From Hydrogenophaga taeniospiralis CCUG 15921 (lineage in GTDB: Bacteria; Pseudomonadota; Gammaproteobacteria; Burkholderiales; Burkholderiaceae_C), in assembly GCF_001592305.1 (NCBI RefSeq), contig NZ_BCWR01000006.1, positions 124,001-188,000 on the forward strand: 64,000 nucleotides of DNA. Reading direction: 5' to 3'. Of the stretch, positions 1 to 64,000 are shown piece after piece (position 1 is the stretch's first letter; every line of letters starts with the position of its first letter). The notes under the pieces are model-generated. The model saw only the letters and a program-made list of their open reading frames with translations, had not been told where the DNA came from and made no database searches. Both the position numbers and the translations under genes were made by a program.

Positions 1-47
1 GCGCCGGCCGGTGCGGCTGTGATCGCGGTCTGGAACTTGAGCGGTTT

Positions 48-809
48 TCAGCCGCGTGCGAAGAACAACGCGCTCATCACCAGCCCCACGGCGATCACGC
101 CCACGCGCACCCAGTGCGCCGGCAGCCGCCGCGACCAGCGCGCGCCCACGTAGCCGCCCGCCGTGGCGGCCACCATCATGAGCAGGCCTTCTTTCCAGGC
201 GATGGCGCCGGCCAGCACGAAGGCCGCCACGGACAGCCAGGACAGCACCAGCGAGTTGAGGTTCTTGAGCGCGTTGACGACGTTCAACCGCGACTCGCCG
301 GCCACGGTGTAGAGCGCCATGAGCAGGATGCCCAGGCCGCCGTTGAAATAGCCACCGTAGATGGCCACGCCCAGCAACGCGGGCTCGCGCCAGCGCGCCA
401 GGCCCTGGCCTTCGTGCGAGGCCAAGGCGGCGCGCCGGGCGATGGCGGGGCCGGCCGCGAACAGCACGGTGGCGAACAGCAGCAGCCAGGGCACGATGCC
501 GGCAAACAGCTTGGCCGGCGTGACCAGCAGCAACAGCGCACCAGCCACGCCGCCCGCAGCCGAAATCAGCATCTCACGCCGCAGGCGCCGTGCTGGCAGC
601 GCGCGCAGCTCGGGCCGGAAGCCCAGCGTGCTGCCCAGGTAGCCGGGGCTGACCGCGAGCGCGCTGGTGGCATTGGCCACGATGGGCGGCACGCCGGTGA
701 ACACCAGCGCGGGAAACGTGAGGAAACTGCCGCCACCGGCGATGGCGTTGAGCACGCCGGCGGCAAACGCGGCGGCGGCCAGCAGGGGCAAAGCGGTGAG
801 AAAGTCCAT
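48..809 (-). CDS. TSUP (TauE/SafE) family membrane exporter
   Basis: A 253-residue integral membrane protein of the TSUP family, whose members move sulfite, sulfoacetate or other small organic anions. The N-terminus (MDFLTALPLLAAAAFAAGVLNAIAGGGSFLTFP, written in parts) carries the family's glycine-rich NAIAGGGSFLTFPAL signature, repeated in a second half around GYFNGGLGILL. About seven or eight hydrophobic segments are visible. I start at the ATG at 807-809 because an upstream in-frame extension is polar and lacks the first membrane segment. It is the last gene on the minus strand after the RND/TDT/repressor operon, about 200 bases downstream, so cotranscription is possible. Substrate cannot be read from sequence; sulfite is a guess from the neighbouring TDT-family gene. 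Confidence 0.85.
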   Translation of the reverse strand: MDFLTALPLLAAAAFAAGVLNAIAGGGSFLTFPALVFTGVPPIVANATSALAVSPGYLGSTLGFRPELRALPARRLRREMLISAAGGVAGALLLLVTPAKLFAGIVPWLLLFATVLFAAGPAIARRAALASHEGQGLARWREPALLGVAIYGGYFNGGLGILLMALYTVAGESRLNVVNALKNLNSLVLSWLSVAAFVLAGAIAWKEGLLMMVAATAGGYVGARWSRRLPAHWVRVGVIAVGLVMSALFFARG

Positions 810-967
810 GCGCCGATTATTCCGGCCCGCCCACGCTCGATTGCCTTCATGGCGGGCAAAACTGTTCGACGGGTAGCCACGCGACGCGACCGGTGCAAGC
901 GCTTTCTGGAGCGCAATGCCCAAACCCAGAACGCCGCGGAACTGGCTTCGCCAGGCCGCAGGCGTTG

Positions 968-1006
968 CCCCCTTGAGGGGGTCGCGCGCAGCGCGGCGGG
1001 GGTGGG
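968..1006. repeat. dispersed intergenic GC repeat, copy a
   Basis: The segment reads CCCCCTTGAGGGGGTCGCG, then a GC palindromic stretch ending CGGCGGGGGTGGGG. Closely related copies lie near 6047, 8826, 19603, 21567 and 25163. All sit between genes, so this is a genome-dispersed repeat family of unknown function. Confidence 0.7.
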
Positions 1007-1007
1007 G

Positions 1008-1313
1008 CTACCGTGCGCGGCCCAGCTTGTGCTGCAGGCGGTCGAGCACCTCGCTCACCGCCTGCGACGAACCGCCCGCACCGGCGGCCAGTTCCTGCTC
1101 CGCCAGCGACAGGTTGAGCCGCACGAAGGTGCTGTCCAGTGCGTGGCGGGTGGCCAGCAGCTGCTGCGCGATCTTGGCGCAGTCGGCGCCCTCTTCCAGC
1201 AGCTTCTGCAGGCCGCGCACCTGGCCCTCGGCCCGGCGCAGCCGGTGCATCAGTTCGGCCTTGCGCTCGCTGGGGAGCGGCTGGGGGCCGGGGGTGGCGG
1301 CGGCGTCGCTCAT
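1008..1313 (-). CDS. CsoR/RcnR-family (DUF156) repressor
   Basis: A 101-residue all-helical DNA-binding repressor of the CsoR/RcnR/FrmR/CstR family. The family signature RLRRAEGQVRGLQKLLEEGADC is seen at about residues 24-45. The conserved first cysteine is C45. The other ligand positions, counted 25 and 29 residues later, are Leu and Glu rather than His/Cys, so a copper-type site is not complete. A single reactive cysteine fits formaldehyde or sulfane-sulfur sensing better than Cu(I), but that is inference. The gene lies 20 bases after the TDT-family gene in the same minus-strand operon. A GC-tract inverted repeat of the kind this family binds lies in the operon promoter at 7314-7327, so autoregulation is likely. 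The ATG is at 1311-1313. Confidence 0.88.
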   Translation of the reverse strand: MSDAAATPGPQPLPSERKAELMHRLRRAEGQVRGLQKLLEEGADCAKIAQQLLATRHALDSTFVRLNLSLAEQELAAGAGGSSQAVSEVLDRLQHKLGRAR

Positions 1314-1333
1314 GGTCTCGCGTGTTCGGCCGC

Positions 1334-2383
1334 TCAGGCCGACGCGGGAATGATGTTGGCCACCGGTTCGGGCGCCAGCAGCGAGCCTTCGCGCAGGCCG
1401 CGCACGGTGGCGAAGCTGAGCCAGAGCACGGTCATGGTGGTAGACGCGAGCAGCAGCACGCCGGCGTTCTGCAGCACGCCGTGCCAGACGCTGTCGGGCT
1501 GCAGCTCGGCCAGGCGCAGGGTGAGCGTGGTGAAGGCGGCGAACGGGAACGACAGCGCCCAGAACGGCACCGCGAAGGGCTGACCGGCGATGCGGCGCAC
1601 GACCGGCAGCAGCCACAGCACGAAGAACAGCGCCACGCCCCAGAGCGCCTGCACCGCCGCCACCGGCGCCTGCATCTGGACCAACACCAGGCCGATCACC
1701 GCGGGCGGCGCGATGGTGATGAACCAGGCCGGCAGCACACGCTCGGGCAGCGGGCTGTGGGCGAGGCGCCGGACCAGCACCAGGGTCAGCACCACCGGCC
1801 AGAAGAACACGCCGATGCCCATCTGCGCGGCCGACCAGCCGTCAATGCCCAGCGGCAGACCCGCCAGCGGCGCGACGACATTGCCCACCACCGGGATCAG
1901 CAGTACCGGCGTGACCGACGGCCACAGCCCCGTGTTGCCCGGGCCCTGGCCGGGCTGGGCTGCGGCGGCCGGCGAGATCCAGCGGCTCAGCACCCACAGC
2001 GTGGCCCAGAGCTGGGTGAGGCTGCCCGCCCACCAGAGCACGCGCCAGAGCGGGGCCAGGCCGCCCTCGGCGCCCCCCAGCGCCACGCCCACGGTGGCCA
2101 GCAGCAGCAGCGACACCGGGAACGCGGCCACGAAGGCGTGGCGCACCGGGTGCTTGAGGTCTTCGGCGAGCGCAGCGGGGTAGCGCGAGATGCGCAGCAG
2201 CGAAGCCACCAGCAACACCAGGAACACCAGCAGCGCGAGCGCGCCGATCACCAGCGCGACGCCGCTGGCCATGTCGCCCAGCACGCCGTGCGCGCGGTGC
2301 CAGGCCAGCGCCAGGCCGCACAGGCCCATGACCAGTGCGAACCAGCCGGGCATGAGGAATTTCAAGGGGGTGGGGCTGGACAT
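1334..2383 (-). CDS. SLAC1/TDT family anion channel or exporter (TehA-like)
   Basis: A 349-residue protein with about ten hydrophobic segments. The N-terminal PGWFALVMGLCGLALAW matches the start of the tellurite-resistance/dicarboxylate transporter (TDT) superfamily, which includes TehA, plant SLAC1 and the fungal sulfite exporter Ssu1. It acts in the inner membrane and passes anions. It sits 30 bases downstream of the DUF2892 gene and just upstream of the CsoR-type repressor, inside one operon. Tellurite, sulfite or another anion are all possible substrates; the TSUP gene further downstream makes sulfur anions the more attractive reading. Confidence 0.85.
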   Translation of the reverse strand: MSSPTPLKFLMPGWFALVMGLCGLALAWHRAHGVLGDMASGVALVIGALALLVFLVLLVASLLRISRYPAALAEDLKHPVRHAFVAAFPVSLLLLATVGVALGGAEGGLAPLWRVLWWAGSLTQLWATLWVLSRWISPAAAAQPGQGPGNTGLWPSVTPVLLIPVVGNVVAPLAGLPLGIDGWSAAQMGIGVFFWPVVLTLVLVRRLAHSPLPERVLPAWFITIAPPAVIGLVLVQMQAPVAAVQALWGVALFFVLWLLPVVRRIAGQPFAVPFWALSFPFAAFTTLTLRLAELQPDSVWHGVLQNAGVLLLASTTMTVLWLSFATVRGLREGSLLAPEPVANIIPASA

Positions 2384-2413
2384 GGCGCTGACTTTCAGGG
2401 GTTCAGTGGGTGG

Positions 2414-2650
2414 TCAATTGCATTTGCCGCCGGAGCATGAGCCGTTGCCCTCGGGCACACCCAGCTTCTTGAACAGGATACCGGGCGGGCAGAAGCCGGT
2501 GATGCCGGACTGGAACAGGTTGAAACCGGCGAAGGCGGTCAGCGCGAGGAACCACTCGCTGACAAAAATCGGGCTGCCAGCGTAGCCCAGGGCCAGCGAC
2601 AACATGACAAAAAAACCGGCCATGACGCGGATGTAACGTTCAACAGTCAT
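2414..2650 (-). CDS. DUF2892 (YgaP-like) small membrane protein
   Basis: A 78-residue protein with two membrane helices and the central GFNLFQSGITGFCPPGILFKKLG motif, written here in part. That motif is characteristic of DUF2892, the membrane domain fused to rhodanese in YgaP. A C-terminal tail rich in glycine ends CSGGKCN, giving three cysteines in all. YgaP-type proteins are linked to persulfide handling, which agrees with the sulfur flavour of the neighbours. The gene lies 38 bases downstream of the RND permease in the same operon. A good Shine-Dalgarno (AGGAG) precedes the ATG at 2648-2650. Confidence 0.85.
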   Translation of the reverse strand: MTVERYIRVMAGFFVMLSLALGYAGSPIFVSEWFLALTAFAGFNLFQSGITGFCPPGILFKKLGVPEGNGSCSGGKCN

Positions 2651-2688
2651 TTCAAACTCCTAAAAAGACACAAGGGGGGAACCAAAAA

Positions 2689-5600
2689 TCAGGCCGCGGG
2701 TGCTTCGTACTTTTTCCGGTACACCGCGTAGTACAGGACGGGGATCACGACCAGGGTCAGCATCGTCGACACCGCGATGCCGAAGATCAGCGACACGGCC
2801 AGGCCGTTGAAGATCGGGTCGTCGAGGATGAAGAAGGCGCCCATCATGGCGGCCAGGCCGGTCAGCGCGATGGGCTGCGCGCGCACCGCGGCGGACTGCA
2901 CCACGGCCTCGGCAAAGGGCACGCCGCGCTGGGTTTCCAGCTCGATGAAGTCCACCAGCAGGATGGAGTTGCGCACGATGATGCCGGCCAGCGCGATCAT
3001 GCCGATCATGCTGGTGGCGGTGTACTGCGCGTTCAGCAGCGCGTGGCCCGGCATCACGCCGATGATGGTCAGCGGGATCGGCGCCATGATGATCAGCGGC
3101 GTGAGGTAGCTCTTGAACTGCGCCACCACCAGCAGGTAGATCAGGATCAGGCCCACGCCGTAGGCGGCGCCCATGTCGCGGAAAGTCTCGTAGGTGATCT
3201 GCCACTCGCCGTCCCATTTCACCGCGTACTGGCGGTACGGGTCCTTGGGCTGGCTGATCCAGTACTCGCCCATCTCGCCGGTGTTGGGCAGCGCGGCTTT
3301 GTCCATGGACGAGCGGATGCCGAACAGGCCGTAGAGCGGCGAGTCCAGCGAGCCGGCCATGTCGCCGAACACGTAGGTCACGGGCAGCATGTCCTTGGTG
3401 TAGCGCGGCTGGTCGATCACGCCGCGTTCCACCGTGACCAGTTCGGACAGCGGCACCATGGCGCCGTTGGCCGCCTTCAGGGGCAGGGCGAGCAACGCAT
3501 CCAGGCCGATCTGCTGGTCCAGCGGCAGCTGCAGCCGCACCGGCACGGCGAACTTGGCGTGGCCGTCGTGCAGGTAGGCGGCGTCCGAACCGGACAGCGC
3601 GGCGTAGACGGTCTGCGCGATCACCTGCACCGGAATACCGAGCGATTCGGCACGCTGGCGCTGGATGCGCAGGAAGGCGCGCGGTGCGTGTTCCTTGAGC
3701 GAGGTGTCCACGCCCACGATGTCGGGCGTGTTTTTGTAGGCCTGGGCCACGCGCTGCGCGAGTTCGGCGCGGCCGGCCTGGTCGGGGCCATAGACCTCGG
3801 CCACGATGGGCGACATCACCGGCGGGCCGGGCGGCACTTCCACCACTTTCACGCGGGCGCCGTGGGCGGCCGCGATCTGCTCCAGCGCGGGCCGGTGGCG
3901 CTGCGCGATGGCGTGGCTCTGCTCGCTGCGGGCGTGCGCGTCGATCAGGTTGACCTGCAGGTCGCCGCCTTCGGCTTCGGCGCGCAGGTAGTACTGGCGC
4001 ACCAGGCCGTTGAAGGTGATGGGGCTGGCGGTGCCGGCGTAGCCCTGCACGTTGGCGACTTCGGGCTGTGCGGCGAGGTAGGCCGTCATGTCCTGCAGCG
4101 CGGCGGTGGTGCCTTCAAGCGGCGTGCCGGCGGGCATGTCGACCACCACCTGGTACTCGCTCTTGTTGTCGAAGGGCAGCATCTTCAGCACCACGCCCAC
4201 GAAGGAGTTGGGCACCAGCGCCAGGCTCACCGAGAGCAGCAGCGCGCCAGCGATGCCGGCCGCCAGCAGCCAGCGCTTTTTCGGGCTCTGCAGCAGCGGC
4301 GTGAGGATGCGCGTGAACGTGCTTTGCAGCGTGCGCGTGATCTTGCCCGGGCCGTGGGCGGCGTGGCCCTCACCGGTCTTGGTGAGCTTGAGCGCGAGCC
4401 AGGGCGTGACGGTGAAGGCGATGGCCAGCGAGATCGCCATGCCCATGCTGGCGTTGATCGGGATGGGGCTCATGTACGGGCCCATCAGGCCGGTCACGAA
4501 GGCCATGGGCAGCAGGGCCGCGATGACGGTGAAGGTGGCGAGGATGGTGGGACCGCCCACTTCGTCGACCGCGCGCGGGATGATCACCGTGAGCGGCACG
4601 TCGGGCGTGAGCATGCGGTGGCGGTGGATGTTTTCCACCACCACGATGGCGTCGTCCACCAGGATGCCGATGGAGAAGATCAGCGCGAACAGCGAGACGC
4701 GGTTGAGCGTGAAGCCCCAGGCCCAGCTGGCGAACAGCGTGGCCGTGAGCGTGAGGATCACGGCCGCGCCGACGATCACCGCCTCGCGCCGGCCCAGCGC
4801 CAGCCCCACCAGGATGATCACGCTGCCGGTGGCAAAGATCAGCTTCTGGATCAACTTGTTGGCCTTGGCTGCGGCGGTCTCGCCGTAGTCGCGCGTGATG
4901 GCGACTTCCACGTCGTCCGGGATCACGGTGTTCTTCAGGTTGTCCAGCCGCTCGCGCACGCCAGCGGCCACGTCCACCGCGTTTTCACCGGGCTTCTTGG
5001 TGACGGTGATGGTGACGGCCGGGTGGTTCTGGCCTTGTTGTCCGGCGTGGGCCGCGTCGGCGGCGCCGGGCGTGAACCACACGTAGCGCTGCGGCAGCTG
5101 GGCGCCGGCTTCCACGCGCGCCACTTCGCGCAGATAGATGGGTCGCCCGTTGGAGACACCGACCACGATGTCGCCCACGTCTTTCGCGTTCTGCAGGAAT
5201 TCGCCGGTTTCCACCGACAGCATGCCGGGCTCGCCCGCCGCAGGGCTGGGGTTGACCACCGAACCCGAGGGCATGGCCTGATTGGCCGAGGCAATCGCGC
5301 CCTGCAGCGCCTGCACGCTCACGCCGCGCTCACGCAGCTTGGCGGGCTCCAGCCACACATGCACCGCGCGGCCCGGGCCGCCGATGGTGACCACCTCGCG
5401 TGTGCCGGGCACGCGCTTGAGCTCGGTCTCGACCGCGTGCGCCACCCGCTCCAGGTCCATCGCGCTCTGAGCGTCTTTGGTCCACAGCGTGGCGGCGAGC
5501 ACCGGCACGTCGTCGATGCCCTTGGGCTTGACGATGGGCGTGAGCACACCCAGGCCCTGGGGCAGCCAGTCCTGGTTCGCGTTGAGCACGTCGTACAGGC

Positions 5601-5964
5601 GCACCAGCGCCTCGGTGCGGGGCACACCCACCTTGAACTGCACCGTGAGCACCGCGACGCCGGGGCGCGCCACCGAGTAGCTGTGTTCGATGCCCTGGAT
5701 CTGCGAGAGCACGTGTTCGGCCGGCGCCGCGACCATCTTCTCCACGTCGGCGCTCGACGCGCCGGGGAAAGGAATGATCACGTTGGCCATGGTCACGTTG
5801 ATCTGCGGCTCTTCCTCGCGCGGCGTGACCAGCACGGCGAACAGGCCCAGCAGCAGCGCGACCAGCGCCAGCAGTGGCGTGATGGCGTTGGACTGGAAGG
5901 CCCGCGCCACCGAGCCGGAGAAGCCGAGCTTCTCGACAGTAGAGAGTTCTTGAGAGGAGTTCAT
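2689..5964 (-). CDS. RND efflux pump, inner-membrane permease
   Basis: A 1091-residue AcrB/AcrF-superfamily permease, normal length for the family. It begins with an N-terminal membrane helix (about residues 30-50), then the PREEEPQINV-type porter start. The GILVDDAIVVVENIHRH segment in TM4 supplies the paired aspartates of the proton relay. The second large periplasmic loop and the C-terminal helices follow the canonical AcrB plan (ALAGIIVRNSILLVDFIE). I start at the ATG at 5962-5964, just after an AGGAG. The long in-frame N-terminal extension upstream is shadow sequence. The adaptor gene lies upstream in the same operon; no outer-membrane factor is present, so a shared TolC-type channel is assumed. 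Substrate is unknown; the CsoR-type repressor in the operon suggests thiol, metal or aldehyde stress. Confidence 0.95.
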   Translation of the reverse strand: MNSSQELSTVEKLGFSGSVARAFQSNAITPLLALVALLLGLFAVLVTPREEEPQINVTMANVIIPFPGASSADVEKMVAAPAEHVLSQIQGIEHSYSVARPGVAVLTVQFKVGVPRTEALVRLYDVLNANQDWLPQGLGVLTPIVKPKGIDDVPVLAATLWTKDAQSAMDLERVAHAVETELKRVPGTREVVTIGGPGRAVHVWLEPAKLRERGVSVQALQGAIASANQAMPSGSVVNPSPAAGEPGMLSVETGEFLQNAKDVGDIVVGVSNGRPIYLREVARVEAGAQLPQRYVWFTPGAADAAHAGQQGQNHPAVTITVTKKPGENAVDVAAGVRERLDNLKNTVIPDDVEVAITRDYGETAAAKANKLIQKLIFATGSVIILVGLALGRREAVIVGAAVILTLTATLFASWAWGFTLNRVSLFALIFSIGILVDDAIVVVENIHRHRMLTPDVPLTVIIPRAVDEVGGPTILATFTVIAALLPMAFVTGLMGPYMSPIPINASMGMAISLAIAFTVTPWLALKLTKTGEGHAAHGPGKITRTLQSTFTRILTPLLQSPKKRWLLAAGIAGALLLSVSLALVPNSFVGVVLKMLPFDNKSEYQVVVDMPAGTPLEGTTAALQDMTAYLAAQPEVANVQGYAGTASPITFNGLVRQYYLRAEAEGGDLQVNLIDAHARSEQSHAIAQRHRPALEQIAAAHGARVKVVEVPPGPPVMSPIVAEVYGPDQAGRAELAQRVAQAYKNTPDIVGVDTSLKEHAPRAFLRIQRQRAESLGIPVQVIAQTVYAALSGSDAAYLHDGHAKFAVPVRLQLPLDQQIGLDALLALPLKAANGAMVPLSELVTVERGVIDQPRYTKDMLPVTYVFGDMAGSLDSPLYGLFGIRSSMDKAALPNTGEMGEYWISQPKDPYRQYAVKWDGEWQITYETFRDMGAAYGVGLILIYLLVVAQFKSYLTPLIIMAPIPLTIIGVMPGHALLNAQYTATSMIGMIALAGIIVRNSILLVDFIELETQRGVPFAEAVVQSAAVRAQPIALTGLAAMMGAFFILDDPIFNGLAVSLIFGIAVSTMLTLVVIPVLYYAVYRKKYEAPAA

Positions 5965-6046
5965 GTCAAAGGTCCAGAACGCAACGATGGCCCGTGCGCC
6001 ATCCGGCACGCGCCGCGCAACCGGCTTCGCCGGGGCGCTGGCGCGG

Positions 6047-6091
6047 TCCCCCCTTCGGGGGGGGAAGACGCGAAGCGGCGCAGGGGGGTCA
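6047..6091. repeat. dispersed intergenic GC repeat, copy b
   Basis: The segment CCCCCCTTCGGGGGG, followed by GACGCGAAGCGGCGCAGGGGGG, lies between the RND permease and adaptor genes. It belongs to the same repeat family as the copies near 968, 8826, 19603, 21567 and 25163. It has inserted inside an operon without breaking a frame. Confidence 0.65.
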
Positions 6092-7279
6092 TTCCGGCCT
6101 CGCGGCAGGCTGAGCGCCTGAAAGTCCGGCGCGCACCGGATCCAGCGCCACGCGGTCGCCGGCCTTGAGTCCCGCGAGCACCTCCACCCCGTCGCCGTGC
6201 GAAGCCCCCGTGCGCACCGCGCGCAGCGCAAAACCAGCGGGCTGGCCTTCGCCGCGGGTGGCGACCACGTAGACCCCGGTGAGTTCACCGCGGCGCAGCA
6301 GCGCCGACTCGGGCACCAGCAGGCGCTGGCTGCCCGGCTGGCCCTGGCCACCCACGAAGCGCACCCGCACCTGGCGGCCGGGCGCCTGGTTCGCGCCGTC
6401 GGCCGCGCTCAGGTCGAGCCGCCATTCCACGGTCTGCGACACCGGGTCGGCGGCCGGCAGGCTGGTCTTGGCGGCGGGCAGCACCCACTGCCCACTGCCG
6501 GGCAGCTGCACCTCGATGCGTTGCGACTGCAGGGCCAGCGCCTGCTGCGAGGCGGGCACGTGCACCACGGCGCGGATCGGCTGCGGCGCGTAGACCGTGA
6601 GCACCGGGGTTCCGGGCATCGCCAGCGCACCGGCCTCGGCGTGCGTCTGCAGCACCCAGCCGTCGTAGGGCGCGGTCAGGCGCGTGAAGCCCTGGGCCAC
6701 GCTGGCCTGGGTCTGGCCGGCGCGGGCGGCTGCGGCGGCGGCCTGGGCCGCCTTGTACTGGGCCTGCGCCGTGTCCAGCGCGGCCTGGGCCAGGAAGCCC
6801 TGGGCGCGCAGATCGCGCGAACGCTCGTAGGCCGCCTTGGCGTTGGCCAGGTTCGCATCGGCCTGGGCGAAACCCGCCAGCGCCTGGGCCACACCGGCCT
6901 GGGTGGCGCGGTCGTCGATCACGGCCAGCACCTGGCCGGCCTTCACCGGGTCGCCGGCTTTCACCGACAGCGTGGCGATGCGGCCCGAGGCCTGGGCCGA
7001 GAGCACGCTCTGGCGCACCGCCTGCAGGTGGCCGTCGAGCAGCAGGCCGGCGTCCACCGCCTGGGCGCCCACCACCACGACCGGCACCTGCGGGCCGGCA
7101 AGGGCCGGGGCCTCGCCCGCCGCACGCACACCCGCCGCGCTCAGCAGGGCAGCACCCGCCACCAGGCTGAGCGAGAGCGCGCCCCAGACGATGCGGCGCT
7201 GCGCAGGCCGCCAGCGCGCCAGGGTCGGCGCGACGGCGTTGAGGGGCGGAAACAGGGGGCGCGTGGAACGGGCAGGCAT
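6089..7279 (-). CDS. RND efflux periplasmic adaptor (MFP/HlyD family)
   Basis: A 396-residue membrane-fusion protein that links the inner-membrane pump to an outer-membrane channel. An N-terminal hydrophobic segment (about residues 28-52) anchors or exports it. A split biotinyl-lipoyl domain follows (SGRIATLSVKAGDPVKAGQVLAVID, written in part), then an alanine-rich helical hairpin (about 120-190), the returning lipoyl half (RLTAPYDGWV), a beta-barrel and a membrane-proximal domain. It is the first gene of the operon, with AGGAG five bases before the ATG at 7277-7279 and a clear promoter just upstream. The permease start lies about 125 bases downstream, the gap being filled by a repeat copy. 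Confidence 0.93.
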   Translation of the reverse strand: MPARSTRPLFPPLNAVAPTLARWRPAQRRIVWGALSLSLVAGAALLSAAGVRAAGEAPALAGPQVPVVVVGAQAVDAGLLLDGHLQAVRQSVLSAQASGRIATLSVKAGDPVKAGQVLAVIDDRATQAGVAQALAGFAQADANLANAKAAYERSRDLRAQGFLAQAALDTAQAQYKAAQAAAAAARAGQTQASVAQGFTRLTAPYDGWVLQTHAEAGALAMPGTPVLTVYAPQPIRAVVHVPASQQALALQSQRIEVQLPGSGQWVLPAAKTSLPAADPVSQTVEWRLDLSAADGANQAPGRQVRVRFVGGQGQPGSQRLLVPESALLRRGELTGVYVVATRGEGQPAGFALRAVRTGASHGDGVEVLAGLKAGDRVALDPVRAGLSGAQPAARPE

Positions 7280-7301
7280 GGTTTTCTCCTATACGGCCCG
7301 C

Positions 7302-7330
7302 AGTATACACACATACCCCCAGGGGTACAA
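7302..7330 (-). promoter_or_regulatory. sigma-70-type promoter with embedded CsoR-like operator
   Basis: On the minus strand, TTGTAC (plus coordinates 7325-7330) and TATACT (7302-7307) are separated by exactly 17 bases. The spacer carries the perfect inverted repeat TACCCC-TG-GGGGTA (7314-7327), overlapping the -35 box. GC-tract repeats of this form are the known operator type of CsoR/CstR-family repressors, and such a repressor is encoded at 1008-1313 in this operon. Repressor binding here would occlude RNA polymerase. The layout is seen directly; the pairing with the repressor is inferred. Confidence 0.8.
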
Positions 7331-7414
7331 GCGAAGGCCCATGGAACGAGAGTACGCCTCGCGCCGCCGGTTCGCGTTGATTTTTCTGGTTTTTGGTTTT
7401 TTTTGGCTGACGCC

Positions 7415-7456
7415 CGCCCTCACCCCAGCCCGCTCCCAGGGGGAGAGGGGGTGATG
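7415..7456. repeat. REP-like palindromic repeat
   Basis: The stretch CCCTCACCCC...CTCCCAGGGGGAGAGGGGGTG is self-complementary (CTCCC/GGGAG with flanking CCCTC/GAGGG). It resembles palindromic intergenic repeats that are scattered through many proteobacterial genomes. It lies between two minus-strand operons, where it could help end the alanine racemase-to-pump interval. No other function is visible. Confidence 0.5.
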
Positions 7457-7529
7457 ACCAGCGGTTCAGAAGGGAGAGACAGCGGAGGCGGAGTCGCGCG
7501 ACCCCGCATCACCTCAGCTGGAGGTCAAT

Positions 7530-8654
7530 TCAGAGGGCAAAGGGCACCCGGGCCGCCACCGCGCACAGCAGCTCGTACGAGATCGTGCCCGCCGCGGCGG
7601 CCACCTCGTCCACCGGCAGCGCCGCGCCCGTGGCCGAGACGCCCCACAGCACCACCTCGGCCCCGATGCCGCACGGCACACCGGCCACGTCCAGCGGCGA
7701 CAGGTCCACCGCGAGCATGTCCATGCTGACGCGGCCCAGCACCCGGGTGCGCACCCCCGCCACCAGCACCGGCGTGCCGGTGGGCGCGTGGCGCGGGTAG
7801 CCGTCGGCGTAACCGCAGGCCACCACACCCACCCGCATAGGGGCTTCGGCGGCGAAGGCCGAGCCGTAGCCCACGGTGTCGCCCGGCTGCAGCAGCTGCG
7901 TGCCGATGATCCGGCTCGACAGCGTCATGGTCGGCAACAGGTTCCAGCCGGCGGCGGTGTGCTCGGGGTGGTCGGGCGCGCCGCCGTAGAGCGCGATGCC
8001 TTCGCGCACCCAGTCGGCCGCCAGCGTGGTCACGCCGTCGCCGCGCAGGGGCGAGCGGGCGTGGCGCAGGATCGCCGCGCTGTTGCACAGCGTGCGCTCA
8101 CCCGGCAGGTCGGCGGTGGCGGCCTCGAACGCGGCCACCTGGTGCGCGATGCCGCGCGGGCCGTCGGCGTCGCTGAAGTGGGTCATGAGCGAGATTTCTT
8201 CCACCTGGGGCAGCGCGTTGAGCCGGGCCCAGGCGGCGCGGAAGGCGCCGGGCGCAAAGCCCAGGCGGTTCATGCCGCTGTTGAGTTTGAGGAAGACGCG
8301 GTGCGGCACCTGCGTCTTGTGCGCCGCCAGCCAGTCGATCTGCTCGTTGCAATGCACCGCGTGCCACAGGTGCAGGCGCGAGCACAGCTCCAGGTCGCGC
8401 GGCTCGAACACGCCTTCGAGCAGCAGGATGGGGCCGCGCCAGTCCAGCGCGCGCAGGCGCTCGGCCTCGGCCAGGTCCAGCAGGGCAAAACCGTCGGCGC
8501 TGCGCAGGGCCTCGAACACGCGCTCGATGCCGTGGCCATAGGCGTTGGCCTTGACCACCGCCCAGACACGGGCGTCTGGCGCGCGCTCGCGGGCCTGGTT
8601 CAGGTTGTGGCGCAGGGCCTCGGGGTGGACGGTGGCGAGGATGGGACGGGGCAT
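7530..8654 (-). CDS. alr: alanine racemase
   Basis: A 374-residue PLP enzyme that interconverts L- and D-alanine for peptidoglycan in the cytoplasm. The PLP-binding motif [11 protein letters not shown] puts the Schiff-base lysine at K35. The partner region VGYGSAF supplies a conserved tyrosine in the C-terminal half, and the domain ends with the usual [12 protein letters not shown] beta-domain. Length is normal for the family. I start at the ATG at 8652-8654, since the in-frame extension upstream is not conserved-looking and is arginine/serine rich. In relatives alr is often next to lplT; here two unknown genes separate them. Confidence 0.96.
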
Positions 8655-8825
8655 GGTGCGGAGAACGGATGAGGACAGCGACGACTGTCGCACAAACCGG
8701 CCCGCCAGCCAGCGACACGCACCGCGATTCATGCGCCTGCAGCGCAGCTACTACAAGCAGCCAACCCAGGTCATCACCGCAAGACACGCGCCCGAAGCGC
8801 GTGCCTTTCCCAGCACACACCGAGG

Positions 8826-8893
8826 AACCGGCTCTGCCGGGCCAAGGGTGTGGTCCCCTTGGGGGAAGCCGCACAGCGGCGCAGGGGGGGGAC
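8826..8893. repeat. dispersed intergenic GC repeat, copy c
   Basis: This copy includes CCGGCTCTGCCGGGCCAA followed by CCCCTTGGGGGAAGCCGC and AGCGGCGCAGGGGGGG. It is in the interval between the unknown gene ending at 8895 and alanine racemase, which otherwise holds nothing I can recognise. Confidence 0.6.
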
Positions 8894-8894
8894 C

Positions 8895-9917
8895 CTATAC
8901 CGCCTCCAGGCTCACGTACACCAGGGTCTGGTTGAGCAGCTGGTAGGCGATCTCGCCGAAGGTCATGGGCCCGGTGAGCGGGCCGGTGCGCTGCCCCTCC
9001 AGGTTCGCGTGCAGGTAGTTGAGGATGCAGTTGCAACTCCAGCCGGCGGCGCGTGCGTCGGCCGGCAGGCCCTGGCCGAAGGCCCGGGCGGCGTCGGGCA
9101 CGGGCTGGGCCAGCCGGTACTCCACGTCGTCGAACACTGGCGCGTAGAAGTCCACCTGCCCATGGGCCGCGTCCACGCCCTTGAAGGACACGTTGACCAG
9201 GGCGCCCGAGTAGTCGGCCACCAGGGGCAGGCGGGTGTCGATGGCGCGCTCGCCCAGGTACTGGGCAAAGTCGCACAACTGGCCGTTGACGTAGGCCTCG
9301 CGCGCCGAAAAGCCGGTGGAGGGGAAGCGGATCGTGTCGCCCGGCCCGGGCTGGAACAGGTTGACGATGTCGATGCGCGGGTACACGTTCCCGGGCAGCG
9401 GCAGGTGCAGGGCCAGCGCCTGGTCGCTGCGGAATTCCAGCGTCTGGCCATTCGCCACCACAGGCGCGGCGCTGCCCAGATCGTCGAGGTGCACGCCGGC
9501 GATCCAGCCCACCAGGGGCTTGAGGTACATGTCTTCGTAGCCCGGCGCCTGGCGCGCGTACAGCGAATGCACGCCGGAGAACGCCGGAATGATCAGCACG
9601 CTCAGACCGTGCGCGGGCGCGTCCAGTGCGACCCGATCCAGGTTGTCTTCGCCGTACCAGCGCAGCGTGGGCGCGGCGTCCAGCACCGGCAGCTCGCTCA
9701 CGAACAGCTTCTGGCGCGAGCTCTCGCCGCCGTCCTGCCCCATGAAATAGGGAATGCTGCCGGCGATCCAGTTGCCGCGCGGCAGCTGGCGCAGCAGGGC
9801 CTCGTCGGCGGCCAGGCACAGGAAGGCGCCGCTGCGGATCGCCTGCGTGGCCTGCTCCAGGCTCATCAACACGCCGCTGCCGGCCGGCACGGTGCTGGAA
9901 GATGGGGGGGTGATCAT
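8895..9917 (-). CDS. conserved hypothetical protein of an unknown sigma-54-linked pair
   Basis: A 340-residue, probably cytoplasmic protein with no signal peptide or membrane helix. I do not recognise it with confidence; it may belong to an unnamed DUF family. Visible features are a mixed alpha/beta composition, an RGNWIAGSIPYFMGQDGG segment near residue 50, and a region with two nearby cysteines (GWSCNCILNYLHANLEG, about residue 295). The ATG at 9915-9917 has AGGAG four bases upstream. It lies eight bases downstream of the other unknown gene (9926-10654), so the two are cotranscribed. FIST-like sensory domains are a loose comparison from the C-terminal half and remain unproven. Confidence 0.75.
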   Translation of the reverse strand: MITPPSSSTVPAGSGVLMSLEQATQAIRSGAFLCLAADEALLRQLPRGNWIAGSIPYFMGQDGGESSRQKLFVSELPVLDAAPTLRWYGEDNLDRVALDAPAHGLSVLIIPAFSGVHSLYARQAPGYEDMYLKPLVGWIAGVHLDDLGSAAPVVANGQTLEFRSDQALALHLPLPGNVYPRIDIVNLFQPGPGDTIRFPSTGFSAREAYVNGQLCDFAQYLGERAIDTRLPLVADYSGALVNVSFKGVDAAHGQVDFYAPVFDDVEYRLAQPVPDAARAFGQGLPADARAAGWSCNCILNYLHANLEGQRTGPLTGPMTFGEIAYQLLNQTLVYVSLEAV

Positions 9918-9925
9918 GGGGCTCC

Positions 9926-10654
9926 TCAGCCTTGGCGCAGTTGCGCGAGTTCGTGGGTGAGCACGCGTTCGTTCTTCACGAAATAGCGGTGCAGTTCGCG
10001 CAGCTTGAGCAGGCGGACTTCTTCGTCGTTGATGAGTTCGAGCTGGGAGCGCACGCGGGTGAGCATGAGCTTGAGGCTGAGCACCCGGATGTCCAGCCCC
10101 ATCTCGGCGTTGAGCAGACGCATCCAGACCGGGTCGGTCAGGTCGGGCACGTTCGGGTGCCCGGGCTCGTCGGCCCAGGGCGCGCGGGGTGCCGCCGCCG
10201 GCGACGCGGCCACCGGTGCCTCGGCGACCCCGCTGGGCCGGCCGCTGTCGATGGCGTAGCGGTAGCGCCAGACGTCCTGCAGGCTCAGGTCCATCAGCGT
10301 GCACACCGACTGCAGCGACACGCCCTGGTTGAACATGGCGAACACGCGCTGCGACAGCGCGCGCGTGAAGGGCATGCCCGGCTCGCCCAGCCACTCCAGG
10401 CCGGGGTGGTGCTGCCCCGGCGGCAGCGCGACGTGCAGATGGCACTGGATCGGCCCGATGGACAGGTGGCGCCAGGATCCGGTCAGCGTGGAGGCCGCCG
10501 GCTTGCGCTCGCGCCCGAACCAGCCGCGCTCCACCTCGGGCGCCACCCAGACGTCGCAGCGCCGCTTGCGCGGGTCGAACTGGTATTCGCGCACCTCCCA
10601 GGGGCGCTCGATCAACAGCAGTTGCCGCAGCAGCGCCTTGTCGATACTGATCAT
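9926..10654 (-). CDS. hypothetical protein with ISL3-transposase-like N-terminal region
   Basis: A 242-residue soluble protein. Residues about 15-135 (RPWEVREYQFDPRKRR..., WRHLSIGPIQCHLHV..., FTRALSQRVFAMFNQGVSLQSVCTLMD, each in part) follow the order of the zinc-binding and helix-turn-helix N-terminus of ISL3-family transposases, but most zinc cysteines are missing and no DDE core follows. After an Ala/Pro linker (about 150-175) the C-terminal 65 residues form a long charged helix, probably a coiled coil. A domesticated DNA-binding protein is my inference. It is the first gene of a two-gene unit preceded by a sigma-54-like element at 10733-10748. Start ATG is at 10652-10654, with GAGGAGA upstream. 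Confidence 0.72.
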   Translation of the reverse strand: MISIDKALLRQLLLIERPWEVREYQFDPRKRRCDVWVAPEVERGWFGRERKPAASTLTGSWRHLSIGPIQCHLHVALPPGQHHPGLEWLGEPGMPFTRALSQRVFAMFNQGVSLQSVCTLMDLSLQDVWRYRYAIDSGRPSGVAEAPVAASPAAAPRAPWADEPGHPNVPDLTDPVWMRLLNAEMGLDIRVLSLKLMLTRVRSQLELINDEEVRLLKLRELHRYFVKNERVLTHELAQLRQG

Positions 10655-11123
10655 GGGGTTTGTCTCCTCGGTTGTTTGAGTTGGGGTGAGGCCATCCGGG
10701 TGTGACACAAACACCCCGGACGCGGCCGGGACCGCAATTGCCGTTCCACGTCCTGCAGCGGGCCGCCGCGGACCCCTGAAGCGGCGGCCCTCCGTGACGC
10801 TGTTCACGCCCGGCCCCCGAATGCGCGGGCGCTCCCGGGGTCGGCCCGGCCCGGGGTCGCCCGGCCGGGCACCGGGCCCCGGGCTGGCCCTGCGTTGCAG
10901 GGGAACAGCTGCGCCAAACTGGCACAAGCGAAGCGCCCCAGCGGGTACATCGCGGGGCTCAAACGGGGCCGCGCAAGGCCCCGAGCAGTACACACTTGGT
11001 ATTACAAGCTGTCACATTTGGCGTGCTATAACCAATGCCTCGTTGGAGACCAGAGGTCGCTCGCTCACCCACCCCCACGGCGCCCAGCCTGGGCCGTCAC
11101 GCCGCACAAGACCACAACAATCC
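10655..11123. other. intergenic region between divergent units
   Basis: This 469-base gap separates the minus-strand unknown pair from lplT. It contains the sigma-54-like element at 10733-10748, a very GC-rich self-complementary stretch (about 10830-10890) and a more AT-rich stretch at 10990-11040 with TATAAC. The last probably holds the lplT promoter, but I see no convincing -35 at correct spacing. No ORF here looks coding. Confidence 0.6.
10733..10748 (-). promoter_or_regulatory. sigma-54-like -24/-12 element
   Basis: On the minus strand the bases read TGGAACGGCAATTGCG, giving GG-N10-GC with TTGC at the -12 box. One position of the consensus TGGCACG-N4-TTGC is altered. It lies about 80 bases upstream of the unknown gene starting at 10654. 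A chance match is possible at this GC content. Confidence 0.45.
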
Positions 11124-12407
11124 ATGAAGCGCGGCTTCTACACCATCATGACGGCGCAGTTCTTCAGCTCCCTGGCTGACAACGCGCTGTTCGTGGCCGC
11201 CATCGAACTGCTGCGCAACCGGCATGCGCCCGAGTGGCAGAGCGCGGCTCTGGTGCCGCTGTTCGCGCTGTTCTATGTGGTGCTGGCCCCGTTCGTGGGG
11301 GCCTTCGCCGACGCGCGACCCAAGGGCCAGGTCATGTTCATCAGCAACGCCATCAAGGTGGCGGGCTGCCTGCTGATGCTGGTGGGTGTGCACCCACTGC
11401 TGGCCTATACCCTGGTGGGCCTGGGGGCCGCCGGCTATTCCCCCGCGAAGTACGGCATCCTCACCGAGCTGCTGCCGCCCTCGCAGCTGGTCAAGGCCAA
11501 CGGCTGGATCGAGGGCCTGACCATCGCCTCCATCATCCTGGGCGTGCTGCTCGGCGGCCAGCTGGTGGCGCCCTGGGTGTCCTCGCGCCTGCTCGCGATC
11601 GATCTGCCGGGCCTGCACACCGGCATCCACCACCCGGCCGAGGCGGCCATCGGCGCGCTCATGGTGGTCTACGCGCTGGCGGCCTGGTTCAACACCCGGA
11701 TTCCGCTGACCGGCGTGACGCCACGCGCCATGCCGCGCAACCCGCTGGCCCTGCTGCCCGACTTCTGGCGCTGCAACAGCCGGCTCTGGCGCGACCACCT
11801 GGGCCAGATCTCGCTGTCCACCACCACCCTGTTCTGGGGCGTCTCGGGCAACCTGCGCTACATCGTGCTGGCCTGGGCCGGCGCTGCGCTGGGCTACAGC
11901 ACCACCCAGGCGTCCAGCCTGGTGGGCGTGGTGGCACTGGGCACGGCTGTGGGCGCGGTGGTGGCGTCGATGCGCATGCGGCTGGACCAGGCCACGCGGG
12001 TGATGCCGCTGGGCATCGCCATGGGGGTGCTGGTGATCCTGATGAACTTCATCGACAACGTCTGGGTGGCCGCGCCCTTCCTGGTGCTGCTGGGCGGCCT
12101 CGGCGGTTTCCTGGTGGTGCCGATGAACGCCCTGCTGCAGCACCGGGGCCACAACCTGATGGGCGCGGGCCGCTCGATCGCGGTGCAGAACTTCAACGAA
12201 CAGGCCTGCATCCTGATCCTGGGCGCGCTCTACAGCTTCTCCACCGCGGCCGGCCTCTCGGCCTTCGCGGCCATCACCATCTTCGGCCTGGTGGTGGCCG
12301 GCTTCATGTGGGTGATCATGAAGTGGCACCAGCACAACCTGCGCCACCACCCCCACGAGCTGGAACGCCTGATGGAAATCGCCCGCCGCGACGACCTGCA
12401 CGGCTAA
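11124..12407 (+). CDS. lplT: lysophospholipid transporter LplT (MFS)
   Basis: A 427-residue major-facilitator permease that flips lyso-phospholipids across the inner membrane for re-acylation. The start MKRGFYTIMTAQFFSSLADNALFVAAIELL is strongly typical of LplT, and about twelve hydrophobic segments follow. No acyltransferase/acyl-ACP synthetase is fused or adjacent. The ATG at 11124-11126 is the only start that leaves the first membrane helix at the N-terminus. The gene is convergent with the REC-like gene at 12589, with a long palindrome between them. Confidence 0.95.
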   Translation: MKRGFYTIMTAQFFSSLADNALFVAAIELLRNRHAPEWQSAALVPLFALFYVVLAPFVGAFADARPKGQVMFISNAIKVAGCLLMLVGVHPLLAYTLVGLGAAGYSPAKYGILTELLPPSQLVKANGWIEGLTIASIILGVLLGGQLVAPWVSSRLLAIDLPGLHTGIHHPAEAAIGALMVVYALAAWFNTRIPLTGVTPRAMPRNPLALLPDFWRCNSRLWRDHLGQISLSTTTLFWGVSGNLRYIVLAWAGAALGYSTTQASSLVGVVALGTAVGAVVASMRMRLDQATRVMPLGIAMGVLVILMNFIDNVWVAAPFLVLLGGLGGFLVVPMNALLQHRGHNLMGAGRSIAVQNFNEQACILILGALYSFSTAAGLSAFAAITIFGLVVAGFMWVIMKWHQHNLRHHPHELERLMEIARRDDLHG

Positions 12408-12427
12408 GCGGCACGGGCCGCCGGGCT

Positions 12428-12590
12428 CAGAGGCTGGGAGTTTTTCGGGCGTGTCCGAGCAACGCGCCACAACGCGCCCGATCAAGGCGCAAAGCACAGC
12501 CATAGCTCGGGCTATGGCGCGCATTTGCAACGCGGAGCGGGTGCGTTTTGGCGTGGTGAGCGGGCATGAGCGAAAGACTCTCAGCCTCTC
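12428..12590. repeat. long imperfect palindrome (about 163 bp), possible MITE or bidirectional terminator
   Basis: Outer arms AGAGGCTGGGAGTTTTTC (12429-12446) and GAAAGACTCTCAGCCTCT (12572-12589) are nearly complementary. Pairing continues inward, with mismatches, to a central perfect hairpin GCCATAGC-TCGG-GCTATGGC (12499-12518). The whole interval between convergent lplT and the REC-like gene is this structure, and its right end overlaps the stop codon of the latter. It looks like a non-autonomous repeat element serving as a two-way terminator. Confidence 0.75.
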
Positions 12591-13566
12591 AGAACCCGAT
12601 GTTGGTCGGCTGGAAGTCTTTCATGCTCACCAGCCGGTGCCGGGCCAGCACCTTGTACAGATCGGCCTCGTTCACCGCACGGGGCAGATAGGCGTCGCTG
12701 CCGGCCAGGCCCGCCTTGATGCGGTCCATGCTGCCCGCCGTGGGCGCGAACATGATCACCACCGGGCTCTGTCCATCGGCCAGCTTGCGCTGCTTGGCGC
12801 CCCGGCAGATCTGGTAGGCGTCGGGCTGGCCGTTGAGGCGGTCGATCACCACCACCCGGTAGGTGTTGGCCTGCAGCAGGGCCAGCGCCTGGGGCGCCTC
12901 GCGCGACCAGTCGATCGTGAGCCCGTATTTCTTGAAGCGCTTGTGCAGGATGCGGCCTTCGACCAGGCTTTCGGCCACCAGCAGCAGGTCGTTGCGCGGC
13001 AGCTCGGGCAGCGCCGCCGGGGTCTTGCCACGGGTGGACTTCGACGCTCGCGCCGTTGCCGCGCGGGGCGCCGAGGACGCCCCGGGCAGCTCTTCCAGGC
13101 CGCCGAAGTCGGACAGACCCATCACGCCGGGGCGGGCCGCCCGCGCCGATTCCGCGGCCGTCGGTGCGGCGGGCCGCCGCACCATGACGCGGGTCGGAGG
13201 GAACTCGGTGGCGTCCAGGCGGCGGGCCGCCGGTGCCCGGGCCGCGGCGTCGCCGATGCGCACGCCCACCAGGGCGTCGAGCAGGCCCAGCACCGACACC
13301 AGCTTGACCGGCTTGCGCTGCAGCGGCCAGCCGGTGCCACCGTCGCTGTGCCCCACCAGCAGCACCTGGCCCGGCAATCGGGCCTGGCGCACCAAGTGCA
13401 GGGCCTGCATGTTGTCGGCGTTGACGATCAGCAGCTGCGCGTCCGCCACGTCGGCCTGCACCCGGTACTCGGGCGGGCGCCGCGCCGCGAGCCGGAAAAA
13501 CGATTCGAAGGTGGTGGACTCGCTGTCCGTGAAACCCACCAGAGCCACTGAGTAACTATTGGCCAT
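12589..13566 (-). CDS. response-regulator-like protein with C-terminal REC-type domain
   Basis: A 325-residue cytoplasmic protein. An N-terminal alpha/beta region (about 1-110) is followed by an Ala/Pro/Arg-rich linker (110-200) and a C-terminal receiver-like domain (about 205-315: NDLLLVAESLVEGRILHKRF, then YRVVVIDRLNGQPDAYQICR, then PVVIMFAPTAG). The usual phospho-acceptor region reads VVVIDRLNG, so an aspartate is in the right place, while the N-terminal acidic pair is not obvious. No output domain is attached. The N-terminal part may be a second, degenerate receiver. The partner kinase is not in this window. ATG at 13564-13566. Confidence 0.75.
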   Translation of the reverse strand: MANSYSVALVGFTDSESTTFESFFRLAARRPPEYRVQADVADAQLLIVNADNMQALHLVRQARLPGQVLLVGHSDGGTGWPLQRKPVKLVSVLGLLDALVGVRIGDAAARAPAARRLDATEFPPTRVMVRRPAAPTAAESARAARPGVMGLSDFGGLEELPGASSAPRAATARASKSTRGKTPAALPELPRNDLLLVAESLVEGRILHKRFKKYGLTIDWSREAPQALALLQANTYRVVVIDRLNGQPDAYQICRGAKQRKLADGQSPVVIMFAPTAGSMDRIKAGLAGSDAYLPRAVNEADLYKVLARHRLVSMKDFQPTNIGF

Positions 13567-13739
13567 GAAGCACCCGAAAACGCATACCTAGGAATTAGAT
13601 TTTTTGAGGAGTATGCCGGTTTTGGTGAGCCCCCCGGGGTAGTGGAAACGTCATCCCTCGCCAGCGTGACCGATTTCCCCTGTGCGTGGCGGGCCTGCAC
13701 GATCTGCCATAGTGAAGCCCTTCTTACAGGAGTGCCCAC

Positions 13740-14222
13740 ATGTCCAGCATCTACGACTTTGAAGCCCGGTCCATCGACGGCGAGCTGGTTCCGCTGCAAC
13801 AGTTCAGGGGCAAGCCGCTGCTGATCGTCAACACCGCCAGCGCCTGCGGTTTCACGCCGCAATTCGGCGGCCTGGAACAACTGCACCAGGCTTACGGCCC
13901 GCGTGGCCTGGTGGTGCTGGGCTTCCCGTGCAACCAGTTTGGCCAGCAGGACCCCGGCAGCGACGAGGAGATCGCCACCTTCTGCCAGCGCAATTTCGGC
14001 GTCACCTTTCCCATGATGAGCAAGATCGACGTCAACGGCCCCGAGGCCCATCCGCTCTACCAGTGGCTCAGCGCCGAGGCGCCCGGCCTGCTGGGCAGCA
14101 AGGCCATCAAGTGGAACTTCACCAAGTTCCTGGTGGGCAAGGACGGGCGCGTGCTCAAGCGCTACGCCCCGCAGGACGCGCCGCAGAAGCTGGCCTCGGA
14201 CATCGAAGCGGCCCTGCTCTGA
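13740..14222 (+). CDS. glutathione/thioredoxin peroxidase (GPx family, Cys type)
   Basis: A 160-residue thiol peroxidase reducing hydroperoxides in the cytoplasm. The motif NTASACGFTPQ gives peroxidatic C36. FPCNQFGQQ supplies the conserved Gln and a second cysteine (C64), and KWNFTKFLV supplies the Trp/Asn pair of the catalytic tetrad. It is a cysteine, not selenocysteine, enzyme. ACAGGAG lies seven to eight bases before the ATG at 13740. It is divergent from the REC-like gene, with 173 bases between them. Confidence 0.95.
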   Translation: MSSIYDFEARSIDGELVPLQQFRGKPLLIVNTASACGFTPQFGGLEQLHQAYGPRGLVVLGFPCNQFGQQDPGSDEEIATFCQRNFGVTFPMMSKIDVNGPEAHPLYQWLSAEAPGLLGSKAIKWNFTKFLVGKDGRVLKRYAPQDAPQKLASDIEAALL

Positions 14223-14741
14223 CCCCGCCGCGCAGCCAGGCGCCGCCCGCGCCCTGAGCCTGCCGCGCGCCCCTTTTCAAGCCTCCGGATCCCGTGCGCC
14301 CAGCGCGCCGGGAGGGGCAATCCTGCGCGCCAACCACACCGCGAACCCGTCAAGCATTAAAGCTTTATTAAAACACTAGGGATTACAGGCAAAACAACAA
14401 CGAATTGTTACAGAAACTTAAATTTCCCACAACCTGGCGAAACACCATGATATTTTCCCAATTGCAACCGTTTGTTTTGAGCTTTTCTCCACCACCAGCC
14501 CGATTTCCCGCACCGGCCGCGCGCCCCGGTGCATGGCTGGACACCGGAGCCGCCTGAAGCGGCCACGCCACCGCCCCGAGGGTCTGGTGGCCCCGCGCGG
14601 GGTCGACGCCTCCCCAGGAGAGCCCAGAAGAGCCGGTCAAAGGCATTGAGGTGGTCCCACCAGACCACCGGTACCCAGGTTGGGACCCGTGTCGCGATCC
14701 CCCGTTGCAGGCCCCATCGACAACCACAGCGCAACCGTTCC
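14223..14741. other. intergenic leader of the GTPase/Roadblock cluster
   Basis: These 519 bases have no supported gene. The first part is GC rich with partly self-complementary CCTCCGG/CCGGGAGG (about 14280-14325). Bases 14345-14485 are unusually AT rich (ATTAAAGCTTTATTAAAA, AATTGTTAC, AACTTAAATTT), which makes this the likely promoter region of the downstream operon. I could not fix a -35/-10 pair with good spacing. Confidence 0.55.
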
Positions 14742-15140
14742 ATGCGACACAGCCGTCTTCTGTCCACCAACGCCACGTCCCAGCTGGGCCCCCAGTTCGC
14801 CGTGTTGCGTCTGCGCTCCTGGCCCGATCTGCGCCACGTCTCGGACCGCCTGACCCCCGACGTGATCCGCATCTGCGCCCTGCTGGCGATCCGGCCCACG
14901 GGCGCGCCCCTGATCCACCGCCTGCTGGACATGCCGCGCGAACGTGCCCAGCACGTCGTGGACATGCTCTACCTCCACGGGCATCTGAGCGACGGCGCCC
15001 CGGCTGCCCCCCTGGAAAAGAAGGAAGAAGCCCCGGCCATCGCGGCGCCCGGGGTCCAAGCGCCCAAAGAGGTTCCCCCTTCGGTGACCGGTTTTCTGGA
15101 TCGTTTCCGGAAAAAGCTGCTGCCCGCCGGAGCGCACTGA
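14742..15140 (+). CDS. small winged-helix-like protein, first gene of the GTPase/Roadblock cluster
   Basis: A 132-residue protein of unknown family. Residues about 30-85 (LTPDVIRICALLAIRPTGAP, then LIHRLLDMPRERAQHVVDML) look like a winged-helix fold and resemble the N-terminal part of the protein at 19038-19595 in the same cluster. A Pro/Ala/Lys-rich linker and a short basic amphipathic tail (FLDRFRKKLLP) follow. The start at 14742 is chosen because upstream in-frame sequence is low-complexity, but no strong ribosome-binding site is visible. Its stop lies one base before the next start. A role as a DNA-binding or protein-docking adaptor is inference. Confidence 0.6.
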   Translation: MRHSRLLSTNATSQLGPQFAVLRLRSWPDLRHVSDRLTPDVIRICALLAIRPTGAPLIHRLLDMPRERAQHVVDMLYLHGHLSDGAPAAPLEKKEEAPAIAAPGVQAPKEVPPSVTGFLDRFRKKLLPAGAH

Positions 15141-15141
15141 G

Positions 15142-15699
15142 GTGGAGTGCTCCGTTCTGTTCATGGGCCCGGTGGGCGCCGGCAAGAGCATGGCCGTGCA
15201 GACCCTGTCGGACATCGACGTGCTCGACACGGACGAGCGCGCCACCGACGAGACCGCCGCGTACAAACAGAACACCACCGTCTGCATGGATGCCGGGGTG
15301 CTGGAGCTGGGTTCCGGCGACAAGGTGCGGCTGATCGGCGCGCCCGGCCAGGACCGCTTCGACTTCATGTGGGACATCCTGCTGCAACAGGCCCGCGCGG
15401 TCATCCTGTTGCTGGACCACAGCCGGGTGAGCCGGCTGGAAGACCTCGACCATTTCATGGACCGCCTGGGCGAGCGTCTGGTGGGTCGCAAGCTGCCCCT
15501 GGCCGTCGGCATCACGCATGTCGAACTGCTCCCGGAGCTGTCGCTGGGCATCTACCGCCGTCGCCTGCGGGAACGCGAAGACAGCTTCCCGGCCTGCGTG
15601 GTGCCGGTGCTCCCGGTCGACGCCCGCGAAAAAAAGGACATGCAGACACTGGTGCTCACCGTGGCGGCCATGCTCGAAATGATGCACCGCTATGGTTAA
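15142..15699 (+). CDS. MglA/Cvn-type small GTPase
   Basis: A 185-residue Ras-like P-loop protein. The G1 loop is GPVGAGKS (residues 9-16). The G3 region is APGQDRF, with PGQ in place of the usual DxxG, as in MglA and actinobacterial conservon GTPases. The G4 position reads THVE (125-128) instead of NKxD, so guanine specificity may be changed. A G5-like PVDARE lies near 158. Prokaryotic GTPases of this type are controlled by Roadblock/LC7 proteins, and several are encoded just downstream. The gene overlaps the next by eight bases (ATGGTTAA), implying translational coupling. It is predicted to act as the switch of the cluster. Confidence 0.85.
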   Translation: MECSVLFMGPVGAGKSMAVQTLSDIDVLDTDERATDETAAYKQNTTVCMDAGVLELGSGDKVRLIGAPGQDRFDFMWDILLQQARAVILLLDHSRVSRLEDLDHFMDRLGERLVGRKLPLAVGITHVELLPELSLGIYRRRLREREDSFPACVVPVLPVDAREKKDMQTLVLTVAAMLEMMHRYG

Positions 15700-17074
15700 T
15701 GTGTCCCTGCGTCTGCGCGGATTCGGTCTGGCCTACGACGACCGCGTGGTCTTGCGCGGCATCGACCTGGATGTGCCCGCGCAAGGCTGCACCGTGCTGC
15801 TCGGGCCGGCCGGCACAGGCAAGTCGTCGCTGCTGCGCACCCTGGCCGGGTACAACGACAACAACCCCAGCCTGCGTGTCTGGGGCCAGCTGCAGTACCA
15901 GGGTGCCGCCCGCACCCCCGACCACCAGCCGGCGCTGGTGGTGCAGAAGGCCCAGTTGCTGGTGTCCACGGTGCTGGACAACCTGCTGAGCGGCCTGCCC
16001 GACCGCTCCCGGCTGACGCGCGCGCAGCAACTGGACCGTTTGCGACAGATAACCGGGGAGTTGCACCAGGCGTGGATCATGGACCGCCTGCACACCTCGG
16101 TCCTGGACCTGAGCCTGCCGCAGCAGCGGGTGATCGCCATCCTGCGCGAGTTCCTGGGCCGGCCGGCCCTGCTGATGCTCGACGAGCCCACCACCGGCCT
16201 GAGCGACGACGAGGCCGACGGCCTGGCGGACTTCATCGAAGACATCGGCCGCCAGCAGGCCATGCTGCTGGTGCTGCACCACCTGCGGCTGACCCGCCGG
16301 CTGGCCCAGCATGTGGTGCTCATCGCGAGCGGCCGGACCCAGGAAAGTGCACCCACCGAGCGCTTCTTCGACCAGCCGCAGAGCGAGGCCGCCTGCCAGT
16401 TCATCCGCACCGGTTCCTGCCCGGAGTTTTCGCCTGCGCAGGAGGCGGATGCCCTTCCCGATGAACCCGCGGCGCCACCCCGGACCCCCTGCCTCTCCAC
16501 GCTGGTCAGCGCGGCGAGCGGCCCACGCGGGTTCGCCTGGCTGCTGCCCGGGCGACTGGCGGGCACGCCATGGCCGGGCCTGATCCGGGAGACCGAAGAC
16601 GATCTGGGCGCGCTGCGCCACGTGGGCGTCACCCGGCTGGTGAGCCTGACCGAGCAGGCGTTTCCAGAGGCGCTGGCCGCGCGCTTCGGCCTCCAGTGCG
16701 CCAGCCTGCCCATCGCCGACATGCAGGCGCCCACCCTGGCCCGCGCGGCCGCCCTGTGCAACGACATCGACCACTGGCTGCGGGCGGGCGAGGTGGTTGC
16801 CCTGCACTGCAAGGCCGGCCTGGGCCGCACGGGCACCCTGCTGGCCGCCTATTGGCTCTGGCAGGGCAATGGCCAACGCAGCGCGCTGGAGAGCATCGAC
16901 CGCATCCGCCGGCTGGACGCCGCCATGATCCAGGCCCCCTCACAGACCGCATTCCTGTCTGGCTTCGCCGACTTCCTCAGCCGGCGACCGTATCCCCCCC
17001 TCACGACCTTGGGTAATGGTCGATTCCACAAAAACGATTCCCCTGAAAGGAAATTCCCTCATGAACAAACTTGA
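15692..17074 (+). CDS. ABC ATPase domain fused to dual-specificity/tyrosine phosphatase domain
   Basis: A 460-residue two-domain protein. Residues 1-240 are an ABC ATPase with Walker A GPAGTGKS (38-45), a Q-loop near Q85, a degenerate signature LSLPQQR (about 140-146), Walker B ALLMLDEP (159-166) and H-loop LHH near 196. Residues about 275-435 are a cysteine phosphatase with P-loop HCKAGLGRTG (372-381) and a probable general acid D343 in IADMQAP. No membrane helices and no permease gene nearby, so transport is unlikely. The ABC half may act as a molecular switch or scaffold. The phosphatase would act on phosphoproteins, perhaps of this cluster. It overlaps both neighbours (8 and 14 bases). 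Confidence 0.88.
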   Translation: MVNVSLRLRGFGLAYDDRVVLRGIDLDVPAQGCTVLLGPAGTGKSSLLRTLAGYNDNNPSLRVWGQLQYQGAARTPDHQPALVVQKAQLLVSTVLDNLLSGLPDRSRLTRAQQLDRLRQITGELHQAWIMDRLHTSVLDLSLPQQRVIAILREFLGRPALLMLDEPTTGLSDDEADGLADFIEDIGRQQAMLLVLHHLRLTRRLAQHVVLIASGRTQESAPTERFFDQPQSEAACQFIRTGSCPEFSPAQEADALPDEPAAPPRTPCLSTLVSAASGPRGFAWLLPGRLAGTPWPGLIRETEDDLGALRHVGVTRLVSLTEQAFPEALAARFGLQCASLPIADMQAPTLARAAALCNDIDHWLRAGEVVALHCKAGLGRTGTLLAAYWLWQGNGQRSALESIDRIRRLDAAMIQAPSQTAFLSGFADFLSRRPYPPLTTLGNGRFHKNDSPERKFPHEQT

Positions 17075-17468
17075 CGACACCCTGCAACGCGCCATGACCG
17101 GCATCCCCGAATGCCTGGCCGCTGGCATGGTGGACCTCGCCTCCGGCATGGTGCTGAGCATCAAGACCGTCGACTCCCACCCCTCCGAGGTGTTCGACAT
17201 GCTGGCCGCGGCCACGTCCGACCTCTTCCAGGGCCCCAACGTCGTGGCCATCGAGAAGGTGTTCAAGAAGTCGCGCGGCCTGCCCGAGAGCGTGGACCAC
17301 CACTACTTCCAGGAAATCATCGTCAACAGCGAGAACCTCATCCACGTGTTCCTGCGCAGCAAGCGCCAGCAACAGGTGGTCTGTTTCGTCTGCCGCAAGG
17401 GTGCCAACCTGGGCATGGTGCTGACCAAGGCGCGCTCGGCCATGCCGGCCGTCGAAGCCGCGCTCTGA
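17061..17468 (+). CDS. Roadblock/LC7-like protein 1
   Basis: A 135-residue protein with the alpha-beta-beta-alpha-beta-beta-beta-alpha pattern of Roadblock/LC7 domains: MNKLDDTLQRAMTGIPECLAAGMVDLASGM (in part), then a helix with FDMLAAATSDLF, then strands IIVNSENLIHVFLRS and QQVVCFVCRKGANLGMV. Such domains bind and regulate Ras-like GTPases, as MglB does for MglA. The start at 17061 has AAGGAA eight bases upstream and overlaps the preceding stop by 14 bases. The GTPase at 15142 is the likely partner; that is inference from family and position. Confidence 0.82.
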   Translation: MNKLDDTLQRAMTGIPECLAAGMVDLASGMVLSIKTVDSHPSEVFDMLAAATSDLFQGPNVVAIEKVFKKSRGLPESVDHHYFQEIIVNSENLIHVFLRSKRQQQVVCFVCRKGANLGMVLTKARSAMPAVEAAL

Positions 17469-17485
17469 TCGGGTCAGGACGGCCC

Positions 17486-17881
17486 ATGAACACCCTGTTG
17501 ACCCAAGACGCCCTGGCCAGTCGGGCTCGGGGCGTCCTGCGCAGCCTCCACGCCGGCCTCGCCGAGGTGGAGGCCTCGGCGGTGGTAACCCGCGACGGCT
17601 TCACCATCGCCTCGCTGCTGTCCACGGGCACCGACCCGGACCGCTTCGGTGCCATGTGCGCATCGCTGCTGGCGCTGGCGGCCCGTGCCAGCAGGGAAGT
17701 GGACCGCGGCAATCTGCGCCAGATCATTCTGGACGGCCAGCAAGGCCCGCTGTTGCTGACCCACGGGGGCGACTCGGCCGTGCTGGCCGTGGCCGCCACC
17801 CCCCGCGCCAACCTCGGGCGCCTGATTCTCGAGACCCGCCGGGTGGCGACCGATCTGGCGACCCTCTGGGCGCAGGCCTGA
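17486..17881 (+). CDS. Roadblock/LC7 domain protein 2
   Basis: A 131-residue single-domain Roadblock/LC7 protein. The core AELEASAVVTRDGFTIAS-type strand pair is seen as VEASAVVTRDGFTIASLLS, followed by a helix (CASLLALAARASREV) and the strands LRQIILDGQQGPLLLTHGG and AVLAVAATPRANLG. This resembles MglB and the Roadblock proteins of actinobacterial conservons more closely than the first copy does. It sits 17 bases after copy 1 and eight bases before the globin fusion gene. It likely forms homo- or heterodimers with the other copies and contacts the GTPase. Confidence 0.88.
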   Translation: MNTLLTQDALASRARGVLRSLHAGLAEVEASAVVTRDGFTIASLLSTGTDPDRFGAMCASLLALAARASREVDRGNLRQIILDGQQGPLLLTHGGDSAVLAVAATPRANLGRLILETRRVATDLATLWAQA

Positions 17882-17888
17882 GTCCGCT

Positions 17889-18998
17889 ATGAACCCGATC
17901 CAGTACCAGGGGCAGTCCCTTCGCTGCCGAGAAGACGAAAGCCTGCTGGACGCCTTCGTGCGCACCGGCGTGGCGATCGACTTCTCGTGCAAGAGCGGCG
18001 TCTGCCGCCGCTGCCTTGTCAAGGTGCTGGACGGGGCGGCGCCGGCCGAGGCCGCCCGCTCGCTGCCCACCCATCTTCAGTCGGCAGGCTATGTGCTGGC
18101 CTGCCAGTGCAAGCCCTCCGGCCCCCTGAGCCTGGCGCCCAAGTCGCCCGCGGACATGCTGACGCAGTGCATGCTGGTGCGGCGCGAGCACCGGCCCGAC
18201 GGCAGCTCCGTGCTCGGTTTCGAGGCCGCCACCGAACTGGCCTTCACCGTGGGTCAATCGGCCCAGCTGTTCGACGGCCCGTTCTCTTCCCCGGTCACCG
18301 TCCGCCTGACCGGGCGGGACGAGGCCCAGGGACTGATCCAGGCCGAGGTGGCGCACGATGTGCTGCCCCAGGCCGCGTTTTCCGATGACGCGCTATTCGG
18401 CGCCGACTTCCAGCTGCGCGGACCGTTCCCGCTGGAGCCCGAAGACGAGGCCCTGTTGCCCGAACCCGATCTGGCGCTGTGGCAGCTGCTGGAGCACGGC
18501 CGGCTGGTGCGGCGGGTGCTGGAGGCCTTCTACCAGAAGGTGTACGCCGACCCCCTGCTCCAGCCCTTCTTCGAGCGGGTCTCGATGGAGCGGGTCATCG
18601 GCAAACAGTATTCTTTCCTCATGCAGTGCATGACGGGCGACAACGTCTACATCGGCGAGCGCCCGAAAAATGCCCACCACTGGATGGTCATTCCCGACAC
18701 GCTGTTCGAACACCGCCAGCGCCTGATGGCCCAGGCGCAGCGCGAACAGGGCCTGACGCCGGAGCAGATGGCCGGCTGGAGCCGCTTTGAGGAACACTTC
18801 CGCGCCGACATCGTCAAGCACGCGCCCTGGCCCAGGCGCATGGGCGATCAGATCATCGAAACCGAGCGCTACGACAGCGTCACCCTGGACGAGGGCACCG
18901 TCTGCGACCACTGCGGCGCCGAGATCGCCGCGGGCAGCACCGTGCGTTTCCACCTCCGGCTCGGGCAGGTCGGCTGCCCGAGCTGCGAGCGCGGCTGA
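17889..18998 (+). CDS. 2Fe-2S ferredoxin - truncated haemoglobin - zinc ribbon fusion protein
   Basis: A 369-residue multidomain protein. Residues 1-85 are a plant-type ferredoxin (C34-x4-C39-x2-C42, fourth ligand C72). Residues about 90-185 look like a degenerate reductase-type beta-barrel (VGQSAQLF...SPVTVRL). Residues about 193-325 are a truncated haemoglobin: AFYQKVYADPLLQPFF, then KQYSFLMQCMTG, with proximal haem His at H263 in NAHHWMVIP. Residues 335-369 form a zinc ribbon with C339, C342, C363 and C366. Electron transfer from the cluster to haem, or O2/NO sensing, is plausible. It lies eight bases after Roadblock protein 2, inside the GTPase cluster. I know of no standard name for this architecture. 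Confidence 0.9.
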   Translation: MNPIQYQGQSLRCREDESLLDAFVRTGVAIDFSCKSGVCRRCLVKVLDGAAPAEAARSLPTHLQSAGYVLACQCKPSGPLSLAPKSPADMLTQCMLVRREHRPDGSSVLGFEAATELAFTVGQSAQLFDGPFSSPVTVRLTGRDEAQGLIQAEVAHDVLPQAAFSDDALFGADFQLRGPFPLEPEDEALLPEPDLALWQLLEHGRLVRRVLEAFYQKVYADPLLQPFFERVSMERVIGKQYSFLMQCMTGDNVYIGERPKNAHHWMVIPDTLFEHRQRLMAQAQREQGLTPEQMAGWSRFEEHFRADIVKHAPWPRRMGDQIIETERYDSVTLDEGTVCDHCGAEIAAGSTVRFHLRLGQVGCPSCERG

Positions 18999-19037
18999 AC
19001 CGCTTTCACCCATGCCCCTCAGCGCCCGGCGACACCG

Positions 19038-19595
19038 ATGAACCCGCCCGCCCGCCACCTGCACGTCCGGCCCCAGGGCATCACCGAGTGGATGACGCTG
19101 GCGCCCGATGCGCGGCGGCCGGATCAGCGCCTGTTCCGGGCCCTGTTGCGGCAGTCTCACGACACCACGGTGGTGGACGTGGGGCGGCTGAGCCAGAGCA
19201 GCGGCCTGTCGCGCAGCGAGGTGGCGCGCTCGTTGTTCGGCCTGCATCGGCTCGGCAGCATCCACGTGTCCGTCGACGCACCAGCGGTGCCCCACGCAAC
19301 GGGCCACCCGGCCGCGGACATCCACCAGCAGTTGCAACGGCTCTGCGGCGACACGGCCGGCGCGGCCGTGCTGGCCGACCCCGATGGCCTGTGCCTGACG
19401 AGCCATGGCGTGGCGCACGAGCACGCCCAGGGCCTGGCCGCCGGGTTCGCGCACTTTCGCCATGCCATGGTCCGGGCCATGCCGCTCTACATCGGACGCC
19501 GGCCCTGCCGGCTGCACATCACCTCTTCGGCGCTGGTCGCCCACGAGGCCCTCGTGGGCCTGGTGCGAAGCCTGCACACGCTGCTGGCGGACTAG
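19038..19595 (+). CDS. winged-helix plus Roadblock-like protein 3
   Basis: A 185-residue protein. Residues about 1-80 (LFRALLRQSHDTTVVDVGRL, then SGLSRSEVARSLFGLHRLGS) form a winged-helix-like region that resembles the 132-residue protein at 14742. Residues about 92-183 have a Roadblock-type strand-helix order (AGAAVLADPDGLCLTSHG, helix with HFRHAMVRAMPL, strand CRLHITSSALVAHEALVGLV). It may tether the GTPase module to DNA or to another partner. It starts 39 bases after the globin gene. A repeat copy separates it from the next gene. Confidence 0.72.
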   Translation: MNPPARHLHVRPQGITEWMTLAPDARRPDQRLFRALLRQSHDTTVVDVGRLSQSSGLSRSEVARSLFGLHRLGSIHVSVDAPAVPHATGHPAADIHQQLQRLCGDTAGAAVLADPDGLCLTSHGVAHEHAQGLAAGFAHFRHAMVRAMPLYIGRRPCRLHITSSALVAHEALVGLVRSLHTLLAD

Positions 19596-19602
19596 GATGA
19601 AA

Positions 19603-19736
19603 CACCCCCCGCGCCGCTTCGCGTCACCCCCCTCAAGGGGGGCGGCACTGGCCGTCCGGCAAAGCCGGCCCGGCGGTGCCTCTGGGTGGCGTTGTTTCAT
19701 GCGTCGCGGGTGGCGCTCCGGCGCCGTGGAAAACTG
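19603..19736. repeat. dispersed intergenic repeat, copy d (inverted partner of copy e)
   Basis: About 130 bases between the third and fourth Roadblock genes. It carries the CACCCCCCTCAAGGGGGG core, GGCCGTCCGGCAAAGCCGG and a distal GTGGCGCTCCGGCGCCGTGG. The reverse complement of almost the whole segment recurs at 21567-21695. It lies in the operon without disrupting a frame, and the Roadblock 4 start codon is two to three bases beyond its end. Confidence 0.75.
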
Positions 19737-19738
19737 AC

Positions 19739-20095
19739 ATGCCCGAGATCCAGGACATCCTTGACCAGATCACCGAATGCCCCGGCAACGCCGGCGCGGT
19801 GCTGGCCACCGCCGATGGCCTGCTCATGGCGTCCGCGGGCGCCTTGCACGGCGACGTGGCCGCCGCCGCCGCCGCAAGCCTGGCGCTGGCAGGGCAAGAG
19901 GCGCTGGCGGCACTGGGGGAGCGACCCTGGGCCGAGCAGTTGATCTGGTCCGACACCCAGGTCTGGTACCAGACCCAGTTGCGCGGCACCCACGTGCTGC
20001 TGCTGGTGAGCGACGACCACGGCCACGCCGGCGCGCTGCGCTGGACCGCGCGGCGCATGGCGCAGCAGCTGGAGCCCAGCCTGCTTCAGCTGTGA
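19739..20095 (+). CDS. Roadblock/LC7-like protein 4
   Basis: A 118-residue Roadblock-like domain: MPEIQDILDQITECPGNAGA in part, strand AVLATADGLLMASAG, an alanine-rich helix with LALAGQEALAAL, then strands QLIWSDTQVWYQTQ and THVLLLVSDDHG. It is the last gene of the cluster and is convergent with the WYL-type regulator ending at 20106. The start at 19739 is chosen because the preceding in-frame codons lie in the repeat. Whether it is cotranscribed through the repeat is not certain. Confidence 0.75.
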   Translation: MPEIQDILDQITECPGNAGAVLATADGLLMASAGALHGDVAAAAAASLALAGQEALAALGERPWAEQLIWSDTQVWYQTQLRGTHVLLLVSDDHGHAGALRWTARRMAQQLEPSLLQL

Positions 20096-20105
20096 CGCCG
20101 CCGCG

Positions 20106-20792
20106 CTATGGATGCTCGGCCTGGTACTGCCGCAGCAGGTCGGCCAGCGTCTTGCCCGGCTCGTCCGCGTAGCGGCGCGGCAGCGGACGCACGCTCTGGA
20201 TGCGGTCGGCGCGAAAGCTGCGAAAGGCCTGCCGGGTTTCGCACCAGGCCGCCAGCGTCCACACCTTGCCCCAGAAGAAGCAGCCCAGCGGCCACACGGC
20301 GCGGGTGCTGGGCTGCTCGTTCACGTCGCGGTAGTCGAGCTCCAGCACCGTGCGCGTCTGCGCGGCCTCGCGCAGCACCTGCAGCACCCGGGCCACGCCG
20401 GGTTTGAGCCCCAGCGGTGGCACCAGCAGCGGCATCTTCTCCACCTCGGTGCGCACCACCCCGGGCAGCACCGACAGCACGCGCGACATGGCGTCGCCCG
20501 CGGCCAGCGCCAGCGCCGGGTCCAGCCACTGCTGCGCGATGCGCGTGGCCACGGCCAGCGCACGGGCCTCGTCGGCTGTGAACATGAGCGGTGGCAGATC
20601 GAAACCGCGCCCGAACCGGTAACCCACGCCGGCCTCGCCCTCGATGGGCACACCCTGCGCCTGCAGGTCGGCCACGTCGCGGTACACGGTGCGCGGCGAC
20701 ACCTCCAGCCGCCCGGCGAGCCAGGCGGCGGTGGACAGGCGCCGGCCACGGATCAGCTGCACCAGGGCAAAGAGGCGGTCGGCGCGTCGCAT
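20106..20792 (-). CDS. WYL-domain transcriptional regulator (YafY family)
   Basis: A 228-residue DNA-binding regulator. An N-terminal HTH of the HTH_11/DeoR kind (RRADRLFALVQLIRGRRLST, then LEVSPRTVYRDVADLQAQGV) is followed by a C-terminal WYL-type ligand domain (VLELDYRDVNEQPSTRAVWP, then WTLAAWCETRQAFRSFRADR). Length is normal. It starts at the ATG at 20790-20792, five bases after the DUF6151 gene stop, so the two are one unit. The ligand is unknown; YafY-type regulators often control the adjacent gene. Confidence 0.9.
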   Translation of the reverse strand: MRRADRLFALVQLIRGRRLSTAAWLAGRLEVSPRTVYRDVADLQAQGVPIEGEAGVGYRFGRGFDLPPLMFTADEARALAVATRIAQQWLDPALALAAGDAMSRVLSVLPGVVRTEVEKMPLLVPPLGLKPGVARVLQVLREAAQTRTVLELDYRDVNEQPSTRAVWPLGCFFWGKVWTLAAWCETRQAFRSFRADRIQSVRPLPRRYADEPGKTLADLLRQYQAEHP

Positions 20793-20797
20793 GCGGC

Positions 20798-21403
20798 TCA
20801 GCCCAGGCCGGGCGTGGGCCGCAGACGCGCGCGCTCTTCGGCAGAGAGCACCGTGGGCTCGGCCACCGGCGCCCCGGAGGCGGTGAAAAACGGCGTGTCT
20901 TTGTAGCGCCCCGACAGCCGGCTGCCCAGCACCATGCCCAGGATGCGCAGCACCGCGCCGGCCATGCCGAAGGCCCGGGGCTTGGGCTCGCCGATCGCGC
21001 TCGCGGTGTTGGCGCTCGCGCGCACCGGGCCGAACGCGGCCTCCAGCGGCGCGCTGTCCAGGCACTGCGCCAGCAGGCCGGTGAACGGCATGGCGCGGCT
21101 GCTCATGGTGTTGCCCACCGGGGTGCGGCAACACGCGGCGTACCAGCGCAACATGCCTTGGTCGGACAGGCGCATCACCGCCAGCTGCGCCGCGCCCTGG
21201 GTGATCCGGATACGGTGCGGCGCGAGCTGCACCACGTCCGAACCGCCTTGCGCGTCGAGCACCTGGTCGGGCGAGCCCAGAAACCGCGCAAAGGCCTGGC
21301 AGTCCTGGCAATAACACCGCATGCGGTTGCTGAGGCCGCTCAGTTCGACCTGGCCTTGCAGCGCGCCGCAGCGGCAGCGCAGGGGATGGACGACAGGGGG
21401 CAT
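20798..21403 (-). CDS. DUF6151 (GFA-like zinc fold) family protein
   Basis: A 201-residue protein. The N-terminal half has cysteine pairs CRCG and MRCYCQDCQAFARFLG, and later AACCRTPVGNT, in the order seen in GFA/Mss4-like zinc-binding folds. The C-terminal half contains a moderately hydrophobic stretch (GAVLRILGMVLGSRLSG). No enzymatic function can be assigned. It is cotranscribed with the downstream WYL regulator, five bases apart. Confidence 0.8.
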   Translation of the reverse strand: MPPVVHPLRCRCGALQGQVELSGLSNRMRCYCQDCQAFARFLGSPDQVLDAQGGSDVVQLAPHRIRITQGAAQLAVMRLSDQGMLRWYAACCRTPVGNTMSSRAMPFTGLLAQCLDSAPLEAAFGPVRASANTASAIGEPKPRAFGMAGAVLRILGMVLGSRLSGRYKDTPFFTASGAPVAEPTVLSAEERARLRPTPGLG

Positions 21404-21430
21404 GGGGGCTCCGGGAGTGACGGGTGGCGC

Positions 21431-21574
21431 TTATTGTGCGGTGGCCTTGAAGCCCCCGGGAGCGTAGCCGCGCCCGCGCAGCGCGTGCTCGGCGCTGGCA
21501 ACCGCGATCCAGTGGCGGGGCTTGTGCTCATGAGGACCGATACCGTTTTTATTCACAGCGGTATCCGTTTTCAT
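21431..21574 (-). pseudogene. truncated EVE-domain-like gene remnant
   Basis: A 47-codon frame whose middle, HWIAVASAEHALRGR, matches the characteristic start of EVE-domain proteins (strand with WIAVAS, then the xxHxxRG turn). It stops after about 20 further residues, where a complete domain needs some 130-150. The first codons lie inside repeat copy e, so the current start may be acquired. This looks like the broken 5' end of an EVE-type gene. A short functional peptide cannot be excluded. Confidence 0.5.
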
Positions 21575-21695
21575 GGTGCCGGAGCGCCACCCCTTCGCAT
21601 GCAACGGTGCAGCCCAGGGCACCGCCGGGCCGGCTTTGCCGGACGGCCAGTGCCGCCCCCTTTGAGGGGGTCGCGCGCAGCGCGGCGGGGGTGGG
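21567..21695. repeat. dispersed intergenic repeat, copy e (inverted partner of copy d)
   Basis: Nearly the reverse complement of 19603-19736, including GGCCGGCTTTGCCGGACGGCC and the CCCCCTTTGAGGGGGTCGCG core. The two copies form an inverted pair bounding the Roadblock 4, WYL regulator and DUF6151 genes. Confidence 0.75.
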
Positions 21696-21700
21696 CCATG

Positions 21701-22078
21701 TCATGCCAGGGCATGCAGGCCGACGCGGTTGCCTTCGCTGTCGATGATGTGGGCGAAGACCCCCATGCCGTCGGGCAGCGTCACCTTGGGCTGGGCGATG
21801 CTGCCGCCAGCGGCGGGCACCCGCGCCAGCCAGGCGTCGATCGAGGGCGCGGCGTTCAGGTACACCAGGGTGCCGCTCGCGGCGGGCTTGAAGTCCGGGT
21901 GTTTCATCAGGGCGCCTTTGACGTCCTGTTCGCCGCCCACGTCAAAAACCCCCAGCTCCTCGCCCGGCCCGCCAAAGGCTTCGCGGCGCAGTGCGCGGCC
22001 GGTGAGGGTGGCGTAAAAGCGCAGGGCGCGGTCCATGTCGGACACGGGAATTTCAAACCAGTTCAGGGCATGTGCCAT
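21701..22078 (-). CDS. VOC family (glyoxalase-like) protein
   Basis: A 125-residue single-domain VOC protein with the paired beta-alpha-beta-beta-beta modules: LNWFEIPVSDMDRALRFYATLTG at the N-terminus and ending PDGMGVFAHIIDSEGNRVGLHA. Members bind metals and act as lyases, dioxygenases or antibiotic-binding proteins; this compact YaeR/PhnB-like form is usually of unknown function. The ATG at 22076-22078 has an AGAGG-type site upstream. It is monocistronic as far as I can see. Confidence 0.88.
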   Translation of the reverse strand: MAHALNWFEIPVSDMDRALRFYATLTGRALRREAFGGPGEELGVFDVGGEQDVKGALMKHPDFKPAASGTLVYLNAAPSIDAWLARVPAAGGSIAQPKVTLPDGMGVFAHIIDSEGNRVGLHALA

Positions 22079-22186
22079 GGCAATCTCCAGAGGGGTTGTT
22101 GAACAAGCCCCGCATTCTGTGGACCCCCTGCTGACAGCGCTGTGTCAGCAGGCTGTCATGCCCGGTTGAAAGCGGCTGCCAGCCTC

Positions 22187-22945
22187 TCAGATCCAGCGCA
22201 GCAACCAGCCCGCCACCAGCGGCAGCGCCACCGCGCTGAACAACGCCGTGAGTCCCATGGCCAGACCGGCGAAAGCGCCCGTTTCTTCGCTCACCAGAAA
22301 GGCCCGCGCGGTGCCGATGCCGTGTGCCGCGGTGCCCAGCGCGAAGCCCCGCACCGACGGGTCCTGGATGCGCAGCGCGTCCAGCACATGGCGCGCGCTG
22401 GCCGCGCCCAGCACGCCGGTGCACACCACCAGCACGGCCGTCAGCGTGGGCAGGCCGCCGATCTTTTCCGAGATGCCCATGGCCACCGGCGCGGTGACCG
22501 ACTTCGGCGCCAGCGAGGCGATGGTGGCTTTGCTCGCACCGAGCGCCCAGCCCACACCGATGGCGGTGGCCGTGGCGGCCAGCGTGCCCACCACCAGCGC
22601 CCCCGCCATGGGCAGCCACAGGCGCTTGACCCGCGCGAGTTGTTCGAACAGCGGCACGGCCAGCGCCACCGTGGCCGGCCCGAGCAGGAAGTGCACGAAC
22701 TGCGCGCCTTCAAAGTAGGTGGCGTAGGGCGTGGATGTGGCCCACAGCAAGGCGCCCAGCACGATCACCGAGGTCGCCACCGGATTGGCCAGCGGATGAA
22801 AGCCGCTGCGCCGGTACAGCAGGAACGCGCCCTGGTACACCAGCAGCGTCACCGTGAGCCCCAGCAGCGGTGTGGCCGAGAGGTACACCCAGACATCGGC
22901 CAGCCGCCCCGCCGCCACGCTGGCGAGCGGCAGGCCTTCGTTCAC
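22187..22945 (-). CDS. lrgB: LrgB/CidB family membrane protein
   Basis: A 252-residue inner-membrane protein with about seven or eight hydrophobic segments. It has LrgB family landmarks such as FLLGPATVALAVPLFEQ, then LAPKSVTAPVAMGISEKIGG and GTAAHGIGTARAF. LrgB pairs with LrgA. These were first described as autolysis modulators, and homologues in plants (PLGG1) carry glycolate/glycerate while bacterial ones have been linked to pyruvate or other small acids. Its start overlaps the lrgA stop by four bases (ATGA). The nearby glycolate oxidase genes on the same strand are suggestive. Confidence 0.93.
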   Translation of the reverse strand: MNEGLPLASVAAGRLADVWVYLSATPLLGLTVTLLVYQGAFLLYRRSGFHPLANPVATSVIVLGALLWATSTPYATYFEGAQFVHFLLGPATVALAVPLFEQLARVKRLWLPMAGALVVGTLAATATAIGVGWALGASKATIASLAPKSVTAPVAMGISEKIGGLPTLTAVLVVCTGVLGAASARHVLDALRIQDPSVRGFALGTAAHGIGTARAFLVSEETGAFAGLAMGLTALFSAVALPLVAGWLLRWI

Positions 22946-23310
22946 GGAGCCTCCTGGCGGGAGCGCGGTGGCGCCGTGCGCTTCATCAGCCAGGCCATGG
23001 TGAGCGCCGCGCTGGCCAGGCCCACCAGCGTGCTGAGCACCAGGGCCACGCCGATGGCCAGCACCTCGTCGCCCAGGCGCTGCAGGTGCAGCATGACGCC
23101 CACGCCCGCGGGCACGAACAGCAGCGAGAGGTGTTGCAGCAGGGTCTGTGCGGTGGGCTTCAGGCCCGTGAGCAGCGCAGGCCGCGCCACCAGCGCGAGC
23201 AGCAGCAGGGCCATGCCCACCACCGGCCCGGGCACCGGCACCGCCAGCGCGCGCACCAGCGCCTCGCCGAGCAACTGGAACACGAGCAGGGTGGCGAACG
23301 CGGGGATCAT
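22942..23310 (-). CDS. lrgA: LrgA/CidA family membrane protein
   Basis: A 122-residue protein with four membrane helices and the family motif PVPGPVVGMALLLLALV, plus SLLFVPAGVGVM near the third helix. It forms the small subunit of the LrgAB pair. It begins seven bases downstream of the DUF3597 gene stop and overlaps lrgB by four bases, so the three form an operon. Confidence 0.92.
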   Translation of the reverse strand: MIPAFATLLVFQLLGEALVRALAVPVPGPVVGMALLLLALVARPALLTGLKPTAQTLLQHLSLLFVPAGVGVMLHLQRLGDEVLAIGVALVLSTLVGLASAALTMAWLMKRTAPPRSRQEAP

Positions 23311-23317
23311 CCGTGGA

Positions 23318-23737
23318 TCAGAGCAGCTCTTTCGGGATGTTGCCGCCGTTGGCCGCGATGTGGCCCAGCACGTTCTTGTGCAGCCACATGTTCATCTGGG
23401 CGGAGTCGGCCATCTTGTCGTCGGGGCAGTAGAGCTCCTTGGCCAGTTCCTTGCGCGCGGCCAGGCTGCTGTCCAGGCCCAGCAGCTTGAGCAGGTCGAC
23501 GATGGAGGTCTTCCAGTTGAGCTTTTCCGGGTGGTGGGCGGCCTTCTCCGTCAGCAGGGCGACCACGTCCACCATGGCAATGGGGTTGACCACCGGCTCG
23601 GCCGGCGCGGACGCTGCCACCGGGGCGGGTGCGGCGGCGGGCGCCGGTGCAGCGGCGGCAGGCGGCGGGGTGATGACGGGTGCTGCGGCCGCTTCTTTCA
23701 TGCCCAGCTTTTCCAGAATGTTGCTGAAGAATCCCAT
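23318..23737 (-). CDS. DUF3597 domain protein
   Basis: A 139-residue protein. Residues 1-12 (MGFFSNILEKLG) are an amphipathic helix, followed by an Ala/Pro-rich linker (about 15-50) and a C-terminal helical DUF3597 domain (about 55-139: VDVVALLTEKAAHHPEKLNW, then SLAARKELAKELYCP and MWLHKNVLGHIAANGGNIP). The domain has a solved fold but no known activity, to my knowledge. The start at 23735-23737 gives the typical family N-terminus. It is cotranscribed with lrgAB. Confidence 0.85.
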   Translation of the reverse strand: MGFFSNILEKLGMKEAAAAPVITPPPAAAAPAPAAAPAPVAASAPAEPVVNPIAMVDVVALLTEKAAHHPEKLNWKTSIVDLLKLLGLDSSLAARKELAKELYCPDDKMADSAQMNMWLHKNVLGHIAANGGNIPKELL

Positions 23738-23895
23738 GATCAATCCTTTGATGGCGTCGTGAACAGAAGGCGCTGTACCGGACGCCGACGGCAACGCGCC
23801 CCCAGCTTATAGGCTGCGCGTCCCACCGGCATGACACCCCGGTGAATATTCACGCGCCGCAGCGGCGCCCAGGCGTGCGAAAGTGCCGCCCGGTG

Positions 23896-25125
23896 TCAGG
23901 CCAGCGCGTCGTCCAGCAGCTCGACCCAGTGCCTCACCGGCGTGGCCGTGCCGCTCTGCAGGTGGGTGATGCAGCCGATGTTGGCGCTGGCGATCACCGC
24001 CGGTTGCAGCTCGCCGAGGTGGCCGAGCTTGCGGTCGCGCAGCTGGTAGGACAGCGTGGGGTTGAGCACCGAATACGTGCCGGCCGAGCCGCAGCACAGG
24101 TGGGCCTCGTTCCTCGCCACCTGCACCGTGAAGCCCAGCGCGGCCAGGTGCTGCTCGACACCGCCCTTCAACTGCTGGCCGTGCTGCAGCGTGCAGGGCG
24201 GGTGAAAGGCGATCAGCTTCTGCGCGTCGGGCTGTTGCGCCAGCTTCGGCCGCAACACTGGCACCAGCGCGGGCAGCAGTTCGCTCAGGTCCCGGGTGAG
24301 CGCGCTGATGCGCGCGGCCTTGTCCGCGTAGGCCGGGTCGTCGGCCAGGATGTGGCCATATTCCTTGACCGTGACGCCGCAGCCCGAGGCGTTCATGACG
24401 ATCGCTTCCACACCACGCTCGATGTGCGGCCACCAGGCGTCGATGTTGGCGCGCATCTGGGCTTTGCCGCCGTCCTGGTCGTTCAGGTGGAACTTCACCG
24501 CGCCACAGCAGCCCGCCTCGGGCGCGACCACGGTCTGGATGCCGGCGGCGTCGAGCACGCGCGCGGTCGCCGTGTTGATGTTGGGCATCATCGCCGGCTG
24601 CACACAGCCCGCCAGCATGAGCACCCGGCGCGCGTGCGTCTGCGTCGGCCAGCGTCCGGCGTCCTGCTTGGCGGGTACCTTGTTTTTCAGTGAGGCGGGC
24701 AACAGCTCGCGCACCAGCTGGCCGAGCTTCATGGCCGGGCCGAAGGCGGGCGAGGTCAGGCCCTCTTTCAGCAGCCAGCGCACCGCCGTTTCGCCCGCCG
24801 GGCGCGGCACTTTTTCGTCCACGATCTTGCGGCCGATGTCGATCAGGTGGCCGTAGTCCACGCCGCTGGGGCAGGTGGACTCGCAATTGCGGCAGGTGAG
24901 GCAGCGGTCCAGGTGCAGCTGCGTCTTGCGCGTGGGCTCGGCGCCTTCGAGCACCTGCTTCATCAGGTAGATGCGGCCCCGCGGGCCGTCCAGCTCGTCG
25001 CCGAGCAACTGGTAGGTCGGGCAGGTGGCGGTGCAGAAACCGCAGTGCACACACTTGCGCAGGATGGCCTCGGCCGCGCGGCCATCGGCGCGCTGCTGGT
25101 ATTCGGGGGAGAGGTTGGTTTGCAT
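23896..25125 (-). CDS. glcF: glycolate oxidase iron-sulfur subunit GlcF
   Basis: A 409-residue subunit that passes electrons from the flavin subunits of glycolate dehydrogenase to the quinone pool. Two 4Fe-4S motifs are seen (CVHCGFCTATCP near residue 25 and CLTCRNCESTCP near 75), then two CCG-type cysteine-rich domains (EAGCCGAVKFH and HLCCGSAGTYS). Length matches family members. It lies about 100 bases downstream of glcE, the gap being mostly a repeat copy. It likely works at the cytoplasmic membrane surface. Confidence 0.95.
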   Translation of the reverse strand: MQTNLSPEYQQRADGRAAEAILRKCVHCGFCTATCPTYQLLGDELDGPRGRIYLMKQVLEGAEPTRKTQLHLDRCLTCRNCESTCPSGVDYGHLIDIGRKIVDEKVPRPAGETAVRWLLKEGLTSPAFGPAMKLGQLVRELLPASLKNKVPAKQDAGRWPTQTHARRVLMLAGCVQPAMMPNINTATARVLDAAGIQTVVAPEAGCCGAVKFHLNDQDGGKAQMRANIDAWWPHIERGVEAIVMNASGCGVTVKEYGHILADDPAYADKAARISALTRDLSELLPALVPVLRPKLAQQPDAQKLIAFHPPCTLQHGQQLKGGVEQHLAALGFTVQVARNEAHLCCGSAGTYSVLNPTLSYQLRDRKLGHLGELQPAVIASANIGCITHLQSGTATPVRHWVELLDDALA

Positions 25126-25162
25126 GTGAATTCAGCCCATTGAAACCTGGCGCCGGGCCGCC

Positions 25163-25227
25163 CGAAGCCGGGTCTGCACCCTCTGGGGGAGCAGCGCCCC
25201 GCGCAGCGGCGAAGCGTGGGGGCTCAT
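25163..25227. repeat. dispersed intergenic GC repeat, copy f
   Basis: The stretch CCCTCTGGGGGAGCAGCGCC followed by GCGCAGCGGCGAAGCGTGGGGG lies between glcE and glcF. It is another member of the repeat family and leaves both reading frames intact. Confidence 0.6.
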
Positions 25228-26354
25228 GTTCTTCCGGGGTTGAAGATCCCCGCCGGGTCGAACTCGGCGCGCAGGCGCTGGGTGATCGCCGTGAGGGCCG
25301 GGCTTTCGCTGTCGAAACGCGGCACGCCGGGCGCGCCGTCGGCTCCGGCGCGGAACAGGGTGGCGTGGCCGTTCACGGCCGCGGCGGCGCTGCGGATCTC
25401 GGCGGCGGCCGAGGCCGGTGCCCACAGCCAGCGCTGCGCGCCTTGCCACTCGATCAGCGGCGCGTACGGCAGCGCGATGACCGGGGCGGTCTGCGGCACG
25501 GAGAGCCGCCACAGGCAGAGGTCCGCCGATGGTGCCGTGAAAAACGGCAGGCGCTGGTCGCGGCAGGCGGCCCAGTCGGGTCCGGCCTGGGCGTTGTCCA
25601 TGCGGGTGCCACCGGCCTCGCGCATCAGGCGCTCGCAGGCGGCTTCCACCGCCGCCACCGCGCCGCGCAGGCGCAGGAACAGCAGCTCGGGTGCGTCGCT
25701 GGCTGTTGTGTCACGCACCCAGCAACTGGCATTGAGCGGCAGAGGCTGGCCGCCCCAGCGGTGCAGCTGTTCGAGCGCGTCGTGCTGGCCCATGGCAAAC
25801 ACGAGCGTGGCTTCGGCCGGTGCCACCGGCAGCACCTTGAGGCTGATGTCGGTGATGACGCCGAGCGTGCCCATGGCGCCGGCCATGCCGCGGCTGACGT
25901 CGTAGCCGGCCACGTTTTTCATGACCTGGCCACCAAAGGTGAGCCACTCGCCACGGCCGTTGATGAACTGGAGGCCGAGCAGGAAGTCGCGCACGCCGCC
26001 GGCCGTGGCGCGGGCCGGGCCGGCCAGGCCCGCCGCCACCACGCCGCCGATGGTGGAGGCGGCGCCGAAGCGCGGTGGATCAAACGGCAGGCACTGGCCT
26101 TGTTCGGCCAGCGCGGCTTCCAGTTCGACCAGCGGTGTGCCGGCCCGCACGGTGACCACGAGTTCGCTGGGCTCGTGGCTGACGATGCCGGACCAGCCGG
26201 TGGTGGACAGGCGCTCACCGTCGGTGGGCTGGCCGTAAAAGGCCTTGGTATCGCCTCCGGTGATGCGCAGGGGCTGGCGGGCGGCCGCCGCGGCCTGCAC
26301 CTGCTGGATCAGGTCGCGCGGGGAGTCGGTGGGGCTGGAGGTCATGGCCGCCAT
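25224..26354 (-). CDS. glcE: glycolate oxidase FAD-binding subunit GlcE
   Basis: A 376-residue FAD-binding (PCMH/VAO-type) subunit of glycolate dehydrogenase. It has the N-terminal FAD domain (PLRITGGDTKAFYG, then GIVSHEPSELVVTVRAGTPL and FGAASTIGGVVAAGLAGPAR), shorter than GlcD as expected for GlcE. Two ATGs are possible (26354 and 26345); the first is given. glcD, which normally precedes glcE, is not present upstream here, where a small secreted protein is encoded instead, so GlcD must lie elsewhere. The enzyme oxidises glycolate to glyoxylate. Confidence 0.93.
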   Translation of the reverse strand: MAAMTSSPTDSPRDLIQQVQAAAAARQPLRITGGDTKAFYGQPTDGERLSTTGWSGIVSHEPSELVVTVRAGTPLVELEAALAEQGQCLPFDPPRFGAASTIGGVVAAGLAGPARATAGGVRDFLLGLQFINGRGEWLTFGGQVMKNVAGYDVSRGMAGAMGTLGVITDISLKVLPVAPAEATLVFAMGQHDALEQLHRWGGQPLPLNASCWVRDTTASDAPELLFLRLRGAVAAVEAACERLMREAGGTRMDNAQAGPDWAACRDQRLPFFTAPSADLCLWRLSVPQTAPVIALPYAPLIEWQGAQRWLWAPASAAAEIRSAAAAVNGHATLFRAGADGAPGVPRFDSESPALTAITQRLRAEFDPAGIFNPGRT

Positions 26355-26435
26355 GGTAGCGGCCACCCCCTGCGCGGCAGTTGAATTTTTTGCACGCCGC
26401 GCTGCAAATGCGCCGCGCCGTGGCAAACAGGCGGT

Positions 26436-26690
26436 CTACCGCGTGAAGCCCAGGCACGCGCCCGCGTTGGGCCGGCCCTTGCACTCACGCCGCAGGCGCT
26501 TTTCCCGTGCGGCGGGGGTTTCGCTGGAGGGCGCGTTGATGAAGCTGACCTTGGCAGGGACCTTTTTGCCCCCGGTGCCCGATGGGCTGGCGCTGGCGGC
26601 GAAGGCCGCCGCGCCAGGCAGGGCCAGGGCCCCGAACAGAGCGGCAGCGACGAGCGGGCGCGCCATGGCGCGCGTGAATGGCTGGGACAT
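26436..26690 (-). CDS. small secreted protein of unknown function
   Basis: An 84-residue protein with a clear signal peptide (ARPLVAAALFGALALPGAAAFA, about residues 9-30). The mature part is short and basic, ending REKRLRRECKGRPNAGACLGF with two cysteines ten residues apart that could form a disulfide. I start at the ATG at 26688-26690 because GGAGGA lies five bases upstream. Distant similarity to PsiF-like periplasmic proteins is possible but weak. It is just downstream of the amtB terminator. Confidence 0.7.
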   Translation of the reverse strand: MSQPFTRAMARPLVAAALFGALALPGAAAFAASASPSGTGGKKVPAKVSFINAPSSETPAAREKRLRRECKGRPNAGACLGFTR

Positions 26691-26747
26691 GGTTTCCTCC
26701 TGCATGTTGTGATGAATGTCCGGCGAGGATCATACGCAGCGCGCCAT

Positions 26748-26781
26748 AAAAAAACCCCGCGTGCCGGGCGGCAACGCGGGG
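26748..26781 (-). terminator. Rho-independent terminator of glnK-amtB
   Basis: On the minus strand a perfect eight-base stem (CCCCGCGT pairing with ACGCGGGG, plus coordinates 26755-26762 and 26774-26781) is followed by a run of seven T (26748-26754). It lies about 85 bases after the amtB stop. Confidence 0.85.
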
Positions 26782-26866
26782 TGAACATCCAAAGGAAACT
26801 CTCAAAAACGTCGTGGCGGCTTCATCCAGAAGGCATGTTGCGCGCCACGTCGGCCAACCGCGCGAA

Positions 26867-28438
26867 TCAGCGGTTGTAGGCGGTCTCGCCGTGGGAAGAA
26901 ATGTCCAGACCTTCGCGTTCCTGCTCTTCGGTCACACGCAGACCCACGGTCAGGTCGACGATCTTGAAGGCGATGACGGAGACCACACCCGACCACACGA
27001 TGGTGATCAGCACGGCCTTGGCTTGCGTCCAGACCTGGCCGGCGATGGTGTACGCATCGGGAGCGACCATGGCCACCGTGGTCCAGTCGGCCACCAGCGA
27101 GGGGCCACCCAGATTCGGGGAGTTGAACACGCCGGTCAGCAGGGCACCGATGATGCCGCCCACGCCGTGCACACCGAACACGTCCAGCGAGTCGTCGGCA
27201 CCCAGGATCTTCTTCAGACCGGTCACACCCCAGAGGCAGGCGAAGCCGGCGATGAAGCCGATGATCAGCGCGCCACCCACACCGACGTTGCCCGCAGCGG
27301 GGGTGATGGCCACCAGGCCGGCCACGGCACCGGAAGCGGCACCCAGCATGGAGGCCTTGCCTTTGGCCAGGGCCTCACCGATGCACCAGGCCAGCACCGC
27401 GGCGGCCGTGGCGATGAAGGTGTTGATGAAGGCCAGGGCGGCGAAGCCGTTGGCTTCCAGAGCGGAGCCGGCGTTGAAACCGAACCAGCCCACCCACAGC
27501 AGCGAGGCACCGACCATGGTCAGCGTCAGGCTGTGAGGCGCCATGGCTTCCTTGCCGTAACCGATGCGCTTGCCAACCATGTAGGCACCGACCAGACCCG
27601 CCACGGCGGCGTTGATGTGCACCACGGTGCCGCCGGCGAAGTCCAGCGCGCCCATTTGCCAGATGAAGCCGGCCTTGCCGTTCATCTCATCGGCCACAGC
27701 GGCGGCGGAATAAGCGTCCGGACCCATCCAGAACCAGACCATGTGGGCGATCGGGGCGTAGCTGAAGGTGAACCAGATGGCGGTGAACAGCAGCACTGCG
27801 CTGAACTTGATGCGCTCGGCAAAGGCACCGACGATCAGCGCGCAGGTGATGCCGGCGAACGTGGCCTGGAAAGCGGCGAACACGATCTCGGGGATCACGA
27901 CACCCTTGCTGAAGGTGGCCGCGTTGGCGAAGGTGCCGGCGACGTTGTCCCAGGTGCCCTTGAGGAACAGCCGGTCGAAGCCGCCGATGAAGGCGTTGCC
28001 TTCGGTGAAGGCCAGGCTGTAGCCGTAGATGGTCCACAGCACAACGATCATCGAGAACGTCACCATGACCTGCATCAGCACGGACAGCATGTTCTTGCTG
28101 CGCACCAGGCCGCCGTAGAACAGGGCCAGGCCAGGCACGGTCATGAGGATGACCAGCAGCGTGGCGACCATCATCCAGGCGGTGTCGCCTTTGTTGGGCA
28201 CAGGTGCCGGTGCGGCTTCGGCAGGAGCGGCTTCAGCGGGCGCTGCAACGGCAGCGGCCGGGGCCTCGGGAGCAGCGGCCGGTGCAGCAGCGTCGGCAGC
28301 CGGTGCGGCCGGGGCCGCTGCTGCGTCGGCGGCGGGCGCCGTGGCAGCGGCCGGGGCCTCGGTGGTTTGCGCCAGGGCGTTAAGTCCGCCGAATGCCAGG
28401 CCAGCGCCCAGCAACAGGGTTGCAAGTAGTTTTTTCAT
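26867..28438 (-). CDS. amtB: ammonium transporter AmtB
   Basis: A 523-residue Amt/Rh channel of eleven core membrane helices. An N-terminal signal sequence (MKKLLATLLLGAGLAFGGLN) is followed by an unusually long Ala/Pro-rich segment (about residues 24-80) before the conserved GDTAWMMVATLLVILMTVPG. The pore histidines are seen in APIAHMVWFW and FGVHGVGGIIGAL. The start at 28436-28438 leaves the signal peptide intact. It lies 31 bases downstream of glnK, the usual order. GlnK blocks the channel when nitrogen is sufficient. Confidence 0.96.
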   Translation of the reverse strand: MKKLLATLLLGAGLAFGGLNALAQTTEAPAAATAPAADAAAAPAAPAADAAAPAAAPEAPAAAVAAPAEAAPAEAAPAPVPNKGDTAWMMVATLLVILMTVPGLALFYGGLVRSKNMLSVLMQVMVTFSMIVVLWTIYGYSLAFTEGNAFIGGFDRLFLKGTWDNVAGTFANAATFSKGVVIPEIVFAAFQATFAGITCALIVGAFAERIKFSAVLLFTAIWFTFSYAPIAHMVWFWMGPDAYSAAAVADEMNGKAGFIWQMGALDFAGGTVVHINAAVAGLVGAYMVGKRIGYGKEAMAPHSLTLTMVGASLLWVGWFGFNAGSALEANGFAALAFINTFIATAAAVLAWCIGEALAKGKASMLGAASGAVAGLVAITPAAGNVGVGGALIIGFIAGFACLWGVTGLKKILGADDSLDVFGVHGVGGIIGALLTGVFNSPNLGGPSLVADWTTVAMVAPDAYTIAGQVWTQAKAVLITIVWSGVVSVIAFKIVDLTVGLRVTEEQEREGLDISSHGETAYNR

Positions 28439-28469
28439 GTGCGTGATCTTTCTTGTGCTCGGGCGTTGA

Positions 28470-29191
<722 letters not shown>

Positions 29192-30745
29192 ATGAGTCTG
29201 TCATTGGTGCACAGCCGTGCACTGCTGGGCCTGGAAGCCCGTCCGGTCTGCGTGGAAGTCCATCTGGCCAATGGCCTGCCCAGCTTCACGCTGGTGGGCC
29301 TGGCCGATACCGAGGTGAAGGAAGCGCGCGAACGGGTGCGCTCGGCCATCGCCAACGCGGGGCTGGAGTTCCCCTCGACCAAGCGCATCACCGTCAACCT
29401 CGCCCCGGCCGACCTGCCCAAGGACTCGGGCCGTTTTGACCTGCCGATCGCGCTGGGCATCCTGGCCGCCAGTGGCCAGATCAGCGCCGCGCGCCTGGCC
29501 GGCTGGGAATTCGCCGGCGAACTCTCGCTGGGCGGTGAGTTGCGCCCGGTGCGCGGCGCATTGGCCATGAGCCTGGCGCTCCATGGTGGTGCACACGCCA
29601 CCGAAGGCCCTCCGGCCCGCCTGGTGCTGCCGCCCGACAGCGCCGAAGAAGCCGCGCTGGTGCCGCAGGCCCAGGTCTACCGGGCGCGCCACCTGCTGGA
29701 CGTGGTGCGCCAGTTCCTGCCCGAAGGCGCCGCCGCCGCAGAGCCCGCGGACGACGACGGCTGGGCCCGGCTGATGCCGACCCAGGTGGGCCAGGGCCCG
29801 TCCTACGCCGACCTGGCGGACGTGAAAGGCCAGGCCGCGGCCAAACGCGCGCTGGAGATCGCCGCCGCCGGGGGCCACAGCGTGCTCATGGTGGGGCCGC
29901 CGGGCTCGGGCAAGTCCATGCTGGCGCAACGCTTCGCCGGCCTGCTGCCGCCCATGAGCACCCGCGAAGCCTTGGAATCGGCCGCCGTGGCATCGCTGGC
30001 CGGGCGCTTCGCGCTGGCGCGCTGGGGCCAGCGCCCGACCTGTTCGCCCCACCACACGGCCAGCGCGGTGGCGCTGGTGGGCGGGGGCTCACCGCCCAGG
30101 CCGGGTGAAATCTCGCTGGCGCACCACGGCGTGCTGTTTCTGGATGAATTGCCGGAATTTCCCCGGGCGGCCCTGGAGGCCCTGCGCGAACCGCTGGAAA
30201 GTGGCCACATCCGCATCTCGCGCGCCGCCATGCAAAGCGAGTTCCCGGCGCGCTTCCAGCTCGTGGCCGCCATGAACCCCTGCCCCTGCGGGTTTCTGGG
30301 CCACCCCACCCGGGCCTGCCGCGACACGCCCGACCAGATCTCGCGCTACCAGGGCAAGCTCAGCGGCCCGCTGCTCGACCGCATCGACCTGCATGTTGAA
30401 GTGCCGGCCCTGCCCAGCGACGACCTGCTGCACGGCGCGCTGGGTGAGAGCAGCGACACGGTGCGTGAACGGGTGCAGACCGCGCGCGACCGCGCCCAGC
30501 AGCGCCAGGGCCACACCAACCAGGCCCTGGCCGGCCAGGCGCTGGACGAGCACCTGCAGGCCGACGCCACCGCCCTCAAGTTCCTCAACACCGCCGCCGC
30601 CCGGCTGGGCTGGAGCGCCCGCAGCACCCACCGCGCCCTGCGCGTGGCGCGCACCATCGCCGACCTCGCGGGCAGCGATCTGGTGGGGGTCGGCCACGTG
30701 GCCGAAGCGGTGCAGTACCGGCGGGCGCTGCGCTCAGGGGGTTGA
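29192..30745 (+). CDS. comM: YifB/ComM family AAA+ ATPase (Mg-chelatase-like)
   Basis: A 517-residue AAA+ protein; ComM homologues are helicases that promote branch migration during natural transformation. It has an N-terminal Lon-S16-like domain (SLVHSRALLGLEARPVCVEV onward), a Mg-chelatase AAA domain with Walker A GPPGSGKS (about residue 238) and Walker B HGVLFLDELPEF, then the C-terminal lid. A NPCPCGFLGHP zinc-type motif, typical of the family, is present. GGGAGGA lies eight bases before the ATG at 29192. The stop overlaps the convergent gene's stop by 12 bases. Confidence 0.96.
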   Translation: MSLSLVHSRALLGLEARPVCVEVHLANGLPSFTLVGLADTEVKEARERVRSAIANAGLEFPSTKRITVNLAPADLPKDSGRFDLPIALGILAASGQISAARLAGWEFAGELSLGGELRPVRGALAMSLALHGGAHATEGPPARLVLPPDSAEEAALVPQAQVYRARHLLDVVRQFLPEGAAAAEPADDDGWARLMPTQVGQGPSYADLADVKGQAAAKRALEIAAAGGHSVLMVGPPGSGKSMLAQRFAGLLPPMSTREALESAAVASLAGRFALARWGQRPTCSPHHTASAVALVGGGSPPRPGEISLAHHGVLFLDELPEFPRAALEALREPLESGHIRISRAAMQSEFPARFQLVAAMNPCPCGFLGHPTRACRDTPDQISRYQGKLSGPLLDRIDLHVEVPALPSDDLLHGALGESSDTVRERVQTARDRAQQRQGHTNQALAGQALDEHLQADATALKFLNTAAARLGWSARSTHRALRVARTIADLAGSDLVGVGHVAEAVQYRRALRSGG

Positions 30746-33415
30746 TCCGTCGGCGACGTCCGGCTGAACAGAGGGGGCAGGTGTTTGATCGGACGGGGCC
30801 CCATGACGCCGGACAAAGGTGACCTTCGCGCGCTCGGAACGCAGGAGGTAGATGCACCCGACCAGCGCGAGCACCTGCGCTGCCACGTCCAGCGCCAGCT
30901 TCTTGGCGTCCACCGAAGCGTCCCCATAGGCGAACGCGGTCAGTGCAATGACCATCGCCACGACGCCGACCACACCTTGCAGCCAGAAAGTCACCCGGGG
31001 AACACTGGATCGGCGGCCGAAATACAAAGCCAGCTGCACCACGTAAGGCGTCAGCAGAAGCAAGAAAGCCCCCACCGAAAAAAGATCAGTCCAGGTGGAC
31101 CCCGGTTGGTAGCCCGGCGCGCCTGCGGACTGAAGAATGGCCCGGACATCGCCCAGAACCACCGACATGAACGGCCACGATTCTTTCAGCGCACTGGCCA
31201 GGCTCAGCGCCAGAAAGATGCCGAACGCGAGCGCCCAGCCCCTCAACGGTTGGCCAGAAACGGAAGGCTCCGTCACGACCTGCCGGGGGTTGTAGCGGTA
31301 CAACTTGCGAGCGATCCCGTAGCAGGCGGCGCTCAACAACAGGAAATAGAGCGCCACGGGCCAGCCGAACGAGTCCAGCCGGACGAACGCTTCGGTGTCG
31401 GCCGGTGGGGGCTCGGCAGCCGCTGGCGTGTAGGTGAGCTCCAACCACATGGCCGTGCGCGCGTCCTCCAACTGTTTCACGTAGTCGACCATCTCCTCGG
31501 CCTTGACGTGGTCCCTCAACGACACATAACGGCTGACCTGCGTGAGCAGGCGCGGCGTAGTCATCAGCGTGTAGGTGAACTCGAACGCCGGGTGACGGAT
31601 CTCCGCATGATCGGGTTCCACGCGCCAGTCCTCGGGCAGGAGCACCTCCGTGACGCTGTCAACCTCCACGACGTGACCGATGGCCAACGGCGCGTTGCGC
31701 ACCCGTTCGCCCGGCTCGCGCAGCTGGCTGAGCATGTCGGGATTCTTGATCCTGGCCTCCAGTTTGCCGGGCTTGTCGCCTTTGGCCCAGAAGTCCGCGA
31801 TTCGGTACCGTTCCACCACCTGGATGGCATTGGTCTGCTGGTTGTCGTCAACGGTCATCGGGCCTTCGGCCACGAGGCCCGGGTAGTAGCCGGCGTAGAA
31901 GTTCACGTACTGGCGCTGCAGCTCTTCCCGATTGCTGCGGGACATGTCATCGCGCATCCGTTCAGCGCTCAGGCCTTGCAACTCGGTGGTGATGGTCACG
32001 GTGACAGGCTGGCCAATTCCCTGGGTCGCGTCGAACACCGTGTTGACATTTCGCGTGGATCGCGTCGCGTCGCTGCGCGGCATGGGTTCCAGGTCCTGGG
32101 TGGCCGGATCGACGATCAGTGCGTATCCGAAATAGGGTTGGGAGATGGCGTCCAGCCGTCCCGTCTGCGGATACCGCGTCGGGTCGATCCAGTAGCTCTG
32201 GCCGTTGACCTGCACCCGCACCAACACGTGGTCAAAAGCGCCCGGTGACGGGATGCGCTGCATCAGCCCCTCCCGAAGGCGGGTGTTGACCAGCGCGGCT
32301 CGCGCCTCGATGCCCAGCGCCTTGAGCATCGTCAGCGTCAGCAGCGTCTTGTCTTTGCAATCACCGAAGCGGCGCGCCATCACCGTGCGGGGCTGGCTGG
32401 GCGTGTAGGAGCCCACGCCAACGTCCACGCTCAGGTACCGGATGTTCTTCTGCACGTACTGCAGCACTGCGGTCACTTGGTCATCCGGCTCGGAGAACGT
32501 CCGCTGGATGCGCTCGACTTCTTCGCGCAATTCGCCGCCGGGCAATGCGGGCGGCGCATACAACGGCACCGCCCAGTGACTCACCTCGGACCAGTCCCGG
32601 AACGAGCTCCACTGCACGTAGGGATAAGGATCGAACCACACCGGCGCATCGTCACTCAAGCGCAGGCCCGGCACATCCTTGGCCACCCATTCGTATTGCC
32701 GCACGCCGCCCTGCTCGCTCTCGACCGCGGGTTCGCTCAGGTTCATGTTCTTGAACGTGATGGGGCGTTTGGCCGGCCACAGCAGGCGCATGTACAAGGC
32801 ATGCACGGGGTCTCGCCATTGCATGTCGAAGCCACCAAAGTGGCCACCCTTCATGCTCGGATGCACGCCACGAACGGTATAGGCGTACTCCACGACATCG
32901 CCCACCCGCACATCCTGGACCAGAAGGCTCGCGGTCAAGCGGCCATCCAGGATCAGCGCCTCCAGCTCCTTCTCTCGCTGCAGGGTGCGGATCGGCACGG
33001 TGGCCAGTTGGGAAATGACCCGGCCATTTCGATGCACCGCGAGGGTGTGCAGCTGCAGTCGCTGGAACGTGGGGTCGAAGTCAATATCGATGCTCGCCGC
33101 ATGCTCCATGCCTTTGTCGTTCACCACCTTGATCGCAAACCGGTTGAACTGTTGCCGCTCGTTGCCAGCGACCCGGGTCTGCCGATCGACCAACAGGTAG
33201 TACACGCCGCTGCGAATCTGCTCCACCGGAGCGGATGCATCCGCCTCCAGCTCGATGGGCTTGACCCAGGCGGGCGTCGGCCCTTTCGATGGTCCGACAA
33301 GGGCGGCTGCGTGGCACGAGCCCATCGCCAACAAGGCCACCAGCGAAAGGCCCAGCGGGCGCGTCAGCAACCGGCGCAGGCCGCGCGCATGTGCTGCCAG
33401 ATTCGACCAACCCAT
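30734..33415 (-). CDS. DUF3857/transglutaminase-like membrane-anchored protein
   Basis: An 893-residue exported protein. A signal sequence (about residues 15-37) is followed by a DUF3857 domain (about 60-250) and a transglutaminase-like core (about 280-400) with cysteine in RRFGDCKDKTLLTLTM, His in GAFDHVLVRV and Asp in YWIDPTRYPQ. A beta-rich middle follows, then about five membrane helices in the last 200 residues. The catalytic triad looks intact. Substrate unknown; such proteins are probably peptidases or acyl-transferases acting in the periplasm. It is convergent with comM. An inverted repeat at 33435-33456 lies just upstream. Confidence 0.88.
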   Translation of the reverse strand: MGWSNLAAHARGLRRLLTRPLGLSLVALLAMGSCHAAALVGPSKGPTPAWVKPIELEADASAPVEQIRSGVYYLLVDRQTRVAGNERQQFNRFAIKVVNDKGMEHAASIDIDFDPTFQRLQLHTLAVHRNGRVISQLATVPIRTLQREKELEALILDGRLTASLLVQDVRVGDVVEYAYTVRGVHPSMKGGHFGGFDMQWRDPVHALYMRLLWPAKRPITFKNMNLSEPAVESEQGGVRQYEWVAKDVPGLRLSDDAPVWFDPYPYVQWSSFRDWSEVSHWAVPLYAPPALPGGELREEVERIQRTFSEPDDQVTAVLQYVQKNIRYLSVDVGVGSYTPSQPRTVMARRFGDCKDKTLLTLTMLKALGIEARAALVNTRLREGLMQRIPSPGAFDHVLVRVQVNGQSYWIDPTRYPQTGRLDAISQPYFGYALIVDPATQDLEPMPRSDATRSTRNVNTVFDATQGIGQPVTVTITTELQGLSAERMRDDMSRSNREELQRQYVNFYAGYYPGLVAEGPMTVDDNQQTNAIQVVERYRIADFWAKGDKPGKLEARIKNPDMLSQLREPGERVRNAPLAIGHVVEVDSVTEVLLPEDWRVEPDHAEIRHPAFEFTYTLMTTPRLLTQVSRYVSLRDHVKAEEMVDYVKQLEDARTAMWLELTYTPAAAEPPPADTEAFVRLDSFGWPVALYFLLLSAACYGIARKLYRYNPRQVVTEPSVSGQPLRGWALAFGIFLALSLASALKESWPFMSVVLGDVRAILQSAGAPGYQPGSTWTDLFSVGAFLLLLTPYVVQLALYFGRRSSVPRVTFWLQGVVGVVAMVIALTAFAYGDASVDAKKLALDVAAQVLALVGCIYLLRSERAKVTFVRRHGAPSDQTPAPSVQPDVADGSTP

Positions 33416-33434
33416 CAAGATGCTCCCTGAATGC

Positions 33435-33456
33435 TGCGCACCAACACCGGTGCGCA
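33435..33456. promoter_or_regulatory. inverted repeat upstream of the DUF3857 gene
   Basis: TGCGCACC (33435-33442) and GGTGCGCA (33449-33456) are perfect eight-base arms separated by six bases, about 20 bases before the start codon at 33415. It could be an operator or a leader hairpin. AT-rich sequence just upstream (TACAATTCATTACAAATT on the minus strand) is a probable promoter area. Confidence 0.4.
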
Positions 33457-33570
33457 ATTTGTAATGAATTGTATTCAGGCGGATTTTCAGACGGCCGGCG
33501 CAACGGCAGGACCGTCGACCCAGCCTCTCACGGCCACCGGCCGGAGAACATGCGCGCGAACGTCAGACCG

Positions 33571-34032
33571 TCATTTCAAGACGGCATGGGGCGGGATCGT
33601 CGTCCCGGCCAGCTCCACGCCCGACGCCACCGGCTCGCCGACCGGGGACGCCACCGCCACCCGAGACGCCGTTGACGCGGCTTTCCCGCGGTTCGTGCCG
33701 AACCACCAGCCGCCCGCCGCGGCGCTCGCCAGCACAAGGCCCACCAGCACGAGCCGGCCGGCGTTCGACCGCCGGGCCACGGGCGTGGCCTTGCGGCTGG
33801 GTGCCGCCAGCGAAGGGAGCAGGGAGGTGCGACAGGTCCGGCAGGCCGTGGCGGCCAGCGGGTTCTTGGACTGGCAGGCCGCGCAGGTCTGGAACAGCCC
33901 TTCGGCCTGGGCGGGGGCCTGGGGCTCATGGCGCGGGGCCGCCGTGGGCCTGGCCCCCAGCGAAGTCCCGCAAGCTTGGCAGAACCGCGCCCTCTCCCCG
34001 TTTTCCGCCCCACATGCTGCACACACCGCCAT
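33571..34032 (-). CDS. double zinc-ribbon, single-TM protein
   Basis: A 153-residue protein with two CxxC...CxxC zinc ribbons: CAACGAENGERARFCQACG at the N-terminus and CAACQSKNPLAATACRTCR near residue 50. A linker and one membrane helix (about 93-110: LVLVGLVLASAAAGGWWFG) follow, then a short C-terminal tail. The ribbons would face the cytoplasm. The protein at 47865-48782 has the same plan. The function is unknown; such proteins may anchor or sense at the membrane. It is divergent from the DUF2164 gene. Confidence 0.8.
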   Translation of the reverse strand: MAVCAACGAENGERARFCQACGTSLGARPTAAPRHEPQAPAQAEGLFQTCAACQSKNPLAATACRTCRTSLLPSLAAPSRKATPVARRSNAGRLVLVGLVLASAAAGGWWFGTNRGKAASTASRVAVASPVGEPVASGVELAGTTIPPHAVLK

Positions 34033-34216
34033 GAATCACCTGTCGATTGAGAAATGCTTGCCGGGTTTCTAGCACCGCCCGGCACCCCGACCCGCCGCCA
34101 GCCCGCAGGCGGGCGCGGCGCCAGGACGGGCGGTTGAAACGCCCGCGGGCGGCGCCAAAAAGGAGAACCAAAGCGGGATACTCGAAACCCGCACACCACC
34201 CCGGAACCCGCCCACC

Positions 34217-34492
34217 ATGAGCATCGAACTCTCCAAAGAAGCCCGGCAACAGGCCACGACCTCCATCGAACGCTATTTCCGCGAACACATGGACGAGCCC
34301 ATCGGCAACGTGGCCGCGGGCGGGCTGCTGAACTTCTTTCTGAAGGAGATCGGCCCGAGCATCTACAACCGGGCCGTGGCCGACGCCCAGGAGCGCCTAC
34401 TGGGCCGGGTGCAGGAACTGGACATCGAGGTGCACGAGGACGAGTTCGGCTACTGGAAGACGGCCAGCCGCCCGCCCCGCAGCCGCGGCTGA
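34217..34492 (+). CDS. DUF2164 domain protein
   Basis: A 91-residue soluble protein with the DUF2164 signature: IELSKEARQQATTSIERYF, then IGNVAAGGLLNFFLKEIGPS and IYNRAVADAQERL. The family is widespread, small and uncharacterised. It stands alone between the zinc-ribbon gene and the chalcone isomerase-like gene; the latter starts about 100 bases downstream. Confidence 0.85.
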   Translation: MSIELSKEARQQATTSIERYFREHMDEPIGNVAAGGLLNFFLKEIGPSIYNRAVADAQERLLGRVQELDIEVHEDEFGYWKTASRPPRSRG

Positions 34493-34592
34493 CGCCCAAC
34501 GGCCGCGCCCGGGCGCTGAGCGGGTGCCCGCGCTGCCCATACTTCAACCCCTGAGACGCTTTCCCCCCAACCACAACCACGGAGACAAACCC

Positions 34593-35177
34593 ATGAAGAC
34601 CAAGATCCTGAAGATCCCCTCCCCGCTCCAGCTGATACTGGCCACGGCGCTGTTCGCCGCCGCAGGCGCTTCAGGCGCGGCCACCGCCTTTGAAAAGACC
34701 AGCTCCCTGGCGGGCACCACGCTGGTGATGAACGGTTCGGGCACGCGCTACAAGGCGATCTTCAAGGTGTACGACATGGCGATGTACCTGCCGGCCACGG
34801 CGAAGACCCCCGAGGCGGTGCTGGCGCTGCCCGGCCCGAAGCGGCTGAGCTTCGTGGCGCAGCGCAAGGTGACGGGCACCGACCTGGGCCTGGCTTTCAT
34901 GCGCGGTCTGAAGGACAACAACCCGCCCGAGCTGATGCGCAAGCACATCCCCGCCACCACGCGGCTGATCGACATCTTTTCGGGCAAGAGCTTTGTGGAC
35001 GAGGGCCACACCTTTGCCATGGAGTTCGTGCCGGGCAAGGGCACGCAGTTTTTCATCCAGGGCGAGCCCCAGGGCCAGCCCATCGACGACGCGGAGTTCT
35101 TCCAGATGATCCTGCGCATCTGGCTGGGCAACGACCCGGTGGACATGCGCCTGAAGGAAAGCCTGCTCGGCGGTTGA
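34593..35177 (+). CDS. periplasmic chalcone isomerase-like protein
   Basis: A 194-residue protein with a signal peptide (about residues 1-29, LILATALFAAAGASGAATA). The body has the chalcone isomerase-like fold seen in many proteobacteria: LAGTTLVMNGSGTRYKAIFK, VYDMAMYLPA, then ARKVTGTDL-type segment QRKVTGTDLGLAFMRGL and EFFQMILRIWLGNDPVD. Flavonoid isomerase activity is not expected; fatty-acid binding is one suggestion for such folds. GGAGA lies ten bases before the ATG at 34593. Confidence 0.85.
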   Translation: MKTKILKIPSPLQLILATALFAAAGASGAATAFEKTSSLAGTTLVMNGSGTRYKAIFKVYDMAMYLPATAKTPEAVLALPGPKRLSFVAQRKVTGTDLGLAFMRGLKDNNPPELMRKHIPATTRLIDIFSGKSFVDEGHTFAMEFVPGKGTQFFIQGEPQGQPIDDAEFFQMILRIWLGNDPVDMRLKESLLGG

Positions 35178-35207
35178 GAGGCTGAGCGCCACCCATCGAA
35201 GAAACCC

Positions 35208-36125
35208 ATGACGCTCGACGACCTGAACGCCGCACACGCCCTTTCCGATCAGCTGGCCTTCATCGCCGGGCCAGGTGGCCTGCCGCTGATCCAGGTGCGC
35301 AACGCGCATGCCCAGGCGCAGGTGTCCATGCACGGCGGCCAGGTGCTGTCCTTCCGGCCACACACCGCCAGCGCCGACCTGCTGTTCGTGAGCGAACGCG
35401 CCCGGTACCAGGCGGGCGCGGCCATCCGGGGCGGCGTGCCGGTGTGCTGGCCCTGGTTTGGCGCCGACCCCGAGGGCCTGGGCCGGCCCAACCACGGTTT
35501 CGCGCGCACCCGGCCGTGGTCGGTCAGCGGCACCACCGCCCTGCCCGGCGGCGCCACGCGGATCACACTGGCGCTGACGGACAGCCCCGACACCCGGGCG
35601 ATCTGGCCCCACAGGTTCCGGCTGACGCTGGAGATCACCGTCGGCCCCAGCCTGCGACTGGCGCTGGTGACACACAACACCGGCGACCAGCCTTTCACCC
35701 TCACCCAGGCACTGCACAGCTATCTGGCGGTGGGCGAACTGGCGCAGACCAGCGTGACCGGTCTGGACAGCTGCCACTACCTCGACAAGGCCGCTGGCGC
35801 CCCGGGCGCGCCGCGCAAACAGCTGGGCGCGGTGGTGTTCACCGCCGAGGTGGACCGCATCTACACCGGGGCCCCCGACACGTTGAGCGTGCAGGACGGT
35901 GCCGGGCAACGGGTGCTGCGCATCCGCAGCGAAGGCAGCCGAACCGCCGTGGTGTGGAACCCCGGGGCGGCGCTGGCGGCCGGCATGGCCGACCTGGCAG
36001 ACGAGGAATACCGGCGCTTCGTCTGCGTGGAAACCGCCAACGTGGCGGACGACGCGGTGGCGCTGCCGCCCGGTGGCGAACACCGGCTGGTGGCCGAGAT
36101 CGGCTGGCACGGCAGGCCGGGCTGA
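35208..36125 (+). CDS. D-hexose-6-phosphate mutarotase (YeaD family)
   Basis: A 305-residue aldose-1-epimerase-superfamily protein that interconverts alpha and beta anomers of hexose 6-phosphates. Landmarks are MHGGQVLSFRPH, AIRGGVPVCWPWFGADPEG, HGFARTRPW, ALHSYLAVGE and VVWNPG...MADLADEEYRRFVCVETAN. The catalytic His/Glu positions of YeaD-type enzymes are in place in HGFAR and CVETAN. It begins 30 bases after the chalcone isomerase-like gene. A small AACGCG/CGCGTT hairpin lies between it and the convergent PLD gene. Confidence 0.92.
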   Translation: MTLDDLNAAHALSDQLAFIAGPGGLPLIQVRNAHAQAQVSMHGGQVLSFRPHTASADLLFVSERARYQAGAAIRGGVPVCWPWFGADPEGLGRPNHGFARTRPWSVSGTTALPGGATRITLALTDSPDTRAIWPHRFRLTLEITVGPSLRLALVTHNTGDQPFTLTQALHSYLAVGELAQTSVTGLDSCHYLDKAAGAPGAPRKQLGAVVFTAEVDRIYTGAPDTLSVQDGAGQRVLRIRSEGSRTAVVWNPGAALAAGMADLADEEYRRFVCVETANVADDAVALPPGGEHRLVAEIGWHGRPG

Positions 36126-36141
36126 ACGCGGCGGGAGCGCG

Positions 36142-36855
36142 TTATCCCAACCTCGACCACAAGGCCTCGAACGCTGCGTCGAACTGCCGCAACAGCGCCG
36201 GGTCGTTGCAGAGCACCAGGTTTTCTTCGTTCTGCGCGCTGGCGCTGCGGGTCCAGTTGTAGCTGCCGTTGAGCAGCCAGCGCCCGTCGAACAGCGCGAA
36301 TTTGTGGTGCATGTGGGCGGCGCTCTGGTCCACCCGCACCGGCACGCCCGCGCCCTGCAGAGCGATCACGTCGCTGCCGCGGTCAAAGGCTTTGTCGTTG
36401 TCGGTGATCAGGCGCACTGCCACGCCGCGCCGGTGGGCCGTGAGCACCTCGTCGCTGATGCGGTCGTCGGACAGCGTGAACACGCAGAGATCGGCGCGCT
36501 GGCGGCAGGCGCGCAACTGGCCGACGATGGCGTTGCGGCAGTCGTCGCCCGGGCTGAACCAGGCCTGGGCGCGGTAGGAGCCACCGGCCGTGCGCGACAC
36601 GTCCAGCGCGCGCACCACGCCTTCGAGCCAACGCACCAGCGCGCCGGGGTCGTTGTCTTCGACCTCGGCGAGGTGCGCGCGCACCAGCTCAAAGGCCTGG
36701 TTGCGCAAGCGCCGCAAGCCCTCTTCGGGCAGTTGTGCCGAACGCAGGGTGTCGGTGAGCGCGCGCTTTTCGTCGTCGGAGAGGCGCACGTCGGCCAGGC
36801 TGTCTTCGAGCTGCTGGCGCAGCCGGTGCAGCGCGTCTTCGGTGGTGGCACCCAC
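36142..36855 (-). CDS. phospholipase D-like nuclease-type protein
   Basis: A 237-residue protein. An N-terminal helical region (about 1-90) is followed by one PLD domain (about 95-237) with the HKD-type motif MHHKFALFDGRWLLNGSYNW near residue 180-200, containing His, Lys, Asp and the downstream Ser/Asn positions, then NEENLVL. A single HKD implies a dimer, as in Nuc and mitochondrial PLD6. There is no signal peptide. The start is one base after the stop of the giant AAA+ gene, so it is the last gene of that operon. It may act on nucleic acid or phospholipid (cardiolipin). Confidence 0.88.
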   Translation of the reverse strand: MGATTEDALHRLRQQLEDSLADVRLSDDEKRALTDTLRSAQLPEEGLRRLRNQAFELVRAHLAEVEDNDPGALVRWLEGVVRALDVSRTAGGSYRAQAWFSPGDDCRNAIVGQLRACRQRADLCVFTLSDDRISDEVLTAHRRGVAVRLITDNDKAFDRGSDVIALQGAGVPVRVDQSAAHMHHKFALFDGRWLLNGSYNWTRSASAQNEENLVLCNDPALLRQFDAAFEALWSRLG

Positions 36856-36856
36856 C

Positions 36857-39800
36857 TCAGCTTCCCCGGACCTTGAGTTCCGCCTGTCGCGCCTTGACCT
36901 CGTCGAGCTGCTGCGCCACCTTCTCCACCTCGGTGCGGATCGAGTGGTCCATCTTCAGGCGGCGCTCGGTGGCCGAGATCAGCGGCAGCAGGATGGTGCG
37001 GTAGGTCACCGCGATCTCCAGCACCGCCTCGGCCAGGCGCAGCGCCTCGGAAGCCTGGCCCTCTTTTTCACCCTCGGGCTTCTTCAGGCCATCGACCGCG
37101 CGCGCCACATCCAGCAGCCCCGAAGTGATGCGGGTGCCTGCATCGGTGTCGCTGCCACCGAGCTTGCGCTGGCGCACGAATTCGCCGCAGATGTCCACCC
37201 AGCGCCGCGCTTCGTCGGCCGTGGGGCTTCCCAGCAGCTGCGCGAGCTTGAGCAGGTTTTCTTCGGCACCGGTGGTGAGCGTCTGGGCCTCGCCGCGGTA
37301 GTGGTCGCGCAGCAGGGCGTCGAGCTCGTCGTCGCGCATCTGCGGCGTGATCTGCGCCGCCAGCTTGGTCATGTTGCGGTAGCTGCCCTGCAGCTTGAAG
37401 GGCGGCTCGGTGCGGTAGTCGTCTTTCTGCGCCGCCGATTCGATGTAGCTCAGGTTGACCTTGAGCAGCAGGTCGCGCGCGCGGAACAGGCGCTTGAACA
37501 GCTCGGTGAGTTCATCCAGCTCGGCCGCGCCGTAGGGGTGCGCGAACGCGGTGGCGGGCACGTCCTGCCCTTCGGCGCGCCGCACGAGCAGGTGCACGTC
37601 TTTCGGGTCGCGCGATGAGAGCGGCAGCAGCACCGGGTTGGCGGTCAGCGCGTTCTCCAGGTAGGACAGCGCAAACAGCGCCTCGCGCCCCGAGAGCACA
37701 TCGCCCAGGTTGTAGATGTCGGCGCGGTTGGCCAGCATGTCGGGGATCTTGAACACGTCGCCCGACTCGGTGTAGGGGTTGCCCGCCATCACCACGGCAA
37801 AACGTTTGCCGCGCAGGTCGTAGCTGCGCGACTCGCCGTTCCACACGCCTTCGATGCGGCGCGTGCCGTCGGCCAGGGCGATGAACTTCTGCAGGAACTC
37901 GGGGTTGGTGTGCTGGATGTCGTCCAGGTAGAGCATCACATTGTTGCCCATGGCCAGCCCCAGGTTGAGCTTCTCCAGCTCCTGGCGCGCCGCGCTGTGT
38001 TCGGCGCTGGCCGGGTCGATGGACACCACGTCGTGGCCCAGCGCCGGGCAGTTGATGCGCACGAACACCATGCCCAGGCGGTCGGCCACGTACTCCATCA
38101 GCGTGGTCTTGCCGTAGCCGGGCGGCGAGATCAGCAGCAGCATGCCCATGCGGTCGGTGCGCGAGGCGTCGCCCGCGGCGCCGATCTGCTTGGCCAGGTT
38201 GTCGCCGATCAGCGGCAGGTAGAGCTCGTCGATCAGGCGGTTGCGCACGAAGGTGGACAGCGGCTTGGCCTGGAACTGGTGCAGGCGCAGGCGCTGTTTC
38301 TCCTGCGTGACCAGCTCGTGGCGCAGGCGGTGCCAGGCTTCGAACGCGGGCACGTTGCGGCTCTGGTGGTGCAGGAAGCGCTGCCAGAAGTGGTTCAGGT
38401 TGAGCGCCATGCCGCCTTGCACCACGCGCGGGTGCTCGCTCAGCAGGCCGTCCACTTGGGTCTGCAGCACGGCGTTCACGCGCTCACGCGGCACCGGCAG
38501 GCAGAGCACGCCCGCGGCCTCGTCCACCCAGCCCGCCGCGTCGGCGGCCTGCGCGGTGGCGAAGGCGCGCACCCACTCGCGCGCGCGGTGCCAGCGTTCG
38601 CCGGGCATGCAGGCGTCCAGATCGTGCTGCCAGTCGGCCCAGCGCCCGCCGCGCTCCAACTCGCGCTTGAAGGCGTCGGCCAGGTCCTGCGCCGGGCCGG
38701 ACACGGCCCAGGTGGGCGTGGCGGCGTCGTGGGCCGCGAGCTGGCGCACCAGGTAGGCGGCGGCCTGTGCGCAGCGCGTGGCGGCCTGTTCGGGGTCAAC
38801 GCCCTCGCCGCCCAGCTCGGGCTGGAACTCGTCGGCGAAGCGTTGCAGGGCGGTGGCGGTGTCGGCCTCCACGGCTTCGAGCGCAGCCTGCGTGCCGAAC
38901 AGCTGCTGCATCTGCAGGGCCGCGCGGGCGCGGCGTTGCAGCGCGTCGCGCTCGTTGACGAAGCGGCCGTGTTGCCAGTAGAGCAGCGCCAGCGTGCGCT
39001 CCGACGGGCCCCAGGCCAGCAGGCCCGCGCCGTCCTGCATGCGCACCAGGGCGGCGGCGAGGCGGGCAGCGTCTTCGTCGTGCACGCCCTTCTGGTAGCC
39101 CTCCTGGTAGCGCGGCGCGGCGAAGGCGCGCACGCGCTCCAGCAGGGGCGCGGGCTGCTCGGGCGTGGCGGCCTGCACCGCGCCCACCAGCGTGGCCCAG
39201 TCCAGCCCCTGCTCGCCGCGCAGCGCGGCCTGCACCAGACAGCCCGCGAGGTACTCGGCGCGGCACAGCTCGGGTGTCTCGGACACCAGCGCCTGGTCCC
39301 AGCGCGCACGGTAAGCATCGAGCCGCGTGTCCTGCACCGGGGCCATGTAGTCGGTGCCGGTGATCTGGAAGCTCAACCCGCCCTGGCTGGGCACGAGCGA
39401 GAGATCCAGCGGCTGGCGCTGGATGGTGAAGGCGTGGCGGCCGAAGCGCAGCGTGTTGCCGTCGGCGGCGACGAGCTCGCTCTTGTCGCGCACGGCGCGC
39501 AGGGCCTGGTCGCGCGCGGTCTTCAGGCGCGTGGCGATGTCGTCGGCCTGCACCTGCGCACCCAGGGCACGCAGGTCGGCCATGAGCTGCTGCAGCTTGG
39601 CCAGCAGCGGGTCGCCGGCGAAGTAGCCGTGGATCTGGCCCACGTCGGCGAAACCGGCCACGCGGCGCGGAATGCCGTCGAGGATGCGCCCGGCCGCCTC
39701 GCTCACCGCCTGGGCGCGGCGCTGGCGCGCTTCGACCAGGGTCTGGCGGCGCGCAGCGAGCGCGTCCACCACGGCCTCGCGTTTGCTCGCCACGTCGGTG

Positions 39801-42064
39801 ATGAAGACCTCGTGGTCGGCGAAGCGGCCTTCGAGCTCTTCGAGCTGCGCGAGCAGGCGGGTCAGCGCCTCGTCGCATTTCTCGGGCGTGTCGGCGAATT
39901 CGAGCGCGTTGTCCACCGCCTGGCCAAACAGCTTGAACTGCGCGCCGAACTCGGCGGCGGCCTCGGTGGCGCCCAGGCTCTTGCGGCGGCTGCGGGCCTC
40001 GGCGCGCAGGCGGTTGATGTCGGCGTAGAGGCCGGAGATACGGTCCAGGATCGCGGTGCGCACCACCGCGTCGCCGCCAGGCAGGCTGCCCAGCTGTTCG
40101 GTCAGCAGGTCCAGCCCGGAGGCCTGTTCGTCCAGCGTCTCCAGCAGCTTGCCCAGCGCGGGCGAGGTGTTGGCCTGCGCCAGGGCCGCCGTGGTCTGCA
40201 CCAGGGCCTGCTGGTGGCCGTCGAAAGCGTGTTTGTCGGCCAGGAACGCCATGGCCTTGTGGCCCACCTGCAGCTGCTGCGCCTGCAGCGCCTCGTCCAT
40301 CGCCTCGATGGCGGCGAGGTCGGCGTAGCGCAGCTCTTTGAGCGGTTGCAGCCGCCCGCGGCGCTCGCGCAGGCGCCCCAGGGCCTGCACGAAGTCTTCG
40401 GGGCGGCGCCACAGCGTGCTGGCGATGTCGGTCAGCAGGCTGTGCTGCTCGCCTTCGGCCTGCTGCAGGGCGCGCGCCGTTTCGCGGCGGATGCTGTCCA
40501 CCTTCTCGAACTCGGCCAGGGTCTGGCGCGCGCCTTCGACGATGGCCTGCAGCTCGGTGCCGAGGCGTTGGGCCTCGGGCTCGCCGAGCCAGAAGTAGGC
40601 GTCACCCACGCGGGTGCACTGGCGGATCAGGTCTTCGTAGGCGGTGCGCGTGGGCACCTGCTCGCGCACCGCGCGCGCGATGCCCATGAGGTCGGACACG
40701 CCGCGCACCAGCTCGGCGTTGCCCACCTTGGCGAAGAAGCCGGTGCCGCGCGGCAGCGAGGCGGCGTGCTCTTCGCTGGCGAACGGCGTCTGCCACAGCT
40801 GCATGGGGTGCACGCGCGTGGGCTCTTCGTTATCGGCCAGGAAGACCAGCATGCGCCCGTCGGGAAAGCGCGCGTAGCCGTGCGCCACGATGGGCGCGGC
40901 CAGGGTCTTGTTGATCAGGTGGTAGCTGAACAGCGCGTAGTGGCCACCGCCCGGCTGGTAGAACACATAGAGCACTTCCTCGCCGTGCGGCGAGCGCAGC
41001 ATGCGCTTGAAACGCAGGCTGCTGCTGAGCTGCGCGGGCAGATCGAAGCGCTTGTACTCGCCCGACTGCAGGTACATGCCGCCGGGAAAAATGATGCCGT
41101 GGTCCTCGGGCAGCTGCACGCAGGAGACGCCGATGGCGTCGATGCGTTCGACCTTCTGCGTGCGGGTGTTGAAGACGAGGTAGCGCGTCTCGGACTCGCG
41201 GTAGGGCTTGATCCGCAGCAGGATCAGCAGGCCCAGGCGCGCCCAGGCCACCTCGGCGTCCACCAGCGCCTGGTGCTTGTCTTCCACCGGCTCGCTGTAG
41301 ATGCCCAGGCCGGTTTCGGTGTTGTTCTCGATCTTGACCGTGAGGTCGCCGCCCAGGGTCTCGACGAAGATGGTGTCCAGCACGTTGATGTGCGGGTGCT
41401 TGCCGCCCACGTGGTCTTCGCGCGTGGCCACCGTCCACTCGAAGTCGTGCGTGGGCGGCAGCGCCATGTCGCGCTCGCCCCGGTTGTCCACGTAGCGGAT
41501 CGCGCCGCCGGGCTCGATGCTCCAGCGGAACACGCGCAGGTCGTGCAGTTGCTGACCGATCTGGAAGGCCGCGAGCAGCTTGTCCTGCGTGACGCGCAGC
41601 TGCAGCAGCGTGGCCTGCTTGTAGTAGGCGTGCAGCTCGCGGAAGTCGGCCACGAAGCGCGGGTCGTCGAGGAAGCTGCCGGCCAGCGGCACCGCCTCCA
41701 GCTCGTCGGCGCCATCGTGCTCGGCCAGGCGGTAGAGCGCGAACACGTCGCCCACCGCCGTCTCCTTCTTCAGGCCGATGAAGACGTTGTAGCCGAACAG
41801 CAGCACGTCGCCGATGCGCACCAGGTCGCGCGCAACGCAGTTGTTTTCGGTGCGCGCGCGGGTGCGCAGCAGCAGGCTTTGCTCGGAGCGGCCGAAGGTG
41901 CCCAGGCGGGCTTCGTTGAGCGCCTGGGTCTTGTTCTGCAGCGCGTCGCCCTGGGCCTGCAGGCGCTTTTTCAGCAGCTCGTAGCTGCCACCGTCGGCCA
42001 CCAGGCGTTCAACGGCGTCGGCGCCGGTTTCCCCACCCGGCGCCGCGGGATCTTGTCTGGACAT
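36857..42064 (-). CDS. giant AAA+ ATPase (annotated in relatives as DNA repair ATPase)
   Basis: A 1735-residue protein. The N-terminal half (about 1-560) carries beta-rich modules conserved in this family. Residues about 560-1000 are largely helical with coiled coils. The C-terminal AAA+ module starts near 1270, with Walker A SPPGYGKTTLMEYVADRLG near 1315, Walker B NVMLYLDDIQH near 1378, and sensor regions in MAGNPYTESGDVFKIPDMLANRADI. No membrane helix. It follows flotillin, PspA and DUF2170 genes in one operon. The name DNA repair is only an annotation tradition; remodelling of membrane-bound partners is my inference from context. The PLD gene follows immediately. Confidence 0.85.
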   Translation of the reverse strand: MSRQDPAAPGGETGADAVERLVADGGSYELLKKRLQAQGDALQNKTQALNEARLGTFGRSEQSLLLRTRARTENNCVARDLVRIGDVLLFGYNVFIGLKKETAVGDVFALYRLAEHDGADELEAVPLAGSFLDDPRFVADFRELHAYYKQATLLQLRVTQDKLLAAFQIGQQLHDLRVFRWSIEPGGAIRYVDNRGERDMALPPTHDFEWTVATREDHVGGKHPHINVLDTIFVETLGGDLTVKIENNTETGLGIYSEPVEDKHQALVDAEVAWARLGLLILLRIKPYRESETRYLVFNTRTQKVERIDAIGVSCVQLPEDHGIIFPGGMYLQSGEYKRFDLPAQLSSSLRFKRMLRSPHGEEVLYVFYQPGGGHYALFSYHLINKTLAAPIVAHGYARFPDGRMLVFLADNEEPTRVHPMQLWQTPFASEEHAASLPRGTGFFAKVGNAELVRGVSDLMGIARAVREQVPTRTAYEDLIRQCTRVGDAYFWLGEPEAQRLGTELQAIVEGARQTLAEFEKVDSIRRETARALQQAEGEQHSLLTDIASTLWRRPEDFVQALGRLRERRGRLQPLKELRYADLAAIEAMDEALQAQQLQVGHKAMAFLADKHAFDGHQQALVQTTAALAQANTSPALGKLLETLDEQASGLDLLTEQLGSLPGGDAVVRTAILDRISGLYADINRLRAEARSRRKSLGATEAAAEFGAQFKLFGQAVDNALEFADTPEKCDEALTRLLAQLEELEGRFADHEVFITDVASKREAVVDALAARRQTLVEARQRRAQAVSEAAGRILDGIPRRVAGFADVGQIHGYFAGDPLLAKLQQLMADLRALGAQVQADDIATRLKTARDQALRAVRDKSELVAADGNTLRFGRHAFTIQRQPLDLSLVPSQGGLSFQITGTDYMAPVQDTRLDAYRARWDQALVSETPELCRAEYLAGCLVQAALRGEQGLDWATLVGAVQAATPEQPAPLLERVRAFAAPRYQEGYQKGVHDEDAARLAAALVRMQDGAGLLAWGPSERTLALLYWQHGRFVNERDALQRRARAALQMQQLFGTQAALEAVEADTATALQRFADEFQPELGGEGVDPEQAATRCAQAAAYLVRQLAAHDAATPTWAVSGPAQDLADAFKRELERGGRWADWQHDLDACMPGERWHRAREWVRAFATAQAADAAGWVDEAAGVLCLPVPRERVNAVLQTQVDGLLSEHPRVVQGGMALNLNHFWQRFLHHQSRNVPAFEAWHRLRHELVTQEKQRLRLHQFQAKPLSTFVRNRLIDELYLPLIGDNLAKQIGAAGDASRTDRMGMLLLISPPGYGKTTLMEYVADRLGMVFVRINCPALGHDVVSIDPASAEHSAARQELEKLNLGLAMGNNVMLYLDDIQHTNPEFLQKFIALADGTRRIEGVWNGESRSYDLRGKRFAVVMAGNPYTESGDVFKIPDMLANRADIYNLGDVLSGREALFALSYLENALTANPVLLPLSSRDPKDVHLLVRRAEGQDVPATAFAHPYGAAELDELTELFKRLFRARDLLLKVNLSYIESAAQKDDYRTEPPFKLQGSYRNMTKLAAQITPQMRDDELDALLRDHYRGEAQTLTTGAEENLLKLAQLLGSPTADEARRWVDICGEFVRQRKLGGSDTDAGTRITSGLLDVARAVDGLKKPEGEKEGQASEALRLAEAVLEIAVTYRTILLPLISATERRLKMDHSIRTEVEKVAQQLDEVKARQAELKVRGS

Positions 42065-42089
42065 GTCGGACTTTCTGTGGTGCCTGGGG

Positions 42090-42635
42090 TCACCAGCCGT
42101 TGCGGATCAGTTTGAGCACCACCCCGGGTTCGGCCTGCTGCTGCAGCCACTGCCGGATGCGCAGCACCTCGTCGATGCATTCGGCGCCATGGCGCTGGCG
42201 CACCTGCGCGTCGCGCCGCTCCTGCGCCTGCGCCTCGCGCAGTTGCCGCTGCCACATGTCGGACAGCACGTCGTCCAGCCGCGCCTGCTGGAACTGCAGG
42301 GCCGCCCATTCGCCGCCGTCGAGCCAGACGGCATGGCAATGCACGCAGCGGTCGATGCGGATGTCGGGCTGGCCACCGGTGCGCAGGCGCTCCATGATGC
42401 GCTGGCAAGCCGGGCAGGCTCGGGCCGGCGAATCGGCCTCGGGCAGCCAGTGTTCGGCCAGCTCGGGGGCCTCGGCCTGCGGCGCGCCGCTGGCGACCCA
42501 TTCCCGGTGGTCGTCCAGGCGGACCCAGTGGCCGTTGCATTCGACGCATTCGCGCGTGGGCAGGCCGGGCGAGAGCGATTGTTCGCTCAGGGCAGGTCGG
42601 TGGTCACAGGCGCAGCAGTGCCAGGTGTTGGACAT
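42090..42635 (-). CDS. TFIIB-type zinc-ribbon protein
   Basis: A 181-residue protein with two cysteine clusters: CCACDHRPALSEQSL...CVECNGHWV at the N-terminus and CPACQRIMERL...RIDRCVHCHAVWLDGGEW near residues 72-110. The second is a clear zf-TFIIB motif ending in the WLDGGEW signature. A long charged helix follows (about 120-181). The start at 42633-42635 is preceded by GGAGACACCACC. It sits between the flotillin and AAA+ genes in the operon. Role unknown, possibly an adaptor. Confidence 0.85.
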   Translation of the reverse strand: MSNTWHCCACDHRPALSEQSLSPGLPTRECVECNGHWVRLDDHREWVASGAPQAEAPELAEHWLPEADSPARACPACQRIMERLRTGGQPDIRIDRCVHCHAVWLDGGEWAALQFQQARLDDVLSDMWQRQLREAQAQERRDAQVRQRHGAECIDEVLRIRQWLQQQAEPGVVLKLIRNGW

Positions 42636-42660
42636 GGTGGTGTCTCCGTTCAAAAAGGGA

Positions 42661-44799
42661 TCAGCCTTTGTCCAGGCCATTCATCAGGGTCCGCAGGGCA
42701 CTCTTCTGGGCCTCGGTGCCGTCGCGCATGACCTTGCTCAGCAGGCCCGCCACGCTGAGGTTCTGGATCTCGCTGGACGAGCCACCGAGCGCACCCAGCA
42801 GGCTCTGCAGATCGGGCACCACGTCGCGTTCGCCCGCGAGCTGGTCCTTGAACGCCACCTGCAGCGTCTTGCTCTTGTTCACCACTCCGTCGATGCCCTT
42901 GCCCACGGCCAGCGCGCCGACGAAGCGGTCGAAGTAATCGCCCTGCCCGCCCACGATGTCGATCTTGGCGTTGGCCATGGCGGCACCCAGCACCTCGGCC
43001 TGTTCGCGCGCGATGGCGGTCTGCGCGTCGATGCCCTTGACGGTTTCCACGTGCGCCTTCTCCAGCTGCATGCGGAACTCTTCGTGGGCGCGGGTCTGGC
43101 CGCTCATCGCGCTCATGGCCTCGAACTTCTCGCGCAGGCCCTTGGCCTCAGCCTGGAAGCGCGCCTCGATGGTGGCGGCGTCGGCCTGGCCGGCCTTGAC
43201 CACGGCGTCGGCATCGGCCAGGCGCACCTGCACCTCGGCCAGACCCAGCTTTTCCTTGCCGCTGGCTTCGGCTTCCATCTTGGCGCGCACGCCCACGGCC
43301 TCGGCCTGCGAGCGCAGCTCGATCACCTGGGCCTCGGCCTGGCCTTCCTTCAGCATGGCCTCGGCACCGGCGGCGCGCACATGCACCTCGGCCATGCCCT
43401 GTTTCTCCACCGCGTCGGCGTTGACCATGGTGACCTTGGCCGCGGCCAGGCCCGGCGCGGCGGTGAGCGCTTCCAGGCCTTCGGCTTCGCGCTTCTTGGC
43501 CTCGGACTCCTTCTCGGCCACCTTCAGGCGCGCCTCGGCCAGCGTGGTCTCTTCGGTGGCCTTGTGGCGCGCCTTGCGCTCCTGCGCCTCGGCGGCCTTC
43601 ACCTCGATGATCAGTTTTTCTTCGGCCTGGCCCTCGGCCATGATCACGGTGGACTGCTTGGTGCGGTCGGCCTCGGCCACCACACGCAGTTCCTTGATGG
43701 CTTCCTCCTGCTCGGCCACCGTGCGCTCGACCACGATGCGCTCGCGGATCACGTCGGCGATCGCTTTCTTCTGCACCTCGACCGCCTTGTCCTTCTCGAT
43801 CTTCTGCAGGGTCACTTCCTTCTCGCGGTCCACCACCTCCAGCTCGCGGGCGCGGATCACTTTTTCTTCCTCGATGGCCACCGCACGCTTGCGGTTGTTC
43901 TCTGCCACTTCCTTCTCGCGCAGCACGTTCTCCTGCTGCACCGAGACCGCTTGCTCGGCCTGCAGGCGGGCCAGCTCGGACTTGGTTTTTTCCTCGGACT
44001 GGATCTTCAACGTTTCGGCCTCTTCGCGGGCCTTGACCGTGGCCACCTCGCGCGACTGGCGGGCCTGGGCATCGGCGGCCTGGCGCTCCAGCTCCAGCAG
44101 GGCCTCCTGCGTTTCCACGTTCTTCTTCTTGATCTGCATCTCTTCGTTGCGGCGCAGCTCGTTGGTGCGCACGTGCTCCACCGCCGTCAGCTCGGTGATC
44201 TTCTTGATGCCCTGTGCGTCCAGGATGTTGTTGGCGTCGAGCTTGGAGAGCGGGGTCTGCTCCAGGAAGTCGATCGCCGCGTCGTCGAGCACGTAGCCCG
44301 AGAGGTCGTTGCCGATCTGGGCAATGATCTCGTCGCGGAAGCGGTCGCGTGCCTGGTACAGGTCCACGAAGTCCATCGCCTTGCCCACGGTCTTGAGCGC
44401 TTCGGAGAACTTGGCCGAGAACAGCTCTTCCAGCGTGTCCTGGTTGGAGGCGCGCTCGCAGCCAATGGCCTGCGCCACCTTGAGCACGTCGTCGGCGGTC
44501 TTGTTCACGCGCACGAAGAACTTGACCTTGATGTCGGCGCGGATGTTGTCGCGGCAGATCAGGCCTTCATTGCCCGAACGGTCGATGTCGATGGTCTTGA
44601 CCGAGATCTCCATCAGCTCGGCCTTGTGGATGATGGGGTAGACCATGCGGCCGGTGAAGGTCACCTCGGGCTCGGCGCGCAGGGTGTTGATGATCAGCGC
44701 GTGGCCCTGTTCGATCTTGCGATAGAACTTGGCGAACATCACGATGAAGCACAGCAGGAAGAAGGCTGCGATGCCGGATGAAATGAGGATCGGCTCCAT
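42661..44799 (-). CDS. flotillin-like SPFH/band-7 membrane protein (YqiK type)
   Basis: A 712-residue membrane scaffold protein. One N-terminal membrane helix (about 5-24), an SPFH domain (about 25-200: FYRKIEQGHALIINTL..., VKFFVRVNKTADDVLKVAQA, each in part) and a very long alanine/glutamate-rich coiled coil (about 210-600), then a C-terminal helical region. Such proteins form microdomain-associated cages at the inner membrane. The start MEPILISSGIAAFFLL at 44799 has AAGGGACA upstream. The YqiJ gene precedes it, the standard yqiJ-yqiK pairing. Confidence 0.92.
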   Translation of the reverse strand: MEPILISSGIAAFFLLCFIVMFAKFYRKIEQGHALIINTLRAEPEVTFTGRMVYPIIHKAELMEISVKTIDIDRSGNEGLICRDNIRADIKVKFFVRVNKTADDVLKVAQAIGCERASNQDTLEELFSAKFSEALKTVGKAMDFVDLYQARDRFRDEIIAQIGNDLSGYVLDDAAIDFLEQTPLSKLDANNILDAQGIKKITELTAVEHVRTNELRRNEEMQIKKKNVETQEALLELERQAADAQARQSREVATVKAREEAETLKIQSEEKTKSELARLQAEQAVSVQQENVLREKEVAENNRKRAVAIEEEKVIRARELEVVDREKEVTLQKIEKDKAVEVQKKAIADVIRERIVVERTVAEQEEAIKELRVVAEADRTKQSTVIMAEGQAEEKLIIEVKAAEAQERKARHKATEETTLAEARLKVAEKESEAKKREAEGLEALTAAPGLAAAKVTMVNADAVEKQGMAEVHVRAAGAEAMLKEGQAEAQVIELRSQAEAVGVRAKMEAEASGKEKLGLAEVQVRLADADAVVKAGQADAATIEARFQAEAKGLREKFEAMSAMSGQTRAHEEFRMQLEKAHVETVKGIDAQTAIAREQAEVLGAAMANAKIDIVGGQGDYFDRFVGALAVGKGIDGVVNKSKTLQVAFKDQLAGERDVVPDLQSLLGALGGSSSEIQNLSVAGLLSKVMRDGTEAQKSALRTLMNGLDKG

Positions 44800-44873
44800 G
44801 AATGTCCCTTGTGGTGTGGGTGGGGTGAGATGAAGAAAGAAGACGTTGGGGCGGTGTGTGCGGCGAGCGCCGC

Positions 44874-45509
44874 TCAGGGTTCGCCCCGGATGAGGTAACG
44901 GTTCGCGGCGGCGTCGTATTCCAGGATGTAGGCCGGCATGCCCTTGGTCAGGGTGTTGGGGGTCTCGGCGTGCACCTGAATCTGCAGGTTGGCGCCGCGC
45001 TGGGCCACCTCGGCATGGCCGTGGCGCTCGTCCACGCGCTGGCTCATCACGGTGCAGGTCTGGCCGACCAGGCTGGCGTTGCCCATGGCTTGGTGGGTGA
45101 CGAACAGGCCGCGCAGGGGCCGCACCAGCAGCGCGGTGACGAAGATCGCCAGCGCCACGCTCAGCAGCAGCACGCCGGTGCCGACCACGACGTGCAACAG
45201 CAGCGTGGGCACCCAGGGCATCAGCCACTCGCCAGCCAGGCAACTGAGCGTCCAGGCCACCAGCACCAGCAGGCTCACCACGATGGAGAAGGGCACGCCG
45301 CTCAGGCCCAGCGCCATCACGTAGCCGGCCAGCGTGGAGAGCTCGCCCGCGTCGCCCTCGGTCTGTGGCGCGAGTTCCAGGTCAATGCCCGTGGACTCGA
45401 AGTCCACCCAGCCGACCAGGGCCAGCAGCCAGTACACCAGCACCACGAGCAGCAGGGCCGTGAGCACGGCGGTGGGGTACCCGATGGCAGCGTCTATGAA
45501 GCGGTCCAT
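44874..45509 (-). CDS. yqiJ: YqiJ-like membrane protein with C-terminal OB fold
   Basis: A 211-residue protein with three to four membrane helices in the first 135 residues (TAVLTALLLVVLVYWLLALV; VVSLLVLVAWTLSCLAG; LLLSVALAIFVTALLV) and a C-terminal OB-type/NfeD-like beta domain (about 145-211: NASLVGQTCTVMSQRVDERH, then LQIQVHAET and NRYLIRGEP). NfeD-type partners accompany flotillins. It lies between the RHH-like gene and the flotillin gene. Confidence 0.88.
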   Translation of the reverse strand: MDRFIDAAIGYPTAVLTALLLVVLVYWLLALVGWVDFESTGIDLELAPQTEGDAGELSTLAGYVMALGLSGVPFSIVVSLLVLVAWTLSCLAGEWLMPWVPTLLLHVVVGTGVLLLSVALAIFVTALLVRPLRGLFVTHQAMGNASLVGQTCTVMSQRVDERHGHAEVAQRGANLQIQVHAETPNTLTKGMPAYILEYDAAANRYLIRGEP

Positions 45510-45579
45510 TCCGCTCCTCCCTCGTAGTTGATGGTTGTGAAACGCCGGCGCTGGGCCTGGCGATGGGTTTTTGTGAAAG

Positions 45580-45912
45580 CTATGGGTGTGGGTCCGGTGA
45601 CTGGGCGAAACGGATCAGCTCCTGCGTCACCCGCTCCTTGATCGCCAGCCGGTCGTCCGCCGGCAGGCCGTAGCGCCCGGCCAGCAGTTCGTAGTCCTGG
45701 CTGGTCAGCGACACCGTCAGGCGGGGCCGTTTGGGCCGGGTGGCGCTGGACAGCTTCAGCAGCTGGCGGATCTGGTCGGAGGTGGACAGGTTGTTGTGGA
45801 AGGCGGCGGTGCGCACGGCGTCGAGCACGGCCTGCTCCACGTCGAAAGCCACTTGCACCGCGCGCAGGGCATCGTCGGAACCGCTCCAGCGAGCGGGCTT
45901 GCGCGCCACCAT
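45580..45912 (-). CDS. small ribbon-helix-helix-like protein in the PspA operon
   Basis: A 110-residue protein. The central LDAVRTAAFHNNLSTSDQIRQLL resembles a ribbon-helix-helix DNA-binding unit, and a second similar stretch (RLTVSLTSQDYELLAGRYGL) follows. No known family name comes to mind. The start overlaps the PspA stop by one base (ATGA), so translation is coupled. It may regulate the operon or act as an adaptor; both are guesses. Confidence 0.72.
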   Translation of the reverse strand: MVARKPARWSGSDDALRAVQVAFDVEQAVLDAVRTAAFHNNLSTSDQIRQLLKLSSATRPKRPRLTVSLTSQDYELLAGRYGLPADDRLAIKERVTQELIRFAQSPDPHP

Positions 45913-46649
45913 CAGTCGGCCGCCTGCGCCGGATCGTTGCCGGGCGTGCCCTGGGCACCCTGGGCGCGGCGGGCGCGAATGCGGTCCATCACCTGTTGCT
46001 GGCGCTTCGCTGCCTCGCCGATGCCGGCGGCCGCCAGCTTCTGGTCCAGCGCGTCGCCGCCCAAGGCCTGTTCGAGCTGCTCGGCGGCGCTCATGCGGTC
46101 GGCCAGCTCTTCGTGCCGCTGCCGGATGCGCTCCAGCGACTCGCGCGCGCTCACCAGGCGCGAGCCGCCCTGCGTGATGTTTTCCGAGATGGAGCGCGTG
46201 GCGCGGTAGACGCTTTCGGTGGTCCTGGCCACGCCGATCTCGCGCTCGTGCTCCCGAATGCGGGCCTCGGCGGACTTGATCAACTCCTTCAGGCGCGTCA
46301 CCTGCGCCTCGCCGGCCGCGTGGGCACGGGTCTGCGCCTGCAGCTCCTGCTCGACCGCGCCGACCTTGCCGGCCACCTCTTCGGCGAGCGCCTCCTGGGC
46401 CTTGTCCAGCGCCTCGACGGCCAGCGCCTCGTAGCGGTCGATGTCGGCTTGCAGGCGCTCGATCTGGCGCGCGCTCTGCATCTGCCGGGCCATCACACCG
46501 GCCAGCTCGTCCCTGGCCTGGGCAACGCTGTGTCTGGCGTCCAGGATTTCCTGTTCGTAGATGCGGGTGGCGTTGGCATCGACCACGCTCTCGCCGATTT
46601 CCCGCACGCTGCCGTGCAGCAGGGTCATGACTTTCTTGATCACGGACAT
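45912..46649 (-). CDS. PspA/IM30 family protein (YjfJ-like)
   Basis: A 245-residue, almost wholly helical coiled-coil protein of the PspA/IM30/ESCRT-III-like superfamily. Landmarks are an amphipathic N-terminus (MSVIKKVMTLLHGSVREIGE), the ARHSVAQARDELAGVMARQM region and IRERQEE-like RIRQRHEELADRMSAAEQ. It binds and remodels stressed membranes. It follows the DUF2170 gene, the pairing seen in E. coli yjfIJ, and precedes flotillin genes. Cytoplasmic, membrane-peripheral. Confidence 0.93.
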   Translation of the reverse strand: MSVIKKVMTLLHGSVREIGESVVDANATRIYEQEILDARHSVAQARDELAGVMARQMQSARQIERLQADIDRYEALAVEALDKAQEALAEEVAGKVGAVEQELQAQTRAHAAGEAQVTRLKELIKSAEARIREHEREIGVARTTESVYRATRSISENITQGGSRLVSARESLERIRQRHEELADRMSAAEQLEQALGGDALDQKLAAAGIGEAAKRQQQVMDRIRARRAQGAQGTPGNDPAQAAD

Positions 46650-46674
46650 GGCGTTTTCCTCCCGGGGTATGGCG

Positions 46675-47091
46675 TTACTTCAGGTACTCGGACAAGGCGC
46701 TGAGCGCGTCGAGTGCGTTGTCGCTGAGCACGGCCACCTCTTTGGCGATGTCTTCCACCCGGGCATCGCGGCCCAGCGCCCCCAGCAGCACATAGCGGTC
46801 ACCCACCCGGCCGAACGACGACAGCGGCACCGAGGGGTTGAGGTCGAGCAGGGTCTGCAGCAGCTCCATGCGCCGCTCCGGCAGCACCTCGTCGTCGGCC
46901 CAGAGGTAACACAGGCAGAGCATCTGCGCGTCCGAGCAGGTGATGTAGATCGGCAGCTCCTGCCGGTCTTCGATGCTGACCTGCACCACCGGCACGTCGC
47001 CGGGAATGGGCTGCAGGTCCACCACCAGGCCGCCCATCGCGTCGGCGGTCAGCGTGTCCAGCCCCTTCAATTGCGCCAGCAGTGTTTTCAT
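46675..47091 (-). CDS. DUF2170 (YjfI-like) protein, first gene of the PspA operon
   Basis: A 138-residue protein of the YjfI/DUF2170 family: QVSIEDRQELPIYITCSDAQ, then LCLCYLWADDEVLPERRMELLQ and LLDLNPSVPLSSFGRVGDRYVLLGAL (each in part). The family is found almost only beside PspA homologues. It is the promoter-proximal gene of eight, with a strong sigma-70 promoter at 47135-47163. Biochemical role unknown; an adaptor between PspA and its partners is assumed. Confidence 0.9.
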   Translation of the reverse strand: MKTLLAQLKGLDTLTADAMGGLVVDLQPIPGDVPVVQVSIEDRQELPIYITCSDAQMLCLCYLWADDEVLPERRMELLQTLLDLNPSVPLSSFGRVGDRYVLLGALGRDARVEDIAKEVAVLSDNALDALSALSEYLK

Positions 47092-47134
47092 GGCCCCCTC
47101 ACCTCATCGGCGGTGTTTTTGATGAATGGGCGCA

Positions 47135-47163
47135 AGGATAGGTGGGCCGACATATCATGTCAA
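47135..47163 (-). promoter_or_regulatory. strong sigma-70 promoter with palindrome for the PspA operon
   Basis: On the minus strand TTGACA (plus 47158-47163) and TATCCT (47135-47140) are 17 bases apart, about 45 bases before the DUF2170 start. The interrupted palindrome GACAT-ATC-ATGTC (47149-47161) overlaps the -35 box and may be an operator. A second TTGACA lies 24 bases further upstream. There is no sigma-54 element, so control differs from the enterobacterial psp operon. Confidence 0.75.
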
Positions 47164-47302
47164 CACACTTTTTTACATTCGTGTCAAACGCGCACCAGGG
47201 GACCGGCCTGGTGCGTCAGTGTGTGGGGGGTGACCGCTGGACCGACGCGGTTTCGGGCACCGTCGGGGCGGTCGCGGGCAGGGGTGGCGGGCTCGCAGCC
47301 CC

Positions 47303-47722
47303 TCAGTTCAGCCCGTCCAGGGCCTTGTTGAGATCGGTGCTGATGTCGAGCCGGGCCGGCCACCACTGGCCGTCGCTGCTCTTGTAGAAATAGGCGCTCC
47401 AGATCAGCGGCGTCTGCGGGTATTTGCCCAGGTACATCAGGCGCGTGAGGGACGGGGCGACGCTCCATTCCCGCACCTTCTCGAAACCGCTCGTGCTGCC
47501 CAGCGTGGGCAGCACGGTCTTGAGCTGCTGCTGCATCATGAGGATCTGCGGCATGGCCACGCCGGCCCCCGGACTGGGCCGGAAAAACGCCTGCACCGCC
47601 GGCTCTACCCCCTGTTGCTCCAGCTGGAGCAGGAAACCCTCCATCTGCTCCGTGGGTGTGGCCGCGCGGGCCACGGCCGTGAGGCCCCACAAGGCGAACC
47701 CGATCACCATGCTCTTTTTCAT
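47303..47722 (-). CDS. small periplasmic protein of unknown function
   Basis: A 139-residue protein with a signal peptide (about 1-21, MVIGFALWGLTAVARA). The mature part has a helical N-terminus (TEQMEGFLLQLEQQGVEPAV), a PQILMMQQQLKTVLPTLG stretch, and a beta-rich end (LIWSAYFYKSSDGQWWPARL). I do not recognise the family. GGGAGGT lies six bases before the ATG at 47720-47722. It is about 140 bases downstream of the zinc-ribbon gene on the same strand. Confidence 0.75.
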   Translation of the reverse strand: MKKSMVIGFALWGLTAVARAATPTEQMEGFLLQLEQQGVEPAVQAFFRPSPGAGVAMPQILMMQQQLKTVLPTLGSTSGFEKVREWSVAPSLTRLMYLGKYPQTPLIWSAYFYKSSDGQWWPARLDISTDLNKALDGLN

Positions 47723-47864
47723 CGCTGGACCTCCCTGGTCGTGTCCGTGTTGGACGCCCCCATGGTAGCGATTCGGACCCGCGGGACAAGCCTGCCCCTT
47801 CCTTGACCCTTCCCCTGCCCGGGCACGATGCCGCCGGCCCGCGCCAGGCAGCCCGCGAAGGGGC

Positions 47865-48782
47865 TCAGTTGGCCAGCTTGCGGCGGGTCGCTTCTTCCAT
47901 TTCGCGGAACCGGACGCAGATCGGGTCGCTGGCGAAAGAGGGCTTGCGGCACTCGCGGATGCGGCACAGGTCGCGGGCGAAGAAGTTGGTGCTGCCGGCG
48001 CAGGCGGCCTCCACCGTGGCGGCAGACGCCGCCAGAGGTGGGGCGGTTTCCGTTTTCGCTTCCGCTGGTGTCGCTGCCGTCGACGGCTGTGACGACGATG
48101 ACGCGGAGGCCGAGTGGGAGGCAGCGGCCGCCGCAGCCGCCGCGGCGGCTTCGGCACGGCGGCGGGCCAGCTCGGCGCGCCGCTGCTGCTCCGCCGCCAT
48201 GGCCACACGCCGCTGCTCCAGCGCGGCGGTGCGCTCCTTGTCCTCGCGCTCCAGGCGCTCCAGCGACAGGCGCAGACGCTCGGCCTCCGAGAGGTGGGTC
48301 GCGTCGCCGGGTGCTGGGGAAGTGGCGGCGGCGTCCGGAGCGACGGCGCTGGCGGGTGTGGCCTGGGCAGGGGCCGGTGTCGCGGGCCCGTTGGGCGACG
48401 TCGATGCCGGTACGGGCGCCGTGGCCTCAGCCGTGGCGGCCAGCGATGGCGACCCGTTGCTGTGGCTCAGCTTCCACCAGGTTCCGAGGCCCGCCAACAC
48501 CAGCACCAGCCCCGCCAGCAGGACACCGACGCGTTGCCGGGACCCACCCCCCGGCAGCTCGGGCATGGGATGAAAAGCCACCGACGGCGGAACCAGGGGC
48601 ACGCCGCAGGCCTGGCAGAAAAGGGCTTTGGCCGAGTTGCGCACCTTGCAGGTCGGGCAGATGTGTTCTGGCAGCACGCCACCGCGCGCCGAAGCCGGTT
48701 CTGGCGGCAATGGCGCAGCGCAGCCCCTGCAGAACTTCGCCTTGTTTCTGTTCTCTGTTCCGCAAGCCTTGCACACCGCCAT
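47865..48782 (-). CDS. double zinc-ribbon, single-TM protein with long coiled tail
   Basis: A 305-residue protein with the same plan as 33571-34032: two zinc ribbons (CKACGTENRNKAKFCRGC and CPTCKVRNSAKALFCQACG), a membrane helix (about 85-103, VGVLLAGLVLVLAGLGTWW), then a Pro/Ala/Thr-rich region, an Arg/Glu/Ala-rich helix (about 165-225) and a C-terminal cysteine-containing domain (CAGSTNFFARDLCRIRECRK...PICVRF). The last resembles periplasmic C-rich tails of unknown role. A link between cytoplasmic sensing and the envelope is inference. Confidence 0.8.
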   Translation of the reverse strand: MAVCKACGTENRNKAKFCRGCAAPLPPEPASARGGVLPEHICPTCKVRNSAKALFCQACGVPLVPPSVAFHPMPELPGGGSRQRVGVLLAGLVLVLAGLGTWWKLSHSNGSPSLAATAEATAPVPASTSPNGPATPAPAQATPASAVAPDAAATSPAPGDATHLSEAERLRLSLERLEREDKERTAALEQRRVAMAAEQQRRAELARRRAEAAAAAAAAAASHSASASSSSQPSTAATPAEAKTETAPPLAASAATVEAACAGSTNFFARDLCRIRECRKPSFASDPICVRFREMEEATRRKLAN

Positions 48783-48880
48783 GATCTACCCGTCACTTGA
48801 AGTCTGGGCACTTTCTAGCACAGTGCGCCCACGCTGTGGACCCGCAGGTGTTCGAGCGGAAGGATCACCCACACAAACGG

Positions 48881-51634
<2,754 letters not shown>

Positions 51635-51663
51635 GGGGCTCACCAGGGTTGCGGACAAAAACT

Positions 51664-51780
51664 GGTGAGCGCCGTTGGGGGTCTGTGTGACCGGCCGGGA
51701 CCATGTGACCCCGACGCCTCAAGCCTGACACCGGGTGCGGGCATCGGGACGATGCCCCCGGCGCTGCAGCGCTCCTTGAG
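51664..51780 (-). promoter_or_regulatory. S-adenosylhomocysteine (SAH) riboswitch
   Basis: On the minus strand the leader of metH reads CTCAAGGAGCGCTGCAGCGC (plus 51761-51780), a variable hairpin, CAGGCTTGAGG, a second variable hairpin, then CAACGGCGCTCACC (51664-51677). This is the conserved skeleton of SAH riboswitches: GAGCGC pairs with GCGCTC, and CTCAAG pairs with CTTGAG. These riboswitches raise expression of SAH-recycling genes such as ahcY and metH when SAH accumulates. A TAAAAT just upstream (51789-51794) may be the -10 box. Confidence 0.85.
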
Positions 51781-51827
51781 AGGGGGTGATTTTAGCCGCC
51801 AACGGCGCCAGGCATGACGCTGGTGCG

Positions 51828-53477
51828 ATGTTTGCTTGTGCTCCCGCCAACCACCCCACGCCCATGCCACCGCCCCACCGCACCGACCCCGACACCCCCG
51901 CCACCGACTGGCACGCCCAGGAGCTGCTGCTCATGCGCGAGGTGATGAAGCTGGTGGGCCGCAGCCTGGCGCCGGCTTTTGTGCTGCGCGAGATGCTGCA
52001 CCTGATGAGCGAGCTGCTGGGCCTGAACCGCGGGCGCATGGTGCTGGCCGACGAGGCCACGCCCGGCACATCGGGCGCCGAGCGCACCGCCTCGGTCCGC
52101 CACGCCTACGGCCTCACCGCCGAGGAAGCGGCGCGCGGTGTGTTCCGCTGGGGCGAAGGCATCACCGGCCGGGTGCTGGCCAGCGGGCTGCCCGCCATCG
52201 TGCAGGACGTGGACGCCGAGCCCTTGTTTCTCTTTCGCACCGTGGCCCGCGCCCAGCTGCCGCCGCAGACCGTGGCCTTCATCGCGCTACCGATCGAGGT
52301 GAACGGCGCCACCGTGGGCGTGCTGGCCTGCCACCGCATCCGCAGCCGCCAGCGCCACCTGAACGACGACCTGGCGCTGCTGCGCATCCTCGCCACTCTG
52401 GCCGGCCAGCTGCTGCAGCTGGAGCAGCTGGTGGCCGAAGAGCGGCGCCAGCTGGCCGCGCGCAACCAGGCGCTGGAGCACGCGCTCGACGTGGGCAGCG
52501 CGCGCTACGGGCTGATCGGCCGCTCGCCCGCGCTGCTGCGGGCGCTGGGCGAGCTGGAGCGCGTGTCGCAGTCGCAGGCCACGGTGCTGCTGCTGGGCGA
52601 GTCGGGCACCGGCAAGGAGCTGTTTGCGCGCGCGGTGCACCTGGCCAGCGGCCGGCGCGACCAGCCCTTCATCAAGGTCAACTGCTCGGCCATTCCGGAC
52701 ACGTTGTTCGAATCCGAGCTGTTCGGCTACGAGCGCGGCGCCTTCACCGGCGCGAGCACGGCGCGCGCCGGCTGGTTCGAGCAGGCCAACAGCGGCACGA
52801 TTTTTCTGGACGAGATCGGCGAGCTGCCGCTGGCCATGCAGAGCAAGCTGCTGCGCACCCTGCAGGAAGGCACGCTGGTGCGCCTGGGCGGCACGCGCGA
52901 GATCCGCGTCGACGTGCGGCTGGTCGCGGCCACCAACCGTGATCTGGCGCGCGAGGTGCAGGCCGGCGGCTTCCGGCAGGATTTGTATTACCGCCTCAAC
53001 GTGATCCCGATCCGCCTGCCCAGCCTGCGCGAGCGGCGCGAAGACGTGCGCGCGCTGGCCCTGCATTTTGTGAGCCGCGCCAACCAGGCGCACCAGCGCA
53101 ACGTGAACCTCGCGCCCGACGCGCTGGCGCGGCTGGAGGCGCACGACTGGCCCGGCAACATCCGCGAGCTGGGCAACCTGATCGAACGCCTGGTGCTGCT
53201 GGCCGACCACACGCTGGTGACCGCCGCGGCGCTGGAGCGCTTCATGCCCACCGCCCTGGACCGCGCGCCCCCGGCGCCCGCCTCGGCCCCGATCCCGCCC
53301 GCCCTGCCCGCAGCTGGTGGCCTGGTGCGCGACTACCTGAGCGCCACGTCACACGACGCGCAGACCTTGCAGGACGCGCTGACCCGCCACCAGGGCAACC
53401 AGTCGCGCGCGGCGCAGAGCCTGGGGCTCACGCTGCGGCAGTTCGGCTACCGGCTGCGCAAGGCGGGTTTGCGGTGA
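51828..53477 (+). CDS. NifA-type sigma-54-dependent activator (GAF-AAA+-Fis)
   Basis: About 549 residues. It has a GAF sensor domain (about residues 35-200), a AAA+ domain with Walker A GESGTGKE, the sigma-54-contacting loop ERGAFTGA and Walker [13 protein letters not shown], and a C-terminal Fis-type HTH ([23 protein letters not shown]) very like NifA. No nif genes are present. Start is uncertain: ATG at 51828 (given), ATG at 51864 or GTG at 51786; none has a clear ribosome site. The sigma-54 promoter at 56972 ahead of the rhodanese operon is the likely target, with an AT-rich island now between them. Signal unknown. Confidence 0.9.
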
Positions 53478-53566
53478 AGGCCAGGGTTGAAGGGTTGGGC
53501 TGAAAGCCGACGCAACGGATCTGTGACAGCATCAGGGCCATTGACCAAGACTTGCGAGAAGCCGCC

Positions 53567-53785
53567 ATGAAAACCATCGACGAAATGCTGAACCTGGCCT
53601 TGCTGACCCCCGATCAGCACCAACAAATCAGCCGCTGGATTGCGCAGGCCGCCTCGCCCGACGAGATTCTGAAGATGCCGCCCTTGCTGTGGCGGGCCGT
53701 CGAACGGGCCAGCGCGGTCATGGGCATCGACGAAGACCTGATGCGCCCGCCTGCGCTGGATGCTGATGATTTGGTTTGCGGATAG
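53567..53785 (+). CDS. small conserved-looking hypothetical protein
   Basis: A 72-residue acidic, helical protein (MKTIDEMLNLALLTPDQHQQ, then ISRWIAQAASPDEILKMPPL and LWRAVERASAVMGIDEDLM). It follows the sigma-54 activator by 89 bases on the same strand. GAGAAGC upstream of the ATG is a weak ribosome site. No family recognised. Base composition matches the host, so it is on the chromosomal side of the island boundary. Confidence 0.65.
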   Translation: MKTIDEMLNLALLTPDQHQQISRWIAQAASPDEILKMPPLLWRAVERASAVMGIDEDLMRPPALDADDLVCG

Positions 53786-53897
53786 GCGGCGCACCGGACG
53801 GGTCGCGGGGCGCTTCACCGGACAAGACGGTCGGGGCGAGCATGGCACTCATTGCCAGGAACGGTCATCCGTCCATCCATAAGCCGATGAACCCGTC

Positions 53898-53979
53898 GCA
53901 CAACGTTCGAGCTACGCGGGCGAGAGCGGTAGGACGCCAGACCAAGCTGGTGGCCTACCGACGGGCGCCGGAGTTAGGC
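53898..53979 (-). repeat. attC-like site at the island edge
   Basis: An 82-base imperfect palindrome. On the minus strand it begins with GCCTAAC (a perfect RYYYAAC) and ends GTTGTGC (GTTRRRY with one mismatch), with an inner stem GGTAGG/CCTACC. The stop codon TAA of the gene at 53974-54825 lies inside GCCTAAC, the classic position for an integron gene cassette. No integrase gene is in view. Pairing of the inner boxes is weak, so the call is tentative. Confidence 0.5.
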
Positions 53980-54825
53980 ATCACCCCCATCCCAGTGCTT
54001 GCGTCCGCCTCTCCATGTTTGTGTTTGAAGAACCACGGTCCTAACAATCATCAACCTTGCACATAGTGGGCGAAAGAGACTCTCTTCAACTTTCTTTTGC
54101 ACAGCCTTAAGTTTCTTGTCAATTACATATTTCTTAAGCGCATATATGCCAACCAGAACGACTGAACCTAACCAAGGCAACGAAGAATAGGTAGCAGTTA
54201 GCCCTTCTATTGCGCCTTTGGAAATAGCCGAGTACCCAATGCCAAGAACGAGAATCGGCACAAGAAATATGAAGGAGTGAAACTGAAGAAACACTCTCAC
54301 ACGGGCTCGAAGGTACTGTGCATAGATCGCGAATATCTTCGAGTCGACCCACAGCCCGGCCCAAGACATACCGCGCCAGACTGGTGACATATCAAGGCTG
54401 ATCGCTTCCAAGTCAAGAAGCTCCCCGTAGATGTCTTCTGCCGCCACGGCAAGTGGCGATTTGTCAACCCGAAGTCTGGCGATACTTGCGGCAAGTTCCC
54501 TCTGATGGATCTCGTCGACTTGCCTTCGGTCGCGCTCCCACTTTGCGCTCTGCGTCGCGAGAGTGCGATACCGCCAGAAGTCTTTCCATGACCATTTGAC
54601 GCTGAGAACAATGTCGCGCCGCACAAGTGCAAATTCCTTCTTCAGCACGTCGAGCGCCACCTCATGTTGCAGCGTCCCGAGACATTGCTGTACTTTTAAG
54701 AAGGCGTCAGTGATGCTCTTGAACTTCTTGAGCGGCTCAGAGCTACCAAGACGCTTTGACTCTTGGCCGAAATGCTCAATCTGCTCGTGAATGTATCGTT
54801 CCAGCGGATTGCAAGAGGAAATCAT
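53974..54825 (-). CDS. AT-rich hypothetical protein with two membrane helices (cassette-like)
   Basis: A 283-residue protein of unknown family. Residues 1-170 are charged and helical (FGQESKRLGSSEPLKKFKSI; WKDFWRYRTLATQSAKWERD). Two membrane helices are seen (about 185-205 VFLQFHSFIFLVPILVLGIG and about 220-238 LPWLGSVVLVGIYAL), then a basic tail. Codon use is much more AT rich than the neighbours, a sign of transfer. Its stop codon falls in an attC-like box, as in integron cassettes. No function can be assigned; phage defence or a toxin-like role is only a possibility from context. Confidence 0.7.
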   Translation of the reverse strand: MISSCNPLERYIHEQIEHFGQESKRLGSSEPLKKFKSITDAFLKVQQCLGTLQHEVALDVLKKEFALVRRDIVLSVKWSWKDFWRYRTLATQSAKWERDRRQVDEIHQRELAASIARLRVDKSPLAVAAEDIYGELLDLEAISLDMSPVWRGMSWAGLWVDSKIFAIYAQYLRARVRVFLQFHSFIFLVPILVLGIGYSAISKGAIEGLTATYSSLPWLGSVVLVGIYALKKYVIDKKLKAVQKKVEESLFRPLCARLMIVRTVVLQTQTWRGGRKHWDGGDA

Positions 54826-54988
54826 GGCAGTTATAAAGCCAGTCTAGGTTGTACGGCTAAATGAATGAAAGGGCCTTTCCCGTCCCCAACGATCCGCGCA
54901 GTTGCGGGGTATTGCATCCAGGTGCCACGATGAGAAGTGCGAGCCCTCATCAACTCATTCGCTTTTTGGAAGGGGGTGGTCCATCGCA

Positions 54989-55087
54989 ATGGTATCTCTT
55001 GGCGTCGATCTGGCAAAGAACGTCTTTGCTGTTCGCTGCGTTGACTTTCGGGGGAAGCCTTTGCAACTTTGCAAGATCCGGGATTGA
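54989..55087 (+). pseudogene. IS110-family transposase remnant
   Basis: A 32-codon frame encoding VSLGVDLAKNVFAVRCVDFRGK, the start of an IS110-type (DEDD) transposase including the first catalytic Asp in GVDLAKN. It ends after RD and a stop; the rest of the roughly 340-residue protein is absent. It is a decayed insertion-sequence fragment in the AT-rich island. Confidence 0.65.
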
Positions 55088-55129
55088 AGCGCAAGAAATA
55101 TACCGATCCCTATTGGAGCACCTGTTTAA

Positions 55130-56476
55130 TCATCTACCGGCTTGCCATAAGAAATAAAAGTCATTTTTTCTTGCCTCTTGTTTTTCCTTGAGAGTTTGAT
55201 TGAACTCCAAAAGAGGACCAACAACGGCCGAGGTGCCACCCAAGGCAGCAACAATATCACCTATATTCGAAGGCAATACGCCTCCATACAACCCAAAAGA
55301 CGCAGTTGCAACTCCAAATAGCACCTTTTCGGCAATTGATGTGCGAGAGTTTTCTTTCCAGTCCTTGATCTTCTTGTCAATTATATTGATTTCAGGAAGA
55401 ATTTCGTCGCGAAATATTTTTGAAACTTCTTCTTCATTCCATTGACGAGTTTCCCTCATTAATTTATTTAACTTATCTCGATAAACTGCAAAAGCTTCTT
55501 CCTCTTTTTTACGCAGATCAAGAATAGAAGAAACCTGCGCGAAATGAACGGTAGGCAAATAATGCTTCATCGCATTCTCAAATGCCGCCGAGTTTGCAAT
55601 ATAAGCCTTCGAGTTAATCTTGGATGCAACTTTTAAGCTGGTTCTATTGTCGCAAAGATATGAAGTCCCGTTAAGAGCGGAATGCCATTCTTGAATTGAT
55701 AGATCATGCACAATCGGCCCAACTATTTGATGCAGGATGTTGCACTCTTGTACTTCATCTTTTTCAAGGCTATATGGCGCTGATTTCTCCATAAATGGCA
55801 AGAACAAACTGGATATGGGCGCGTGAGCGTGAAAATATATTGCTCCGTGCTCGATGATTTCCTCAGGGCCAGTAACTTCGAAAAATGGTTTGGCTTTGTT
55901 TCCGCCCACGAAGTCAAATGTTACCTTGCATCGCTCGAGCATAAAACCTTCTAAAGCCTGATATAGCTTTTCCTCTTTTTTGGCGATGGAAGCTGAAAGA
56001 GGCTTGGCAATCTTCTCGGCGTGCAGGTCGCAAAAACTAGCGTTTACAGAAGCATACTTAATTAAGCCAATATCAATCAAAGGCTTAAGATATAAATAGT
56101 TGGATATACCAGATAGAACCTCTTCACGTTCAATCTCCCGAATAGGTCGATCGCCTCGCAGGTATACGGATTCAAATGGACTCTGAATATACACCTCATC
56201 CGCATAAAGGGACGCAAACGAAACGAGCTGATCCAACTTTCTCTTTCTACACTCGCGTGCCGAGCAAGGATGCGGCCCTCCACTTAATGCGGAATTAGCG
56301 ATAAAGGAGAAGTTTTCGTTAGACGATCCACCAGAGCCAAAATGATGCCTTGATATTAGGGATGCGACTTCAACAAACTCGAAAAGATCTTCCTCCGCAC
56401 TATTGAATACGGCATCTCTTATATTACCCTCACCCCAGAGAGCAATAGCCTCATCCATTTCTTTTATAAATTCCAT
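55130..56476 (-). CDS. large AT-rich hypothetical protein
   Basis: A 448-residue protein of unknown family. It is soluble-looking and helical, with a charged coiled region (about 325-385, RKKEEEAFAVYRDKLNKLMR) and a hydrophobic segment near 388-418 (FGVATASFGLYGGVLPSNIG). Cysteines cluster in CSARECRKRKL near residue 75 and C-rich spots later. Codon use is strongly AT rich against the host background. GGAG lies six bases before the ATG at 56474-56476. I found no catalytic motif. An island cargo gene, perhaps defence related, is inferred from position only. Confidence 0.75.
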   Translation of the reverse strand: MEFIKEMDEAIALWGEGNIRDAVFNSAEEDLFEFVEVASLISRHHFGSGGSSNENFSFIANSALSGGPHPCSARECRKRKLDQLVSFASLYADEVYIQSPFESVYLRGDRPIREIEREEVLSGISNYLYLKPLIDIGLIKYASVNASFCDLHAEKIAKPLSASIAKKEEKLYQALEGFMLERCKVTFDFVGGNKAKPFFEVTGPEEIIEHGAIYFHAHAPISSLFLPFMEKSAPYSLEKDEVQECNILHQIVGPIVHDLSIQEWHSALNGTSYLCDNRTSLKVASKINSKAYIANSAAFENAMKHYLPTVHFAQVSSILDLRKKEEEAFAVYRDKLNKLMRETRQWNEEEVSKIFRDEILPEINIIDKKIKDWKENSRTSIAEKVLFGVATASFGLYGGVLPSNIGDIVAALGGTSAVVGPLLEFNQTLKEKQEARKNDFYFLWQAGR

Positions 56477-56502
56477 AAGATCTCCGAATATTCAACTTTA
56501 AT

Positions 56503-56595
56503 TCAATCGGCAACACGTCGAATAGCAACAATAGCCGTAGCTAGAAAAAGCCCCATGAAAGTCAAAAATATTATGAACTCAATTCCATACAACAT
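56503..56595 (-). CDS. possible 30-residue single-helix membrane peptide
   Basis: A short frame encoding MLYGIEFIIFLTFMGLFLAT and AIVAIRRVAD, a hydrophobic helix with a basic end. It lies 26 bases upstream of the 448-residue gene on the same strand. No strong ribosome site is present; a perfect 10-base palindrome GTATGCATAC lies just upstream. It could be a small toxin, a leader or chance. Confidence 0.3.
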   Translation of the reverse strand: MLYGIEFIIFLTFMGLFLATAIVAIRRVAD

Positions 56596-56835
56596 CGTGC
56601 CGTATGCATACGCAGACTTAATAGATTAAAAAAGCCTGACAAGGACTGCTGCTCGCCCCCGCGTTGACAAGTCCGGGTCGCTATTCGTTAGCAGTCTACC
56701 GGGGGGAAAGGCATTGAGGGTGCTGCGGCTGACGATATTGAACAATAGATAAAGATTTGCGACGCTTTGCTGACGCCCTCACTCGGGAACGAACTCTTCC
56801 CGCACGGTCGCGAGCTAAGACGTCAGTCATCCACC

Positions 56836-56874
56836 ATCGCCACTGTGTTCACATTGTGTCAACACAGTGGCGAT
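56836..56874. promoter_or_regulatory. perfect 14-bp inverted repeat, putative activator-binding site (UAS)
   Basis: ATCGCCACTGTGTT (56836-56849) and AACACAGTGGCGAT (56861-56874) are exact reverse complements with an 11-base spacer. The site is centred about 120 bases upstream of the -24/-12 element, the usual distance for a sigma-54 enhancer site. The Fis-type HTH of the activator at 51828 is the obvious candidate to bind it. Confidence 0.75.
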
Positions 56875-56971
56875 TTCTCGCGGCGAAATCCCTCAGCGTA
56901 CTTCTGTGCAAATCTCCATAAACCTATTGAAATCAACGGCTTCCGCGCGTTGACCTAACTACGCGCCGCCT

Positions 56972-56987
56972 TGGCACGACCGTTGCA
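56972..56987 (+). promoter_or_regulatory. sigma-54 (-24/-12) promoter of the rhodanese operon
   Basis: TGGCACGACCGTTGCA matches the consensus TGGCACG-N4-TTGCA at every fixed position, with GG and GC ten bases apart. It is about 50 bases upstream of the sulfurtransferase start, giving an expected transcript start near 56998. Confidence 0.9.
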
Positions 56988-57034
56988 AAAGAGCACCCAG
57001 GCCATCCTGCCTTTGCCCTTTTCAAGAGGTCCCC

Positions 57035-57925
57035 ATGAGCATTGAAGCCACCCTGATCGCTCCCGATCAACTCGCCTCCCTGCAAGCCGCCGAACCGGTG
57101 GTGATCATCGACACGCGCGACGCCGACACCTTTACCGCCGGCCACATTCCCGGCGCGGTGAACCTGCGCGAGGTGTTCACCTTTCTCGCCACCTCCACGC
57201 CCGAGGGCCTGCAGGCGCTCAAGGCCACCTTTGCCGACGCGCTGGGCAAGGCCGGCCTCTCGGGCGCCGAGACCGCCGTGTTTTACGAAGACGCGATGAA
57301 CAGCGGCTACGGCCAGTCGTGCCGCGGCTACTACCTGCTCACCTGGCTGGGCTACCCCAAGATCAAGGTGCTCAACGGCGGCTTCAGCGCCTGGAAGGCC
57401 GCCGGCCTGCCGGTGTCCACCGAAGCGGCCACGCCCACGCCCGCCACCTTCCCCGAGCTGCCGATGAGCGACGTGATGCTGACGCAGGCCGATGTGCAGG
57501 CCGCGCTGGGCACCGACACGGTGTTGCTCGACGTGCGCGATGTGGACGAGTGGATCGGCGACAGCTCCAGCCCCTACGGCAAGGACTTCGCGCCGCGCAA
57601 GGGCCGCCTGCCGGGCGCCAAGTGGATCGAGTGGTACCGCTTCATGAAGCCCTCGGCCCAGGGCCCGGTGTTCAAGACACCCGACGAGGTGAAGGCCGAG
57701 TGCGCCACCGCCGGCATCGCGCCGGACGACACGGTCTACCTGTATTGCTTCAAGGGCGCGCGCGCGTCCAACAGCTTCCTGGCGCTCAAGCAAGCCGGCT
57801 TCTCGGACGTGCGCATGTACTTCGGCTCGTGGAACGAGTGGTCGCGCGACGAGAGCCTGCCCATCGAGACCGGCCTGCCGGTCGCCAAGTCCAGCAAGCC
57901 CGCCAGTCTGGCGATGGCGGCTTGA
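57035..57925 (+). CDS. tandem-rhodanese sulfurtransferase
   Basis: A 296-residue protein with two rhodanese domains. The second (about 145-285) has catalytic C238 in YLYCFKGARASN; the first (about 8-128) has CRGYY in the equivalent place with C96, so it may be structural. It would transfer sulfane sulfur to cyanide, thiols or a protein. It is the first gene of a four-gene unit under a sigma-54 promoter. The ATG at 57035 has AAGAGGT upstream. Its physiological donor is unknown. Confidence 0.92.
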   Translation: MSIEATLIAPDQLASLQAAEPVVIIDTRDADTFTAGHIPGAVNLREVFTFLATSTPEGLQALKATFADALGKAGLSGAETAVFYEDAMNSGYGQSCRGYYLLTWLGYPKIKVLNGGFSAWKAAGLPVSTEAATPTPATFPELPMSDVMLTQADVQAALGTDTVLLDVRDVDEWIGDSSSPYGKDFAPRKGRLPGAKWIEWYRFMKPSAQGPVFKTPDEVKAECATAGIAPDDTVYLYCFKGARASNSFLALKQAGFSDVRMYFGSWNEWSRDESLPIETGLPVAKSSKPASLAMAA

Positions 57926-57971
57926 GCCGTTTTCTTTTCAACCCCCTTCTTTTCACCCTTCAGGAAATTTC

Positions 57972-58541
57972 ATGTCTTCCACCGACACCCTCGAACCCAC
58001 CGCCCCGGTCACCACCGTCAAGACCTACCTGCGCCCCATCGACGCCAACGGCCTGGCCGACTTCGCCGCGGGCGGCAAGGCCAACCCGGCGCGGCGGGGC
58101 ACCAACAAGGTCCACACCGTGATGGAGGGGCAGTACCGCTCGCTGTCGCACGTGGGCGAGAAGCACTTGGTGGTGGTGGACGAGCCGTTGCACCTGTTCG
58201 GCGAAGACACGGCGCCCGCGCCCGGCGAGATCGTGCTCTCGGGCCTGGGCGGCTGCATCGCCGTGGGCGTCACGGCCGTGGCCACCTGGAAGGGCGTGAA
58301 GCTGAGCAAGCTGGAAGTGTTTCTGGAAGGCGACATCGGCAACCCGGCGGCCTGGGGCGCGGGCGGCGCGCTGGAGAAGACGCCGCTGGAGATGGGCTTT
58401 CAGGCGATCCGCGTGAAGGTGCTGGTGGAGGGCGACGCGAGCCGCGAGGTGCTGGACGAAATCGTGCAGCACGCGAACTTCTACTCGCCCGTGGCCAACA
58501 CCATGCGCAACCCGATCCCGTTCGAGATCTCGATGGCTTGA
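57972..58541 (+). CDS. OsmC-family protein with one cysteine missing
   Basis: A 189-residue OsmC/Ohr-superfamily protein. The first conserved cysteine is in LSGLGGCIAVGVTAVA (about C96). At the second conserved site the usual CPV(H)NT reads FYSPVANTM, a serine, so a disulfide-based peroxidase cycle is unlikely. It could be a persulfide-binding or hydrolase variant. GGAAA upstream of the ATG; 46 bases after the rhodanese gene and ten bases before the next. Confidence 0.88.
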   Translation: MSSTDTLEPTAPVTTVKTYLRPIDANGLADFAAGGKANPARRGTNKVHTVMEGQYRSLSHVGEKHLVVVDEPLHLFGEDTAPAPGEIVLSGLGGCIAVGVTAVATWKGVKLSKLEVFLEGDIGNPAAWGAGGALEKTPLEMGFQAIRVKVLVEGDASREVLDEIVQHANFYSPVANTMRNPIPFEISMA

Positions 58542-58551
58542 AAGCACGGAC

Positions 58552-59694
58552 ATGAACCCCGCCGACCTGCCCCCCGAACTGGCTGCCCAGCCCGCCCACC
58601 TCATCGACGCCGTGCGCGCCATCGCCCAGGGCCCGCTGGCCGAACAGGCCTACGCCATCGACCGCGGCGCCTACCCGGTGGACGTGATGAAGCAGCTGGC
58701 CGCGGCCGGCGCCATGAGCGCGCACCTCACGCGCGCCGACGGCACGCCGGGTGACTACGGCCAGGCCATCCTGGCCATGGCGGAAGCGGCCAAGGTCTGC
58801 GGCGCCACGGGCTTCATGATGTGGTGCCAGTGCGTGGCCGGGCTGTACATGCAGGCCTCGGGCAACCCGGCGCTGACGGGTGAACGGCTGGCGCGCCATG
58901 TGCGCGGCGAGACGCTGGGCGGCACCGGCCTGTCGAACCCGATGAAGAGCTTTGCGCAGATCGAAAGCCTGCTGCTCAAGGCCACGCCGGTCGAAGGCGG
59001 CTACCTGGTGAACGGCACCCTGCCCTGGGTCAGCAACCTCGGGCCCGACCACTACTTCGGCGCCATTGCCAGCGTGCAAGTGGACGGCGCCTGCGCGGGC
59101 CGCGAGATGATGTTCATGCTGCGCTGCGACGCGCCGGGCGTGGCGCTCAAGACCTGCCCCGAGTTCTCGGGCATGGAAGGCACGGGAACCTACAGCGTGC
59201 ACTGCAAAGACCTGTTCGTCGGCACCGACGACGTGGTGGCCGACCCGGCCAAACCATACATCGCGCGCATCCGCGGCGGCTTCGTTCTGCTGCAGTGCGG
59301 CATCGCGGCCGGCATCATCCAAGGCGCGATCGACAGCATGTGGGCGGTGGAGGGCCAGCTGGGCCATGTGAACCAGTACCTGGAAGACCGGCCCGCCGAG
59401 CTGCAGGCCGAGTTCGACGCGCTGGTGGGCCGCATCATGAAGCTGGCCGAGACGCCGTTCGACACGTCCACCGACTACTTCATCGACGTGCTCGACGCGC
59501 GCGCTCACGGCGCCGAGCTCTGCCTGCGTGCCGCCAACTCCGCGCTGATGCACCAGGGCGCGCGCGGCTACCTGATGAGCAGCGAGGTGCAGCGCCGCGT
59601 GCGCGAGGCGCAGTTCGTCGCCATCGTCACACCGGCCATCAAACACCTGCGCAAGGAGATTGCGCGGCTGAGTGCCGAGGAGATGCCGGCATGA
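58552..59694 (+). CDS. acyl-CoA dehydrogenase-family flavoprotein
   Basis: A 380-residue member of the acyl-CoA dehydrogenase superfamily: N-terminal helical domain, middle beta domain ([20 protein letters not shown], then [18 protein letters not shown]) and C-terminal helical domain ([18 protein letters not shown]). Some relatives are flavin-dependent monooxygenases or desulfurising enzymes (DszC/SfnB type) rather than dehydrogenases. No ETF or CoA ligase genes are near, so beta-oxidation is unlikely. Its stop overlaps the next start (ATGA). Electron donor may be the rubredoxin-reductase encoded next. Confidence 0.88.
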
Positions 59695-60974
59695 CACCCG
59701 CCGCCCAGCCCACTCCGGTGGCCCAGGTCGTCGCAACCCTGGGGGCACCTGCATTCAAGCAGTACATCTGTCACGCCTGCGGCTACATCTACGACGAGGC
59801 CGCAGGTGACCCCGACAGCGGCCTGGCCGCCGGCACGCGCTTCGAAGACATCCCCGACGACTGGGCCTGCCCACTCTGTGGCGTGACCAAGGGCGACTTC
59901 GAGCCCTACAGCGCGGCCAGCCTGGACGAGCTGCGCGCGCGCGCCGGCAGCGCGGCCCCGTTGGCGAAACGCGGCGGCACGCCGGGCGTGGTCATCGTGG
60001 GCGGCGGCCGCGCCGGCTGGCAGATGGCCGAAGCCCTGCGCGCACTCAACGCCGCGCTGCCCATCACCCTGGTGAGCGCCTGCGCCGCCGACGTGTACGA
60101 CAAACCCCTGCTCTCAGTGGCCGTGGCGCGCCAGATGGACCCCGGCAAGCTCGTCAAGGAAACCGGCGCCGACGCTGCGAAACGCCTGGGCGTGCGCCTG
60201 CTCGCCCACACCGACGCCGTGCGCATCTGCCCCGATACGCGAAGCCTGCGCACCACGCGCGGCACGCTGCGCTACGACCAGCTGGTGCTGGCCCACGGCG
60301 CGCAGGCCGCGCTGCCGCCCGCCCTGCCCGCTGCCCACTGCTGGCGCATCAACCACCTGGGCGCTTACCAGCGCCTGCGCGCGGCGCTCGGCACCGTGGA
60401 ACAGTCCGGGGCGAAAGACGTGGTCATCGTCGGCGCTGGTCTGATCGGCAGCGAACTCGCCAACGACCTCGCGCTCGGCGGTCACCGCATCACCCTGCTC
60501 GACGTGATGGCCGAGCCGCTCGCGCGCTGGCAAGCCGAGCAGGCCGGCACGCAACTGCTGGCCGCCTGGAAGGATCTGCCGATCCGCTTCATCGGCGGCG
60601 TGCAGGTGGTCAGCGTGGAGAAGCTGGGCGACAGCTACCGTATCACCACCGCCTGCGGCCAGAAGTTCGTGGCACACCAGGTGATCGCCGCCGCCGGCCT
60701 GATGACCCCGCCGCGCCTGGCGCAAAGCGCCGCGCTGGACTGGAACAACGGCATCGCCGTGGACGCGGCCACGCTGCGCACCAGCAACGATCGCATCCAC
60801 GCCCTGGGCGACTGCATCACCATCGCCGGCCAGGCCAGCCGCTACATCGAGCCGATTGCGCGGCAGGCGCGGGCGATTGCGGCGCACATCTGCAACCGCG
60901 ATCCGGTGCCTTACGAGGCGAAACCGGTGGTGGTGCGGGTGAAGACCACGTCGCACCCGATGACGCTGCATTGA
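59691..60974 (+). CDS. rubredoxin - FAD/NAD(P)H oxidoreductase fusion
   Basis: A 427-residue protein. Residues about 23-75 are rubredoxin with C27, C30, C60 and C63 binding one iron. Residues about 98-427 are a FAD-dependent pyridine nucleotide reductase with two dinucleotide folds ([12 protein letters not shown] and [12 protein letters not shown]) and the closing IHALGDC motif. It would move electrons from NAD(P)H to rubredoxin and on to a partner, probably the flavoprotein encoded just upstream, with which it overlaps by four bases. It ends the sigma-54 operon; a palindrome at 61041-61062 follows. Confidence 0.92.
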
Positions 60975-61040
60975 AGTGAGACACTCCCGCCCCGCCACAG
61001 CGGCAAGCCATATTCAAGCAAGGTTGAATGTGAGGCCAGC

Positions 61041-61062
61041 GTTTTAAAGCCGGCTTTAAAAC
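61041..61062. terminator. bidirectional terminator palindrome
   Basis: GTTTTAAAGCC (61041-61051) is followed directly by its exact reverse complement (61052-61062), giving a 22-base perfect palindrome with T- and A-runs in its arms. It lies between the convergent reductase and HTH genes. It could also be an operator. Confidence 0.6.
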
Positions 61063-61068
61063 ACGCGC

Positions 61069-61470
61069 TCAAGACTCCGGCGCCGCATGCGCCTTCGCGA
61101 ACGCCAGGATCACCTCGCGCACGATCTTGCGTTGCGGGGCCGGCAGCTTCAGGAAGGCTTCGAAGGCCTCGCGCTCCTGGTAGCCCACGCCCTCGTCCCA
61201 GCGCTGGCGGCGCTCCTGCACCGAGTGGCGCACGGCCACGCCAAAGCGCAGCACTTCGGGCTCCACCCCGAGCCAGTCGGCCAGCACCTGCAGCTTTTCC
61301 TGCGACGGTATGGCCTCGCCGCGCAGCCAGCGGCGCACCCCCTGCAGCGTGACCGAACGCCCCCAGTAGCGCGTGTTGAATTCGCGTTCCAGCACCACCG
61401 GGCGCAACTCGTAGCCCGCCTGGGTCATGGCATCGCGCAGGCGCTGGGCAAACTCCGCTTTTTCATTCAT
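61069..61470 (-). CDS. HTH regulator, phage-repressor-like
   Basis: A 133-residue protein. The N-terminal helix-turn-helix (EFAQRLRDAMTQAGYELRPV; VTLQGVRRWLRGEAIPSQEK; LQVLADWLGVEPEVLRFG) is of the Cro/CI-like type. The C-terminal half is helical. It is divergent from the dead methyltransferase gene at 61563. The 10-bp inverted repeat at 61531-61560 is a likely binding site. ATG at 61468-61470; ribosome site weak. Confidence 0.85.
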   Translation of the reverse strand: MNEKAEFAQRLRDAMTQAGYELRPVVLEREFNTRYWGRSVTLQGVRRWLRGEAIPSQEKLQVLADWLGVEPEVLRFGVAVRHSVQERRQRWDEGVGYQEREAFEAFLKLPAPQRKIVREVILAFAKAHAAPES

Positions 61471-61530
61471 GAACAGGAAAGTAAGTTTCGGGCACCCTCC
61501 TGAACACCTTTTGGTTGTTGTTTTGTTAAA

Positions 61531-61560
61531 CTTTTTGTTCACACCAGGGGGAACAAAAAG
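61531..61560. promoter_or_regulatory. 10-bp inverted repeat at the start of the methyltransferase-like gene
   Basis: CTTTTTGTTC (61531-61540) and GAACAAAAAG (61551-61560) are exact reverse complements with the ten-base loop ACACCAGGGG. The second arm ends two bases before the ATG at 61563. The purine-rich part of the loop and second arm could serve as ribosome site. It may be an operator for the divergent HTH protein or an RNA hairpin controlling translation. Confidence 0.75.
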
Positions 61561-61562
61561 CC

Positions 61563-62414
61563 ATGAAGAAGTCACTGCTCCTGCGGCTGCCCGACATCGT
61601 TGCCCACGGGCACCGGCAGGCCAGCCACTTTCTGGCCAGTCTGGAAGACCGGCAGCGCATCGCATGGCACCCGCGGCAGCGGGCATTGTCCGCCCATGGC
61701 GCCGCGCACACCCCCGACCACTCGGACCACCCCAGCAGCGACCACCGCGATCACCTGGTGTGTGGCGACGATCTGGCGGTGCTGGCCGCGCTGCTGGCCG
61801 GTCACCCCGGCCTGCCCCGGCTGCGTGGCCGGGTGGGTCTGATCTGTTTTGACCCTGGCCCGGACGCCCCGGCGGCGCGCGCCGGCAGCGCGGCACAGGC
61901 CGACAAGGAGCGCCTGACCGGGCTCACGCTGCGGCTGCTGCTCATGCGCGCGCTGCTGGCGGACACCGGCTTCATCCGCGTGCGGCTCGGGCAAGACCCG
62001 GCGGGCTGCGCCCGGCTCGTGGTGGACACGGTGTTCGGCTCGGAAAACTGCGCGCAGGACATCCTCTGGCACACCCCGCCCTCGCCGCGCATGGCCAGCG
62101 CCGCCCTGCGCCACGGCATGGTGCATGTCTACGCCAAACACCGGCGCCGCGTCGAGCCCGTCCTGCCCGGCCCGACGGTGCCCTGGGGCCCGTCGTCCAG
62201 CCCGGCCGAGGCCATGCTGCGCCACCTGCTGGCCGTGTCCACCGCGCCGGGCGACACCGTGGTGGCGTTCAACGCCGGGGCCGAGATCGCCGCGGTGGCC
62301 GCGCCCTCGGCGCGCCAGTGGGTCATCACCGCGCCGGACACGCCGGCTTGCGACACCCTGCACCAGCGCCTGAGCGCCCGGGGCGCGCGGCCTTTTCTGC
62401 GGCAGGCCGTGTAG
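61563..62414 (+). CDS. degenerate type III-like DNA methyltransferase homologue, probably inactive
   Basis: A 283-residue protein that follows type III Mod-type (beta class) methyltransferases: LVCGDDLAVLAALL, then RVGLICFDPGPD in place of the catalytic DPPY/F, then LLADTGFIRVRLGQDPAGCA, VVDTVFGSENCAQDILWHT, and near the end PGDTVVAFNAGAEIAAVA where active enzymes have DxFxGSGTT. Both the catalytic motif IV and the AdoMet motif I are altered, so methylation is not expected. It is shorter than real Mod subunits and lacks a Res partner. DNA binding with a regulatory role is a possibility. Confidence 0.8.
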   Translation: MKKSLLLRLPDIVAHGHRQASHFLASLEDRQRIAWHPRQRALSAHGAAHTPDHSDHPSSDHRDHLVCGDDLAVLAALLAGHPGLPRLRGRVGLICFDPGPDAPAARAGSAAQADKERLTGLTLRLLLMRALLADTGFIRVRLGQDPAGCARLVVDTVFGSENCAQDILWHTPPSPRMASAALRHGMVHVYAKHRRRVEPVLPGPTVPWGPSSSPAEAMLRHLLAVSTAPGDTVVAFNAGAEIAAVAAPSARQWVITAPDTPACDTLHQRLSARGARPFLRQAV

Positions 62415-62460
62415 TGAAGCCCCCCGGCGGCGCTCAAGGCGGTCTGGAACCTGGAGACGC

Positions 62461-62982
62461 TCAGGGCGCTGATGCCACAGGGCCCATCCCGTACCGGGTC
62501 GTCAGCAGCACCTGGATCCTTGCGGCAATGGCCGCACATTCACCGGGCTCCAGAGCACTGAACTGCGCGCACCAAGCCTCCGACTGGGCAAACGCCGGAA
62601 ACCGGGGCGGCTCGCCCCATTGCCAATCGGGATGCATCGCCTGCGGGCTTCTGCCAAACACATGCAGGTGCATCTTGCGGTGCAGCCGAGGGGTTTTGGG
62701 CCCCACAGGCTGGGCCAGCGCATTGAGCGCGTTGTTGCCGGCCTCCCAATAGTTCAGGCACCCGCCATCGAGCTGCGGCAAGGTGTCCAGCATGGCCTTT
62801 CCGGTGGCCGCCACCAGACAGGCCCAACGAACCAGCTCATCGGGTGTCAGCTCGCTTCTTTCCCAGACCGGTCGGGGCGGGTTGACCAGCAGGTGCCCGC
62901 CGTCCCTGCCATGGTTCATCGGCCGATTCGGCAGACCCACGGTGCCGCCGGCACAAACAACGAGGGTGTGATGCATGTCCAA
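62461..62982 (-). CDS. HIT-like hypothetical protein
   Basis: A 173-residue protein with KMHLHVFGRSP (about residues 102-112), resembling the histidine triad (HxHxH-type) of nucleotide-binding HIT proteins, and HGRDGGHLLVNPPRPVWERS nearer the start. The remaining HIT landmarks are weak, so catalysis is uncertain. The start is either TTG at 62980-62982, eight bases after GGAG (given), or ATG at 62976. The partial MFS gene lies upstream on the same strand. No specific role known. Confidence 0.6.
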   Translation of the reverse strand: MDMHHTLVVCAGGTVGLPNRPMNHGRDGGHLLVNPPRPVWERSELTPDELVRWACLVAATGKAMLDTLPQLDGGCLNYWEAGNNALNALAQPVGPKTPRLHRKMHLHVFGRSPQAMHPDWQWGEPPRFPAFAQSEAWCAQFSALEPGECAAIAARIQVLLTTRYGMGPVASAP

Positions 62983-63054
62983 TTCGAGGTCTCCAAAACA
63001 AATGGGGTAAAAAAAGCCGGTACCGGTTTTCCATGGCGGCGGAGGTGTTTCACT

Positions 63055-64000
63055 TCAATCGCGGCGCCGCTTCACGCAGGCCAGCGCCGTGCCAGCCAGC
63101 AGCAGTGCCGCGCCGCCATAGATCCACGGCGCCGGCGCGATGGGCAACAGCAGACCCGCCAGCACGGGGCCGCCGCCCGCCCCCATGTCCCGCCAGACCG
63201 ACCGCGTGGCCAAGGCCTGTATGCGGCCGGGCCCCGGTGTGCGAAGCGCGACCAGCGGTGGCAGCAGCGGCAGCAACAGGGCGCGCAGGATCACGATGGC
63301 CAGTGCGCTGGTCCACAACCAGCCGAAACCAAAGCCCACGAGGGCGACGGAGGTCAGCACCGAGAAGACCAGCAGCAGGACCTCCGGGCCATGCCTTTCG
63401 GCCATGTGTCCGCCCGCCGAACTCAGCACGATTTCCGCCAGGTAACGGACCGACAGCAACAGGCCCGCCACGATGACCGGTTGGCCCGGCAGCAGGTCAC
63501 GGCCCAGGTACGACAGGCCGATGATGAACAGGCCGTCCAGCACCAGGCCTTCAACAAAAGAAAAGCGGTCCAGGCTGCTCGGGCGCCTGGCCCCTTTTTT
63601 TCCGGACGGCGGCTCGGCGTGGGGGGCGGTGGGCAGCTGGCGCGCGACCCGCACCGCCGCCAGCGCGGCGATCACGAACAGGAAAAAGATCGCTTTGGGG
63701 CCCAGCCACAGCGCACACACACCGCCCAAGGGCAGCGCCAGCATCGGCCCCAGGGCCGTCACCGCGCGGGAGCGCCCGGCCCGGCGCGCGGCGCCCGCCG
63801 GTTCGGCCGTGGCCAGGGCCTGCGTGGCCAGGTTCAGCGCGGCGAAGGCCAGCCCCCACAGCAGCCGAAGACACAACAAGGCGACGAAGCCGGTGACGGT
63901 GGCGTAGCCCAGCGCGCACACCGCAGCGGCCAGCGCCGCCAGCGTGCAGGTGAGCCGCTCACCGTGGCGGGCGTAGAACCGTGCCACCGCGCCGTACCCG
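63055..64000 (-). CDS. MFS transporter, partial at the window edge
   Basis: At least 310 residues with about ten hydrophobic segments, arranged as a major-facilitator protein with a central cytoplasmic loop near residue 130 (PSGKKGARRPSSLDRF). The frame stays open to the window end, and the first one or two membrane helices of a usual MFS are missing, so the gene continues beyond 64000. Landmarks include LLCLRLLWGLAFAALNLATQ and YLAEIVLSSAGGHMAERHG. Substrate cannot be told. It is followed by the HIT-like gene on the same strand. Confidence 0.8.
   Translation of the reverse strand, partial: GYGAVARFYARHGERLTCTLAALAAAVCALGYATVTGFVALLCLRLLWGLAFAALNLATQALATAEPAGAARRAGRSRAVTALGPMLALPLGGVCALWLGPKAIFFLFVIAALAAVRVARQLPTAPHAEPPSGKKGARRPSSLDRFSFVEGLVLDGLFIIGLSYLGRDLLPGQPVIVAGLLLSVRYLAEIVLSSAGGHMAERHGPEVLLLVFSVLTSVALVGFGFGWLWTSALAIVILRALLLPLLPPLVALRTPGPGRIQALATRSVWRDMGAGGGPVLAGLLLPIAPAPWIYGGAALLLAGTALACVKRRRD

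Follow-up and report, generated by a model that had tools for sequence, protein, structure and literature searches.

A gene cluster of Hydrogenophaga taeniospiralis that may extend a Group 3 MglA switch with a haem/redox input and a phosphatase output

Within the window, a stretch of 64,000 nucleotides from Hydrogenophaga taeniospiralis CCUG 15921, eight plus-strand genes (g1–g8; Table 1) form a cluster for which we see about an even chance that it is an enlarged Group 3 MglA system, informed by haem or redox state and with a phosphatase as its output. The genes g2, g3 and g4, mostly together with g5, are linked, as is g6 with g3 and g4. The first-pass annotation had described eight tightly packed, partly overlapping genes at 14742–20095 and knew of no named system with this set; its coordinates and packing are correct, but the cluster appears instead to belong, in enlarged form, to a class already described in the literature.

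Table 1. Genes of the cluster, with positions in the window
Gene	Positions	Strand	Product	Basis
g1	14742–15140	+	132-aa winged-helix-type protein with basic C-terminal tail	ORF and profile-profile homology
g2	15142–15699	+	MglA-type small GTPase; GTG start	PF03029 and motifs
g3	15692–17074	+	Soluble ABC-type ATPase fused to DUSP/PTP-type phosphatase; 8-bp overlap with g2	
g4	17061–17468	+	135-aa Roadblock-like protein, highly conserved; 14-bp overlap with g3	Profile-profile
g5	17486–17881	+	MglB-type Roadblock/LC7 protein, conserved DG	PF03259
g6	17889–18998	+	[2Fe-2S] ferredoxin, probable FAD-barrel remnant, truncated haemoglobin, four-Cys zinc-knuckle-like motif	
g7	19038–19595	+	Fast-evolving 185-aa protein, possibly winged helix and degenerate Roadblock	Weak matches
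g8	19739–20095	+	Roadblock/LC7 protein	PF03259

Homologues of all eight genes are present in the same order, with 83–99% identity, in Hydrogenophaga sp. A37 (locus L039). The differences between the two loci are commonest at codon position 3 in 8/8 genes, as expected for coding sequence under selection, with the least clear excess in g7 (16/16/23 across the three codon positions). A dispersed repeat, absent from the first-pass annotation, lies between g7 and g8.

Motifs and partners support a GTPase-Roadblock switch, nameable as Group 3 MglA, as the probable ancestral core of the cluster, in line with the earlier proposal of a nucleotide switch at its centre. The g2 protein matches the GTPase-like P-loop family PF03029 (3.3e-10, Pfam) and carries the motifs GPVGAGKS, TT, GAPGQ, THVE and DAR, which bears out its assignment as an MglA-type GTPase. 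Motifs were counted over 50 aligned sequences, comprising the window and 49 of the 50 matches above 180 bits, and read against the published definitions of Group 3 MglA (Wuichet & Sogaard-Andersen 2014, PMC4316618), in which a G2 threonine replaces the arginine finger (TT), G3 is without Asp and has the consensus GTPGQ, and G4 departs from [NT]KxD, the lysine often being absent. In g2 of the window G2 reads NTTV, and TT is found in 50/50 sequences. G3 is GTPGQ in 42, GAPGQ in 6, GSPGQ in 1 and GLPGQ in 1, such that the window, with the minority Ala, conforms in the looser form PGQ that is shared by 50/50. The G4 of g2 is a degenerate THVE, as in Group 3, with some TKTD among the 12 commonest variants listed for its relatives, and the DAR at residue 160 agrees with the Group 3 form of G5, where DxR occurs in 48/50 sequences and DAR in 21/50.

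Group 3 MglA proteins usually have as partners a receiver-wHTH protein and either one MglB or two (PMC4316618). The MglBs would be represented by g5 (Robl_LC7 PF03259, 1.6e-16 in Pfam; best PDB Roadblock chain 2.8e-16, cvnB5 4.1e-7) and by g8, where a PF03259 match of 7e-6, above Pfam's cut-off, and 94.9% against the g5 profile uphold the initial reading of the last gene as a Roadblock protein; the DG pair is present in 46/47 g5-type sequences. The description of g1 as winged-helix-like holds only in the form of homology to the C-terminal part of larger upstream proteins from nine other loci (96.1%, profile-profile). This match covers only the C-terminal, wHTH half of the Group 3 partner, the receiver-like half being missing. 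Homologues of g1 occur at L039 (90% identity) and L090, and at L171 a 382-aa protein of the longer partner type precedes g2. A minus-strand ORF at 12592–13566, whose N-terminus is related to that of the longer partner, does not track the system. The proposal that g7 combines a winged helix with a Roadblock domain was not confirmed in that form, as Pfam gives only sub-threshold matches (HTH_IclR 0.04, LAMTOR5 0.027) and the C-terminal half reaches 0.5% profile probability against Roadblock with a profile of two sequences; among the fetched loci, L039 alone has a homologue (83% identity).

To this core the cluster adds g3, in which an ABC-type ATPase (residues ~1–245; ABC_tran 2.2e-15, Pfam) is fused to a dual-specificity-type phosphatase (~278–399; PF22785 8e-21), as was recognised at first pass. 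Walker A, Walker B, the Q-loop, the H-loop and HCxxGxGRTG are each intact in 25/25 aligned g3 proteins, window included, and the LSGGQ signature is found in 0/25. Pfam searches likewise matched none of the eight proteins to a permease, so that neither the LSGGQ signature nor the transmembrane partner of an ABC transporter was found. The phosphatase conforms to the PTP/DSP type, with HC..G.GRTG and a general-acid Asp each in 25/25 g3 proteins including that of the window, and its best PDB match is 25xa (5e-20), with DUSP23 at 2e-15. While the HCx5RTG signature and the general-acid Asp are shared with DUSP23/PTEN-type phosphatases, the g3 phosphatase sits behind an ABC-type ATPase, which is present in 24/24 ORFs with the phosphatase part.

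The neighbouring g4 had been grouped with g5 as a Roadblock protein, an assignment that stands for g5, whereas g4 is without a Pfam match and Roadblock-like by profile comparison only (88.8% probability over 114 columns against the g5 profile). Close relatives of g4 alone give 84.3% over 56 columns against g5. Against g8 the probability is only 15.4%; in the PDB, a profile search yielded no chain of Roadblock type, and the structure model (pLDDT 46) is unusable. Where MglB has its DG pair, g4 proteins have [ST]G (SG in 32/44, TG in 12/44). Identity of g4 to other close-family members is 58–72%, and 0 differences from L039 at codon position 2 indicate very strong purifying selection.

The g6 protein contains Fer2 (8.9e-13) and Bac_globin (4.8e-9) domains (Pfam) and a C-terminal CxxC...CxxC, in keeping with its earlier description as a ferredoxin-truncated haemoglobin-zinc ribbon fusion. 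The globin matches group 1 truncated haemoglobin of the PDB (3.1e-7) and has the features of a truncated (2/2) globin, namely this profile match and a candidate haem-ligand His, H263 or H264. H264 and the four-Cys knuckle motif are found in 13/13 aligned globin parts and H263, the proximal-His candidate, in 12/13 (Pro in L039), and the [2Fe-2S] cysteines are invariant in 7/7 g6 sequences. Between the ferredoxin and the globin lies a stretch (~90–185) that the first-pass annotation did not mention; it is probably what is left of the FAD barrel of a ferredoxin reductase, without the NAD domain.

Whether g6 acts as an enzyme bears directly on its place in the system. Flavohaemoglobins (Hmp-type NO dioxygenases) share haem and a flavin/NAD electron chain with the complete relatives of g6, but g6 has its truncated globin at the C-terminal side, the ferredoxin first and a zinc knuckle, and its window form has no NAD domain. 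Complete Fer2-FAD-NAD-globin chains are found in three relatives (L169, L170, L173), and these could be enzymes rather than sensors. In addition, separate truncated-globin ORFs adjoin Fer2-type reductase ORFs in 11 order-level loci (L005–L014, L017), with whose globins g6 shares Tyr215 and Gln240, residues that we take to be B10 and E11 with a role in NO dioxygenation. It is conceivable, if rather unlikely, that g6 is itself an output enzyme of flavohaemoglobin-like type, acting in NO dioxygenation or on O2/redox, which the GTPase and ATPase-phosphatase regulate or localise, or alongside which they answer the same stress. However, the part that stays constant in the 13 g6 proteins is the globin with the knuckle and not the domains that would supply electrons. 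The g6 of the window, L039, L041–L044 and L047 has neither the NAD domain nor a FAD domain that can be recognised (Pfam detects neither of these flavohaemoglobin-like domains in the window protein), while in L045 only Fer2 and globin are kept, and in L171 only globin and knuckle. For an enlarged MglA system, we infer that O2, NO or redox state, as suggested at first pass, would be the input.

Gene neighbourhoods argue for such a system. At close-family g4 loci outside the window (n = 27), 24/27 have g3 on the same strand as g4 and no more than 3 kb away, and three (L131, L140, L147) lack g3. Besides L039, g2, g3 and g4 occur together at L049, L090, L169, L170, L171, L172 and L175, six of which belong to other taxonomic families (f10, f115, f133, f174, f230, f205). 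At the loci from other families g2-g3-g4 are neighbours in 6/7, with g4 and g6 neighbours in three, so that the single-system idea of the first-pass annotation survives its test of conserved gene neighbours. L170 and L171 hold g2-g3-g4 plus g5 and g6, and L169 adds g6; such related sets in distant bacteria suggest that the parts may work together. Own-family g4 loci outside the window have a GTPase nearby in only 2/20 and g6 in only 2/20, and neither is therefore obligatory for g3-g4. Divergent g4 proteins are in g2-g5-g4 clusters at 9/13 loci, indicating that a protein of g4 type goes with MglA/MglB also where g3 or g6 is missing.

Presence, at chosen cut-offs, was also compared across genomes drawn from the family (200) and the class (369). 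In the family draw g6 is found in 7/200 genomes, all within the 16/200 with g4, and g3-g4 in 7/7 of these; in the class draw it is found in 5/369, all within the 8/369 with close g4, and g3-g4 in 5/5. With the own genome left out, the association of g6 with g4 has p = 6e-8 (family) and 5e-8 (class), values in which relatedness is not modelled. The pair is also present in the g6 genomes beyond the draws (G058 and L039), and in all 13 genomes found with g6, including where g6 lies away from g4 (G293, G167, G235, G274, G328, G058, G710). A GTPase match at 1e-15 is seen in only 5/7 g6 genomes of the family draw and g4 in 7/7, which argues that the globin tracks the ABC-phosphatase/g4 pair, not the GTPase.

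Three independent modules (GTPase/Roadblock, ABC-phosphatase/g4 and globin) that are chance neighbours in Hydrogenophaga with no common pathway would fit the many own-family g3-g4 loci with neither GTPase nor g6 nearby and the lack of shared g6 neighbours in L041–L045 and L047; in the same comparison, which covered G293, G167, G235, G274, G328 and G058, no g6 neighbour is shared at a shared position, with only scattered matches to ABC-ATPase and other ORFs. The recurrence of g2-g3-g4 in six other families and the constant company of g3-g4 in g6 genomes make this reading improbable. We also doubt strongly that the cluster is a biological-conflict system (anti-phage or inter-bacterial) whose nucleotide switch releases a phosphatase effector, since its patchy distribution, phosphatase families (PF22785, PF22784) named for polymorphic toxin and 'Swiss Army Knife' proteins, one g4 homologue on a viral-collection contig, distant g4 homologues in Ruegeria plasmid clusters with dynamins, a kinase and PP2C, and g3 matches to PADLOC mad3 (4e-11) and mad8 (7e-9) in parts of its ATPase domain are set against the shortness of those ATPase-domain stretches, the absence of PADLOC matches in the other seven proteins, g3-g4 neighbours that, in an unsystematic look at translations, resemble ordinary chromosomal genes, and the very strong purifying selection on g4.

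For the enlarged Group 3 MglA system, we suggest a core of the Ras-like GTPase g2, its MglB-type regulator g5 and g1 as the winged-helix half of a response-regulator-like partner, to which the ATPase/phosphatase g3 with g4 as its dedicated Roadblock-like adaptor, and the ferredoxin-globin-zinc-knuckle protein g6, would have been added. We infer that g6, with bound haem and cluster, is the input, and likewise the protein contacts, signal direction, ligand and target. O2 or NO at the haem, or electrons at the [2Fe-2S] cluster, would alter the engagement of g4, which as a Roadblock platform would pass the state of g6 on to g3, setting the nucleotide state of its ATPase and, in loci that have g2, that of the GTPase with its regulators g5 and g8. 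The nucleotide state would in turn switch the g3 phosphatase on a phosphorylated target and may release or bind the winged-helix protein. Only tentatively, and with the balance somewhat against it, do we advance the full chain, a Ras-like/Roadblock switch passing a haem and Fe-S signal through a Roadblock adaptor to an ABC-ATPase-driven dual-specificity phosphatase, with the globin part, once an enzyme supplied by a reductase, turned into a sensor; no input-adaptor-NTPase-phosphatase chain of this kind was found in the literature searched. As target process we guess type IV pilus retraction, from the analogy with MglA and from two close neighbourhoods with pilus genes among the 27 loci, noticed after the fact (a third, L144, is ~8.6 kb off). 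Also in favour of the enlarged system, L171 has genes for COX1, COX2 and SCO1 no more than 5 kb from the cluster.

The cluster shares with Group 3 MglA the TT, PGQ, degenerate G4 and DxR motifs, a DG MglB-type partner, a winged-helix partner and the proteobacterial host range, published as almost exclusively beta- and gamma-proteobacteria, among them Neisseria and Xanthomonas (PMC4316618). It differs in that an ABC-phosphatase fusion partnered by the g4 family and a ferredoxin-globin protein are added, and in that g1 is without the receiver-like half. Actinobacterial conservons (Group 2 MglA; CvnA–D) likewise combine a GTPase and Roadblock proteins in a tight cluster, and g5 matches CvnB5, but domain searches gave no kinase match, and so no CvnA-type histidine kinase, among the eight proteins, which have the ABC-phosphatase and globin instead. 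HGbRL of Methylacidiphilum (PMC4476040), a natural globin-Roadblock fusion and presumed sensor, is a precedent for coupling these two elements; its globin is related to the HMP/VHb type, not truncated, and fused in a single chain, and the paper describes a methyltransferase in the operon and places an MglA/MglB-like pair elsewhere.

In the literature searched, the one lead on inputs and outputs of Group 3 MglA is a possible connection with pili in a bee symbiont (PMC11112851), and the haem/Fe-S-type protein and the phosphatase are concrete candidates for both ends of this pathway. Here, moreover, a Roadblock-like protein has an ABC-type ATPase, not a small GTPase, as its regular partner. Finally, the globin fusions form a graded series, from chains with a complete reductase down to the bare globin, that opens the choice between enzyme and sensor to direct test.

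The cluster consists of eight plus-strand ORFs (g1–g8) separated by gaps of 1–143 bp and with two overlaps, bearing out the tight packing proposed in the first-pass annotation. The nearest named relative found for the locus, from Hydrogenophaga sp. A37, contains all eight genes in unchanged order with protein identities of 83–99% (90% for g6). Differences between the two loci fall mainly at third codon positions, with 3, 0 and 14 differences at positions 1, 2 and 3 over the 135 codons of g4; the pattern is least clear for g7, which encodes a fast-evolving 185-aa protein (16, 16 and 23). The flanking genes, named from their translations, look ordinary: a transporter, a receiver-like protein and a glutathione-peroxidase-like ORF lie upstream and a regulator-like ORF on the opposite strand lies downstream. 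A promoter scan of positions 14200–20250 returned no sigma-70-like promoter, Rfam at gathering scores gave no match within 14000–20300, and alignment of the upstream region with that of strain A37 revealed conserved patches without a nameable motif. A dispersed repeat of ~142 bp sits between g7 and g8 and has at least 41 matches in the 5.3-Mb genome including the window copy (best 40 of 334 candidates scored); in strain A37, g7 and g8 are nearly contiguous, judging from their coordinates. Elsewhere in the window, a low-GC stretch is a possible acquired island.

Coordinates of the cluster and of other features discussed in the text
Feature	Sequence	Position	Strand	Remark
Eight-gene cluster g1–g8	window	14742–20095	+	
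Two-domain receiver-like protein	window	12592–13566	-	
Dispersed repeat	window	19597–19738		
Low-GC stretch	window	53974–56476	-	GC 0.465 at 54001–56000; two ORFs, 283 and 448 aa
CxxCxxCC-type (PF03692) zinc- or iron-chelating protein	L169	10268–10663	-	encoded between g4 and g6
g4 homologue	L189 (IMG/VR contig)	5001–5402		61% identical

Pfam and NCBIfam agree with the initial reading of g2 as a GTPase, here of P-loop type, of g3 as a fusion of an ABC ATPase with a dual-specificity-type phosphatase and of g6 as a protein containing Fer2 and Bac_globin domains. The Roadblock/LC7 assignment likewise stands for g5 and g8, but for g4 Pfam is empty up to an E-value of 1, and a putative assignment comes instead from profile–profile comparison, where g4 scores 88.8% against g5 and only 15.4% against g8 (g8 against g5, 94.9%). 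A search of the PDB with the g4 profile retrieved only six unrelated chains (E 0.03–0.43), and the structures predicted for g4 (three sequences) and g6 (two sequences) have mean pLDDT values of 46 and 40, respectively, and were set aside. Pfam gives nothing meaningful for g1 (best 0.21), which scores 96.1% in profile–profile comparison against the C-terminal half, a winged helix, of a protein encoded ahead of g2-type GTPases at other loci; the N-terminal part of g7 reaches only 17.7% against the same half.

All 50 aligned g2 proteins retain the TT and PGQ motifs (GTPGQ in 42), 48 retain DxR and the G4 motif is degenerate, which matches how PMC4316618 characterizes Group 3 MglA, with G3 in a looser form. 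As set out there, these GTPases are nearly confined to beta- and gamma-proteobacteria, and their systems typically comprise a protein with receiver-like and winged-helix–turn–helix parts, one MglA and one or two MglBs. The Asp-Gly pair of MglB is kept in 46 of 47 g5-type proteins, and Ser/Thr-Gly replaces it in 44/44 g4 proteins. Omitted from these counts were one g2 match below 180 bits, four g5 matches below 80, ten g4 matches below 26 and two Ruegeria g4 rows just under 150. Compared with the Group 3 partner protein, g1 lacks the N-terminal, receiver half. A nearby two-domain receiver-like protein, whose N-terminus scores 92.9% against this half in a single-sequence query, was considered as the missing half and dropped, because among the 10 of 100 family genomes that encode it, only the window's own has g4, so that its occurrence does not follow that of g4.

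Each of 25 g3 proteins in an alignment has the Walker motifs, the Q-loop and H-loop residues and the phosphatase signature including its Asp, and none has the ABC signature LSGGQ; the cluster is not an ABC transporter. An ABC part accompanies the phosphatase part in 24/24 ORFs of the compared loci (genes called by a GC-based caller and as stop-to-stop ORFs), which suggests that the phosphatase may be under the control of its ATPase. A reading of the cluster as an antiphage system was rejected, the PADLOC matches being confined to parts of the g3 ATPase.

Of 27 g4 loci of the close family, the window excluded (19 family-draw places, six from the class draw, G058 and strain A37, with G133:C30 omitted), 24 carry g3, eight g2 and five g6 no more than 3 kb away on the same strand. 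Most g3–g4 pairs of the window's own taxonomic family have neither a GTPase nor a globin nearby (g2 and g6 each at 2 of 20 g4 loci outside the window), and shared neighbors are often absent around g6. The g4 loci of other taxonomic families (L049, L169–L172, L174 and L175) have g3 in 7/7, g2 in 6/7 and g6 in 3/7, with the orders g2, g3, g4, small PF03692-type protein, g6 (L169), g2, g3, g4, g5, g6, Roadblock (L170) and 382-aa partner protein, g2, g3, g4, g6, g5 (L171). Divergent g4 relatives occur in g2–g5–g4 clusters at 9 of 13 loci, tying the g4 family to MglA/MglB systems with neither g3 nor g6 (15 genomes had divergent g4 only; 12 were used, together with a second copy in G705, and G546, G583 and G690 were omitted). 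Ruegeria plasmids (L148–L150) carry a distant g4 relative (35–38% identical) in a conserved cluster with four dynamin-family proteins, a protein kinase, an FHA protein, a PP2C and two substrate-binding proteins, so that this relative again adjoins nucleotide switches and protein phosphorylation. A g4 homologue is also present on a viral-database contig (L189), where profiles of g1, g2, g3C, g5 and g6 find nothing else in the 10 kb covered.

The occurrence of g6 follows that of the g3–g4 pair. In the family draw g6 was found in at least 7 of 200 genomes and g4 in 16, including all seven; in the class draw g6 was found in at least 5 of 369 and a close g4 in eight, including all five. These g6 counts are lower bounds, with cut-offs of 1e-25 (family) and 1e-40 (class) applied to the best 10 and best 5 candidates per genome, respectively. 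Leaving out the window's genome, the chance probabilities are 6e-8 (family) and 5e-8 (class), kinship ignored, and within each draw the g6 genomes all belong to different genera. The order draw yielded g4 in 4 of 150 genomes, including both with a strong g6, the window's own and G058; only these two were counted (G058 at 1e-60, the next best at 7e-19), as the search matched 132/150 genomes at a cut-off of 0.001 and the weaker matches listed involved just one part, either the ferredoxin or the globin. Across 13 g6 genomes (the seven, four more, G058 and strain A37) at least one g4 adjoins g3 in each. A g2 match at 1e-15 is present in 23 of the 200 family genomes and in only five of the seven with g6, compared with seven of seven for g4, indicating that g6 is tied to g3–g4 more than to the GTPase. 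The dependence runs one way, in that g6 depends on g3–g4 but g3–g4 does not depend on g6, as would be expected if g6 were an added input.

The domain composition of g6 varies around a constant end. The globin and zinc-knuckle parts are retained in every g6, with the terminal CxxC...CxxC motif and H264 invariant in 13/13 globin parts and H263 in 12 (Pro in strain A37), and ferredoxin cysteines 34, 39, 42 and 72 are invariant in all seven full sequences. Three proteins (L169, L170 and L173) carry the whole Fer2-FAD-NAD-globin chain, and these complete relatives may be enzymes; the g6 proteins of the window, strain A37, L041–L044 and L047 have no recognizable FAD domain and no NAD domain, so the window form is not a flavohemoglobin, L045 is Fer2-globin and L171 consists of globin and knuckle only. 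The series would fit a shift from enzyme to sensor, the direction of domain loss being left unfixed by a globin-part tree with 3 of 16 inner branches well supported, in which the NAD-less g6 of G058 clusters with the complete forms. In several order-level relatives (L005–L014 and L017) separate truncated-globin ORFs adjoin Fer2-type reductase ORFs, an unfused counterpart of the complete form. The g6 of G157, a 65% complete genome, was read as a single gene interrupted at two contig ends, with its N part in L137 and its C part in L046, and none of 76 records from a plasmid search reaches 80% coverage of g6.

Several pointers to input and target were noticed after the fact and serve as hints. 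As to the input, genes for COX1, COX2 and SCO1 lie within 5 kb of the cluster at L171, and Methylacidiphilum has a natural globin–Roadblock fusion (PMC4476040). As to the target, the second g4–g3 pair of the window's genome (L132, G000:C19) adjoins pilT/pilU- and yggS-like genes, and in another family a g3–g4 pair of opposite order (L174, G510:C8) adjoins pilT/pilU-like ATPases and a yggS-like gene, these names being readings by eye. According to PMC11112851, alleles of an orphan mglB belonging to a Group 3 system favored gut colonization by Snodgrassella, potentially via pili.

The earlier remark that no named system with this set is known holds for the set, no description of which was recognized in searches limited to the open-licence PMC literature, but not for the GTPase, whose motifs are those of Group 3 MglA. 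The system would work like an MglA/MglB or conservon switch, but it is not itself a conservon, having no CvnA in the cluster. From its sequences we would class the cluster as a variant of the Group 3 MglA/MglB-type switch. The favored reading is an enlarged Group 3 MglA switch, in which the GTPase g2, the regulators g5 and g8 and the winged-helix protein g1 would form the older core, the heme and Fe-S state of g6 would provide the input, g4 would act as adaptor and g3, as an ATP-controlled phosphatase, would deliver the output.
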